Shown piece after piece: positions 1-64,000 of a stretch of 64,000 nt of DNA. Made by a program: the position numbers and the translations under genes. The DNA lies in the NCBI GenBank assembly GCA_021234155.1, contig JAJEKV010000031.1, positions 489,614 to 553,613 on the forward strand, written 5' to 3'. The notes beneath the pieces are model-generated. The model worked only from the letters and a program-made list of their open reading frames with translations, searched no databases and was not told the origin of the DNA. This DNA is from Isoetes taiwanensis (lineage: Eukaryota; Streptophyta; Lycopodiopsida; Isoetales; Isoetaceae). Each line of letters opens with the position of its first letter. The first letter of the stretch is position 1.

Positions 1-1456
1 GCATATGGCACAAGCCAAAGCAAGGCAACATATCCAGGTCCAACTCTGGTGGCAAGGAGAGGTGTACCAGCTAGGGTTAAATGGGAAAATCATATCCCTG
101 ACAAGGAACACATGTTCACTGTAGACAAGACTCTAGACCCTTCAAACCCCAGTAGGGGTGGAGTTCCTATTGTCACTCACCTCCATGGAGCTGAAGATCC
201 AAGCACATCTGATGGCCATCCTCAAGCATGGTTCACCGCATTTGGCGAACGAGGTCCAGCGAGCGCGGATCCAGTTTATTACTATCCTAATGAGCAGTAT
301 CCCACCATGTTGTGGTACCATGATCACACCTTGCGCATCACGAGGCTCAACGTCTATGCTGGCCTTGCAGGAGCTTATGTACTAACATGGCCTCAAGCTG
401 AAAATCAATTTAGCCTCCCTTCTGGCCAGTTTGAAATTCCACTCATCATCCAGGATAGGCAGTTCTATTCTAATGGTTCTCTCAACTTTCCCAACGTTGG
501 TATTGTCCCAAGTGTGCACCCCAACTGGTGCCCTGAATTTCTTGGAGATACAATTGTAGTCAATGGTAAAGTCTGGCCTTACCTTAATGTCCAGGCTAGA
601 AAGTACCATTTTAGATTCCTCAATGGTGCTAATGCTCGTTTTTTCACTCTCTCCTTTAGCTCTTCAAACCTGTCTTTTTTTGAGAATTGGCACAGATGGT
701 GGTTACCTTGTTTACCCTAGAAGGTCTTCCAACATTACCCTTGCTCCAGCTTATAGAGTTGATACTGTTGTAGATTTTTCTGTGGTTGCTCCTGGCTCTG
801 ATGCCTTTTTGCTTAATTCTGCTCCGGCTCCATTTCCTGAGGGATCTGCTCCATCTGGTGGAACAGAAATGGTGATGAAATTCCATGTTATTCCAGCAGA
901 TGGAGATATTCAACTCACATTTCCACCATTATTTCGGCCTCCCTCCGGAAGACCGATGCGATGGCGTAGTTTCACTTTAGTTGAAACTACCAATGAACAA
1001 GATCTGCCTACAGCTGTTCTGATTGATGGAAAAAAATTTGAGGATTCTGTTATTGAGTTCCCAGTTCACAATAGTACAGAAGTATGGGAGCTAATCAATT
1101 TGACACCAGATGCACATCCAATACACATTCATTTACTGCAGTTGTCCATGCTGAACAGGCAACAATTTAATCAGGCAAGATTTGAAAGTAATGAGTGCTC
1201 AATGAGAGTTCCTTATCCCTATTCAAACAGCTGCTTCACTGGAAAGGCAATGGCCCCAGGCGAAGATGAGATTGGGTGGAAAGATACCTTTATTGCATTG
1301 CCAGGATATGTTACCAGGCTTTTGCTCAAATTTACTTCACAGGATGGCTCGCCATTCCGGTTTGATCCAACTGTTGGTCCAGGTTATGTGTGGCATTGCC
1401 ACATCTTGGATCATGAAGATAATGACATGATGAGGCCCTTCATTGTGACTAAGTAG
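1..1456 (+). CDS. LPR-type multicopper oxidase (ferroxidase-like), 5' partial, one frameshift
   Basis: This encodes most of a cupredoxin-type multicopper oxidase closest in pattern to plant LPR1/LPR2 ferroxidases, secreted or ER-associated enzymes that link iron and phosphate sensing in roots. Copper ligands are visible in order: HLHG near base 180, WYHDH near base 314, HPIHIH near base 1115 and WHCHILDHEDNDMMRP near base 1390, which supplies the type 1 Cys, His and Met ligands. Other family blocks are GDTIVVNGK and a long final cupredoxin domain ending in a TAG at 1454-1456. The reading frame starts before the window. At about 671-677 a run of seven T shifts the frame; the protein continues in the next frame with GTDGGY. 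A run of six T would keep one frame. This is either an assembly homopolymer error or a young pseudogene. No intron is needed in the visible part. Confidence 0.9.
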
Positions 1457-4400
1457 GAGAGCACACAACAATTTGATGCAGTTCTAAATAATAAGCTCAA
1501 CACCATTTAGCACAAATAATTAAGGAACGATAAAAATGGGAATTAAACAAATTATGGTAGTTGAATGGTTTGATAAAAAGAGCTAGGATGTGAAGAAGAA
1601 ATGGAGCAAGCTTCCTTACATAAACAATGGAACAAATGAAACTAGTAACCATGCCCGACTTTGCCAGGGCTTGAGTAGTCGATTTGTACAAATATGTCTT
1701 TGGAAGGGGCTTGAGTAGTGGATTTATACAAAGATGCCTTTGGAAGCTATCTAAGAATCCAAACAAAAATACATATGGTACCATGTGCTATGCTATAATA
1801 AACTTGTACCATATTCTCTAGTATAATACACTTGTACAAATTTTTTAAGCCACGAGTTAATGAGGACTAGTGGGGACCATCAACATGTATAAATCAAGTG
1901 TTTGCATTATATTCGCTGTTAAAAAACGCATTTTTAATTATTACTATTTTTTATAAATCTTGTACGTTTTTTAAAAGATTTCAAAGATTTTTTCAGGTTG
2001 AGTCTTAAAAATAATAAGAGAGATTTTTTTTTTTTTCTTCAAGAAGATGAAAGCACATTTACTAAAGACATGTTATGGTATGTTTTGTAAGACTAAAATA
2101 TACCTGAAGTCTTCATAGTTAGTATACAAGATCCACTGCCATCCTTTGAAGAAACAAGTCAGCAATGGCCAAATAGTCTAACTAAAATCTATGAATTACA
2201 ATTGTATTCGACATGCCAAGTTGTGTCTATGCCATCATAGTCCATGCCCCCTTTAGTTCTCCAACACATTCCTAGTTGATGAACATTATTAACATTGTTT
2301 TGTAGGGAAATTGTTTGAATTATTAATCAAATACACATATCCCTCTGCCACAATTGGACCACTTAACTTTGCCCTTATACCAAGATATGCGGACCACTAT
2401 CCTCTATTATTACAATGTGAAAACATGTGACATCAATTTCATGGCACACATGTTGCTTCATGTTACCACATAGATGCCTTATTATGCCATAGTAATTTTG
2501 ATGTGACATCAAACTCCGAGCTCATCTTCAAGCAAAAGGTATAAGGGTAGCTTTAATAACGAAAACTCCTTTATGTTAAGATAACCTAATAATAAGATTT
2601 CACTTCACACTGCTCGTTAGATTAAAAGTTAACATAACCAGAACCATTAAAAGCACTTCACACTGCATGATGCCGTTAGGTTATGTTACACCTAACATAA
2701 CGAAAACTGTTAAAAGCATGCACTTAGGTTATATTACACCTAACATAACATAACGGAAATCTTTACTAAAGCATTTCCTACTGCATGATGCCGTTAAGCT
2801 ACAAATTGGATAAAACATAACACAATAAACTGTTTCATGGTAAAGATTACATTACATATTAGATTTTGAAGTTGGGAGCTCCATTTCACCAAAAATTTCA
2901 TCGTTACAAATGTCAAAACCATCGGTGGGATCAGAAAGACTGATTTAGCAATTATTCAATGCCATTCTAATGCATGAGCTCTGCTTCTACACAAGAAGCT
3001 TCTTTTCAAATAACAGATTTTGAAGCACACAACAAGAACTTATCATATTATATCTTCAACTAACAGATCAATCACTTCACGGCATCACAAGACCACCTAC
3101 CTAACTCCAATAGTACATCCTACATATGGCAACACATCCATTTGCATGCAATCACGAATACATATTAAGGAAAAACAAGAGTATGCGCCAGAAATTATTC
3201 ATAATCCCAGATGTATGAATGCATGTTTAATCTAACATCTGTAGGCTAGTTTACCCTATCTATGAAGCATGCAATAACTATTATCACCTAGCCAACCTAA
3301 ACCCCAAGGTATTAGTGCATATCCATGCCTTAGCAAATATCATAACATTATCAGGGCAGCCCGCAAGGGAGTTTTAGGCCCAGATAAGGAACTGAGCTTA
3401 TAATATATCACAAAACATATGCATTTGTAGTAGACAATGTAAGTACAAGCCATCATTCAGTGTTACAGTACAAACTGCCCAACCAATCTCAGCTAGATCC
3501 TATCTAGCAGTACAACGAACTTACCTCCAGCAGTACATACATCCCCTAACAAGCTCTCTAAGCAACATCCCAACAGCACAGGACCCAACTATCCAATGCA
3601 ACTTAACATCTTCAGATAGAGTTGAATTCTAACACCCACAAAACCTTTTTAGCATTCTATGATCATTGTAATGAGCATGAGATTGTAAATTTTTATCTTC
3701 CCAAATTCTCGAACTCATCAACATTTGAAGATGAAACTACATGACAATCAATCAAATTGTCAAATTGAAATACTAACATCATCAACTTGGAAGCAAGCTA
3801 CGTGCTTTTACTATCCATAATAAGCTCTTGCCTATGCTTTATAACATAGTATGCTTCCTAGTATATTTATATCTGCATCTGCAACAATTTTACAATCATG
3901 AGAGATACTAAAACATTCATATAATGTTACATCAAATCAATAAAATGTTACTCGCAGGTACTGTACTTACAAGATTTGTGGGAAGAACTATAATGGCCTT
4001 TGAAACTAAGTTTAATATTGTCATGTCACATGTGTACCTTCATAAGTTCTAATCTAGAGGAGTAACGGAGGTTAAGGGATGCTCCACGACAGGGGATAAT
4101 TTTGAACGGCATTTTTAAGGCTCGGTTAGTTGCTATTAAAATTTAACCTAACATAAAACATCTACAAGCCTCGTGTATGTGAAGGTAATAAAATATTTTT
4201 TCTATGAAGGTAATAAAATATCTTGTTCTATACTGGTGGTCACATTTAAGGAACCACAAAGCTTCGTATGTACCAAATCTAATATATTTTTTGGTATTGA
4301 TTATATAAAGGGAGATGCAAATATGCAAGTTGAACAATCTGATTTCCTGCAGTGTAGATAATAATCCTATGCATATCATTAACTAAAGGTGTTGTTCTAA

Positions 4401-4589
4401 TATCTATAGAAGTCAAACATTCACTATTTAAGCCATAAAAGTTTCTAACAGGTTTGCCAATAAATTTTATTTCATTATCCCAAAAAATAGTATATTGTAG
4501 CTTGTCAAAAATTATTTTATAGCCAAGATCGGCTAATTAGCTTATTGAAATTGAATTTCTCACTAGCCGCCACACAAAGCACATCCTTT
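1457..4589. other. Intergenic, no gene recognised
   Basis: AT-rich sequence without a convincing coding region on either strand. Between about 2540 and 2810 there are several degenerate copies of a short repeat built from GTTATGTTA and its complement TAACATAAC, partly as small palindromes, together with repeats of CACTGCATGATGCCGTTA. They may be remnants of a MITE, but no clean terminal repeats or target duplication could be defined. Confidence 0.5.
1667..1746. repeat. Tandem duplication, 40 bp period
   Basis: Two adjacent 40 bp copies beginning GGGCTTGAGTAGT, differing at a few positions, lie about 210 bp downstream of the oxidase stop codon. No function can be assigned. Confidence 0.75.
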
Positions 4590-4715
4590 AGCAGGGGTTT
4601 TTTAATCCTAGTAGTAATGATTGTACTAGCCCATTGTATGGGTCCCATGACCTATTGGTCTCCGTGGACGTTAAAAAAACTATTCTATTCTATTTATACC
4701 AACTATTTTATTAGA
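4590..4715 (+). mobile_element. Truncated LINE 3' end (same family as the 38-47 kb LINE)
   Basis: The segment runs from a GGGG(T)nAATCCT block through GGTCCCAT to GGTCTCCGTGGAC and an A-rich tail with ATTCTATTCTATT. The same order of blocks is found on the minus strand at 37,966-38,070, just past the LINE reverse transcriptase there. I read this as a 5'-truncated insertion of that LINE family, in plus orientation. Target duplications were not resolved. Confidence 0.6.
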
Positions 4716-5039
4716 AAAGTCAAATAGTTATGAACCCCCAACATCTTCTAGATATTGCAAATATCCATTTCCAAGCTTAACTTGGCCTCCACTTCTTCCT
4801 CTGCATTCCTTCAAAACATGCCTCGAACTGATTACAGTTTTTTTGGCTCCACTATCTCTAATTAACATGCCATCATTAGTTTTGCTATTCAAGGTAAATA
4901 CTGATAGAATTTATTTGCTTCTCCATACCTCTACATCCTCATCAGTTTCTTCATCCTCTTCGTTTACCTCTTGAACTTCGTAGATTGATGAATGATCTTT
5001 TGCCTATCATCTTCCTCTATTCTATTCTTCCTTTAACTG

Positions 5040-5560
5040 CAACATTAGCGCAAAAACCAGAACGTCTTCCCTTGCCTGTAGTATTAACTTTAGGGCTAGA
5101 ACACTTGATAGCATAATGGCCCTTCCCACCACAATTAAAACTCTCAATAGCTTCTTAATTCTTAGGGCAATAATTCTAAACGACCATACATATTGCATGT
5201 AAAAGATGGTCTTATTTTACCTATGTCAGAGTCATTTGATTGCTTTCAGAAACCTTCAAACTCCCTTGAGAGTTTTTCCTTCTAGCAAACAGTGCTCTAT
5301 GCTCCTTGCAACTTCATTTTCTTCAATAACTTCTTCTTGTTTAAATTATGTCTGTATCATATCCTCTAATTCTTTTTTAGTCTTACCCACATCCTTATAA
5401 GTGTCGTCATCTACTTATAATTGCTAATGGTCTTGGGTATGGCAAGTACCTGCTACTACTCATTCATCCACACACCTGCACCTTCAAGGTCTGCTATAAT
5501 GCTATTAAGCTTATTAAAGAAATCTGCTAGAGCGTGACGTTAAAATACTATCTATCTATC
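5040..5560 (-). pseudogene. Ty1/copia-type gag relic with zinc knuckle
   Basis: Read on the minus strand, the segment contains ADFFNKLNSIIADLEGAGV followed by IPKTISNYK, a pattern of copia gag, and about 350 bp further SFNCGGKGHYAIKC, a CCHC-type zinc knuckle whose first Cys is replaced by Ser. Stop codons and frameshifts interrupt the frame, so it cannot make a full protein. Related sequence may extend to about 5,870. No LTRs were found, so this is an isolated, old fragment. Confidence 0.6.
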
Positions 5561-6707
5561 TATCTTCTCTTTGCATTTTAAGTTATATACCTAGACTTAG
5601 ACTTATTTTCATAAGTTTTAATCAGATATTTCCACATGTCTTTAAGATGTTTGCCTCTAATTCTCAAAAAAAAATTGAATTGCCAACCCTGCTAGCGATA
5701 ATACCTTGTGTTCGTTTGAATTTTATTTTGTCCCGAATAAGAACAGTTGGGGAGATATTTCTTGGTTCTACATTTATACTTATTGAGCCAGTTACATTGT
5801 TTGAACTTGCAATTGCCCTTGCAGAAGATATAACCACTGCAACATGCTCTTTTCCTCCATAGTTTACCGAATCCCATAAGTCTTATGTCTCCAAGACATT
5901 TTTCAAAAAAGATATCCAGAATTGGAACCTTGAACCTCTTTTGTATACTTCCAAAAAGTTGAGTAATGAAGCTCCAAATGACTTGCCATGATGAGAATGC
6001 TTCAAATTATCCAGAAGAAATTGTCTTCTGAATTTATCAAATAGAGTGCAATCACATTTATTTAATTTCAATGGTCTACTCAAAAGCATCATTCAAATGG
6101 AATTGATGCATTTACTGTCCATCAATTGACTCTCTACAAATGCACAATTCTAGGTTAAGACAGTTCCAGTAGCCTAGGTAGCATTTCGAATGGTATTTGC
6201 ATCTACTCAGCTCTATTTTTCTGTAGAATGCTCTGAACTTATCATCTTGCTCACCAACCGATTCACATATTTGTTTTTTGTTACCTGTTCATGTCGAGAT
6301 ATGGTCAGTCCATATTTTCATTCTATACTCAATGTGGAACTAAACCTTGTCCAAGTATAATAGCAACCTAAAGCATGTAGAATTAACCATTCAAACTTTC
6401 TAGGCTATTTCTTACATATGGATTTTTATTGTTACAACTCTAGTATATCACTCCATCAAATATATGAATTTGAGTATAGGCACAAGTAGTCATCTTAAGT
6501 ATTAAACTTTAGGCATTGTGTATCTTGTATCTGCTAGCATAGTTATAACATGACAAACTCCTTCAAATTCATCATTGCTATGCAATGGAATATTATAGGA
6601 AATATTTTGCATGATGGATTGGTCTTTCATTGCTATGCATCATTCTATACAAGGAAGTATTCTAAGAAATATTTAACATCCTTTAAAAGTACCTACTAAT
6701 TTGTGTA

Positions 6708-6713
<6 letters not shown>

Positions 6714-6747
<34 letters not shown>
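6714..6747 (+). repeat. Poly(A) run of 34
   Basis: An uninterrupted run of 34 A. Such a run can mark the 3' end of a retroposed sequence, but nothing recognisable precedes it and no target duplication was found. Confidence 0.9.
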
Positions 6748-6750
<3 letters not shown>

Positions 6751-6908
6751 AGCAAAAGGCACACCAGAAGGCTTTAGCAAGGTCAAATTGGTTAAGGCTT
6801 GGTAGTTGATTTAAGCTGCACAAAGGTATTTTATGCTACGTCCGAACACTGCGCCTGGTGCCATCTTCATGCCTTTTTTTGCAGTTATCTAATTTTCATT
6901 GCCCTAGA

Positions 6909-7015
6909 TCTAGAAAAAAGATCTAATGGTGGAAACTAATGCCACATCACTTTTTGCTGAGGTGGAAGTGCAACGTGGATAGGCTAGAATTTGAGGAAAG
7001 AATGTAGGCCGGTGG
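6909..7015 (+). repeat. Dispersed repeat, copy 1 (copy 2 at 8658-8762)
   Basis: About 105 bp are shared in the same orientation with 8658-8762, including GTGGATAGGCTAGAATTTGA and following sequence. The two copies bracket 1.6 kb of unrecognised sequence, so they could be ends of an old element, but the outer boundaries are not clean. Confidence 0.7.
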
Positions 7016-7283
7016 GGCTTTTGAAAGAAGCTCCTAGCCGGTTCTGACATGTGTACAAGTACCTCATCGTGCCTAATTAAACTAGTTATGTTTGAGAATT
7101 TTGTAAGCATTTAGGTGTATGAGAGAATTACTTGCATTGAGCGAAGTGCTTTTTCGTATCCTTACCATGGCCTAGGCATTTGTACTTTGGTTAAGACTTT
7201 GGGCTCCTTCTTTTAAGCATTCTACTCTTGCCTACTTTGAGGCTGCAAAATGCTTATAGTTTTTGAAAGATGCTCAAGCGGGC

Positions 7284-7356
7284 GATCGGACTTCATATAT
7301 TCCCTTATAAAATATGTGTGCATGATCGGACTTCATATATTCCCTTATAAAATATG
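7284..7356. repeat. Tandem duplication, 40 bp period
   Basis: A 33 bp segment beginning GATCGGACTTCATATATTCC occurs at 7284-7316 and again, identical, at 7324-7356. Confidence 0.85.
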
Positions 7357-8026
7357 CTTATGCACACGCGGTATGTATTGAAAGTTATCCATAAAGCAAA
7401 GTTAAGCACAAGTGGTCTTTGGTAAAGACACAATTTATTGTTGTACAATTACACTTTGTTCTGACAATAAGTTCAAGTTGATTGTTACAACATTGCTCAT
7501 AAAATGTTTATACAATGAAACTATACAATTTTATGGTCTAGTATGGACCATATTGGTCTAATTTAAAGCTAAATTACCTCTTCACAAAATATAATGATGT
7601 TCTATAGCCAAAACAACAATTTACCACCAATATGTGGGTGCTATCATTATTTCCTCATTTTATAATGGCATGATTCCATCTGTACATCCAAAAACAAAAT
7701 TTGTTATTTTCATCTTTAAAATCAAATATGCATTACAACAAAGCTGAGGGACTATTCATGATTGCAACCACTACTTCATCCACAACTAGTTAAATCTGGA
7801 ATGCAAAATCATCATTTTTTTGTCTCGGATATTTTCCCTATAGGGCCGAAATTCAACCGAGAAATCAACGTACCTTCTAATTTTGCATACTCTGTATGGC
7901 CTTGCGGTTCTAGCCTCCAAGTAAAAGTTCCGGCTCAAAAGCCGCAAAGTGAAAACTCCAACCCCTATAATTCCATGGTGATAAAATGGCGATTATCTGA
8001 TTAGGCTTGTGCTTGAGGCGGAAATA

Positions 8027-8302
8027 ATGGCGTCTGCTTCATCATCGAAAAAAAGCGAGCTTTTTTCTAATTTTTGCACAAATCGCATTCTTTTGTGGGC
8101 CTTGAGAAAAGCAGGAGGACGAAAAAATAAAACATCTTCATCCAGAACTTCGAATCTTCATAATAACTATCTTCACAATCGAGAATCATCCTCTAGGGCA
8201 TCATCTTTGTGCGAAAAGACACCGCCAAATAATACACACCTCCGTGGCAGGGGGACCTTTTGCCGCGCCAATTTTACTAGATGCAAGGTTTGTCATCTCT
8301 GA
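8027..8302 (+). CDS. Small basic Ser/Arg-rich ORF, doubtful
   Basis: An ATG in good plant context (AATAATGGCG) opens a 91-codon frame beginning MASASSSKKSELF and ending CKVCHL. It is rich in Ser, Arg, Lys and Asn, like a transit peptide or first exon; a possible splice donor (AAG|GTTTGT) lies at its end. No downstream exon was found and no domain is recognised. It may be chance. Confidence 0.2.
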   Translation: MASASSSKKSELFSNFCTNRILLWALRKAGGRKNKTSSSRTSNLHNNYLHNRESSSRASSLCEKTPPNNTHLRGRGTFCRANFTRCKVCHL

Positions 8303-8657
8303 TTCTTAGCAATAAATTGGCACTCTTGGGAAGAAATTTGCCACAACCAAAATAGATTTGAAGCAATGAAGGAGAAGAAAAAACTCGAGGGGGTGTTTAT
8401 CAGAGAATAAGAGAAGGAATATATATATAAAGAAAGGACTAGAAAACACGAGAAAGTTTAACGGAGGAGTCCAACTAAAACTCGCCGAACTTATATCGAA
8501 ACGACAAACTCGGATCTTCGTGGCACGAGTTTGCGAATCGTGCGGGAAGAAGTGTCCGACTCATCCTGTTGCCAGATCGTGAAGAAGTGTCCGACTCATC
8601 CTGTCTCCGTTCTATTTTCTTGGCCATTTTCTAATTTCCTCGACCCTTGATTTATGA

Positions 8658-8762
8658 AACTAGAGATTCAATGGTGTAGATTAATGCCACTTCAGATTTT
8701 GATGAGGTGGAAATTACACGTGGATAGGCTAGAATTTGAGGAAAGGCTGTAGGCCCGGTAGG
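8658..8762 (+). repeat. Dispersed repeat, copy 2 (copy 1 at 6909-7015)
   Basis: Second copy of the repeat described at 6909-7015, same strand, with scattered substitutions and small indels. Confidence 0.7.
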
Positions 8763-8998
8763 TGTGCTAAAAAAAAAAAAAATACACAATTTATTTAGCA
8801 TTCCCTAGCTTCTATAGGTACAGGTTTCCATGGATGTGGTAACATATACTTAGAAATGGCTTGAGCCAACCTTACATATATACAAGTATTGTTTCATATC
8901 ACTCTGTGCTATAAACTGTTACAACAGTATTATTTTGAGATTGCTGTATTGCAGAACATTCTGGGATTGTTATTTCACTGCACTATCTGCTGTATTAT

Positions 8999-11026
8999 TT
9001 AAGTTCGTGACTGTCTTTGGTATTCAAGGATTTTGAGGGCCGCCCAAAACACGCCGCCACAGGCAACTGCTCCAACAGCATACCAGGTTGCTGCAGCCAA
9101 TATCATTTGCATCATCAAGCTGCCAGCAATCTCTGCAGGCAGAGGACCAACAATGTCAAATTGGTAGATTTGTGAATGCATCCCCACGTTGAAAGCAGCT
9201 CCAGCAGATACCAATGCAGGCAATCCTGAAAGGAACTTTCTGAGGGCCACAGATTGTGCATGGAGTTCAGAAGTGCTGCTAATATCAGGAAACGCCATGG
9301 TTCCAGATTGAAACTGAAAAGGTGATGCTGATGTTGATGCTGATGTTGATGATGATGATGATGATGTTGATGATGATGATGCTGCTTGAGTGTTTGGAGG
9401 AACCCAGTAACCTTCTTCTTCTTTATATTGGTCGCGGGGATGAGAGAATTCGATCCCTTTCCGCCGAAGCGCAGCCGCCTCATATAGCGCCCTCATGCCT
9501 TTGGATCTTTCTGGTTGATCTTCCTTCCTTACTGCCCCCTTCATTTGTATAATTGCCCCCTGGGAGCTGCACACTGGTGTATTGGCAAGGAACATCTGCC
9601 ACCACCTTCCAGCCCTTGCTTGTATGTTATCAGCTGCCTCTCTTCTGGCTCGTCTGCGCAGAGAACTCCCCTGCATTAACCAAAAACTGCTTAAGAAAAA
9701 CACACTACATTTTCCTCTTTTTAAGAAAAAAAGTAAATAAGAGTTTCCCAACATTTTTCTTCATAGAGCTATTATTCTCTACTTCTATATTTTTGAACAC
9801 AAGTTAGATACAATGCAGTCACTAGATTAGACGTATAATAAACAGGATAGTTGCCTCACAGATGAAGACCGCCCCTGCCCTTCCTTGTATTGTTTAAACT
9901 TCTTCAAGAACTTCTCAACACCGTCAAAAACATCAACTGTTCTTGCCCCTCCAGTGCTTTGTGCATCAATGGCAACTGACCAGCGAGGTTGTTTAGACAT
10001 AATATATTCATAGGCTGGAAGCTTGCTTCTGTCCACCCAACTGGCAAAGAGAATATCAAAAGCAGCAACCTAAATCAGAGACCTGACACTTCGAAGTGTT
10101 TAAAATAACTTAACAAATTCTTAAAAAAACAAGCTAACCTAAAAATCATAATAATATGCATTTAGCAGTAGTGTTGATACTAATATTAGAGAAGTATTTG
10201 GACCATCAATTATATATATTCATACTGAAATATGAGGAAGCCACTAAATGTCATGTACAGTCCAGCAAAGACTTTATGTTAATTATATATTCATTTATTT
10301 TTCAAGAAATGGACTTACTGGATACAATCAACAGGGCAAGCTTTAACAGCATCGTGAATGGTGGCTTCTGAATCAGCCCACTGGGCCACAGCTCTTGCTC
10401 TTCCATGTTTGTTCTCAATAGCAAATGTATTAGATGCAATTAGGGCACACTTCAAGCATCCAACGCAGCGGTTTTCATCCACAAAGATGGCCTTTTCTTC
10501 ATTTGCAGGTCCAAACCAGGTTGAATATAAAGGCTCCCCTGTATATCCCTCACACTCATCCCATTCTGCTCTCTCCTACACCACCGTAACAATATACCAA
10601 ATTTTAGCAAACCATTACGAATTATGCTTCCTAGACATAAAAATAACATACCGCATCATATATTGATCTTGAGGCAGCGTTGATGAGAATTGAATAAGCT
10701 TCATTCAGCAAAATAGCCATATCATGACCTACTTGTCCGGCTATATCAGGATGGCACTTTTTTTGAAGCCATCTATACGCCCTTTTAATTTCTTGCTCAG
10801 AAGCATCACTCTCAACTCCAAGAAGATGGTACAAATCATGCCCATAAGAATATTTCTTCCCGGCCAAAGCCCGGCACACAAATTTTTCCCTCACAGCTAC
10901 AAACCCTTGGCCATGTCTGTGTGTAGAATGCCGAAAATTCGAGCTCAAATGAGGAAGAGATGAAATTTGCAGATGGGAATGAAAGCGAGGGATGGCTAAA
11001 TCGGACCGGAAGGCAGGTATAGCCAT
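8999..11026 (-). CDS. Plastid J-domain protein with 4Fe-4S ferredoxin domain (DJC76/77/82-like), four exons
   Basis: The predicted protein has a Ser/Arg-rich transit-type N-terminus (start MAIPAFRSD at 11026), a J domain with HPD (KKCHPDIAG), then a ferredoxin domain with CVGCLKC and CPVDC cysteines, a WVDRS linker and a C-terminal membrane segment near SLMMQMILAAATWYAVGAV. This matches chloroplast DnaJ proteins with a bacterial-type ferredoxin domain, thought to act in thylakoid redox or Fe-S chaperone work. Exons by splice signals: 11026-10652, 10575-10319, 10040-9860 and 9670-8999. Junctions 2-3 and 3-4 keep frame with GT/AG. Junction 1-2 does not: with donor GCG|GTATGT and acceptor GTGTAG the frame is off, so either the splice sites differ or a base is wrong. 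A more upstream Met at 11116 gives a Lys-rich leader translated from an oligo-A run and seems less likely. A Ser repeat near 9,350 comes from a GAT/GCT microsatellite. Confidence 0.88.
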
Positions 11027-11116
11027 GGCAATTCCGGCAATCAAGCCTAACCTGTTGTATGCACAGAGCTTCGGGCTTGCGTTTTTTTTTTTTTTTTGAA
11101 ATTTGTATTTGGCCAC

Positions 11117-12389
11117 GTGGCACCACGCGTATGCTTAAAGCCATCATGTGGGAAGCGGTTCAACATTGCGTGCCTAAAGTCTGGTTTCGTGACGATGCTT
11201 TATACGTAATGGTCCCATTTTCCACTAAAAGATGACAAACCTTTGTTTATATGGCATATACTCGCATGCAAATCATACTCAACAATTTCGGCCTCTAACA
11301 ATTGTTGTTGCGTTTGGGCGTTTGTCTAGTGATAATACACTAGTTTTAGAACATATATGCCTCGAGTTTGAGACCGCTCATAGTTGCATTCACGTGATAG
11401 CCTCCCATCATCCGGCTTTCTTTCCCCCTCGCTTGCTTGCTTGGTTCGTCCAGCTCGCTCTCTGCATCCGTATGCACCTTTTCTTACTTCTTAGTGGGGA
11501 GAGGCCCGACTACGTTGTTGCACTTTGTTCTCTATCGTCCCCCGTGCGCGAGGAACTTACTCTGCATCCCCTTTTCTCTTTAGCGCAACAACCTAACCCT
11601 GGGTGTCATCTTATTTGAAACTTTAGCCTATCCACATGTGCAGAAAAGTGACTTGGACCTTTCTTACAATGTTAGATTTTATCTAACTAAATGGACGGTC
11701 TTGAAAATTCACTCTCATCATGTCCTTTCAAAACATCATGCCATCTATATTGATGACATAGTTCTTCAAAAAAAAAAAAAACATCATGCCATTGCTATTA
11801 GTCGAGATATTGTTTCTAGTCCAGATATAGGACTCCCCCTCATCGGACTTGAAGAAAAGTTTCGTAGGATCCTAGAACCTCAACAATGGATTGTGTGATA
11901 ATGCTCACTGAAGGCCTTTGCAATAGATTTGAAAAAAGAGGGTAGGAGGAGGTCAGGAGACAAATCAACTAACTCGAACCAGCAAGGAATCTTAGCCTTA
12001 AGTGGCATGTCAATTGGAAATCCTGGGAAGTACGTCCAGAAGAGAACAACAGTAACCCCCATGGAGTGCACAGCCATCGCCACTAATTTATCCACATTTC
12101 TGTATTCTTAAACATAATGAGATAAGCCTTTAAGATCTAATGGAAGAGTGCATTCAACTATCTGGAGATTCTTTTGAAATCAAATTACCCTCCTGTCCAA
12201 TAGCTGACAACAGAAAAAGCCACCAAATTTCTTAAGTACCTAAAATGCTCAATCTAATTGATTTAAACAACAATAGTATCTACCCGATGAGGTCTTTCCG
12301 ATGTCACCCAATGCAACGGATGAGGTGGACTTAGAGGCATCAGTTTCCATGCACTAATCATTTCCCTTATATAGAGACAAAAGAAATAG
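11117..12389. other. Intergenic with a possible SINE head
   Basis: No supported gene. At about 11,300-11,372 a stretch with a box-B-like GAGTTTGAGACC and an upstream box-A-like element resembles a tRNA-derived SINE head; the A box is weak. The 128-codon plus-strand ORF at 11,232-11,618 covers it and is probably not a gene. Confidence 0.35.
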
Positions 12390-13175
12390 CTTCTTAAACT
12401 CTCTTGCTATGAAACGAAGGCAAAATGCTTTTCAACCAGTTACTGAAGCTTAGATTGAGCTACCTGTCACACCAACTCATTCGAACCCCATGCCTCCCAG
12501 AGTTTATATAGGATTAATCTCTAAGTTGAAGCAACATGCTTTGATGCTACATGCCTAACTTGTATAGTTGGTTCATTACCCTACATCCAGAAAGGCTGTC
12601 ATCACCAGCCCCTTTGCTAGACAATGTGAGAGTGCCCCTGGTATCTCTTGCTGATTTGTTACAGTTCTTTTTAAAAGAGGGTCAATTGATGAGCAGTCAA
12701 TGGCCCATGCTCCTCCAAAAAATTGCCTAAAATAAGTTCTCAGATTCCTAAATGTCCACCTCCATGTTTTGAGCAGAAACATGAGATGAAATACCCCTTG
12801 AAATCTCGCCTGGAGAAGCCACAAGCTTCTTTTTTGCTTTCTCAACCCTCTGCAAGTGTTTACCTCAACCATACCATCATAAACAGTTTTGAAACTTTCA
12901 GGTCTCATCTTTGTCATGAGGGATTGGACGATCTCCAATTGCCAATACGATATTAACACAATGTTTCTGCTGCGCAGCCGAAACAGGTAAAGCAGCATTA
13001 CTGCTCACTGCCATAGCTTGAGAAGGAGGTTCCTAAAAATGCTGAAGAATTTGCCCTAGAGACGGCTTGATTCTACGAGGGAGTTACATGTTGGTTTGGG
13101 GCACATGATTTCCAACCATTAGGGCTGCCCTGATCATTTCAAATGCCTCATATCCATTCAAAACAGATACAGGGT
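12390..13175. repeat. Dispersed repeat, partial copy of the 27.8-29.5 kb unit
   Basis: About 790 bp are clearly related, in the same orientation, to 28,530-29,470, including GGTTCATTACCCT(A/G)CATCCA and AAAAGAGGGTCAA blocks. Minus-strand ORFs of 84-140 codons occur at matching places in both copies but with unrelated stops and no recognisable domain, so I treat this as a non-coding or decayed transposon family. Confidence 0.7.
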
Positions 13176-13303
13176 TATAAATTATTGCCATGTCATCTGA
13201 AGTCGGTTCTCCACCTGATATAAGAAATTCCTCTTCCTCTTGTCTATCTTCATGATGCCATGTGGCATGACATAAAAACTTCTTCCTTTTCCTCTTCTTC
13301 TTA

Positions 13304-13520
13304 AGCAAGATATAGTTTTTAAGTTTTGATCTAAAGCAAAAGTTTTTTGGATTGCGATTCTGAAAGTTTAAGTAGCTTCTAAGCGGTGATTTAGAAGCAA
13401 ATATTGCAAGAAAAGATCTTTGAAGCAAGATATAATTTCTAAGTTTTGACCCAGGAACAAAAGCTTTTTGGATTGATATTCAGAATCTTAAACAGCTTCT
13501 AGACAGTTATTTAGGAGCAT
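13304..13520. repeat. Tandem duplication, 120 bp period
   Basis: Two adjacent copies start with AGCAAGATATA at 13304 and 13424; the second is somewhat diverged and truncated. Confidence 0.75.
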
Positions 13521-13729
13521 GTTTATAACAATAATTTTGGCCTAGATCATGAAAAGCATTATAGAGAACTTAACATAGATCATGCTACAAGGCCCAAGCA
13601 TAGGACCAATGACGACATATTTCCCTTGATGATTTTAACCCAAACGAAAAAGGATTATCTCGAAAGAAAGAGACAGGATATTGTGGGCATGTGATTTCTT
13701 CAAGAACTTTCTAAATCTAGCTTTGTCGG

Positions 13730-15349
13730 TGTGACGCTCCCTGAACATATACGACCCTCGGGCGTATACATGCGGGGACTTTCCCCTCCCATGGCGACCA
13801 ACTTCGCCATGGCGAGAACCCTCCGATCTATTTCGGACCATCTATAATCGATGCGAAGAAGGAAGATTTGAAGGGTCATTCGCCCACGCCTTCAATGGGG
13901 CTCCTAAACGTCGGAAAGCGTGAATACAAGGGTTTACCACGGCATAAATCACATATAAATAACCACCGCGAAGGGTGGCATATCCATCAAATACCAGCGG
14001 CAAAGAATATGCATCTAAACCTAAGAAAACACCCCAAACCCATGGTTCTACCCGGTTCGGACTCGGTGAGGATCGGTGGCGGCTAGGCCTCAAGAGATCA
14101 GTGAGGAGAATCTTGACATGGCGTTGGGCGGCATAGAACATTGGCTAGGGTTGTCCACTCCATCGCCCCTCACATTGCACACTTTGCAGATGGGTCAATT
14201 CCGCTATGGCGTCAGCTATAGCCTTCCAGGAGGAGCTTGAGGCTCGAGGCATCACCTGGCGAGCCTACTCGGGGTTCATGAAGCCCGGTCCGATGAGGCA
14301 GGTCGAGGAAGCGTCCCCTTCGAGGAATCGGTGGCTCCATGGGCGAGCTAGAGAATCACGTGCCGCGTCGGCTGACCCCGCATCCGTGCAGGCTTACTCA
14401 CCCTAAATCTACTCAAAGTGCAAGGTGCCCCATACGGGTCACACCTTCCCACCAGAGTGTCGGACCCATACCGGCCCCCTCGTGACCGGCTATCGGGTCT
14501 AGCTTCGCTATAGGAGTCAGGGGGGCCTTTTATGTTCGTGCAAGACCCCACCTCCACTTCACTGCTTTGTGTTCCTTATGCGGTGCTAAGCCCGGTACCA
14601 TAGCATCTATGACGGTGGGCTCTTGTGCCTGAGGCGCATTTAATGGGATAATCTGGGGCTCTATCTAGGGCATACTACAATAAATAGCCTGGGAGGTCTC
14701 TACCCCCCTTAATCCCCATTTCGAGGTAACCCTAGGCTAACAACCACCAATCCATCCATTACAAAGGCTGAACCGAATCGAAATATATATAGAGAGAACC
14801 TACCTTTACAATCAAGGGTTAGTTCCTACGAGTAAACACAAAGAGAATAGATCAACAACCCAAGCGGGTGCCCACTTGGGGCTTATCCTAGAATTCACAA
14901 CTACACTAGCCACCCACGTGTTTTCGGCTCGACCCATTGTCATTGGGGATCTCCATCTTCTTGATCTTGGTGTTCAACTTGTGTAGAAGGGGTGGCGTCC
15001 AATTGCTCAAGGTGGCTCATTTCACGGTCACAAGGGTGGCTCCCTTTGCTCGGTGAGTTGTGGTCGATATGGGGGTGGTGATCCACCCTATTGACCCCAA
15101 TTAGCATTATCATGCTAGCCAATCGAGGGTGGCCGTGGTGCCTTCCCAAACCATAATTAGCTTAATTATGGTTTTTAAATATTAGTTCCTTAATTATAGG
15201 TTATTATTGTCAATAATTAAATTAGCTATGCTAATTTAATTCCTTTAAGTGAACCACCTAGGTTCCCATACCCCATGTGGTATTATGTATCCTTGGTGGC
15301 GATGTCAACATATTTATACTTATACCGTATAAATACTTGGGGCGTCACA
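13730..15349 (-). repeat. 3' LTR of the chromovirus
   Basis: 1,620 bp with terminal TGTGACGC and GCGTCACA. It matches 25,196-26,850 along its length. The differences are mostly 1-3 nt gaps in GC-rich stretches rather than substitutions. Spurious short ORFs occur on both strands. Confidence 0.92.
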
Positions 15350-15362
15350 TTCTCCCCTCCTT
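15350..15362 (-). other. Polypurine tract
   Basis: Minus-strand AAGGAGGGGAGAA directly abuts the TGTGACGCC start of the 3' LTR, the expected place for the plus-strand primer of reverse transcription. Confidence 0.85.
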
Positions 15363-16039
15363 AGAAACAATCGTCCTCGGCATTGAGGTTAGATAGAAAT
15401 ATAATAAATGACAAGAAGGAAATTCCTTATTTGAGGAAGATAATGTATTAAAACTTCAAAGTTTAAAAGCGGTTCAAGCAATAGTGTGGTGCAGTTTCAC
15501 ATGATTATCATAAGCAACAAGTTCAAGGACCCGAAGTCCAATATCAAAAAGCGGCGTAACACTAAAGAACTATGTGTAAACACCATGAAAGCGGAGAAAG
15601 TCCGGGTCATCGGCAACCCCTATACATGTGCAGGTCCGCGTCTTTGCTCAGCGGCCTTTGCACATGTCAATATATCGGTTTTCATAGATAAAATAATTAG
15701 GTTGTGGTTGAAGGGTCCACCCCTAGAAGAAATGAAAGAAAATTTATCTACAAAGGAACCTATTATGCCTATGGTTCGCAATTCATTGCGGCGTAAGGAA
15801 GTTCATGCTTTACAAGCGGTTAGGTGGTCGTGTCCACATTGGTGATTACACCACGCCCTAAGGAACGAAGGTGATCCCATCATCGATGAATTGTTGTTAA
15901 CTACAATGCATCTACCCCCTCGATTCTCGTGAATCAAGTCTTCAAGCTTACCAGGGGGCGGGGTTGATAGCATCGTTGATAGTCGCGACCTTGAGATTCG
16001 GCGCATGAAATCCGGGGTAGTGCTTCTCAAGATCTGTTT
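15363..16039. other. Untranslated region between chromodomain and polypurine tract
   Basis: Part of the chromovirus. No intact ORF with recognisable domains; the short plus-strand ORF at 15,486-15,845 shows no known motif. Confidence 0.45.
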
Positions 16040-17300
16040 GCATCACCCATTAGCATCCTCCAGCGGCAAGTGTTTCCACTTGACCAAGTATTGTAGCATT
16101 TGAGTCCTCCTGGTACCGTTTATAAGCTTCGATCAAGAAGAGCTTGGGGTACTATCTCTAGCTGCTCCCTCTGTCATTTCAGGAGGGTTGGGGTTTCCAA
16201 AACCTCCTCACGGATCGAGGGTGTGTCTTTGCTTTAGAAGACTCACATGAAAACCTTGTGGATCTTTAAGCGGGGTGGCAAGTCCAAGGTGATATGCTTG
16301 CTCCCCAATACGTTCAGTGATTTGAGCGGTCCAGCCCATCGGGTGCCAACTTCTTGCAATTACCAATCTTAAGCTTGGCTTGTTTTACCTTAATCTTAAG
16401 CCAAACCGATTCACCCACTGGAAGACCGGTGGGGTCTGTGCTTATATCGCTACACTTTTTTGGCGGCTTGCGTGCAACTAGCAAGTAACCCGTGCCGTGC
16501 GACCAAAGCTTGCATCTCCGGAGGAGTTGTTGAGAAACCTCCACTTTCGACGCGGGGTTGTGCCATGTGTCAGGAGTAAGGCATTGATAACCATAATTTA
16601 TCATGAAAGGAGACGTGCGGAAGACTCACGTTTCATCTTTGTTATAGGCAAACTCTACTAGATAAATATAGTCGGCCCATTGGGATTGCTTACTCCACAT
16701 AACCGTAGCATATCCTCTATGATACGGTTGATGCCGCTTCTGTCGACCATCCGTCTAAGGATGATATCGCGGTACTCATAGCAAGCTTGGTGCGGATGGT
16801 GGTGAAGAAATCCTTCGAATGCACTTACAAATTTGGGATCTGTCGGATACAATAACCGTGGCATTCCGGTGCAAGCACGAAGATCTCCTTTTGCGAAAAG
16901 CAAGGCGGTGTCGAAGGCGTTGTGGGTGATGCGACATGGCAAGAAGTGAGCCATTTTTGACAATTTGTCGGCGACCACCATTAGTGCATCATAGCCACGG
17001 AGAGTTAGGTGGAAGGCCCACAATGAAATCCATGGTTATTACTTCCCATTTTCGCGTGGGGGCACATCCAAAGGCTGCGCTCTCCTGGAACTCTTAGTTG
17101 CTCTCGCCTTGGTTTTGTGACACACTTGACACCGCTTAATGTATCTAGCAATATCGGAAGGCCAAAAGTAACTAGAGCGGATTTTAAAATAGGTCTTCAT
17201 AAAACCATGTCCGGCTATAGGGCTTTGTGCGTGTCATGGAGGATTAACTTACGCGCCGGAGGAAGTCGAGGTACACATAACTTATCCTTGTGATACAACA
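16040..17300 (-). pseudogene. Chromovirus integrase with chromodomain remnant
   Basis: From high to low coordinate the minus strand shows an H2C2 zinc-binding region (about 17,280-17,110), the core with MDFIVGLP, RGYDALMVV and DKLSKMAHFLPC, a second catalytic Asp in DPKFVSAF, the Glu region with MNRIIED-like sequence, then GESVWLKI and KLKIGNCKKLAP, typical of the integrase C-terminus. About 16,140-16,040 in shifted frames reads QYLVKWKHLPLEDA, the start of a chromodomain. The enzyme would insert the element, and the chromodomain would bind modified histone H3 tails. Several frameshifts mean no continuous protein as assembled. Confidence 0.85.
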
Positions 17301-17479
17301 AATTGCCCTCTTTCTTATATGAATGGAAAGCTTGGCGTTCTTTATCTGTCGCGTGCCTCCTTACTCAAACTAGCCCGATTTCCGCGAGCGGGATCGTGGC
17401 CAAGGTCCGTTCTATCGTTTCCCAAACTCAGCGGGTGAGTGTAGAAATTACATTACAATGGGTTCGGGTTACAGAGGGG

Positions 17480-19530
17480 TGGCGTGACAATGCATCCGCA
17501 ACCACATTGTGCTTTCCGGCTTATACATGATGTCAAAATCATATTCTTCAAGAAATTCCATCCATCTCCTCGGCCGGAGGTTGAGGGTTAGGTTGGGTGG
17601 ATAAATAGCGGAGACTTTGGTGATCCCGTGTCCAGCTGGAATCTTCTACCAAGGAGGTAGTGTCTCCATATTCGCATGGCCTTGAACAACGACTAACAAC
17701 TCGATCATGGGTAGGATATCATTTGTTCGTCTCGTTCATCTTCTTTGAATCATAGGCAATAACCCTCCCTTCTTGCATCGGGACTCCACCGGTGGCAATT
17801 TGGTGGCATCTGTGGCCACTAGTTTATCCTTGTCGAGGGATCGGGCAGCGTGAGAGCGGATGGCGGCGTTAAGGCATCTTTAAGCTTGCTGGAAATTTCC
17901 ACGAACCTTAGTCTTCGGTGCTCCATCCAATCCTTCACCTTCTCATGCCCGTAAGGTTTGTAGAGGTCTTTGCAATCCTTGCAAAATCCTTTACAAACTT
18001 TTCGATAGTATCCCCGCTAATCCCAAGAAACTTCGGACCTCGGAGACATTTTACGGAATAGGCCATTCCCTTGACGGCCTCTATTTTTCTTTGGATGTAG
18101 CAATTCCCCTTCTGAGAAATGATATGGCCCAAATAGTCAACCTTTGGGTGGCAAACTTGCACTTAGAGAACTTGGCAAAAGGCGATGGCGTCTTAACTTT
18201 TGTAGGGCCAATTGAAGATGTTTCTCATGCTCTTCTAGAGTCTTCTTGTAGATGAGAATGTAGATCAAAGAAAATGACAACAAAATCATCCAAGTATTGT
18301 CGAGGAAAACATCGTTCATTAACCGCATAAACGTTCTTTGGGGCATTAGTTAATCGAAAGGCATAACGGTAAACTCATAATGGCCATATCTAGTCGCGAA
18401 AAGCCGATTTATGGATGTCCTCCTCTTTAATCCTTATCCGATGATATCGGCGAAGGTCAATCTTTGAAAAATATTTGGCCCCTGCCTGGCCTGATCCATT
18501 AGATCATCGCTCTCGGCAAAGCATAGCGATTTTTGATGGTATGCTTGTTGAGTTCTTAGATAATCAATACACATTCTCAAGGAGCCGATCCTTTTTCTTT
18601 ACAAAAGAATAGGGGCACCAAAGGAAAGCAGCTAGGTCGAATAAATCCTAGGTTTAGTAGCTCTTGAAGTTGCTTCTTAAGCTCACGCCAACTCGGGGGA
18701 CTCATACGGATGCGGAGCCTTGCTGGTAGGCTTAGTGCGGCTCTAAAGCTATCTCACATTCTACCCCTCTAAAAGGAGGAAGCTTACGGATCTCGATGCG
18801 GGAAAAGATCGCTAAATTCATGGAGAATCTTGGCAATCCCCGTGGCAAGGTGTTGATTACTTGGTTTTGCTTAGCATCGACTCAATGGAAGCAAGTCTAA
18901 TAATGCGGAGGAGCGTTTGCTATGCGTATAGCTTTATCTAAGCTGTGTCGAATGGACATAGACTGCATGATAGGGTTGAATGGTTCACCTTTTATAGTTA
19001 CCGCGGGCTCCATTAGCTGCGTTGAAGGTAACTTCTCTCTTTCGCAGATCTATGTTGGCTTTTGCGGATGCCAAGAATTCCATTCCAACAATGAGGTCGT
19101 ATTTGCCAATATCCATTAACTTCGGCACCCATAGCTTGGCCAGTGCGCTGGCAAGCTGCATCTTAAGGTTGATCGCGGCGACCATGAGTATGTCTAACCT
19201 TACCAGCGGCTAAAGTGCCGGGTCTCGATTCGTGACCTTAGGGTTTTCGGTTGTAGGACTGGGCCATTCTAGGAGAAGCAAAATTATGTGTACTCCCTCA
19301 GGTATCCATAAGAATTACAAAAGGCTTCTTGTCTATTTGGCCTATGGTGGAAATGACGGCGGTGACTTTCGGCATTACCCGGTTTCTATAGCTGCAAGGA
19401 TATGAGGCCTTGCAGTGAATGTACTTTCGGGGGGCGTCCTGCGTCGGCAGTAATGTTGACTCAATATCGTCAGTCAAGGGTAGGCCATGGCGGTAGGCGT
19501 GCGGGTGGCTATATGGGCAGTGCATGAAGT
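17480..19530 (-). pseudogene. Chromovirus protease, reverse transcriptase and RNase H
   Basis: The protease is seen as KPFVILMDT (catalytic Asp; the following Gly is lost in an indel) and KYDLIVGMEFLASAKANIDL. The RT follows, with RLMNDVF, a YLDDFVVIF catalytic block around 18,300 in a shifted frame, TLEEHEKHLQLALQKLRRH and VDYLGHIISQKG. RNase H follows with weaker matches down to about 17,500. The domains are in the expected gypsy order and strand. The frame changes every few hundred bases. Confidence 0.85.
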
Positions 19531-20620
19531 GTCAGGCCTCATACACCTGTAACATGCCTTATCGCGCAGCTGTTCTCGGCCTCTTTAGGAATGGACTGTA
19601 GAGGTTTTGAACTTCCTTACCAGCATTGTTCGCTTATGCGGCGTGCTAAGCGACTTTCTTCTCAGCGGCAAGTAAGGTTGGCGAGAGGGCCCGGACTTGA
19701 AGGCGGGGTTTTGTAAGGTGTGGGCGGCCGTGTTGCTTGAGTAAGGGCGGGGCCGGATCTTGTTCCCTGGTATGTCCTCCTCGAGGCTCAATGCTTTAGC
19801 CACCATTACCTGCCCGATTTTGGATTCGATGGCCTTAACCATCCGTTTGATCGATGGTGCCAAACCCTCAATATAGCCCTCCTTTGCCCCTTTTCTCATT
19901 CATACGGGTACATCTGGTCGGTAGCATAAACTCATCCGTGTAAGCACATGCGGACATACTCTTCCGCTCCGGCTGTGAAAGTCGGATCTGTTGGCATTTA
20001 TGTACAGGAGGCACATAATGCGATTTGAAAACTTGGCAAACTTTACGAAGTTGCATCTACTCTGTCCGGATGTTTGGCTCGGCATAGCCCTTCCACCAAA
20101 TACAGGCAGCTCCGGTAAGGTTTGTGGTGGCAACCTTTCTGTATCCTTCTCTGTCATGCCATAGGACTGCTTAGAACTCCTTCATTTTCGTCCGGCCGGG
20201 ATTGGCATTCAAGCGCCTCTAGATTTCCCATCAAAGCGGGCCAATTTCCTATTCTTCCATATACTAGTTATGGTTTGTATCAAGCTTCTCCGGTACTCCT
20301 TATCTCGGCTTTGCATGGCCACCCGGATGATGCGGATGATTCGGATGACACCAAGTGGCGGACTTTGAGGAGATGGCACTCTAGAGGAGCTCCGGCGCGT
20401 TTAGAGTGGGGACCTCTTCGCCACTGCAGGACGGTTCGTGTGGTGGGGGTGGTACGGCGAGGGTGGACTAGGGCGGCAACGGAGGTAACTTCGGTGCATC
20501 ATTGTACATCTTGTGGTGGGTTAGCATGCAAGGCGTAGACACCGTAATTCGCCTAACCGATCTTTTTCATCAAAGATCAATTCTTGTTCGGTGTTAACCG
20601 ACCGGCGATTTGAGGGTGTC
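19531..20620 (-). pseudogene. Chromovirus gag
   Basis: The minus strand shows a gag-like helical region with SMSACAYTDEFM and EKRGKGGLYRGF-like sequence after a stretch resembling the capsid domain (AACIWWKGYAEPN). It lies directly upstream of the protease. Start and end are blurred by frameshifts; a start near 20,620 (MPLDTLKSPVG) is possible. Confidence 0.7.
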
Positions 20621-20890
20621 AAGCGGCATTGCGTGCACCGTCTATATTAAACATACGATGATATAAGAAAGAGTACGATAACAGTAAGTGTTATAACAAA
20701 GTCATTTTGGGTAGTATCGAGAAACACAAAGTGAACACGAAAAAGGACGGAAGATTCAAATTACAAGCGAAATGACGGTTACATCAAAGAAGTTCATACG
20801 GAACACAGTTATAAACTTATAGTTATATAATACATAAAGAGGCCTGAGCCATAGTGAAGCATAGGAACACACAAAACTGGAAATTGCGGC

Positions 20891-21351
20891 TTAAGGGTTT
20901 GCGTAGGGATACATGACGGCATAGCGCACACTCTCACGCACAGCTCTGACGAGCTTGTAACGTGCCCAAGCCTGGATAATAACGGGTTGATAATCCCAAG
21001 TGGGGCTAATAATCAGAAGGTTGAAGAGCCTTCGCAGTGCGTAGAAGATTTGCCAGAGATGATCATTAGCATCCTCAAAAGCTTGATGTGGGGTCATATT
21101 CCAATAATCCCAAGTACGGGAAAGAGTCCATTTCAGATCATCGTAAGCACGTTCTCGAAGAAGAGTAACTACTTCCATGCCCTTGTCAGGATCATAAGGT
21201 TGTTCCGGCACCCTAAGCTCCGCTATCTCATCGTCAACTTCCCGTTCAGGATACTCGTTGTATCGTTCCCCATAGTCTTGTTCAGGAGGTCCCTGTTCAT
21301 CTCTCCTTATCTGGGATATTATCCTATCTTCGTACTCCGCGAGTGTTTCTT
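20891..21351 (-). CDS. Unknown acidic protein exon inside the chromovirus (extra gene, 3' exon)
   Basis: An intact frame of about 153 codons starts after a strong splice acceptor (TCGTCTTGCAG) and ends in a stop at 20,891. It reads ETLAEYEDRIISQIRRDEQG at the N-terminal side, then an acidic Glu/Tyr/Pro-rich stretch, then a helical part with TWDYWNMTPHQAFEDANDHL. No family is recognised. It has no frameshifts, unlike gag-pol just downstream. The acceptor suggests that it is spliced to the region at 21.8-23.0 kb. It lies between the H3-like gene and gag, on the same strand. Confidence 0.45.
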
Positions 21352-21840
21352 CTGCAAGACGACAGGAATAATTATATATACATTGAACAATTTCCTTCTA
21401 CTCCAACTTTAAGGAAGATAATTAATCATTAAAAGGAGAAGACAATTCAATGGTTTTCAACAGTGCAAGGAACATAAGAAGTTATCCTGAATATATATAA
21501 AATTGAAACAGTACATAGATTTTAGTGTTGGCCCACTAGAGGTAATGCCAATCAAGATTAATAAAATTTCATACGATGACCCAATGAAACCTAAAACTAA
21601 GAGGTCGATCCTTCAACATCTTGTGCTTGAGTATTAAACTGGGGCTCTGGTCGATGCTGTAGGAGTAGCACGCTAGGATTAACTGATGAGGCAGCTGATG
21701 AAGCTATCTCTGGAGGAACATTTGTAGCCAATGGCGCCAAGAACCAGCAGACTCATGTTCATCCAAGAACCAATCTCATGGTCAAAAACCGCAGAACGGC
21801 AAGGTCGCGGTTCACTAGGATGATCGCTCAAGGTTAAGAG
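21352..21840 (-). other. Possible intron or spacer inside the chromovirus
   Basis: AT-rich sequence between two coding-like stretches of the extra gene; its left edge has a good minus-strand splice acceptor. Nothing else recognised. Confidence 0.35.
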
Positions 21841-23040
21841 CTAACTTCTTGTGGAATTTGTGGTGGAAAGTGCCCTTAATGCCTCCATACCCGCCTCGCC
21901 GGGCAATTGCCTTAACAAAGAAGAGAGACAACCGCTTGTAAAAAAGCCGACGGGAAGAATCGAGTAATATGGCATTTCAACCCCCTCAACCATCTGGATG
22001 GGTTGAAAAGGCCAACTCAGGACTCCAAGTTCCGGGGCAGCTCCTCCTCCATGGCAAAATCCTTCTCCCCGAGCATACCGACTCTCATCACATAAATCCT
22101 CCATGGTTGGGTCGTCCTCCGCCTTGACGACGGCGCCGTTGATGTTGGGCACATGTGGGCCCAGAGCGGAAAAGCCGCATTCGTGAACTCAAGATGGGGT
22201 ACCACTGAATCATTAATCGGCGCGAAAGACAAGAGCAAAAGGCTTGATAGGCTCAACATCAAGAGGTTGATAGTTGAGCACTGATGTATCTCCTCGGCGC
22301 ATAATTGGGGCAGAGTAATCAATGAAATCATGTTGACCACGACAATATTCGCCAGCTCATAGAAGGTGAGCGGTCCTCTGCTTACCCTTATTGGCGATAT
22401 GTCGATACGCCCATTGAATGTCGCCGCCAGCAAGTAATCCTCGATCCCCAACCTTGATGGTAGCAAGCTTAACTCAATCCCACAAGTGCTTGGCCCTACT
22501 ACGAGGTAAAGGCCTCTCTTTAGCTAACTCCTTCCATCGCACAAAAATCAGCAAAAGTTTATCTGCTCGTCCTCCTCCTGGATCTGGAGGAAGTGGGGCC
22601 TTAGCTTGCTCTAAAGCGGTGTCGCATTACTATCAACATACCCCGCCCATAATAAGAGCAAGGGCAAACGGGCTTCAAAGTATAGCCCATTAGAGCCACA
22701 ATCGATAATGGGAGCGTGCTTAGCATCGCGTCGATGATGCCCTTGAGGATGTCATAGTCGTATGCATCATCTCCCAACATATGCTCCACAATATCTCTGT
22801 GGAAGATAAGGTTGGGCGGTTCCCCAAAGAATTCGCCTCGGGCAATATTTCCTCATCATAGAACTCTACAAAGGTCGATAGTCGGGGTGGGCGCATATTG
22901 TCGATGAGGTCATTGAACTGGAAGTAACATATAATCCAAGAGAGGGTAAGGAACACAGGGGTCCCATTGCTCGCCTCCCATATACCATGCTAGTCGGCCC
23001 ATTGCGTAGTCCATCATGCTAGCGGGTAGGGTCCATCACC
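21841..23040 (-). pseudogene. Unknown coding-like region inside the chromovirus (extra gene, 5' part)
   Basis: Minus-strand frames in series read MDYAMGRLAWY, FNDLIDNMRPPRLSTFVEFY, EHMLGDDAYDYDILKGIIDA and, further on, HLWDWVKLATIKVGDRGL, with 1-2 nt shifts between them. The composition is protein-like and the strand agrees with gag-pol, but I recognise no family. It may be one gene with the exon at 20.9-21.35 kb. It could be a captured host gene or a lineage-specific extra ORF like those upstream of gag in some gypsy lineages. Confidence 0.4.
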
Positions 23041-23143
23041 GCAGGAAGATGGGAGGAAGAAGGGAACAGGAGTAAGAAATGATGAAACCCTAAAAATGAA
23101 TCTGAGTCTTTAACTTGGCGGCTTTGAGGCTGACTCATCATCA

Positions 23144-23171
<28 letters not shown>
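23144..23171 (-). repeat. Poly(A) run (minus strand) after the H3-like gene
   Basis: 28 consecutive T on the plus strand, that is A28 on the coding strand, about 100 bp after the likely stop codon of the H3-like frame. It looks like the tail of a processed transcript, or it may simply be an A-tract. Confidence 0.75.
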
Positions 23172-23175
<4 letters not shown>

Positions 23176-23271
23176 GTAGGAAAATTCACAATTTAAAATA
23201 AGAAGTCAAAAACAGTTTCGATATTATATATATACCGCATTTACATAGATACAAAATTGTTATATACATAA

Positions 23272-23905
23272 TTATGACCGTTCCCCACCGGATCCCAAGC
23301 GCCAACCGTAGGTCTTTTGTCATGATGGTTACCGCTTGGCATGGATGGCACATAGGTTTTGCATCGCCAAAGAGGGCCACCAAGTAAGCCTCGATCGCCT
23401 CCGGTGCTAGAATGGCATGAGTTTGAAAACTAAGGTCCGTCTTAAATTCTTGGGCAATCTCTGGGGACCGATTTGGAAAGGAAGTTTTAAATGTAAAGCT
23501 TCCGGTGGATTTGTACTTCCTTATCTCGAAGTGCCACGGTGGCTTGTAACGATGCCTCCTCCTAGGTTGGGTGCATTTCCGGGGTAGAGTCTTCCCTGCT
23601 GTTCGGGATCTTAGGGCTTCTGGATGATGTTGTCGCCGGTTATCCCCTGCAGCCTTAGCGATTCCTCCTCGAGCCCTAAGCGATCCCTTATCTTTGAAAG
23701 TATCTTTGGGGTGTCTTCTTTTGTCTTCGGCGAGGAACACGGACTTCTGTGGGTGGTTGCTCTTGCCCATGCCTTTCTTCCTCTTCCTTCCTCGTGATGG
23801 CTCCTTCGCGGCGGCGGTTTGCCTCTCTTGCTCTCGCGCCTGTCCACGCATTCTCTTGTGATTTTGCTCTTGTTCTACCCGCTGGCGATGGATAGTATCC
23901 TCCAC
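23272..23905 (-). CDS. Divergent histone H3-like protein with long basic N-terminal region, carried by the chromovirus
   Basis: The C-terminal part lines up with histone H3 from the tail to the end of the fold: HRYKP, then EIRKY, KST, EIAQEFKTDLSFQ (plant H3: EIAQDFKTDLRFQ), EAYLVALFGDA (EAYLVGLFEDT) and VTIMTKDLRLA (VTIMPKDIQLA), ending GGERS then TAA at 23,272 after a one-base shift. Loop 1 has canonical length, so it is not a typical CENH3. Helix N differs strongly (GSFTFKTSFPNRSP). Upstream lies a Lys/Arg/Gln-rich region of more than 100 residues, and coding-like sequence in shifted frames continues to about 24,540 (QAKLKKYGIFREAPSLKG). Three or four small gaps relative to H3 (for example around KPG and CAIHA) look like indel noise. 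Intronless here; a poly(A) run follows. It might be a retrocopy captured by the element or a nested insertion. Confidence 0.75.
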
Positions 23906-24540
23906 GAAGCTTGGCGACCTCCTCCAATCAACTAATGTGTTGCCTTCTCAGGCTTGCGCCCCGAGTGGGTGTGGCTTGCTCTGCTCGCTTCTCTTTGGCT
24001 ATTCTGATCTCCGATTTCTTCTTGTAAGCTCTATGAAGTAACGTGGGGGGATTAGCTTGCATATCTCGCTCAACAGCCGCTGAAAGTGATCACGTGAAAA
24101 TGAGGGTGATCCCGCTTCCGGAGGATACGGTTGGTCTCCTCTTCATATGAAAACGATGGAGTAGCCTCCCCATCAAAGAGGCATACGCCGTTTCCGTGTG
24201 TAGCGGTATCCGGGCCGGATCATCCGAGCGTTAGCCATGGAGGTCCGCCTCTTGGGCCATTTGCAAACCTGTTTTGGGGCTGCGTTTGTAGGGGCCCCCT
24301 CCTCGGCTTGTTCATCCCCTGGCTGGCGGGAAGAATCGGGCATACCGGGCGCCATCTTCTGTTCAACTATCATGCGGTGTCTCCAATGGCGTTGAGCTTA
24401 AATACAAAAACGCTCATTATAGCAAAAGAGCGGGTATGGTATTCGACCCCCTTCAGAGAAGGCGCTTCACGAAATATTCCGTATTTCTTCAGTTTTGCTT
24501 GTGCATCCTGGCGGGGGGTTTTTTTGTTGTGGCGCTGACC
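23906..24540 (-). other. Coding-like sequence upstream of the H3 fold
   Basis: Protein-like minus-strand segments (AKLKKYGIFREAPSLKGVEY near 24,480; KMAPGMPDSSRQPGDEQAEE near 24,330) precede the H3-like frame but are separated by frame changes. They may be the N-terminal part of the same protein or another small ORF. No domain recognised. Confidence 0.35.
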
Positions 24541-24823
24541 ATTAAGAACTCTATAGGGGTTTGAGAATGACGAGGTTTGCGCTTTTATACACTTGCTTGG
24601 GTGTCTCCATCCTTGAAAGGTAGGCGCTTAGGCGGGCCGGGCGGCGGGGGGGAGGAAGGTGAAGGCCGAGGTTTGGCTATGGCGGAGGCCTCCTTCTAGT
24701 CTACAAACTATTGCGGCTAGGGCGGAGCTCAAAGGGCGCTAGGTATTCAGAAAAAGTGAAAGAAAAAGTCACTCTTAAAATTTTAACCCTAAAAAAAAAC
24801 TTTTTATGAAAAAGTGGCGGAGC

Positions 24824-25010
24824 GCTTTTCGAGGTGGCGGGCACCCCCTACCTCGACATCGCTTACCAGGCGCCAAGTCCCGGGTACCCCTGCCCGCCAC
24901 TTAGGGTTTTTTTTTTTTTTTTTTATACGAGGTGGCGGCACCTCCTACCCCGAGGTTTCTCACTTGCCGCCACGACACAGGGTACCCCTACGGCGCCACT
25001 TAGGGTTAGG
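24824..25010 (-). repeat. Tandem repeat in the chromovirus leader
   Basis: Two adjacent imperfect copies of about 90-100 bp share CCCTAAGTGGCG, GGGGTACCC and CCGCCACCTCG blocks and are separated by an A-run. They lie between the primer site and the first coding-like sequence. Confidence 0.65.
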
Positions 25011-25173
25011 GTTTGGCACCGGGTACTCACCTCTTATTTACTCTTAAACCACGTTAAAGCAATCATGACGACATCTACTACACCACCCCAAATCTCATAC
25101 TACCCAAAAATCCTCACACACTAGCTAACGATCTAACGAGTTAGTATGTGGGCAGTGCAATAGTTTGGCTTCC

Positions 25174-25193
25174 CAGAACCATGCTCGATACCC
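25174..25193 (-). promoter_or_regulatory. Primer binding site, initiator Met tRNA type
   Basis: Two bases inside the 5' LTR end, the minus strand reads GGTATCGAGCATGGTT, matching the usual TGGTATCAGAGC-type site complementary to initiator tRNA-Met except for one missing A. The missing base fits the small-gap pattern of the whole element. Confidence 0.75.
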
Positions 25194-25195
25194 TT

Positions 25196-26850
25196 TGTGG
25201 ACGCCTCGAACATATACGACCCTCCGGACGTATACATCACGAGGACTTTCCCTCCCATGGCGACCAACTTCGCCATGAGCGGGAACCCTCCAGATCTATA
25301 TTCGGGCCATCTATAATACGATGCCCGAAAGAAGGATTGAAAAGGTCATTCGCCCGCGCCTTCAATGGGGCTCCTACGTCGGCGGAAGCGTGAATACAAG
25401 GGTTAGCACACAACATAAATCACATATAAATAACCACCACGAAGGGTGGCATATCCATCCAAATACCAACGGCAAAGAATATGCATCTAAACCTAAGAAA
25501 ACACCCCAAACCCATGGTTCTACCCCGGTTTAGACTCCAGTGAGGATCGACCGACGGCTAGGCCTCAAAGAGATCGCAGATTTAATCTTGACATGGCGTT
25601 ATCGGCATAGAACATTGGCTAGGGTTGTCCACTCCATCCGCCCCTCTTGTGCACACTTTGCAGATGGGTCAATTCACGTATATGGCGCCGCTATAGCCTT
25701 CCTTCGGAGACGCAGGCTCGAGGCATCACCCCTCGGGCCGAGCCTACCTGGGGTTCATGAAGCCCCTGGTCCGATGAGGCCGGTCGGAAGCGTCCCCTTC
25801 CGTAATCACGGTGGCTCCATGGGCGAGAAGCTAGAGAATACGTGCGCATCGGCGACCCCGGCATCCGTACCCGACTTACTCACCCTAAATCTACTCAAAG
25901 TGCAAAGGTGCCCCATACGGGTCACACCTTCCCACCTGGGAGTGTCGGGGACCCATACCCCGCCCTCACGTGACCGGCTATCAGGTCTAGCTCGCTATAT
26001 AGGAGTCCCGGGAGCCTTTTATATTCGTGCAAGACCCCACCTCCACTTCACCACTTGTGTTCCCTTTGTCCGTGCTGCCCATTACCATAGCATCTATGAC
26101 CCGGTGGGTTCTCTTGTGCACACGTGCCGCATTTAACGGGATATCTAGGGGCTCTATCTAGGAGCATACTACAATAAATAGCCTCGAGAGGTCTCTACCC
26201 CCCTTAATCCCCCATTTCAGAGTAACCCTAGGCTAACAACCACCAATCCATCCATTACAAGTTGAACGGAATCTAAATATATATAGAGAGAACCTACCTT
26301 TACAATCAAGGGTTAGTTCCTACGCAGTAAACACAAAGAGAATAGATCAACAACCCAAGCAGGTGCCCAATGAGCGCTTATCCTAGAATTCACAACTACA
26401 CTAGCCACCCACCTGTGTTTCGGCTCGACCCATTGTCATTGGGGATCTCCATCTTCTTGATCTTGGTGTTCAACTTGTGTAAGAAGGGTGGCGTCCAATT
26501 GCTCAAGGTGGCGCTCAGCTCTGGTCACAAGGGTGGCGCTCCACTGCTCCAGGTGAGTTGTGGCTGATATGGGGGTGGTGATCCACCCTATTGACCCCAA
26601 TTAGCATTATCATGCTAGCCAATCGAGGGTGGCCACGTGGCGCCTTCCCAAACCATAATTAGCTTAATTATGGTTTTTAAATATTAGTTCCTTAATTATA
26701 GGTTATTATTGTCAATAATTAAATTAGCTATGCTAATTTAATTCCTTTTAAGTGAACCACCTAGGTTCCCATACCCCATGTGGCGTATGTATCCTTGGTG
26801 ATGTGTCAACATATTTATACTTATACCGTATAAATACTTGGAACGTCACA
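25196..26850 (-). repeat. 5' LTR of the chromovirus
   Basis: 1,655 bp, ending CGTCACA on the plus strand and starting TGTGGACGCC. It should contain the element promoter. It is 35 bp longer than the other LTR because of many small gaps in both copies. Confidence 0.92.
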
Positions 26851-26855
26851 GTCGG

Positions 26856-27500
26856 TCAAGCCCAAGTACATCCATCTGTACAATTGTAATCATACCTGAA
26901 GAAGAGGTTGTCAACTGCAACCCATGCCCTTCTGCTGCAAACCATTCAAGTATTGAATGCGATATAACATATATTAATTATAATATGCCTTGTGTAGTAG
27001 AAAACAAGCTTATGAAATATAATTTGCCATGTCTTGAAACAACACAAAACAAGGGAATTAATACAATCAACAGACATCAAAGGAATACCAATCTTGTTAA
27101 TTGGTATTCCTTCATCAAAATTGTAAGTAACGCAAGCTACATCCTTGGCAGAAGCAAAATGAGGTCTGGAACCAATTACCAAAGCAGTGTATATGATTCT
27201 TCTGCATGTAAGCAAAATTGATCGGAATCATCCAAGCACGATCATGCACAAGACAAAAACCAAAGGAAACATCTGCAAAGCTCATCGCAGAGGTCAAAAA
27301 TAGAAGTAGAATCTCAGTGCTTCAACCTTAAAACAAAAAAAAAAACATAGAAATAGAAGGATAACAGCAAATTTGGAATCAAAACTAGCAATAGCTGCCA
27401 TGATTCATCCATTTCAAGCTATCTCCAAATACACAGCCTAAAAGCGGAATATAGATCGTAGAGAAACAATCTTGCTTTAACAAAATACATGAAGGTCTTT
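26856..27500. other. Intergenic, no gene recognised
   Basis: Flank of the retrotransposon. Minus-strand fragments with splice-like edges (for example CTTCTTCAG|GTATGA near 26,900) occur, but no protein family could be recognised. Confidence 0.35.
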
Positions 27501-27502
27501 CA

Positions 27503-27640
27503 TGTACTGGTAACACATTAGTAAAATAGCAATGTCTCAAGTTCGAGATGGCTCAAAGTCGCACTATATATAATTCTGTCACATTGCTTCTATGGACTCC
27601 GTGGACATTAAACTAATATATCTATCCGTCTATACATCCA
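27503..27640 (+). mobile_element. tRNA-derived SINE sharing a LINE tail
   Basis: A head with a box-B-like AGTTCGAGATGG and an upstream box-A-like TGGTAACACATTAG is followed by a short body and the 3' segment GGACTCCGTGGACATTAAA with a TATC-rich tail. The 3' segment matches the tail of the LINE at 37,966 (GGTCTCCGTGGAC). SINEs that share a 3' end with a LINE are mobilised by that LINE's reverse transcriptase. Confidence 0.55.
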
Positions 27641-27820
27641 TCTAAAAAGTCTCAAAAAAGAAAGTTCCAAAAAATTACTCCTTTAAACCTTAGAAATCTA
27701 TCTCAGTCTTGCCCTAATTGTTTTCAAGATAACAAAAAAAAAAAATAGAGGATGGGTTTAGAAATCTATCTCGGCCCTACCCTAACTGATTTCAACATAA
27801 TGTAAAAAAACATGGAGGAT

Positions 27821-29825
27821 GGGCAATGCCAGAAAATTCAGGTTAATTCTTTGTGGTCTATGGTAACAAATGATAACTGAAATGCAAAAATAGCTTAGCC
27901 AACTTCCATTCCACATTGTAGGGAAGTGGCAGATAGCAGCACCATATTACACTCCATCAAAATGGTGTGATCCAATTTCTATATTATATTTGTATCTTTA
28001 TCTTTAGCCTCTGGCGTGCTAGTTTGAATATTTATTAGATTTAGAGGAGGGTCACCAATAGTGGACCATGATCAAATTGTGGATCATACAAAAATGGATC
28101 AGATTCTCTAATAATGGATCAATCCATAATTATTGTATCAATCTCAACCATTGGACGAAGTGGATGAAAAAAATAGATTTAATCGCGACCATTAAACCTT
28201 GATACACAATTAGGGCTTCTACATATCCCATTTCGTAGGGAGATTTTATAAGCAAGATACATCCAATATTTTTGAACAAAAATTTGCATAATTCGTAATA
28301 TCTCGCACCAAGACCTTCTTAGCCATGCAATTTAGTTGATAAAATTATTTTAATTTGGACCTTTCCCTGGTCATGGCTTTTAACTGGTCTACTTTTAGCA
28401 CCTCCCCCCTCCCGGCTTGGACGCTATTTTTTATTTGCATTCATTTAGATGGTTACTTGGCTATCTTTTTTTCCAAACTCATGCTCCTCACATGGCATTT
28501 TCTTCCTAAGTTTTCTGTTGCCCTTAGAGACGAAAGATATAGCTTTGAAACCCTTTTGCTATGGAGCGAAGGCAAAACTTTTTTCAACCAGTCATCGAAT
28601 TGAGCTACTTGCCAGACAAACTCATTCGAAACTTATGCCCCCTTAGTTTGTATAGGATTTATCCCTGAACTGAATCAACATGTTCTTATGTTGCATGCCT
28701 GGCTTGTGCAATTGGTTCATTACCCTGCATCCAAAAAGGCTTGCCATGATCGACCCATTTGCTAGACAATGTGAGAGAGCCCTTGGTATCAATTGCTGAT
28801 TTGTCACGGTTCTCTTTAAAAGAGGGTCAAGCGATGAGCGGTCAATGGCCCATGCACCTTAAAGAAATTGTCTAGAATAAGTTCTCAGCTTCCTAAATGT
28901 CCACCTCCATTTTTGAGCAGAAACGTGAGATGAAATACCTCTTGGAAACTCGTTTGAAGAAGCCACAAGCTTCTCTTTTGCAATTCCAACCCTCTGCAAG
29001 TATATGCTCCAACCATACCATTGTAAATAGTTTTGAAACTCTCAAGTCTCACCTTTGTCATCTGGGATCGGAGATATCCAGCTGCCAATTTGGCATCAAC
29101 ATAATGTTTTGTTGAACAACCGAGAAAGCTCATTGCCATACCTTGAGAAGGAGGTTCTTATGGGGACAAAGTTATGCTGGTGGGGTGCAAAAGAATGCGA
29201 CCCCGGCACTTAGATCAGCACCTTGCACCTACTATTCTATTGTAGTATTCCACTTGTCATTCATTGGAGCTGTGCTAGTACCAATAACACCCTAAACAAG
29301 CTGCCATATCGGGTGCTATATGAGTGCTGCAGCATGTGTCCGGACACTTGCTTTGCACCCCACCAGCATACTTTTGCCCATGGCTTGATTCCACTAGGGA
29401 GTTACATGCTAGTTTGGCCACATGATTCTTGCCAACCGCTAAGGTTCCTCTATCGTTTCAGACACCTGGGCAATGCCAGAAGATTTAGGCGAGTTCTCTG
29501 TGGTCTATGGTAACAAATGATAACTGGAATACGAAATTGGTTTAGCCAACTTCCATTCCATATTGTAGGGAAGCGAACTATTGGATGAAGTGGATGAAAA
29601 AAATAGATTTAATCGTAACCATTAAACGTTGACCCATGGTTGGAGCTTCCATAAATCCTTATAGGGAGATTTTATAGGCAACACATCATTTTCTTTAGCA
29701 AAAGTTTGCATAATACATATTATCTCGCACTATGATTTGGACCTTTCCCTAGTCATGGATTTTAACTGGTCTACTATCCCCCCCACCCCAAAACTCATGC
29801 TCCCCACATGTCGTTTTCTTTGCTT
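27821..29825. repeat. Tandem segmental duplication, about 1.65 kb unit plus partial second copy
   Basis: Sequence starting GGGCAATGCCAGAA at 27,821 restarts at 29,468 and stays similar to about 29,825, with an internal deletion of about 260 bp in the second copy. Shared blocks include GTCTATGGTAACAAATGATA and GGACCTTTCCCT(G/A)GTCATGG. Part of the unit also occurs at 12,390-13,175. No coding function is visible. Confidence 0.75.
29173..29370. mobile_element. MITE with 19 bp terminal inverted repeats
   Basis: 198 bp bounded by TATGCTGGTGGGGTGCAAA at 29,173 and its exact complement ending at 29,370. It interrupts the duplicated unit at a point where the 12.4-13.2 kb copy has no such sequence, so it is a later insertion. 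The target duplication is unclear. Confidence 0.8.
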
Positions 29826-30310
29826 TCGATAGGTAGTAGTTGCGTTGGAGTCTATAGAATAGTAACTAGTTTATCAAAAGCTTCTCCCTTCTTGGATTTT
29901 ATATATACCTACTCCTTATGTAATGTGGAAACTTCTTATTCATCCAATTGGATCTTTAAAAAGCTCAAGTCAAATGCTAGAATACAAAATACACTATTGA
30001 ACTATAAAATACTTTTTACATATACCATTTCTTGCCTACAATACAGAACAATGTAGTTTAGGCATAGGCAACATATAATCATGTATTGTCCAATGCATAG
30101 AAAGTCCCTACTCTATTTATATGCAGCACTAATGAATCTTAAACTTAAGAACACGAAAACAAGGTAGAATGCAACACAATGCAAGGATCCTTCTTCCACA
30201 TGTAGCACCCATGGAGAACATAATCACACGTTACACTTCTCCATCTCTGACGCCTAAGCGAACACATTAAAGATACTTGAATCCTTGCTATGTAGCCCTA
30301 TGAAATAACA
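29826..30310. other. Downstream region of the dirigent gene
   Basis: AT-rich, no gene recognised. It contains the likely 3' UTR of the dirigent gene next to its stop. Confidence 0.45.
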
Positions 30311-30784
30311 TTAACAAGTATGGGAATGATGGAAGGAAGCATCATGAGGAAGGTAAATGGTGCATTTAAGGAGAACAGTGCTCTCAGGAATATTAAGGGC
30401 CTCAGTGATATAAGTAGCAAAGCCAGAAGCCCTTCTAAAGTCCCCAGTACCCCCAACAATGGCAAGTTCTCTTTCTTGCTTAGGGCCAAGGGCAACATCA
30501 GTGCCTTGGAAAGCAATGGTGCCATAGAACTTATCAGTATCAAGGGCAGCACTGAAGCAAAGGAAGGCCTCATCTTTTCCAACAGTGGCCACCATGAAGG
30601 TCCCTTTGCCATTCCCAATCTTCTTAGAATTCTCATCTTTTTCTTCTGTTATAAGGGTGTCTATGACAAACATGGATCCAAATTGTGTGTGCTCTGTGTC
30701 ACCGTGCGGCCCAGCGGCTCGCACGCTCGTCGCGGGCTTGCCATGGAGGTGCAGATCTAGGTGCACAACCTTCTGGTGCTCCAT
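30311..30784 (-). CDS. Dirigent family protein, no signal peptide
   Basis: A single-exon frame of 157 residues begins MEHQKVVHLDLHLHG. Dirigent features are HLDLHLHG at the start of the beta-barrel, GSMFVIDTLIT, IGNGKGTFMVATVG, LCFSAAL, and the C-terminal VGGTGDFRRASGFATYI. Dirigent proteins steer radical coupling or ring formation in lignan, lignin or related pathways. Most are secreted with an N-terminal signal peptide; this one starts directly at the barrel and has none, so it is either cytosolic, like the monocot jacalin-fusion class without its lectin part, or lacks an upstream exon. A TATA box lies 74-80 bp upstream of the ATG. The frame is intact. Confidence 0.88.
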   Translation of the reverse strand: MEHQKVVHLDLHLHGKPATSVRAAGPHGDTEHTQFGSMFVIDTLITEEKDENSKKIGNGKGTFMVATVGKDEAFLCFSAALDTDKFYGTIAFQGTDVALGPKQERELAIVGGTGDFRRASGFATYITEALNIPESTVLLKCTIYLPHDASFHHSHTC

Positions 30785-30857
30785 CTCTATTTGAATTGAA
30801 TTGGATTGAACTGAACGAAATAATCTCTAGAATGAAGCTGCTCTTTTGGTGTGCAAG

Positions 30858-30864
30858 TTATATA
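30858..30864 (-). promoter_or_regulatory. TATA box of the dirigent gene
   Basis: Minus-strand TATATAA, 74-80 bp upstream of the dirigent ATG, giving an expected 5' UTR of about 45 nt. Confidence 0.55.
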
Positions 30865-33747
30865 GAACATCTAGAGTTCCTTTTTTTTCCCACAAAGGAA
30901 GGAAGCATCCTAGATGTATCAATGAACCCGTTATTAACCTGCACGTTATTTATATTCAATTTATACAGCTCGTTGAAGACTTTTTTTATTCTAAATAAAT
31001 ACATTAAAATATTCCGCCATTATCTTGACGCGTTCGTCTGCTGACATCTCTGCATGCTTCATATCCACATATACTCCAAGTTTCGGAGCCCGTCTGACGC
31101 AGGCTTTGATTTTGCGCAGATTTTGTTTTTGTTTGAAAGCAAGTTGTAACTTCCTGGGTAATTCAGCAACACCAAGTTGTCAGAAGCAAGCTTTAAATTC
31201 CGATTCAAAAGCACGCGCAGTAACTTCTTCCTTCGTAATACGTTACAACAAAGTCAAAACATGTGCCAGCAATTCTGCTTGTTTTCAGTCCATTTTTTTT
31301 CTGCCGGAATGAAGGCACGCAGCTTAGAATTGCGTTAAGGAATGGCCTTCAATTTCTATTCAAAAGTAGATCTGTTGTGAGATTTATTTTATATATGTAT
31401 CATGGAATTTATTTTGTGTATAAATACAAGTGTACATTGCTTTCAAAGTCCACTCTATCCAAAAATTTTCCATTTGTCTTCTCTTTTCTTTATTCCCTAA
31501 GATATATATTCTATTGCAAACCTTATTATGCCCACTATTTATCCCTCAAAAGTCAGGCACATTATGCCCACTATTTACCCTTCAAAAACATGCCCCATGT
31601 GTTGCTATGGGTTGTGCCCACGTTCGATTATATCCCTCTAATCAAATGCCAAATACACTCGTTGTTTATTGAATTTAAAACAATTTATGGCAACCTTTAA
31701 TGCTTCCCTTTATGTCTCTTCCTCCAAAGGAGCAAAGAACTTTGTTTTCAAGACATGGTTACCAACTTTGGGGCACATGACTTTTTATAATTCATTAATA
31801 CATCGAAGTTAACTTTGGATAAGAAGCTTGCCTCGAACAACATGGTGGAAAAGAGGAAGACAATTAGTTACAAAACATGGTGGAGAAAGAGGAAAACAAT
31901 TAACTACAAAAAATGTGTCGCCACAGCCACATTTTTATTCTCAAATGACTTAAATATTGATTTGAATTGCATTAGTTGGGCTTGCATATGTATGAACATT
32001 CAGAGCGTTTCGATTTTCAGCCATCGCAAGCCCAAAAAAAATTGATGCTGATTAGGCACATTTAGCAAGACTCATAGGTTGGCTCAGATCATCACCCGAT
32101 GTTTTCTCATGCTGGCAATATGAGAGGCGTAAGTAAAGTTTTTATTTGAATATTGTGGTACCACTATGCTCATAAACAACTTATGTCAAATTGTGTCGAT
32201 ATTCATTTTTGGAACAAGGAGAAAAAATTTGATATACACAACTTATCTGAAGTAGAAAAGTGCAAGACTTGAGGCAGGTTAGAGTTGGAAAAGTACGAGA
32301 CATGCAATACTAGGTTAAAACATGGAGGAGAAGAACAAAGGGTAAAACGCAAGAACTGAACAGGTCGGGAATCGAAAAAGCTTGGATTTCGAAATTAAAC
32401 AGCCTTGAAAGGGATCAGATTAGCAAAACTTAGGGATCTTAATATGGATTCAAAGCTACAAAAGCAAAAGCAAGGGGGTCAGATTAGCAAAACTTAAGGA
32501 TTTTCGTATGCATTCAACAGTATAAAAGCAACGCAAGGGCAAATATTTCAATAATTGCAAATCTAGAAAAGCAACTTGTTGCAGTGCAAATTCTAAGTTT
32601 CAAGTTCACTCCTCATTACTAGACTCATGTTGGTCATACTTGAATCAGTAATTTTGGGCGTGGCGGATTTTAAATCCTAATGTGGACTATGTTGATCAAG
32701 AGGAATGTGTCATCTACAAAATGGTCATTTAAAATTTTAGCAATTTGGTTATATGTGGTCTATTGAGAAATTGGAGCGAAGGGCTCCCTGAAGAATGAGC
32801 AATAAAAAAGGATCCAAAACAATCTTATTTGACAAACGGATGCATTATCATTAATTAGAATAGAAGATCTATAACTATTAAGAACGAAAAAGAAAAAGCC
32901 TGAAATTGCTTCTTAATTTGAACGAAGTCTGAAGCAAAGTTCACTTAGAAAAATATAATTAAAAGGCCTTGATGATGTCTAGCTTTATGGGAGCGCGAAT
33001 GCAACCAACCTGTAATTAGATTTGTCTTTCACCTTCGGCCCCCAAACAGAGGGTAGTTGCTCTTGTGTTGTAAATAGCTTTTCTTGCTTGTATAGACCCT
33101 TATAGGTGTACCTTGTAGCGTTCAAATCCATACTGTTCGAAGCCATTTCATTCCACTGCCAGACTAGAAGAGGATATTCTTGGTAGTCGATCGATGGCGT
33201 AAAAATTCTTTCCTTGATGAAAATTGAAACTCATCCAGCAAAACAAGATACAAATTCTAAAATTAATAAGTGCATATTCGCATCTGTTGGGTTAAAGCTA
33301 AGTTAATTTTGACCTTAAGAGCAAACTTAGTTAAGAATTCCCGTTAAATTAAGCTAACGCCACATGAAATGCATTCACACATGCCCAATTTAAGCTATTC
33401 TTTAAATTATATATTCCATACATGCCTCATTAAGTTGGTTTAAATTATTATCAAAATGGCCTTTATTAACCTTAAAGTGACCTCTTAAGGTCACTTTAAG
33501 TTTTAGTATGTTTTTTGGATTGGGTTAATTTTGTGTTAATTTTTAGAGATCATGAGCACATCCAAAAAGTATTATCAATAGGTACATAAGCAGAATATGT
33601 AGCATAATAACAGGGGGTTTTCTTTGTGTTTTTGTACGCTTTTCACTAAGGTTTTCCTATGATTTCGTGATGTATTCAAATGGATGTACTAATGCGTACA
33701 TCTAGAGTGCACCATTTCTGAGCCATTGATTTTAGCCCTTTTTTTTC

Positions 33748-33870
33748 AATGGTCAACAACCAATGGCTCACAATAAAAGCCCTTTTTTTGTGCGTGTGGT
33801 GCATAATGGTCAACAACCAATGGCTCACAACAAAAGGCCTCTTTTTGTATGTGTGGTGCATAAGGGCACA
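33748..33870. repeat. Tandem duplication, 57 bp period
   Basis: AATGGTCAACAACCAATGGC starts copies at 33,748 and 33,805, followed by similar T-rich and GTGTGGTGCATAA segments. Confidence 0.8.
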
Positions 33871-36128
33871 TAAAGGGCTTGAAGGGCGCATGTAGTGCAG
33901 TTTCCTCGTTGGCAACACATTTCTTATCATAACTTTTGATCCAGAGCTCGGTTTCAGATGATTTTTATTGCGTTGGAAAGCTCTCTCCGAGATCTTTTTG
34001 ATAGTGTATCTATGCTAAAACAGCAATTTTTCGGCCGGGTTTGATAGGCTTTCATATCCTACCAGCTGATTAATACAGGATTGCGTTATTGGATATTGTT
34101 TTATAGCTCATTCCGAATGAAGCTTGCAAAAAATTACCATGCATTTTTAGATTTTGAGGCAGTTATTAAGCAAATTCCAAGGCTTCTAGATCCTTGTGCT
34201 AACAAGCAGAAAAGTTTCCCACTTTGGTTTCTCACCACAAGAATCCATGGAGGCCAAAGGCTGCTGTTAAATTCCAGTTGAAAAATGTTTGTGTATGGGT
34301 GTTGCAAACTTTATGACTTTTAGAATAATGTGATCAATCTGCTCTATCTTTATGGTAACTTTTACTTATGTTCTATTTGTTTTATTGTGATGAAATTCAA
34401 AAGCTACAGGTGATGAAAGCCTCAAATGAATTCTAGTTTTTTACGGTTTGAATTCTAAAATTTTTGTCAAGGGGGGTGGCGTCCCTAAGACCGAAAGGGC
34501 CAAAATTTTTTGCAACACAAACCATTAACATCCAACATATAAAAATTAAATTCCCCAACACATAACAACCATTGACATTAACAACCAACACATAACTACC
34601 ATTGACATTAATTAACACAACCATTGGGTCCAACACATTTAAATTAAAATCCCCCTTAAACCCCCTTTGGTTTGGGTGCATATTCACACGGGGGGTGACG
34701 TAGGGCAGCGAGAGCCCTCATAATTGTATTTTGCACGTACGAAATCAACGCCATATAGTATTCTGCTTGAAATCTTATAGTATTTTGCGAATCTTGTTAT
34801 ACAGTATAGCAAATTTTGTACTTGCATACCCCACAAACGAGGAACTTTACTTACGGTGTAGATTAAGGAATAAGGGGTGAATAAGGGGTGAAATGAGGGA
34901 GGGACTGCTGGAAGATCAACAAAAGAATGAGTACTCTCTCTCTCTCTCTCTCGAAATTTGGCACCAATCAATATCGAACTAATGTGGAGCTAGGAGCATG
35001 AGTTCTTCAAGTGGCACCTGTATGATTCACTTAGTACAAAGGGGATATGCCATCTGCGTTCAAGGGGTGGCCAAAAACACCCCTGGTATATTGACTTATG
35101 AAAGCTAACTTAACCCCTAAAGTATATAGTTTACCCTAAAGAGTGGTGAAAAAACCTCGTAATGGTAAGTATGCCAACGTAAAATGGTCGAAAAAACCCC
35201 CTATAGTTGAACTCACATGTTTTGTACGCGCAACAAATGTGAATCCCGGGGTATGAAATCCAGAACCACTCTAGCACAAGCTTCAACCTGCCCTTATGGA
35301 AATAGTACATGGATCTGAGGCAATTGAATTGGTAGTCTGTGAGATAGCGGTTGGTAGAAGTGATATATATATATGCAGGATGCAAGCATTGTAACCCTCT
35401 CTTAGCAAAAATTTCATGCAGAAGGCTGCTCTGGCCCTTGCTGGAGGGGGGAGGGGGTACCAGAGTGATTAGCCGAGCTTACTTCGGGCAAAGGGACGCC
35501 TCTAAGGACCTGCACAACACTGTTCATGAATGCTGCAATCTAAAAAAGAAGTTTGATCGAAGAGGATCATTGCAGATAAAGAAAGAAGAATTGAAACACT
35601 CCCCGATCAAGCCAATCTTTATCAAATTTGTTTTTTTTATGTTGTTCTATGTAAACGGTGAGCAAGTGCACATTCAATGAGTTCAAATTGAAAATTGAGT
35701 TTCATCCAAATCACTTTTTGCTAGCCAGATTCACATTATTCCCATGCTTCCAGATTATCCAAAGGGCAATTTGAATAACCGTAGTGGAAACTTCAGAATA
35801 GGAGTCACTAAGAAACTAGGCAGGAGAGGAAAGTGCTTGAGTATCAGGGATAATTCCTTTCTTGTCAATATTAGCAAGCCAGATCCAAAATTGCTGAACA
35901 ACAGAGCAGGTGAAAATATATAAGACAGTCTCATCATAGTGTCAACACAAAGAGCAAGTAGGAGAGTCTATTCCCTGAAAGTTCCTTTTAATCATTCCGA
36001 CTTTATTGAGCAAGGCATTGTGCAAAACAAGTCAGAAGAAGACTTTGACCTAAAATTGTTGATTAAAGGCAGGTTGTCATAAGTTGTTTTGGATTTGGAA
36101 AAATAACTTCCACTACAACTATCATTTC

Positions 36129-36457
36129 CACATTTGGTACCAAAATTGTGGCACTAAAATGCATGTTTTTGATCCACCCCATCATGCTTTCACCCCAAAC
36201 TTATTAGAATAACCATGGCTTATCATGATCATAGAAGCACCTAATCTCGATTATGACCTGGAATGAACCCATCTACCACCATCAAAATGCATAAGCCAAT
36301 CCACCACATTTGGTACCCCATCATGTTTTCACCCCAATCTACAAACTTATTAGAATAACTAGACCTTATCATGATCATAGAAGCACCTATAAGTTTCCAT
36401 CTCGATTATGACCTGGAATGAACCCATCCACCACCGTCAAAATGCATAAGCCAATTT
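36129..36457. repeat. Tandem duplication, about 145-165 bp unit
   Basis: Two copies share CCCATCATG(C/T)TTTCACCCC, TTATCATGATCATAGAAGCA and ATTATGACCTGGAATGAACC blocks in order; the second contains two short extra segments. Confidence 0.8.
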
Positions 36458-37965
36458 GCTCTTTTTTAATTTACTAAAATTCTAAATACATCACAAACAC
36501 ATGCACTTAATACCAACAATAGATGTATCTAATGGCTTCCAAATGCAACTAATGAATGCATTTATTGCCAGCAAGAATCATTTATTGCTTATTTTATTCT
36601 CTAATAGAGTAATAATAAAAATGGAAAATGGAATGGACAATGGCTTTGGAGGAAAGAGCCGCCTTGTATTCCTTAATGGTTAACTCCTTAATGGTTAACT
36701 TCTTATGGCTAACTCTAGGTCATTGGATCCAGAGATATTCTTGTGGTTATTCAAAGTCAATGGACCACAAATTTATACACCAGACCATCGTAGAAGAGGC
36801 ACTCCCTTGAGTATATATATACGTATGTTTTTACATAGATAAATTACGTAGTACAATGCACACAACCATTGGCAACCAGAATCGTATATTTCTGGAGCAG
36901 AAATAAGATATCGAATACATTGGCAACTGCATAATTACATGGGAATACATTGCTAATGAGATGGGAATACATTGGCAAGCACATAAGAATACATTGGCAA
37001 TTACAAAAACCTTTATTTCATATTCATGAGCAATCAAAGAAGGAGACTACAAGCCTTCATACACACAAGCATGAGGACAACGGGCTGCGACAATAGCCTG
37101 CTTCCTATGGAAAAATAAAACTAAGCACTATGAAAATTCGACACATCTAGCAGTGTGAATGCCAAGATTTATAAACGAAGCCCCGCCTCAGAAACATTTG
37201 GATGTTTTCCATAAATCGAACTGCTACTGCTCAGGATTTAGAGACGAAGCCCTGGCAAAACATCTCCAATGGTGATTTGTAGAATACACATGTCGAATCT
37301 AGAACAAATATTTCATGAGAACTCTCCATGAAGATGAACTATCCATGGCTGAAAGTAAAGCCTGCATCCAAAACCAATGACCAAAACCAATGACCCCAGC
37401 CTTTATCCAAATTCTGCCTTTATCCAAATTCCTCCAGCGGAAGAGGATGACGATCAGCCCGCCCACCATACTCGGACGACAGATGCCACCAATCTTATCA
37501 GAGAAAACTAGCAGAAGGACAGGCTTGGGGCAAAAGGTCAGCTTAGCAGAGTTGTGTTGGGTTTGGGTATAAACTTATCTTTTAATATCTGGAATGTATG
37601 CATGTAGAATGAAGAATAACTTATAGTAGAGCTCATTTAGTTTATAACATATTTACAGGAAAGCACGTTTTGGACAAAGCTAATGTAATAGTTACAACTG
37701 GAAACTATTACTGGGTATTCTCAAGCTCATGAATTGGTAATGTGGACCTTTCAGACAGTACTATTCTCACTAGAGAGAGTGTTGGGCTAGAAGGCGATTG
37801 ATGAGGGTGTTGGTGTTAATTTTTTGAAGCTTTATTGTCCTCTATAATATTCAAATATATAGTCAATACACAAATATGCTACTTTTCACCTGGAGTTGCT
37901 TTTGAATCAAACTCAACAGATAACATAAGAGCACTAAATATATTAAATGTTGTGTGATTTTGTAT

Positions 37966-39988
37966 TAGAATAGAATAGATTTTTTATTGTCCACGGAGAC
38001 CAATTAGCCTATGGGACCGAAACAAAAAGAGAGCAGCAAGCGTATTACTGTCAGGATTAAAAAAAACCCCCGCCCCGAAGGGTTTTCGAGGGAAAAATCT
38101 TAGCAGTAATAAGTATGCTGGCATGCTGTACAATTACATAGGACAGTTCAATACTGTCCCGGAGGACACAACTGAGTCCTTGCATCCATAACCTCCTGGA
38201 GGTATGACCCCAACAAACCCACTGAAGCCGTATTCAATAACTCATGCAATGGTTGGCCAGGCACTTATAATCGAACATACTGGTCTCGGATATGGGCAAA
38301 CGCTGGGCAGATCTGGAGGGCATAACATTCATCCTCAATGGCACCCTGGTGGCAACACTGCAAAGCCTTTCTCCCCGTGCTTCCCGAGCCCAACGTCCTG
38401 TCTCAATGCGGAGATGATGTGCACCCGTGCGAATGGAAGCTATAAGTCTGCGCTTTGTCATGGGCAAATGGATGTACAAGTACTAGTGTGGGCCTCTCGT
38501 GAGCCTAGGATTGACTTGGTGCTGATAGTGTGCCAGCTTAACGTGCGTTCGAGCATCTGCCTCCCAGAGCTTGCGAAGGAAAGTAGCATCTAGGTATAGC
38601 TTAAGTGTCTTGTGATCTTTCTTTGTCCGTACCTGTACGCATCTGTTTGCCTGTATACCCCAGCGTGAGAACCAATGAGCTTGCTTGTCCTTCCAGCAGG
38701 CTTTCAGGCGTTGGGGACCCATCGCCATGGCCAAAGCAAGATTGGGCAAACGTGTATCACCCATAACGACCACCTTCTGGAAGTAAATGATATGGCGTTT
38801 CAATGCAGCCCGTTGAAGGGGTAGAAAACCTGTCTCCTGGAGTAGGATCTGGCCAAGAAGGCTTTACGACCGCTTTCGAGGTCATTCCGTGTGTTGAGGG
38901 ATATCAGGACCCCATGCTTCGCCCCATACAAGAGGACGGCTCGACCAAGGCCCTAAATAAGTGTGTTGGTGGCCCTGGGCATACAACTTCTGCCTTTGTG
39001 GTCACGCGTTGTTCTACATGGCATATAGTGCTTTCCAACCTGCCATGACCCGCAAGCTGATGGCCGCATCCCAGTGGGTAGTAGCAGAGAACTCAATCCA
39101 TAAGTACTTGTAGGTCGAGCCACCTCTACATCTTGTCCCCGGTAAGTGAATGAGATAAGCCTTTGACGGGATGATGAAACTAGCAACACCCTAGTTTTGG
39201 CCAAGTTAACTCACATGCCGGTGAATCGGCAAAAGTGTCAAAGAGCATCCGGTGGCGTTGCATGTCCTCCTGGAGTATAGGCGGGGAGGTTGACATCGTC
39301 GGCATATATGAGTTACCGGATTGTGTGATGCATGAGATGGGCCCGCACCTTCGTGCTCGAAGAGCCAATCTTCGGCTAGTCAATGTATAGGCCAAAGAGT
39401 ATGGGGGAGAGGGGGCAACCACGGCGCACTTCAATACTACCGATTATCGACCGTCCCGGACGATGTGATACGGCCGAGCATGCCTGCATTATAGCCTATA
39501 TATTGCATTACGTAAGTCAAGGGGTCCCCATACCTTTGCGGTCCGTTCCATAACTTGTCCGGGCCTTCGTGCCAAAATCTTTTCGAAAGTCCCGCGAAAC
39601 AACGAAGCAGGTTTTGTTTCCTCAATCGGTGTGTGCGCGAGTGAAGATATGATCAATGGTGGAATGCGGGCGAAAGCTTGCTTGTGTAGGAGAGCTCTCG
39701 CACATCTACCTCCTCGCCCATATTGTCACCGCCGCTCAAGGATGCCGACCAACGGTTTTGCAAAGAGAGAGGCGACCATAATAGTACGATAGTTGGCTGG
39801 GCATTGAGGGTCCCCTGCCTTGTATATGGACACAACTCTACTAGTGGTCCACTGCGGAGGGAAGCCTTCTTGCAATGCTTTATTGAATAATGCCATGAGG
39901 ACAAACACTAGTGGAGGCCCAGCCCATTTCAGAAGTTCCGCCTGCATGCCATCTAAATCTGCTGCCATCCCATTAGCTAGGCATTGTA
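37966..39988 (-). mobile_element. LINE, 3' part (reverse transcriptase to tail)
   Basis: Minus-strand frames read DLDGMQAELLKWAGPPLV, LFNKALQEGFPPQW, TSRVVSIYKAGDPQ, then the catalytic YADDVNLPAYTPGG near 39,290, then a C-terminal region to about 38,480. The 3' end near 37,966 has the GGTCTCCGTGGAC block and an ATTCTATTC-type tail. These are the fingers, palm and thumb of a non-LTR reverse transcriptase. Several frameshifts occur. At 39,986-39,988 the element is interrupted by a CACTA-like transposon; its continuation is at 47,277-47,545. Confidence 0.85.
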
Positions 39989-40124
39989 CACAAGGCCCCC
40001 AAAATTGAATCATTATGATTTTTTTTTAATGGTTTGTTGGTGAAAACCAAATCCATAAATCAGTACATGTTAGTGGGTTCAAAAGTTTACAAACCATGTC
40101 TAGTTATCTAATACGGTCCACCAA

Positions 40125-40690
40125 CATATTTTTCTAAGGTGATAAGACAACATTGTTTTATGACATGGTATTGAAACATGGCAATTTTAATTGGTCTCTG
40201 TAACAATTTAAACTATAGGGTTCATCAGCATATTTTTATAAAGTGATAAGACAATATTGTTTTATGACATGGTATTGAAACATGGCAATTTTTATTGGTC
40301 TATGTAATAACTTAAATTATATGATATGAACTACTATTTAGTATGTCAAGTTTATTAGACTAGTATTTGATCACATCTATCTTCTTCAATATATTGATAT
40401 GGTAATTTTAAGCGCATATTTCTCATGATACTTTACAGTGATTAATCATCAATACACAACGTGGTAAATAATTCTAGTTTAAATATGCTAATATGACTTT
40501 TTTTTACCTTGTTTTTCTCCATGGTACTAAAACATAATTATGACATTTAGTTTTTCTAACAACTTAAAATATCTAACACGAACTAATGCTTAGTATTTCA
40601 AGTTTAATAGAATGGTATTTGATCGCATTTATCTTCCTCAGTATATTGACTTGATAAATTATTTAGATATTTGTAGCAATCAATGGACAA
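40125..40690. repeat. Left subterminal repeats of the CACTA-like element
   Basis: A 104 bp period repeat (copies from 40,125 and 40,229, sharing TTGTTTTATGACATGGTATT) is followed by a more diverged repeat of about 255 bp period (TAGTAT(G/T)TCAAGTTTA at about 40,340 and 40,590). Confidence 0.75.
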
Positions 40691-40899
40691 GATATACCTA
40701 GTTTCTAATATACGATATTTGATAGTGCTTCCTATCCTAGTAATATAATATTAGAGCATGATATTTAGCCTTAATTAGCAGAATAAAGTTAAATGCTTTG
40801 AACATGTTTGATCACAAACCATGTTGTTACATGTAATGATTATTAATTGGTATTCGTTTATAAAACAATCTCACTCCAATATTTATCATTGTTTTTACT

Positions 40900-41916
40900 T
40901 AGGAGAAAAAAGAAGACAACATATGAAAATGCTCATTTACACTTCTTATATTACTAGGAAATTGTGAGTACAATCCTGAAGGACAGATTATATAGATAAA
41001 CAACTCTTTCAATGCAAGGATTCTCTCATTCGCTGAATTCCCATCTATTGCAGCATTTGTACTACATGACTCTGCACCAAAAAGCTTGCTGGATCTGCAT
41101 ACATAATGTTGAGCAAAAAAATTCAGCATAACAAAAAATAAACTGAACAACAAACATCAAACTCTGTGTTGTGCAGGAACAAACATGCATAAGTTGAAGG
41201 AACAATTGTGCAATTGTGAAAGTGCACAACTCTCAAACTTCAAGCTAAAGAAGCTGGTATAGAAAGGTTTTTTTTTTTAGAACCAAATGGAATTACTCCT
41301 CGAGTTGTGGGTTTAAAAAACTCTTTACAAAAAATATGAATGCAAACATACCCATCGTTCCTCAATTCCACAAGTCAATCCCATATAAGCTCCACCAAGG
41401 CATCCTGCATGTTTTATAAGTATCTCTGCAAAAAGTAATAAAAATTATTCATACAAAGAAATATTAACGCCATTTTGCCAAGATGATTTTGCCTGAAAAA
41501 TGAGCAAATGAGTAGGTGCACCTTAGCCATTTAACAAGGACTGCAATTTCTGGCATTTTATCATAAATGCCACTACATAGAAAAGATGGGCGACTCCATG
41601 ATGTCCTGAAATTACATTTACATCCCTGTGATAAAAAATATGTCAATTACTAATCATATGCTCGATCAAGCAAGCCGTAAATATAATCAAACATGCAATA
41701 CTTGCTGCATTTGGCTAATCAAATGACGTAAGGAAAGCAGGATAACAATCAGAGATCATGTTTTAACACCTTATCTGCCATATTTCATCCAAAGATCCAT
41801 GCCATATTTCATCCAAAGATCCAGGCTAACACAAACAGCTAGAGAAAATCATGATAGAGGAAATCATGAAAGGTAAAATTCTTCAGCATGTTCAAGCAAA
41901 GAATAAAATGTGCTAC
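40900..41916 (-). other. Possible further exons or introns of the captured gene
   Basis: Minus-strand stretches with splice-like edges occur (for example after TTATCACAG near 41,620), but I could not match them to the family. Probably intron sequence carried along with the gene. Confidence 0.3.
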
Positions 41917-42869
41917 CTGTATGTCATCACTTTCCATTGGTGAGGCAGGAGGGCTTGCTACCAGAGGACCATTCTGATGGTAAACTAATGGACCATTGCT
42001 ATGTGATTTTCTTCGAGGATGAAAAATGGACAGTTCCTACAAATAATTGTCTTTCTTATCACACAACTATTTCAGAGTTGTAAAAAACATTGTGTAATTT
42101 GCGACTCAACCTTGTCTTTCAGAGCATGCATTCAAGAGCACCAATGCAGGCAGCAAGGCAACCTAAAAACAACAAAGATCAGAGAATGGAAGAGCTGGAG
42201 TGGTTGAAGAATACCGTGGGTTGAAGAATATGTTCCATGACAATTTGGGAAGTGAGTGTTGATGCGAAAGTAAAAGGCGGAGACTCGAGTTCTTGCTCTG
42301 ATCCTCCTTCAACCTTGCCAAAACCACTTTCAGCATGTACAATTGCATTATCTGTGGCCTCCTTTGCTAGAGGGCTACTGTTACCTTTTCCAACTACAGC
42401 TAAACTCCAGGACCTTGAAAGGAACTCTAAGGGTTCTTCTGGAATTTCAGGCTCTGGATAAGATGATGGAGATGGGACGTCTTCATTTATGTTGGCAAGT
42501 TGAGAAATGAAACTCTTACCATCGTGATTGCAATCCCGTAAACGGTATGCAGAAGATCATAGCCGGAGGCCAGAGCCAGCTCCACACCTTGTCATTGAAA
42601 AAGGAGAAGTAGAGTATTTTATTTTGCAACTCATGAAGTTTTACCTCTGTACAAACCGCAGGCAGACCATCTAGTTGAAATGAAGGTGTATTCCCAGCTG
42701 CAAATCCATCGTAACCTGGTTCAGCTGCCCGCTGCAAAATCATATCCACCTTCTCTATTTCGTTCAGCCATTCGCCAAGCCAGAAGAGAAGAGAAGAGAA
42801 GGGAATGAAGAAGATGAAGGACGAAGGAGGCAGAGAAGAGGATGAAGGAGCCGCTGCCGTCGCCGCCAT
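41917..42869 (-). pseudogene. FORKED-like/VAN3-binding protein fragment, three exons captured in a transposon
   Basis: The first three exons are visible with GT/AG borders and kept frame: 42,869-42,645 (Met start, Ala/Ser-rich N-terminus), 42,514-42,215 and 42,036-41,917. Exon 2 holds IPEEPLEFLSRSWS, the signature of the auxin canalisation (DUF828) family that includes VAN3-binding protein and FORKED1, and later SPPFTFASTLTSQIVMEHIL, also typical. Exon 3 holds HSNGPLVYHQNGPLVASPPA followed by SPMESDDIQ, matching the Ser/Pro segment of the family. The conserved WLKEK and HAAVSVAG part and the PH domain were not found. Introns are retained, so the copy came from genomic DNA. It may still be transcribed, but function is unlikely. 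Confidence 0.75.
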
Positions 42870-43715
42870 TGTTCTTTAGATTTAGGTTTAGTTTTAGGTT
42901 TAGAATAATTTTTATTGTCCTGTTAATTGTTACTTGTTTTGAGTATTGTTAAATAATATAAATAAGCAATAACATATTGGCTTGTTGGTGAAGGCTTTGG
43001 GGTTGTATATCCTAGGGGTTGAGTTTGCAATCAAGAGTGACACTTTGGGGTCTCCTTCCTTTTTGTTAGAGTTTTATATTTTCATTAGATATCATTGATC
43101 TGGTTCTTTCACCAACCAAAATTCATGGGAAATAAAAACTTACACCTTGAAAATATAATATTTTCAAAACACAATATTATAACTACGTATTTGTCAAATC
43201 ACCACCTCCCAGGGCAAATTGGGCGCCCGCCTAGTTTGGCCCTTATGGGAATTTTTGCGGGCCATTGTGGTGACCACCCCTTAGGACAACTTGGGCGCCC
43301 GCCCAGTTGGGGGACGCCTTTTGCCATGCAAGTCACCTGCATCAACCATTTCGCCTTCCCCAAGGATTCAATGATGGGCAATCGTTTCGCCTTAACCCAA
43401 GGAATCTATCATGGTCATTCGTCACCCCAAACCACAATCAAAGCACATTTTCTGAGGTCAAACCTTCATTTTTCGGTGCGGAAAACCCCATATTAGACGC
43501 ACTATTGACCATTTAAGATATTTGTGGACTTGCGAGAAGTCCAAAATTAATGAAATTGTGCTTTATAGGGAATCGATAAGTTCTAATGTCACAAAGTCTT
43601 GAGATGCATCTCAACTTAATTATACCCGGCAATGCCACATGTAAATATGTGGGAAGAGATGCAGAAAGCAGAGGGCATTTGCTGACTACCCAGTCCTATA
43701 CGAGTTGGGAAACAA
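42870..43715. other. CACTA-like element interior, no gene
   Basis: A short imperfect repeat with GGGCGCCCGCC occurs twice at about 43,210 and 43,285. Nothing else recognised. Confidence 0.45.
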
Positions 43716-45492
43716 GACAAGTTTGGATATAGTACCTGGGGAGGGTGTTTTCTTCCTCCCCTTGGGGTTTCTCTTCAAGCCCTCGAGGGAACCCTGCACG
43801 CAAGTTCTCGAGCACTTCGGTGGTAGGGAAGGCTGCCGAATCCCAAACCCTATGAATTCAATAGGGTTTAAGTATCGGAGCATCAAAACAGCTCCGTTTG
43901 TTAATCCGACCGTCAAAATGGTAGTTCGAGGAAACATCCTCAAAAAGAAAAACTGGACATCCACCACCACGAATGTGCCAATCCCCAAATTCCCCCTTTC
44001 GGGCTTAAAGGGTACGACAATGAGCAGGACAAGTTTGGATATATAGTATCGGGGGAGGGTGTTTTCTTCCTCCCCCTTGGGGTTTCTCTTCAAGCCCTTG
44101 AGAGAACCCTGCACGCAAGTTCTCGAGCACTTTGGTAGTAGGGAAGGCTGTTGAATCCCAAACCCTACGAATTCAATAGGGTTTAAGTATCGGAGCATCA
44201 AAACAGCTCCGTTTGCTAATCCGACCGTCAAAATGGTATCTCATGTCCGAGGAAACATCCTCGAAAAGAAAAACTGGACATCCACCACAGGAATGTGCCA
44301 ATCCCCAAATTCCCCCCTTTCTCGAGGCAAGGGCACGACAAGGAGTAGGACAAGTTTGGATATATAGTACATGGGGAGGGTGTTTTCTTCCTCCCCCTTG
44401 GGGTTTCTCTTCAAGCCCTCGAGGGAACCCTACACGCAAGTTCTCGAGCACTTCGGTGGTAGGGAAGCCTGTCGAATCCCAAACGCTACGAATTCAATAG
44501 GGTTTAAGTATCGGGGCACCAAACAGCTCCATTTGTTAATCCGACAGTCAAAATGGTAGCTCATGTCTGAGAAAAATCCTTCGAAAAGAAAAACTGGACA
44601 TCTACCGCACGAATGTGCCAATCCCCAAATTCCCCCCTTTCTCGACGCAAGGGCGCGGCAAGGAGCAGGACAAGTTTGGATATATAGTACCTGGGGAGGG
44701 TGTTTTCTTCCTCCCCCTTGGGGTATCTCTTCAAGCCCTCGAGAGAACCCTGCATGCAAGTTCTCGAGCACTTCGGTGGTAGGGAAGGCTGCCGAATCCC
44801 AAACCCTACGAATTCAATAGGGTTTAAGTATCGGAGCATCAAAACAGCTCCGTTTGTTAATCCGACCGTCAAAATGGTAGCTCGTGTCCGAAGAAACATC
44901 CTCGAAAAGAAAAACTGGACATCCACCGCCCGAATGTGCCAATCCCCAAATTCCCCCCTTTCTCACTACTACAAAAATAGGTAGAAATGACACAAAAGTG
45001 ACGTTTATGCTCCGCCTTTTTGCGGAGCATAAATGTCACTTTTGTGCCATTTATGACATTTATGCTCTCCAAATGATACAAAAAGTGACATTTATGCTCC
45101 GTAAAAAGGCGGAGCATAAACATCACTTTTGTGCCATTTCTACCTATTTTTGTAGTAACGACAAGGGGCAGGACAAGTTTGGATATATAGTACCTGGGGA
45201 GGGTGTTTTCTTCCTCCCCCTTGGGGTTTCTCTTCAAGCCCTCGAGAGAACCACGCCGCCAAGTTCTCGAAAGCGCCGGTGGTAGGGAAGGCTGCCGATT
45301 CCCAAACCCTACGAATTCAATAGGGTTTAAGTATCGGAGCATCAAAACAGCTCCGTTTGTTAATCCGACCGTCAAAATGGTGGCTTGTGTCCGAGAAAAC
45401 ATCCTTGAAAAGAAAAACTGGATATTCACCACACGAATGTGCCAATCCCCAAATTCCCCCCTTTCTCGACGCAAGGGCACGACAAGGAGCAG
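43716..45492. repeat. Five tandem copies of a 320 bp repeat
   Basis: Units start with GACAAGTTTGGATAT at 43,716, 44,028, 44,349, 44,669 and 45,172, and a sixth start is cut off at 45,493. Lengths are 312, 321, 320, 503 and 321 bp; the fourth unit is longer because of a MITE. Identity is high. Both strands carry overlapping ORFs of 60-200 codons that result from repetition and are not treated as genes. Confidence 0.9.
44967..45157. mobile_element. Foldback MITE inside a tandem-repeat unit
   Basis: 191 bp with near-perfect terminal inverted repeats starting TACTACAAAAATAGGTAGAA, left flank CACTAC-like, and nested internal palindromes around TTTATGCTCCGC. The single strand could fold along nearly its full length, so it is a possible small-RNA source. 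It is absent from the other four units. The left end resembles CACTA termini; the right end is altered. Confidence 0.8.
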
Positions 45493-46502
45493 GACAAGTT
45501 AACAATGTTTAGGAATTTCATATGTGGAAAAGAGATGGCAGTCTTGGGATTGTCTCTTAAGGGTATTAAATGTGATGAAGGAAGGTGCAGGAAAAAATAT
45601 TTGCTTCTTCTTGATTGAAGAACCTTCTATTTGAGGTACTTGAGCTTAGTTCATCTCCTTTTGTTTTGTAATCATAAAAATCTATTATGTTTACTCTAAG
45701 TTCAATCGCTTGCCATAATGTTAAGTTGGCTGCGATGTTTAGCTTTACATTTGGAGCGGTTTAATAAACTGCCTATAAAATTATTTATTACCTTGACATT
45801 GTAGTAGTTTTTTGAGCTAAGCGTTATAAAATTGTTAGTTAAGATGGGGTCGATGGTATCTCTATATTTACATATGAGTGGTCATTATTCCTGCGCTAAA
45901 CCTCACAAAACAATTGCCAATTTCTTGGCTAAATGACATTACAAGGTTTCTTACAATATTAAGTAACGGAGGCAAAGCATTCACCTTTGGTTTTTGACGT
46001 TACACTAATCACAAATTTCTAATATTGCTACGAAGTTACAAGCTAGATATCAATTCACTACAAGGTTTCTTTATTGATGTTGTTTATTTTTCTTTTGTAA
46101 AATTTATTGATAAGGCTTATTTGATTCTACGAAGTCTTACACGCGTATGCTTCCTATATATTTAGAAGCTTTGCATCTTTATTAAGGCTCAAAACAGTTG
46201 CATTTGGAAAAATACAATATTAACAACATGATTAACACAAGAATAAACTATTAACGAGCATAGTAAACAACCACGTAAAGAAAACCTTAACATCTTTGCA
46301 AATTTTAACATGGTTCTCAAACTAATAAGAAGAACGCGGTAGAATACAACTTTGTGACAACTGGCATGTAAACGCATCTGAAATTATGATACTAAAAATG
46401 TATATAGAAAAATCATTCCATTAAATTAATGATGATTTTCAAAGATCATCATAAACTCTAGAATTCATAAGTTAAATATAGTACGAACTAGGAATGGTTT
46501 TG
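45493..46502. other. CACTA-like element interior, no gene
   Basis: AT-rich sequence between the 320 bp repeats and the right subterminal repeats. No ORF with recognisable motif. Confidence 0.5.
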
Positions 46503-47158
46503 CAAAATCAAGATGTGCTTAAAATACATCTTCTAAACTATTGATGGTTTCAAAAAACAAGTGACGATTGTAGAATTCATGTAAGTAAACATGATATGAA
46601 CTCGCAATGATTTTGCTAAAAAACTATACACTTGAAAACAATCTCACAAATTAGTTATGATTTCTATAAATCTTTGAATTAGTACAAAAAATACGATATG
46701 AAGCACTATTGGTCTTGCAAAATCAATATATGCTTAAATTACATCTTCTAAACTATGGATGATTTCAAAAAACTATTATATGATTATGGAATTTATGTAA
46801 TTAAACATGATATAAACTATTAGTGATTTTGTTAAATCAATCTACACTTGAAAACAACCTTATGAACTAATAATGATTCCTAGAAACTAGTGTAAAATTT
46901 TGAATTAGTACAAAAAATATGATATTAGCCACTACTGGTTTTTCAAAATCAATATATGCTTAAAACACCTCTTTTAAACTATTGATGATTTCAAAAACCT
47001 ATTGTACAATCGTAGAAGTCATGTAATTAAACAGGATATGATTTTGATAAATCATTGTACATTAAAAAACAATCATATAAACTAATGATGATTTCTAGAA
47101 ACTACTGTAAATTTATGAATTAGTACAAATAATATGATATGAACCACTATTGATTTTG
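46503..47158. repeat. Right subterminal repeats of the CACTA-like element
   Basis: Three units of 215, 226 and 215 bp start with CAAAATCAA(T/G)AT at 46,503, 46,718 and 46,944, and end 118 bp before the right terminus. Confidence 0.8.
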
Positions 47159-47276
47159 CAAAACTAGGAAGAACGCATGATTTTTCTTTACATTTTGTAT
47201 TGTCGTATAAAAAGATCACATATATGCTGGTTTTCGTGCTAATTTTTTATACAAGTTCATTTTTGGGGGCCTTGTG

Positions 47277-47545
47277 GTAGACCCATGATGACATCCCCCT
47301 CTGTGATGACCAAAGCCATGCCTATCTGTGGAGGGACTGGTGCCCGGCCCCGAGCGGGTCGTAAAGCTGTTGCAAGTACTGTACCCATTGCTCCGAGGTG
47401 ATGTTTCCTGTGGGTTGTACAGTCTTGCTCAATACTCTTCTCCAGAATGGCTTGGGATGCCGATCCAGGAGACTGAACATCTGTTGATGGTGCTCTGCGA
47501 AGAACTTAAGAAAGTGTTGTTGCTTGGGTAAATACTCATTCATTT
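47277..47545 (-). mobile_element. LINE, 5' part separated by the CACTA-like insertion
   Basis: The minus strand reads PFWRRVLSKTVQPTGNITSE and QWVQYLQQLYDP, the linker between endonuclease and RT in plant LINEs, then VITEGDVIMGLQ up to the GTA target site. It continues in frame into 39,985 and below. The 5' limit is not clear; no endonuclease was recognised, so the LINE is probably 5'-truncated near 47,545. Confidence 0.75.
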
Positions 47546-49591
47546 TTCTAAAGTTTTAGCTAGCATTTCAATTAAGATTTGGATTGAGATGGTTGAGGAG
47601 GGTCAGAGCCAAGAGGTTTGTATGCAACATATCCAAAAGAAATATATACATTATAAAATCCCAATTATATTGTATCCGTTTACATGCATCAACCTAGCAT
47701 CCTATTTTTTACTGATACTAACACTTATGATCCCTATCACTACTTGTGAGCTGCCCTTTAAACCAAACTATGATCGGGCATAAACATCAAAAAAAGCTAA
47801 CATGATTCATGCATTAGCAGGTCATATTAGTGCAGAACAATCAATCTCTTTGAGGACAACTACAAATCGAAAACTTTCATTGGACATGGAGGACATCCAT
47901 TGTTTAAGTCACTTTGATAGTTTTAAAAGTAATGGAAGAACTTCCAAAACTTGGGTTGAAGTTCTCATGCAATCCTACTTTTTAGAAAATCCTGCTTTGT
48001 TGAGTATTAGTTCCTACAAGGGAAGGAGTAGTGATGAAATGAAAATGCATTATTAAGCTTGACTCTGTTTTTCACATCTAAACTCTTTAGTTAGATATTT
48101 AAATAAGGAATCACCATTGACTATATCTACATCTTGTTAACCTTGTTGTTTCAATAGGACATATATGAGGAAAGCTCAACGTCTCAATAAATGAAGGAAT
48201 TTGTGTGTTTGAATTTATCTCTGGCCACCTTAGCATCTTTGTCAAATGCATCTACACAAAATTAGCAGCAAAGATAAATAACCATATATTTTAACACAAT
48301 ATTCATCGTGACAAGAGTATCATTGCCAAGGTTCACTTGACAAATATATTTTAAAATTGAAGAGGAAGCAATATGACCCTAGTGCTTTTCCGTTTTTGCT
48401 GATTTACCTTTAGACATAGAAGTACCCACTTTGCCTGGGCTCGCTGTTAATGGAAGAATCTGAAACAATCTTCTTTCCACTAAGACTATAGGCAGAGCAC
48501 TTCTTGCGATCAATAATATAGATGCATTATGTTCTCCATCTTTACATATATTGTCTTATATTTCTATCGTCCAAGGTTTGGATCTTTAACAGGTTACAAT
48601 AACCCAAGTAGAAAATCTAGTCTTTAAAGTGTGAAGATCAATGGCAAGTCCGACATCGCTGGCACCGATCCCCTATTCGAACTCCTATCTTTAGGTAATG
48701 ACTGGTGGATTATCAGCCACTAAAACTGAAATAAAATTACCAAATTTCTCAGGCAAGCCTAATTTTCTACATAAACTTGAGATCTCGCTCTCAAGAAGAA
48801 GAGAACAAAGAAACAAGCTTGTACATGGCACAAATAGAGAGTGATTTGTCGATCTGCATATGACAAATACAGATGAATAGGCTTTAGAAAAAGTCTGTTG
48901 CAGACCAATGCAGATGAAGAGGTTTGAAGAATACTGCATGAAAAGGCTTTTAAATTAGTTTATTGCAAACCAATGCAAATGAAGAGGCTTTTAACATTGC
49001 TACAGTAGTCAATGCCTCTACATTTAAATTTAAATATATCTACAATAAGGTGTACTAGTACAGGGCAGTGATATCAATATAGCCAAGGATCAGGGCAGTC
49101 TATGCTATTGATACATCAAAATGACATGATGACCTGTGGAAGGCAAGTATACAAAGCTTGTCAGACGACTTATCAAAGCTTGCAATTCAATTCCAGAAGG
49201 GAATTTTGTACCTAGAAGGTCAGCAGTGCAACTTTCCAAGCAAGGGGCACGCTAAAAGTAGGCAGCAGATGACCACTTAGTCTACTGATTGCTTTAAACC
49301 ACGATTCCATTATTTTGAAATTATTCCACTGTTCATTTTTTTTTATCTCGGGTTTTTTCCCTATGTTTTGAGCAAGAAATTGTGTCCTGTATTTTTTTTG
49401 AATATGAATTGGTGGCAATATTGCACCATTTATTGAGTGTGTTAGAAATTAGTGACAACAAAATCAAGGCAAAAAAATATAGTGTAGACTAGAAAGAGTC
49501 AAGGCCAAACTAATTTTGCATTAAAAAACATCTTGTATATTCATATAAATTATATACATGTACAAGTATTTTTACAAATCTGAGTACATTT
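47546..49591. other. Intergenic, no gene recognised
   Basis: No supported gene. A short direct repeat around GACCAATGCAGATGAAGAGG at about 48,905 recurs with changes at about 48,969. ORFs at 47,589-48,056 lack recognisable motifs. Confidence 0.45.
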
Positions 49592-50252
49592 TCATTGACA
49601 GTAATTTTTTACAACCAGATCATAGTTTGTAGGGTTTGCTTTTCCTTGCAAATCTGGTCTAACACTCAGGAAAGCAGGCACTGTAGGGGCTGATATGAGG
49701 GACTCAAACATCTGTAGTGTTTTTGCTGACATCCAATTCTCCTCATCTACATTATTTGGGTGCCATGTTGGAGGATTTATGTCGTTGTCTACGTTCAAGC
49801 AACACTTGATGGGGTCATCATCCACCAAACATATTTGCTCTTCTGGAAATCCTTCTATCACCTCCAAGGCCTCATGTATATTCTTGATGAAGATATTCTT
49901 TGCTCCATGTTGTGGTCGATGAACAATCCCACAATTATCTTGATCTAATATAATATAGAAATCAAAGTTCTTCAGCTCTGGAACAACTTCTTTAATTTCT
50001 AATATATTGTTTCGTAGCATGGATGACCATATACCAATGCTATAGCTCTGTCCTTCAGATGGCTCGACAATTTTGAACACCAGGTCTTGGATACACCCAT
50101 TTGGTCTTTGTCTCTAGAACCCCTCCAGGAAAAGGAGGTGCAGCACGGTACTCTACCTTGGAGAAGGACTTGATAAGAACTCCATTCAGGTCGAAGAGGA
50201 TAAGTTTGTTGTTATTTGAAGTAGTCTCCTCTTTGCACAACGCATATTTCAA
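49592..50252 (-). pseudogene. NLI/FCP1-type HAD phosphatase-like, copy 1
   Basis: It begins MKYALCKEETTSNNN and shows HAD motif I as LILFDLNGVL (DxN instead of DxD, as is common in plant relatives of this family), YPRPGV, the motif II region SIGIWSSMLRNN, and motif III CLVDDDPIKCC. The C-terminus ends NYDLVVKNYCQ. These proteins resemble CTD-like phosphatases, though the altered first motif casts doubt on catalysis. Two compensating small frameshifts near 50,060 break the frame. It starts about 95 bp after the end of the methyltransferase gene on the same strand. A related gene lies at 60.8-61.5 kb. Confidence 0.7.
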
Positions 50253-50346
50253 GTTAACAAATTTTTTTGATACTTAAGAATAATACAATCGCGCGACGCG
50301 CGAGACATGCTAAATAAATGATCCATATAAAAAAGATCCTTATGAC

Positions 50347-53300
50347 TTACTCTTTTGTGGGTGAAGTCGCCTTTTCTCCCATCCTGGATGTCCTATCTTC
50401 TTCTTCAGCTCTGATAGGACTAGGGTCAGTTTGTTCAGGAAGAACAGAAGTATTCTGTATATCTGGTTCCCATGGATTTATCTCAAAAATTTTCTCCTCT
50501 ACTGATACGGCCTTTGCCAACTCCTCCTGAATCTGTGGATCCATGATTGGTGGCGACTTTGGTGGTGGACTTCGTGATTCAGTTTCACTTTCCTCATCAG
50601 AGACAGTTTCTTCTGAAGTGCCATCCCTTGCATCCTCCTCCTCAGATTCTTGCTCTGCCTCCTCCTTTCTCTCCATCTTTGCATCGTTTTGACCTTGCTG
50701 ATTCTCCCTGTATGCTTGCTTCCCTTGATATATCAGATGATGCTTCTCCACATCAGGATAATATAGCTTCAAAAACACTTTCTGCTGCTCAATGGCCACC
50801 CAGCTTTGAACTTTTCTGTCATTGGCTAGAGCTTCATGCCCAACCCTACCATTGACAAAGTAGTCACAGACTAAGCCTCCCTTGGACACAAATATATCCA
50901 CGAGGTAGAAAGCCAAGTTCGAGCTTAGTCTGTACTTGTTCACTTCATCTCCCTTCAGGCCAACCTGTTTGTACTCTAATTCCTTCTCACATTCATCAAT
51001 GGCCAGGTTAGGGGTAAGCTCATCGGTCCAGAGGTAATTATCCAAGCTCTCCTTCTCTGTAAATCTGAGTATCGGCTCAGGAAGCTTTTGGGGACCATAC
51101 TTGTGTGCCTCGTAAACTGCGTCCTCTACTTTATTTATGATCACGTAAGTGATCATTGTTATGCCATGAGTACTTAACTGTTCTTAGCAGGCATCCCATC
51201 TATCAGCACCCCGTGGCGCACACTCATATTGGCCTCTATCTGAGTGGTGGCATGCAAGATCTTTGGATATTCCTCTGCAGGTTCAGACAGGAACACATGT
51301 GTGATGTACTCTTGGGTGGCCTGCTTGAGACAATTTGAGAGCATAGAGATGTAGTAGTCTATATCCTGAGGGTATGTTCGACAGTCTATCACAAACAATG
51401 AAGCTGTCTTTGGAATAGTCTGGGTGGCAACAACTAGAAAACCCTGACAGGACTTCACCATATAGGTTTTTTATACAGTCTCAGGAATGTCCAAGTCCCC
51501 ACTGACTTTGCACCTCAGCTCCACACGGACCTTTGATGGTAGATGGGCTGGTTTTTCCTTGTTCCTGGATTTATATGCTTGAATAAATCCAGGCGACCAC
51601 TTCGAGTACCTGAGCAGGTCTTCATCTGTTACTTTCATCATGTCCAAGATACCTTGCTCAGATAGGTTTTGTATTCCAAACATCTCAAAGAGCTCCTTTG
51701 AGATGGCCTCCCTCATGACACGGAGGTCTTTCATGGACTTGCAGGCCTCTGGAAAGGATGGTACCTCTTTAATTTTTGAGACCTTCTTCACAAAGAATTG
51801 TCCATCTATAACAGACTGGAGCACCTTGAGAATTTCTTCTTCCCTTAACGCCTGTGCACTCCTTAAGTCTGTAACTATAAAATCTTCAAGGGATCCTTTC
51901 TCAGGTTTCCCTGCTTTTCCTACAAGCCCTCCTGCTATCCACTTGTTCCACACCTCATTCCATTTGTCCCACACATGATCAGGACTGAACACTATGTGGT
52001 AGGAATCTGATGGGCCTTCCTTGGACTTCTTCTTATTGGTGCCAGTTTCCTCTTCCTCCTCTGCAACATCCTTCTTCTTTTGTATGATGACCTTGCTGAT
52101 CATCTTAATCATTTTCTCTTAAGAGTTGTCTTTCTTTTTCCCCTGCTTCTTTCTTTTTGAAATTGGACGGCCAAGCTCAATCCATTGATTTCTAGCTTGC
52201 CTCAATTGCATGGGATATGGTCTGAATAAAAATATAAAACCATAAGTTAGTACCATATAGATCTCCATTTCGCGCATCGCACGAGCATGCCAAAGAGAAA
52301 AATTAAAAAGCTTAGTCGCGCTATGCGCGAAACTGCAGACCAATGTTGGGCTGCAGTCTCGCCCGTAGTGCAAACTACAGAATAAGAAACAAAGGCACTT
52401 ACGAGTTGTATTGTACCACTCTTGCAGTTGTGTTCAAGTCTGCACTTATTGTAGTCAGTGCAAGTTGAGGAGTGTAATGACTAAGGATTTGACATTGCTT
52501 GTAACTGAAGTGCTCCCTGTACTCCTTGGCATCTATCTTATCCATTTTCTCTATAAGCGCCTTCGCTGCCTCAACTGAGTGCTGCCCGTCAATGACAATG
52601 TAGCGCACCGTGTCGCTCTTCCTTAGGTCATCCCATGGGTCAAAGCATGTTAGGGTGTACCACTTTTGGAACCTGCAAAAGTACATACACTAGGTACTTC
52701 AGAACTGGATATTTTCTCATTTTTATTTTTATTAAAACTAGTACAAAGGTCCAAAATAAAAGTCAAGGACGCATTAATATTCAAAGTTAAGATAAAGATA
52801 ATGCTACCGGAGACCAAAATATATATAAAAGTTCTAAAATGTAACTTTTATTGAGATATTACACGGGTATCCAGTACCCAGTCCTGGGTACCTTTTTAGG
52901 TACTTTTTTGGTCACTAAATAATACTTTTTAAGGGACACCCTAACATGCTTTTACCCCCATGCCTTCCATGGGTATGGCTTGTCATTGACTAAGTCTCAT
53001 GGTAGAACATCAGCTGGATTTGGTACTGTGGTGGGATATTCAACCATGGACTTCTGTATCCTCAGGGCATATTTGGGATCAAAGATCCTAGATATGAAAG
53101 ATGCTCTAGGAGATCTTATCAACTTGTCAATAGCTATCCTTTTTGTTACATCCAAACCAAGTGGATACCATTGCTTGAATTTCATAAGCTTGTCTACAGC
53201 ATGAACCCTTGATTTCTTTTCAATATCCGTTTCCTTCACTGGCTTTGGCAAAGGTACCAAGGGCAAAGTTTCTGACTCAAGTGCATCGCCACTACCACCA

Positions 53301-53838
53301 AAACCAGATAAGTAGAAGCTTGAAGATGGTTTCTTCTGCAAACTTCGTCGGACTGCAGATACTCCTTCACATACAGAACGAACTATATGGTGTGAGCCTT
53401 CAATGGGCCAGCCATAGTTTGTAACACCGTCTGCTGTCTTATCTGGCCTGAATCCATCTATATTTGTATTGTATTTGGAAATGCTGAGATTCTTCTTGGT
53501 CTTCTCTATTATGAAGACACAGATGTGGTCATCAAGCTCCTCGTATGAAAGGATCAACTCTACTTTTTTGAAGACCGCGTCTTTGTTCTCCCTTGAATGC
53601 AGGACCACGTCATACTTCGAGCATGCCCTGCTCACAGTAACATACCATTCAGACCCCTCACCAAAAACTGTCTCTGGCAACTTCTGGCTTAGTTCGCATG
53701 TTATGACTCTGCCGTCATCAATTAGCTTTATGCCAAGTGTTCGATCTATCTCCTTAGTCTCTTCTTGTACTACCTTGGGATCCTTCTTGGGTTTCTTTGA
53801 TGGTGCAGAAGTTGATGTAACTAGTGCTCTCTTGGAAG
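50347..53838 (-). pseudogene. ParB-like domain plus N4/N6-type DNA methyltransferase protein
   Basis: Exons by splice signals: from 53,838 (after TTTATTTTACAG) to about 52,956; 52,672-52,403; 52,221-50,347. Exon 2 holds YIVIDGQHSVEAAKALIE, the ParB/sulfiredoxin-type motif, and ISADLNTTARVVQYNS; exon 3 continues PYPMQLRQARNQWIELGRP and a Lys-rich stretch. Further on TASLFVIDCRTYP sits where N4/N6 methylases have DPPY, and LAFYLVDIFVSKGGLVCDYF followed by VNGRVG..AL and VAIE matches the AdoMet motif I region of this class. The C-terminal 130 residues are acidic. ParB-methylase fusions are best known from phages and plasmids. Defects: TAA near 52,120 and 51,472, a TGA near 53,000 (unless intronic), an off-frame exon 1-2 junction and a shift near 51,176. 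The first exon was not found. Confidence 0.65.
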
Positions 53839-54589
53839 CTGTAAAATAAATAATCAAGTTGGGTAAAAGCACGATGTGGTGTTCCAATTCGGCTGTCCCC
53901 CCTGTCCCCCCAAAATATGGCGTTGCATCCGCCACTTTTGTGGTATGAAAGTATAATTATGGCACCGCTCAACTGCCGTTATTTAAGAATGGAGTCCCAA
54001 TTTGTGGGGGAAATTCTAATTTCAAAAACTAAAATTCAAATTCCTATTCTTTGCCTATGTCTTGTTCTTTGGCTCCTGCAAGCTCCAATCCATTGTGGAT
54101 ATGGATGTCAATGAGGTAATCTGTCCAGAAACTGGCATTTCAGACAGGAGAAAATGAAGAAGAACCAAGGAAGAAGAAATGTTGAAGAAAAGACGTATGA
54201 GAGGAAAAGAAGAAGAGAAGAAAAATTGAGCTTGCGGAATTGGCGAGAAGGATCAGTTCATCAAGAAGTGCAAGCAAAGAAATGGCCCGTATTGTCCTTA
54301 ATTTGCTAAAGTCTTTCCATAAACGTAGACCAAAAGAATTGAGGATAGCATGAAGAAAGAAATTTTACTTGAGTTTTGAGGGATAAAACATTGGAAAAAT
54401 TCATAGGTGACTAATTAAAAGATTTGGAAGCCAAGAGCATCGTTATAAGGAGCCTCACGGGACTCCATGCGATCATTTGTCAAACTCTCTACCAGCAATG
54501 ACTGCCTAGCAGCCAAGAATAGCTGCCTTGCAATATCTGTACCATGCCGTGCAGATTCTGAAACAAGTGACAAAATCAGCTAGCAAGAT
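53839..54589. other. Divergent intergenic or 5' exon region between methyltransferase and transposase
   Basis: The two genes point away from each other across this interval. Basic, coding-like stretches occur on the plus strand (for example around 54,140-54,330), but frames are broken. It probably contains first exons and a shared promoter. Confidence 0.35.
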
Positions 54590-55193
54590 CTTAGAAAGGT
54601 ATTAGGTGTTCACCCAAGAAACCTGCAAAAGGCAAAGAAAAAGAGGGAAGAGATCGATTACAATGGTGGGAAATGGGTTTATTACAAGAGGGCTAAAAGA
54701 TTCGATGCAATTTCAGATGAACATATAGAAAAGATTCAAAATTTTTGGATTAAGAACACCAGAGTGTCTCCTAACACAAAGGATGTTAGAACTAGAAGAT
54801 TGGAGAGAAATGTAAGAGAAGAACATGCTGCCCACTATCTGGAGGAATCACAGGTTAGTTTATTTCTGTTATTCATGTTTTCTTAGTTATGGTGCTTAGT
54901 GTGGTGGTGCATGTGGCGGTTATTGTGTTGTACAGTGATTGTGGTGTACTGTATGCAGCATGTGAATTGTGTGTGTGTACAGTCTAAAAATATTTGAGAA
55001 TGACAGATAACTAACTGATCCTAAGAAGTACAAATTTTTGTTGAATAAAGACAAATTTTTGTCAGATTCAAGTACAGCTCTGTTGGAAAGTATAATATAT
55101 TAAAAAAGGAGCATATCTTACAAAATTTGGCTTTACAATATTTGGCTTTCCATTGAAAGCTCTGTACCCGAGAACTAAATTTACATGCATTTC

Positions 55194-55728
55194 CTAAGTA
55201 GCAGGAAATGCTGGTATGACTGGCTCGACTTCTAGTGCATCCAAAATTACTGTTTTCTGCAATAAAGCATCTAAGCTTTCTGCAGTCATCCCAGAATTTA
55301 ACAGGATCAGGTTTGCCAGTGCTTCCTGCATCCCCTGGTGGTAAGAACGCAACCGTGCCAGTAATTGCCGTTGTTGCTGACTCAGAGCGACCAAGTGACA
55401 GATAACAAATAGACTGGCTGCCTTTGCAGCAGCAGCATGTAACATAAGGTCATGGACCTTGTCTAAGAGCTCACTTCCTGTCAATCCGACTCCAAAAATA
55501 GCCATTGAAGGCCCAGCATCCAGTCTGCTGTATGGGTTTAGGGTAGCTTCGAATTCAGCAAAGAAGGTGGATTTAGGCATATCCACCTTCAGAGATTGGT
55601 CACGAGCCCTGGTTAAAGCATGCCGAAGGCCCTCCTCGCTCACTCTAGGTAGACCGTAGTGATCTCTGAACAACCCCTTAGCTATTGCCGGAATGAACTT
55701 GGAAGCTTGAGAATGAAACGCCAAAAAT
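55194..55728 (-). CDS. Unknown Ala/Leu-rich protein, last exon, inside the transposase intron
   Basis: An intact frame of about 177 codons follows a good acceptor (TTCCTGCACTAG at 55,729-55,740) and ends TAG at 55,194. It reads ASKFIPAIAKGLFRDHYGLP, then a mostly helical region with ELLDKVHDLMLHAAAAKAAS and QQQRQLLARLRSYHQGMQEA. No ATG at its start, so it must be a downstream exon. No family recognised. It could be cargo of the transposon or a host gene fragment. Confidence 0.4.
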
Positions 55729-55869
55729 CTAGTGCAGGAACATGATTTAGGGGATAGATCCTTTACTATTATTAGGAAAGGAATGTAATTATTATCAAGG
55801 TGTACGAATTTCAGAAATGTTATGAGAGCAGGCTAGGCAGATTTTTTATGTCAGACGAAATAGGATAAA

Positions 55870-56455
55870 AGTGATGTGATGTGATGTGTGGTGTGGTGTT
55901 GTGTGGTGTGGTGTGGTGTCGTGATGGTGTGGTGTGGTGTGGTGTGGGGTGCGTTATGTCTATGGTGTCATGTGGGTGTGCATGTTAATGTATGATATGT
56001 GGATTCAATTTTATTTATTCTCCCCCCTCACCCCACCACACCCCATCATCTATCCCACCACCATAGGATACCACCACATCTTTGCGACCACCACATTACC
56101 ACCACATCTTTGCGACCACCACATGCACCACATTGTCCATTATCACCACACTCCATCATATCCCACACCACACCCCTCCACCACACTCCACCACCACCAC
56201 CACACTCAACCATGTACCACACCACACCCCTCCACCATACTCCACCACCACCACCACCACACTCCACCACACCACATCACACCACCTCCACAACACCCAC
56301 ACCACCACCACCACCACCACACCCCACCACACCTCCACCACCACCACACCACACCACACCACACACCACCAATACCACCACACCCCACCACCACACTCCA
56401 CCACACTCCACCACACCACATCATACCACCACACACCACACCACACGCAAAAACT
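55870..56455. repeat. GTGTGG/CCACACC minisatellite
   Basis: TGTGGTG-type repeats at 55,870-55,965 are followed, after a short unique segment, by CCACCACAC-type repeats at 56,025-56,455, that is, in opposite orientation. Long Thr/His/Pro or Val/Trp/Gly ORFs here are artefacts of the repeat. Confidence 0.9.
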
Positions 56456-56850
56456 GTTAGGATGTGTATACCACACCAAACCATACCACCACAGAAGGTT
56501 TTTGCGTTCGCGTACGCGGTTTTCACTGTTTCGCGTACGCGAAAAAATTTTCGCGTACGCTTTCATGTTGTTTTCGCGTACGCGAAAATCTTCCGACGCC
56601 GGAAATTTTTTTTTTGCCGTATTTTTTACGTTTTATACGGCAAATATGTGCCGTATCATACAATTCATACGTATTCCGTATAAAACGTACAACGTATTGA
56701 ACCTATCCCTAGTGTGTGGTGGGGTGTGGTGTGGTGTGGTGTGTGGTAATGTACACAGCACTAAGGTGCTCGTTCTGGTGAATATGATGAGTGTGGTGGT
56801 ATGGTTTGGTGCATGATTTGGTGTGGTATACACATCCTAACAGTTTAGTG
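56449..56850. repeat. Inverted repeat enclosing a CGCGTACGCG palindrome cluster
   Basis: AAACTGTTAGGATGTGTATA followed by CCACACCAAACCATACCACC at 56,451-56,490 is matched by its complement at about 56,785-56,848. Between them lie three copies of TTCGCGTACGCG and one partial copy (56,505-56,590), followed by inverted copies of CCGTAT and ACGTTTTATACGG. The whole could form a large stem-loop. It lies in the transposase intron, about 15 bp before exon B. Confidence 0.75.
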
Positions 56851-58963
56851 TTCATTTCATGCAGATGCTATTGTTCAAGAGGTTCACGGACCAACATCCA
56901 GAAATTAAGATTCGTCTTCGAGCTTTTGAGAAGCTAAAACCCTAGTTTGTTGTGAAATTGAAGGACTTCAATAGTTGCTGTTGCATTCAGCACGTGAGGA
57001 TGCAAATGCTAGTGGATGGACTCAATGGGATGAGAACCAAACATCCGAAGAATTGCACTTGCACCTGCGATGTTTGTAGATTGCATGAACTTGGTCAATG
57101 CAGGGCACACCAACATAAAATTGCAAGTACGGGAAGCCTGTGGAGATCTATATTGTGTCCAAAGAGTGAATTAGATGAGTTTCACAAGAAGGCGTGCATC
57201 CTTGAAGATTGTGAGCTGTGTGGAATCAAGAAGTTTCAGACCTGTCCCATGGAAGAAAGTGGCAGTAACAGGAAAGTGAAATGGGAGTACATTGACTATG
57301 AAAAAGACAACGTCTCGAGTTCTGGTAGGAGACTGACTCATCAGTACAATGAGACAGAACCCAAGGAGCTTCTGGATAAACTGAAAGAGCGTCTAAAAAT
57401 CTCTCCACTGCATAATTTCAGGTACCAATGGCAGGCAAAACAATTTAAAGAGTTTCTGGAGAATCTCCCAGCAGATGCATGTCTTTCGGTAGTGGATTTT
57501 GCAGAGAACTATACATTCAAGGAACAAGAGAAGGTCCAGTCGATGCGCTGGGTCAATAACCAGATTACCATTTTGGTTCAAATAAGATATCAGTACGACT
57601 CAGTGGCAGATGAGATTATCAAGGAAACACATTACTATGTATCAGATGATAGGGAACATGATACTTTGTTCGTGCAACACTGCTTCATGAAGCACTACAA
57701 ATATCTGGAGCAGAAAGGAAGGGTGCCAAAGAGACACTATGTGTTTTCAGATGGTGCAGCATCTCAATTCAAGGCTTCTGGACCATTTTACTTTGTGGCT
57801 AGGTACACAAACGACACTGATGTCTATATGATGTGGAATTTTTTTGGTTCTAACTACGGGAAAGGTGAACACGCTGGTAAAGCTGCTGAGTTGAAGAGAT
57901 GGTTAAGACAACTGCAATTAAAATACAACAGCATAAAATTGGGTAATGCTCATGAAGTGGTAGAAGTTGTCGAAGAGATGTTTACTTGTGGAACATCCGA
58001 GTGGATGAACACATCTGAAACCAGTAAGAGGAAGCATATAAAAATGTTCTTTTCGGAGGTCAAGGTGGAGGATATAGATAGAAAGAAAGCATGGGGTGCA
58101 GAAAGGATTTTGGACACTAGGCAGATCCATTGTGTACATGCATTCAATCCTGAATCTCCATTGCCATTGCACACGAGGGAACTTTCATGCTTCTGCAGCT
58201 ATTGCTTGGATGGCATGTGGGACAGTGTGTGAACAAGCACTATGTTGATGATTGGAAACTTCACGTTATTGTACCATCCTCTAATGTGTATGCTGACATT
58301 GAGGACCGTAAATCCAGCAGATCCTTGTTCTCCTCCAATCCCACGATGTTAGCAGAGGCACTTAGAGTTGGTGATAATTTTGTTGTCATTGCTCCGAAAG
58401 GGAATGATGAGGGTTCTGAATTTTGGATTCTGATGTGCACAAAACCAAAATGGATAGTGGAGAAAGACTTCGAACTCAATGGAACATATGGTACCTCGCC
58501 AGTGATAGTGTCACAGAAGGTATGTATTACAAGAAGGGCGCAAGATCAATCGTCAGCTATGATCTTTGCAGTAAAGACGCCTTAGGCATAGTATTCACAA
58601 CACAGATCTGTGCAATCAGACTTCACATGCCACCAACTAAACGTCAAAACAGGACTGTATATAGGCTGGATACTTTAGATGAGGAGAAAATTTTATAGAA
58701 TTTACCCGAAGTCTTTTCTGATGATTATGAAATGTAAAACCATTCTGTAATTTTCAGAACTCATCTGAAGTTTTGTGCTTGAGCTGTGAAAATGAGTTTG
58801 TCTTGATTTCTTTTGAAGATTTGAATTCTTCTGAACACTTGATTCCTTTGTTTGTGAGATGAATTGAATATGAATTTTCATTCAAATGAATCGAGGTTAC
58901 AGTAACAATTATGTACATAAGAAAGATATACAGTGATTTTAAAGTACGAGGTGACTCATGCAC

Positions 58964-59828
58964 CTACATACTTCCCAATTCAGTTCCAGCTTTTGTTGCT
59001 TCTAATCTTAAAATTTCAAGCATGAACACTCTAACATCAACTAGATCCTGGTCTGAAATGTCCACAACCTGCAGTTAACCACACTTTGTCAATAACAGAG
59101 TTTGGTTTTGTTGCATTTGAGTTGACTTACTAGATCAGGCAACAATATATTCACTCCTTTCAAGTACCCCCTCACAAATTTGTGCATAAACGAACATACG
59201 GCATGGCCAAATGAATGACCATCAGTTTGAAGAGGCGTTCTGGAAATTTTCACAACATCTGAGGTTGTAAAGCTGAAATTATTGTGTCCAAGCAATTCTA
59301 GGAACATGCATTCAAAGTTTGTTGTCATTCTGCTACAACAGCAAAATGCAATGAGCAAGCACTAATCTCTCAATATGTCTGCTTCTGCCATGCAAGCCCG
59401 AGCTATCAAAGTGATATATCCCTAGTTTATATCTCTGTGCGAGACATGCGTGGCTTACAATAAAAAAACAGGTCCAGTGATGTCCATCACAAACAAGGCA
59501 AAAACATGTACTGGCACTTATCCAGATTCACATGTTTCGTTATTGTTTTGTAACTATTTGTGTCCTTGGACAATGTCGAGTGAAAAAGAGGGTCAAAGAA
59601 ATGAAAGGGATGGCTCATTCCTTGGAGCATCAAGTAGTATTCCATGTATCTGCAAACATATGCATATGATGGCACAATCCTGATGATCACAAATCAGATG
59701 AAAGTATCACCTTGAGAAGAGGAGGATCAATTGATCATTGAACCACTGCATATCAGCTTACAAAATTTTGATGTCGGTGGAGCTAATCACGACAGTTTCA
59801 GTTCCACTCAGCACCACTTCCAAATGTG
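58964..59828 (-). pseudogene. Ulp1/C48-type cysteine protease-like
   Basis: In order on the minus strand: DMQWFNDQLI (the WLND-type motif), FHFFDPLFHSTLSKDTNSYK, GHHWTCFFIV with the catalytic His, IYHFDSSGLHGRS with the catalytic Asp, and PLQTDGHSFGHAVCSFMHKF, where Q.DG.SCG is expected. The nucleophile Cys is replaced by Phe. The last exon 59,068-58,964 is joined in frame from a donor at 59,131/59,130. A TAA near 59,745, frameshifts near 59,470 and 59,335, and the Cys loss make it inactive as assembled. Ulp1 proteases cut SUMO and are recurrent cargo of plant and animal DNA transposons. It ends 266 bp from the transposase 3' end, tail to tail. Confidence 0.68.
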
Positions 59829-60763
59829 TATGTGGCTTTAGATAGACAGGGACTGCCGAAGCTCTATCATCTCTAGTTCTAAACACACACGAGAACATTT
59901 GCTCACAATCCATTCAAATATTGTAAATTGAAAAACTACAACACATATCATAGAAATTTTTTTACTTATGTTGACTTTCAAAGAGTTTTACAAGATTCAG
60001 TTATGAAAATACTTGTCGAGCATTTTCATGCAGTTGCGCGACTCTTCAGAATCCCACATGTTCCACATTTGATGTTCCTTCACATAAGCTGGCCATGGAA
60101 TAAAATAACGGCTAAGGTTAGCCAAATGGCTATTTTATGGCCATTTTGCCAAGAAAAATGGCTAAAGTAAATGGAAAAAATGCCTTAAAAAAAGAAAATT
60201 TTAGCCCAATTTTTTTGTCACCCAAGTGAGCTTTTAGGTTGAATAGCCAAACCTTTACCTCGAGATATATTTACTAGGACATCGATTAGCTAAACCTAAG
60301 ATAGAGTGGGCTTGGAAAAATGGATAGATTAACCCAGAATCGACACCAATATATATACCAACTTTAAGAAATTATCAAATAGGATTTATTTTTTTCCCAT
60401 GTTTTTCCTTGTTCCAAGTACAAAGTTGAAGCATGAAGCATTAGAGGAAAAAGAACAATGTACTCTCTTTTTTCTGGTTTTTGAACGTGTTCATGTATAT
60501 TTGTGTCTTGATTTATGTCTTTGTTCTTCATATCAAGGAAGTCATAACAATGATAATAATTCCATCAATTATGCTATATTATGTTGATTGTCAGTACTTT
60601 ATCTATATTGCGTTACATTGTATTTACAATAAATTGAATGTCTTTGCCAAAATGCTTGGAGCGTGATGGCTAATGTTTGCCTCTTCATTTTGTGAAAGTT
60701 TATTCAAAAGCAAGATACTACAATGGAAAAAAATCATTTAGTTTAGCCATGTGTTAGAAACTT
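59829..60763. other. Spacer with a possible minus-strand exon
   Basis: At about 60,090-60,008 the minus strand reads PAYVKEHQMWNMWDSEESRN then CMKMLDKYFHN, coding-like and perhaps an upstream exon of the protease gene. The rest (60,100-60,760) is AT-rich with several AGCCA/TGGCT short repeats and no gene. Confidence 0.35.
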
Positions 60764-61473
60764 CTAACCCCAATTTGAAGGCAGTTTAGCTAAACTTATT
60801 TTGGCTACACTAAAATATAGAAGTAGTAATTTATTCCATGAAGCTGGCACACTTTCTGCAGCCAGAAGTCCTTCCAGCCATGGTTTGAGTTGCTCCAAAA
60901 GGAAATTGGAATCCAACCTGTCGGGAGCAAAACTATTTGGACATATCATTGTGTTCGGCTGGTTGGCAGAACCCTTATATCTGCTGTCATCTATCAACAA
61001 TGTGTTTTTCACTTGGTATTTCCAGTATTTCTGGTACACTTTGGACAGATCCTTAAGGAAAATTGGTTTATTAACCACTTTTAATTTTGTGTTGGTGCAG
61101 TCATCCTGATTCCAAATAAAAAGAAATCTGCCCTTATATTCCTGCAGCAACTTTCTCATCAACAAGTCAACATTACTCTTAGCCATGCTGGACCACAATG
61201 CGATCTCAAATTTTGATATACACCATTCTAGGAACTCCGTAATCCGGGCACGAAGCTGCGCCTTTTGAAGGTTCAATTTACGGAGGATCACTTACGGCTC
61301 TACCGATTCAGGGGATCCTCTCTTTCAAGTCATAAAACTTGCCTAAAACCCCATTAAAATCGAACAAGGAGAATTTCAGTTAACCTCTTGGTTTTCTTGG
61401 TTAAGGTTGTATTGGACTTCGATGAGCGATGCGCATCTTGTCTAGCATCAGGGGGTTTCTTTGTCAACTTCAT
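60764..61473 (-). pseudogene. NLI/FCP1-type HAD phosphatase-like, copy 2
   Basis: An ATG at 61,473 opens MKLTKKPPDARQDAHRSSKS; after a frame change comes FSLFDFNGVLGKFYD (motif I, DxN), then ITEFLEWCISKFEIALWSSM (motif II region), FLFIWNQDDCTNTKL and NTLLIDDSRYKG (motif III), ending near LLAAESVPASWN. It has the same motif I change as the copy at 49.6-50.3 kb but is clearly diverged from it. The start could instead be an internal exon of a longer gene with the pieces at 61.7-62.7 kb. Confidence 0.65.
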
Positions 61474-61689
61474 CACCGCATCGCATTTGGTTCATGTTCG
61501 CCAAAACTTTTTTTCTAGTGAAAGATCCCGTGCAGAATGAATCTCAAGGGAATTAATCCCCCCTCCCCCTAAAAACAGATGCACTAGGAATCTCTTCATG
61601 ATGGCTTCCGGTTGCGGTAGCATTTATCTTTGTAACATAATTGAAATGAGGAAGACCACGTAAAAAAAATACAAAAATAAATCATGTAT

Positions 61690-62690
61690 GTGGCATCGGT
61701 GCATTACTTGACACGATCGCATGAGTTCACTATCCAAATTTCGTTTTGGAGTCTTCACGCTGTCAGCAGCTGGGATTGACTTAAAAGTATCAAATGGGGT
61801 GAATTCAGGGTACACCCGGGAGGTATCTTGCAGTCTCATAACTGATCGAGGCGTGGATAACTGTTGGATATCCTTGGTCTCAAATTTACGCAATTACGCA
61901 AACACTAAGTCAAGAGACTGTAACAACATCGGTAAACATTAGTTAAGGCACTTACTTGTGTCTATTGGTTCTTGTGGTACCACTCGAATACCAAAAGCCA
62001 AAAGCCATGTCTCAGTCATAATGTGGGCACAACTGGGGCTGCATCAGGTTCTAGAGTGTCTGCAAAACAAATTCAAAATCAATAGAGTCTTTAGACGAGG
62101 GTTACAGATGATAATATTTACCTCAAATGGTGTGATAGACATGGAATGTGATATCGATGATCAGATACGCTATCTGGCGGCAACATTTTACCCTCCCATT
62201 TGAGGGCGTTCACAAAATGGACAACCTTCATCACCCTCTTCTTACGCGCCGGTAAGCATTGGAAGTGTAGGATCTAAAGGAGTGTCATGACCACTCATTT
62301 CGGAAAAATCTCAAATCTTTGCATTGAGGTTGCGGCTCAGTGAGAAGTCTTCACATGCCTTTAGCTCAATTTAGGTTTACGCTAGTTCCTTATTTAATTG
62401 ATTCAGCCTAGGCAACTTTGTACCATTTAGCTCTTCATCCTTTAGTTAAACTTGGCAGAACACCCCTCTGCCGCTTCGGATTTCTTTGTCATGATTGATT
62501 GCCATCTGTGCAAATCAGCTCTAATTTCTGATGCTTTATGCTCCATCAACTTAATCTTTCGTTTGATATCATTTTTCTTATCCTCGTTTGCTTGCAATCA
62601 TTGCTTGCATCTATCAAACCTAGCTGATGTTGCAGCCAACCATTCCTTCACAAGTCTGCCATAGTCTGCAAAACAAAACACTACGTATAT
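61690..62690 (-). pseudogene. Upstream exon-like pieces with coiled coil, probably of the same minus-strand gene
   Basis: Coding-like minus-strand segments are: about 62,670-62,450, YGRLVKEWLAATSARFDRCK then, after an in-frame TGA, ANEDKKNDIKRKIKLMEHKA, a coiled coil; about 62,205-62,125, ending at a GTAAAT donor; and about 61,900-61,710, LQDTSRVYPEFTPFDTFKSI ending CQ|GTAATG. They lie upstream of HAD copy 2 and have splice-like ends. No family recognised for this part. Confidence 0.4.
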
Positions 62691-62757
62691 GTCAGCCTCC
62701 TAACATAGTAAGCCACGTACTGATGGAAGACCACAATCACACACAACACAACACAAG

Positions 62758-63366
62758 GTACTCTCTACACACCACCACATACCACACACCACACAACATA
62801 CGTTTGCAGGTACACACCACACAACTGTGGTGTGTTGTGGTGGTAGCAAGGAGTGGTGGGACATTGTCGAGGTGTGGGTGGTGATGGTGGTGTGGTGGTG
62901 GTGGTGGTGGGTGGTGGTGGTGGTGGTGTGTGGTGGTGGTGGGGTGTGGTGGTGGTGGTGTGGTGTGGTGGTAAAAAATAAATGTGGTGTGGTGGTGTGG
63001 TGGTGGGATGTGTGGTGGTGGTGGAGAATGTGTGGTGTGGTGTGGTGGTGGTGGAGTGTGGTGGTGGTGGTGGTGGTGTGGGACATGGTGGATTGTGGTG
63101 GTGGGGTGGGGTGGTGGTGGGGTTTGGTGGTGGGTGTGTGGTGGTGGTGGTGGGTGGTGGTGTGGGACATGGTGTGTGGTGTGGTGGTGGTGGAGTGTGG
63201 TGGTGGTGGAGGAGTGTGGTGGTGGTGGAGGTGTGGTGGAGGGGTGTGGTGTGGGACATGGTGGAGTGGTGGTGGTGGTGGTGGTGGGGGGGTGTGGTGT
63301 GGGACATGGTGGAGTGTGGTGGTGGGAGATGGTGGGGTGTGGTGTGGGACATGGTGGATGCCAACA
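62758..63366. repeat. GGTGGTGTG minisatellite
   Basis: About 600 bp, mostly GTGGTG and GTGTGG units, preceded by a short stretch of CACCACAC units (62,765-62,820), again with an orientation switch. ORFs of 150-210 codons on both strands are repeat artefacts. Confidence 0.9.
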
Positions 63367-64000
63367 ACTCACCACTCACGGACCACATACCTCATCTATC
63401 ATTCGGCATCCCGCTGGGAAATGCCCCATAGATGGCATCGTAGAGACACAACATGACAATACTGACCAACATGATGCAAAATGGTATTAGACATACCGAT
63501 TCTTGAAGTGGATTTGAGGTTACCTTTTACGTGTTGATAGAAACAATCTAGGTCAAGCTTGAGATTTTTTTTTCTGTTGTAACACAACTAATAATTGAAC
63601 ATACCTGCAATGGCATGTTTTGGTCTCGAGAACATTGCTCGCTTTTCGCTTTTTGATTGTGAGTTCAGATTGAATGTGTGGTCTAGAGGAACCCGATTTG
63701 TTTTTTCCCTATCATCTTCATCATCCTGTCACTTTTACTATTTTCCTCCTGGTCGGGGTTGGATTTGCCTATGCTTTCTCTTAGGTTAGAAGAACTGGCC
63801 TCTGCTTTCTCATCGGGAGTTTTATAATAATCCGAAGCTCTTCCAATTAATGACCTCCCCTTTATATGCAGATAATAAGCCCCACGCCTGGTTCCGGAGC
63901 CATTCCACCCCATGTATGTGGCTTCCCTGTAATTCTTTTGTAAATTTGCATGAACTCTTTGTATTGTTCATTGCTCGGATTCTTCAACTTTGTACAAGAA
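63367..64000 (-). other. Coding-like minus-strand sequence at window edge
   Basis: At 63,683-63,913 a basic frame reads GWNGSGTRRGAYYLHIKGRS and continues Ser/Lys-rich; in another frame just upstream TKLKNPSNEQYKEFMQIYKR is also protein-like. This may be an exon of a gene that continues past the window. No family recognised. Confidence 0.3.

What the first reader, a model, noticed from the sequence alone, without database searches (positions are those of the whole stretch)
23272..24540. Chromodomain retrotransposon that carries a histone H3-like gene
Seen: between the primer site and gag of a complete Ty3/gypsy element, on the element's coding strand, lies a frame with clear H3 blocks (HRYKP, EIRKY, EIAQEFKTDLSFQ, EAYLVALFGDA, VTIMTKDLRLA) after a long Lys/Arg-rich region. 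Known: chromovirus integrases carry chromodomains that read H3 tail marks. Inference: the element may supply its own divergent H3, for targeting, for packaging its cDNA, or to mark chromatin where it inserts. I know of no described plant LTR element with a histone.
Basis: partly seen in the sequence, partly recalled or inferred. Interest (0 to 1): 0.92.

Follow-up and report, generated by a model that had tools for sequence, protein, structure and literature searches.

The report
Retrotransposon carrying its own histone H3
In what looks like a quillwort genome, a family of jumping genes carries as its first gene a histone H3 fused to an unknown protein domain; some copies are still unbroken and sequence comparison indicates that selection has kept the histone part, so these elements may make part of their own chromatin.

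Summary
The H3-like segment is real (PF00125, E 4e-10) and lies on the coding strand of a complete Ty3/gypsy element, between primer site and gag. In this copy the frame is broken. Of 20 related loci fetched, mostly chosen for long frames, 14 have unbroken frames of 456-494 codons: unknown N-terminal domain, charged linker, basic tail, C-terminal H3 fold (80-86 of 97 residues as host H3 in 19 loci). LTR lies upstream in 18 of 20, ORF2 downstream in 19. A test blind to H3 agrees: of 81 integrase hits every tenth was checked and 8 of 8 have H3 upstream, though none of the 6 fetched keeps a full unbroken frame. The H3 fold was the most constrained of six regions compared (median dN/dS 0.03-0.06; gag 0.14-0.45). 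Most fold contact residues are kept, but the K4/K9/K27 tail is replaced. The genome matches Isoetes taiwanensis. Nine searches of a partial library showed no retrotransposon-encoded histone; the nearest cases are fungal hAT transposons with captured H3 and single viral histones. Entry into nucleosomes and any use for anti-silencing or targeting are inferred, not shown.

The parts
26851..26855 (.). 5-bp target site duplication (CCGAC on the element strand), 5' side
25196..26850 (-). 5' LTR (TGTGACG...)
   Evidence: 88.6% identical to 13730-15349; K2P 0.128
25183..25195 (-). degenerate primer binding site; 11 of 18 related loci with a placed LTR end show exact TGGTATCAGAGC right after it
   Evidence: identity as an initiator-Met-tRNA PBS is recalled
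24611..25182 (-). leader between PBS and ORF1; a leader of similar place is conserved among 8 aligned copies of another subfamily
23272..24610 (-). ORF1 (decayed): N-terminal domain, charged linker, basic tail, H3 fold; ends at TAA 23274-23272
23275..23554 (-). histone H3 fold (from His39 to the C-terminus)
23144..23171 (-). A28 run in the AT-rich ORF1-ORF2 spacer; longest A-run near the same place 5-26 nt in 20 relatives, so not a retrocopy poly(A) tail
21600..23093 (-). ORF2 (decayed), ~500-aa protein of unknown family
   Evidence: tblastn with L019 ORF2; no Pfam or PDB match for relatives
20894..21370 (-). ORF2x2, conserved frame of ~160 aa, perhaps a second exon of ORF2
   Evidence: 93.8% identity to L011 frame; splicing not tested
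18036..20666 (-). gag, protease and RT (decayed)
   Evidence: RVP_2 at 18985-19209
16458..18032 (-). RNase H and integrase (decayed)
16001..16158 (-). chromodomain (decayed)
   Evidence: tblastn with L029 chromodomain, 71% identity over 38 aa, E 1.9e-13
13730..15349 (-). 3' LTR
13725..13729 (.). 5-bp target site duplication, 3' side

Best explanation
This is a dead copy of a chromovirus family, probably of the lycophyte Isoetes, whose first gene, ORF1, encodes an H3 variant: an H3 fold at the C-terminus, a basic tail that is not the H3 tail, a charged linker and an element-specific N-terminal domain. Shown: ORF1 is a standing part of the element in divergent subfamilies, unbroken in some copies, and its divergence pattern is that of purifying selection, strongest in the H3 fold. 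Inferred: the protein pairs with host H4 and enters nucleosomes in place of H3. Inferred with lower confidence (about 0.35): it is laid on the element's own new DNA or at its insertion sites, where the N-terminal domain tethers element proteins; a tail without K4, K9 and K27 would keep that chromatin from receiving the host's usual active or silencing marks.
For: Of 20 loci found by H3: LTR upstream 18, ORF2 downstream 19, gag downstream within the stretch 16; of 3 more: LTR 3, ORF2 3, gag 2. Every tenth of 81 integrase hits: 6 of 6 fetched and 2 of 2 by coordinates have H3 upstream. 14 of 20 loci have unbroken 456-494-codon frames, 22 of the 135 non-host hits listed have open frames of 450 or more. 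Pfam Histone at E about 1e-41 in three ORF1 proteins. Median dN/dS of the H3 fold 0.03-0.06, gag CA-NC 0.14-0.45; H3 below gag in 45 of 47 (non-independent) pairs. Integrase-sampled pairs with unsaturated dS: 0.027, 0.088, 0.104, 0.122. In 19 loci, 64 of 97 H3 positions equal host H3 throughout, among them R69, R72, R83, C110, H113, K115, R116, T118, D123, L126, I130 (contact roles recalled). N-terminal parts of 9 loci keep 31 invariant columns at 30-35% identity between subfamilies. Precedent: bracovirus H4, an extended-tail viral histone, enters host nucleosomes (PMC9145170, passages).
Against: No transcript, protein or chromatin data. The window copy is broken. None of the 6 integrase-sampled loci keeps a full unbroken ORF1: the frame holding H3 is 37-270 codons, and in 3 further H3 hits 127-212. 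Among those six, L033 has Q at R116, L038 R at H113 and a stop, L036 several changes, L037 lacks the first 11 fold codons in alignment. The 20 loci were picked by H3 score and mostly for long frames, which biases H3 dN/dS low; 11 of 15 unbiased H3 pairs have saturated dS. RT and integrase were not in the dN/dS comparison. No LTR match in 2 of 20 loci, no gag within the stretch in 4. Tree support separating element from cellular H3 is only 69. One genome only.
Confidence: 0.6

Rival explanations
1. The protein packs or condenses the element's nucleic acid (RNA or cDNA) in the virus-like particle, as a nucleocapsid helper, and is not a nucleosome component.
For: Strongly basic tail (by eye); gene lies upstream of gag; some giant viruses use histones to organise their genomes (PMC12297534, listing).
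Against: Gag has a CCHC-like motif of its own (zf-CCHC_2 E 0.005, below its cut-off). Most contact positions for H3-H3', H4 and DNA are unchanged, which mere condensation would not need. No H4 partner was found in ORF2.
Confidence: 0.15
2. The protein poisons or titrates host H3 chaperones or silencing readers, a decoy that relaxes silencing without marking element chromatin.
For: Tail lacks the K4/K9/K27 context (by eye); the H3 fold is conserved.
Against: A decoy would not obviously need conserved DNA-contact residues and a conserved ~200-residue N-terminal domain.
Confidence: 0.15
3. A passenger: a host H3 captured once and carried along without function.
For: Gene capture by plant LTR elements is well known (PMC13317346, passages); the window copy and the 6 integrase-sampled copies have broken frames.
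Against: dN/dS well under 1 between subfamilies whose dS is high or saturated; unbroken frames in 14 of 20 loci; H3 present in 8 of 8 of the integrase sample.
Confidence: 0.05
4. A poly(A)-tailed H3 retrocopy nested in this one element (my own first reading).
For: TAA, AT-rich stretch and A28 downstream of H3.
Against: No clear target duplication around it; the A-run is a variable feature of the spacer in relatives; the gene is in the other copies.
Confidence: 0.01

Closest known systems
Chromoviruses (Ty3/gypsy with integrase chromodomain)
   Same: LTR, PBS, gag, PR-RT-RH-INT order, chromodomain at the INT C-terminus (PF00385 E 1.5e-8), 5-bp TSD
   Different: Extra ORF1 with H3 fold and usually ORF2 between PBS and gag; the chromovirus clade was not determined
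hAT DNA transposons carrying captured histone H3 in fungi (Pyrenophora H3L, PMC3538342; Pseudocercospora and relatives, PMC6710886)
   Same: A mobile element carrying an H3-like gene in many copies; ESTs reported for Pyrenophora H3L
   Different: There a TIR DNA transposon: 26 very similar copies in Pyrenophora, hundreds of RIP-inactivated copies in Pseudocercospora. Here an LTR retrotransposon, H3 fused to an element-specific domain, divergent subfamilies, purifying selection
Single viral histones (bracovirus H4, singlet H3s of large DNA viruses; PMC9145170)
   Same: One host-like histone; fold 82-89% identical to the host's here, 73-89% in the review
   Different: Retroelement; H3 with an N-terminal extension of over 300 residues
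Gene capture by plant LTR elements (maize Bs1, rice and sorghum surveys; PMC13317346)
   Same: Host-derived sequence inside an LTR element
   Different: Bs1 holds segments without full-length ORFs; here a complete fold found in every sampled copy of the family
CENH3/CENP-A and other H3 variants with long N-tails
   Same: H3 fold with a divergent long N-terminus
   Different: Fold is canonical-type: 80-86 of 97 to host H3, 51-56 to typed Arabidopsis CENH3

Membership tests
Ty3/gypsy chromovirus | LTRs with TG...CA ends and 5-bp TSD | tested here: met
   Two elements tested: window CCGAC; L017+L029 CAATC; ends TGTGACG...GTCACA
Ty3/gypsy chromovirus | PBS after the 5' LTR | tested here: met
   TGGTATCAGAGC exact in 11 of 18 loci with a placed LTR end; degenerate in the window
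Ty3/gypsy chromovirus | gag, then PR-RT-RH-INT | tested here: met
   L017: Ty3_capsid, RVP_2, RVT_1, RNaseH, H2C2, rve (rve 30.4 bits, below its cut-off of 32.6) in order
Ty3/gypsy chromovirus | chromodomain at the INT C-terminus | tested here: met
   PF00385 34.8 bits, over its cut-off of 25.1, in L029; decayed in the window
Histone H3 | H3 fold over the Pfam cut-off | tested here: met
   Window 40.3 bits; three intact ORF1 141-144 bits
Histone H3 | H3-H3', H4 and DNA contact residues | tested here: met
   Those named in the best explanation are unchanged in 19 tabulated loci; R63 18 of 19, K64 9 K and 10 R, R42 11 R and 8 K. Among 6 integrase-sampled copies L033 has R116Q and L038 H113R. Contact roles recalled
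Histone H3 | canonical N-terminal tail (K4, K9, K27, K36) | tested here: not met
   Replaced in the ORF1 translations (by eye); only a TGGK-like patch and (R)KPHRYRPG-like end remain
Histone H3 | assembles into nucleosomes | not testable with these tools
   -
CENH3 | CENH3-type fold (longer loop 1, divergent core) | tested here: not met
   No loop-1 insertion; 51-56 of 97 identical to typed Arabidopsis CENH3 against 80-86 to host H3 (L027 truncated and left out)
Processed H3 retrocopy | own TSD and absence from sister copies | tested here: not met
hAT-H3L type transduplication | H3 between terminal inverted repeats of a DNA transposon | tested here: not met
   LTR element with TSD; no inverted-repeat pair frames the gene within 20400-25200

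The most novel reading that the evidence does not exclude
A retrotransposon that builds its own nucleosomes: newly made copies are wrapped in an element-encoded H3 whose tail cannot carry the host's K4/K9/K27 marks and whose N-terminal domain recruits the element's own proteins, possibly read by the integrase chromodomain, so that the element writes and reads its own chromatin code.
Probability: 0.25. Interest if true: 0.97.

Novelty: new variant of a known kind. Interest (0 to 1): 0.9.

Why it matters
Host silencing of retrotransposons runs through marks on histone H3, and chromovirus integrases carry a domain that can read such marks. An element that encodes its own selected H3 variant with a replaced tail could be a direct weapon or address label in that conflict. 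It would open a testable case of a mobile element supplying its own chromatin, and a natural H3 whose fold is kept while the tail is free to change.

Tried and rejected
Poly(A) retrocopy reading: rejected. Lys/Arg-rich part as gag and not part of the histone gene (note): wrong, it belongs to ORF1. An age argument that H3 is older than the LTR insertion: dropped once relatives were found, because the divergence from host H3 is the family's own. ORF2 as a hidden H2A: an eye match only; hhalign probability 0.1, no histone in PDB hmmsearch. ORF1 N-terminal domain: no PDB match below E 0.5 and no relation to ORF2. L022 as a non-autonomous element: dropped, its second LTR is followed by a PBS-like site, so it looks like a tandem copy. 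Protein database search: 501 candidates, none scored; I infer that the collection holds few eukaryotic H3s.

Full report
Observation. On the minus strand at 23186-23905 an open frame matches Pfam Histone (E 4.3e-10) and H3 chains of the PDB (best 1.4e-17). The LTRs are 13730-15349 and 25196-26850, K2P 0.128 with 40 gap events over 1607 aligned sites. The element is flanked by CCGAC on both sides, so it is a complete insertion. The open frame of 253 codons exceeds all 500 dinucleotide shuffles of the element interior and 499 of 500 of the stretch 23140-24540.

Other copies. A PF00125 search of the window's own genome (1,658,258,908 bases, 1110 contigs) had 8705 first-look candidates, of which only the best 150 were scored; all 150 are over the cut-off. 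15 match from profile position 2 on, and the 8 of these that I read are canonical H3 genes; 135 match from position 4-25 on, 22 of them in open frames of 450 codons or more. I fetched 20 of the 135, mostly those with long frames. 14 of 20 have unbroken frames of 456-494 codons, stop to stop; L013 among them has an out-of-frame stretch in its N-terminal part. They share one layout: N-terminal domain of about 200 residues, charged linker, basic tail, H3 fold. At least three subfamilies differ greatly in the N-terminal part, yet 9 aligned N-terminal parts keep 31 invariant columns, so the fusion is old and most likely arose once. Size and scaffold count fit the published Isoetes taiwanensis assembly (1658.30 Mb, 204 scaffolds plus 909 contigs; PMC8566536, passages); this identification is inference. 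That assembly is from nanopore reads polished with short reads, so some indels in repeats may be assembly errors.

Context. In one search, of the 20 loci: ORF1 20, upstream LTR homologous to the window's 18 (not L018, L027), ORF2 19 (not L017), ORF2x2 15, gag/PR downstream within the stretch 16 (not L009, L020, L022, L024), all on one strand. Three further H3 hits taken from other places of the list gave LTR 3, ORF2 3, gag 2 of 3; their H3 frames are 127-212 codons. L017 with its neighbouring stretch L029 is a complete element: LTR, PBS, ORF1, gag, PR, RT, RH, INT, chromodomain (PF00385, 1.5e-8), LTR, TSD CAATC, LTR K2P 0.046; it lacks ORF2. That H3 is part of the element and no later nested insert rests on its presence at this place in the other copies, not on the TSDs.

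Reciprocal test. A search with the RNase H-integrase protein of L017, blind to H3, scored 81 copies at 94-97% identity (100% for the query itself) out of 41,437 first-look candidates. I took every tenth: ranks 10-60 were fetched, 4.5 kb each from the expected place; ranks 70 and 80 had an H3 hit upstream on the same strand. All 6 fetched have the H3 gene on the right strand, so 8 of 8. None of the 6 keeps a full unbroken ORF1 (frame with H3 37-270 codons), so broken copies are common. By coordinates alone, 9 of 81 integrase hits (the query included) have one of the 150 H3 hits 2.9-5.3 kb upstream; both lists are truncated, so the rest say nothing.

Selection. NG86 on 14 unbroken ORF1 frames: median dN/dS of the H3 fold 0.04, 0.06 and 0.02 in the dS bands 0.02-0.3, 0.3-0.8 and 0.8-3 (5, 23 and 13 pairs), N-terminal domain 0.11-0.14, linker 0.16-0.26. 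On all 20 loci, anchored on intact proteins, medians over three dS bands: H3 0.03-0.06, rest of ORF1 0.22-0.32, ORF2 0.14-0.20, ORF2x2 0.10-0.53, gag CA-NC 0.14-0.45, PR 0.16-0.24; RT and integrase were not compared. H3 lies below gag in 45 of 47 pairs, which are not independent. These loci were found by H3 score, which favours conserved H3. The integrase sample is free of that: 15 H3 pairs, 11 with saturated dS and dN 0.09-0.20, 4 with measurable dS and dN/dS 0.027, 0.088, 0.104 and 0.122; no stop inside the aligned H3 part in 5 of 6. Against host H3, dS is saturated for all 14.

The histone. 80-86 of 97 fold residues equal host H3 in 19 loci (L027 is truncated and left out), 51-56 equal typed Arabidopsis CENH3. 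In the 19 loci tabulated 64 of 97 positions are identical to host H3 in all; the contact residues named in the best explanation are among them (roles recalled). Exceptions appear in the integrase-sampled copies: R116Q in L033, H113R in L038, a changed stretch in L036. Shared changes are T107A (19 of 19), E105 to G or S (19), V89I (18) and I124L (18). The tree separates the cellular H3s and CENH3s used from the element H3s with support 69, which fits one capture but does not prove it. The tail is not an H3 tail: in the translations the K4, K9 and K27 contexts are missing, by eye.

How it may work. Shown: an element-borne H3-fold gene, unbroken in some copies, with the signature of purifying selection. 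From known biology: an H3 fold with its contacts kept should be able to enter nucleosomes, and an extended viral H4 does so in insects (PMC9145170, passages). Inferred: deposition on element DNA, tethering by the N-terminal domain, escape from K9 or K27 marks, reading by the element's chromodomain. I cannot tell these apart here.

Known work. Nine searches of the held library, of which I saw the listed rows only, showed no retrotransposon with a histone; (six direct phrases) found 0 papers; one search listed 25 of 120. Most subscription papers and all preprints are not held. Precedents: fungal hAT transposons with H3 (PMC3538342, passages; PMC6710886, abstract and passages), viral histones (PMC9145170, passages), and plant gene capture (PMC13317346, passages; the word histone does not occur). 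PMC2864245 (passages) reports additional ORFs and a dUTPase in LTR elements but, in the passages seen, no histone.

Noticed in passing
21600-23093 (-); L019:2779-4284 (-), L022:2779-4227 (-): ORF2, about 500 aa, conserved (dN/dS medians 0.14-0.20), no Pfam or PDB relative; absent from L017, and in L034 gag follows ORF1 directly.
   Followed up: partly
20894-21370 (-); L011:6612-7127 (+): ORF2x2, a frame of ~160 aa, 94% identical between window and L011 and preceded by a TTGCAG-like acceptor (by eye), perhaps a second exon of ORF2.
   Followed up: no
spacer after ORF1, e.g. L011 near 4990-5040: A TATA-like GTATAAAACC lies before ORF2 in several copies (by eye): ORF2 may have its own promoter.
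   Followed up: no
24830-24908 and 24928-25007: Two diverged copies (78%) of a GC-rich ~80-bp unit in the leader, also hit in several related loci.
   Followed up: no
13730-15349 vs 25196-26850: LTR divergence is uneven: the first three 200-bp blocks 16-18%, the last three 3-9.5%, as after partial gene conversion.
   Followed up: no
L022: Second LTR followed by a PBS-like site: apparently tandem element copies.
   Followed up: partly
30311-30784 (-): Open frame that looks like a dirigent-type plant protein (by eye, recalled, not searched).
   Followed up: no
L001-L008: Eight host H3 genes with near-identical proteins; two types, S or T at position 87, and E at 77.
   Followed up: no
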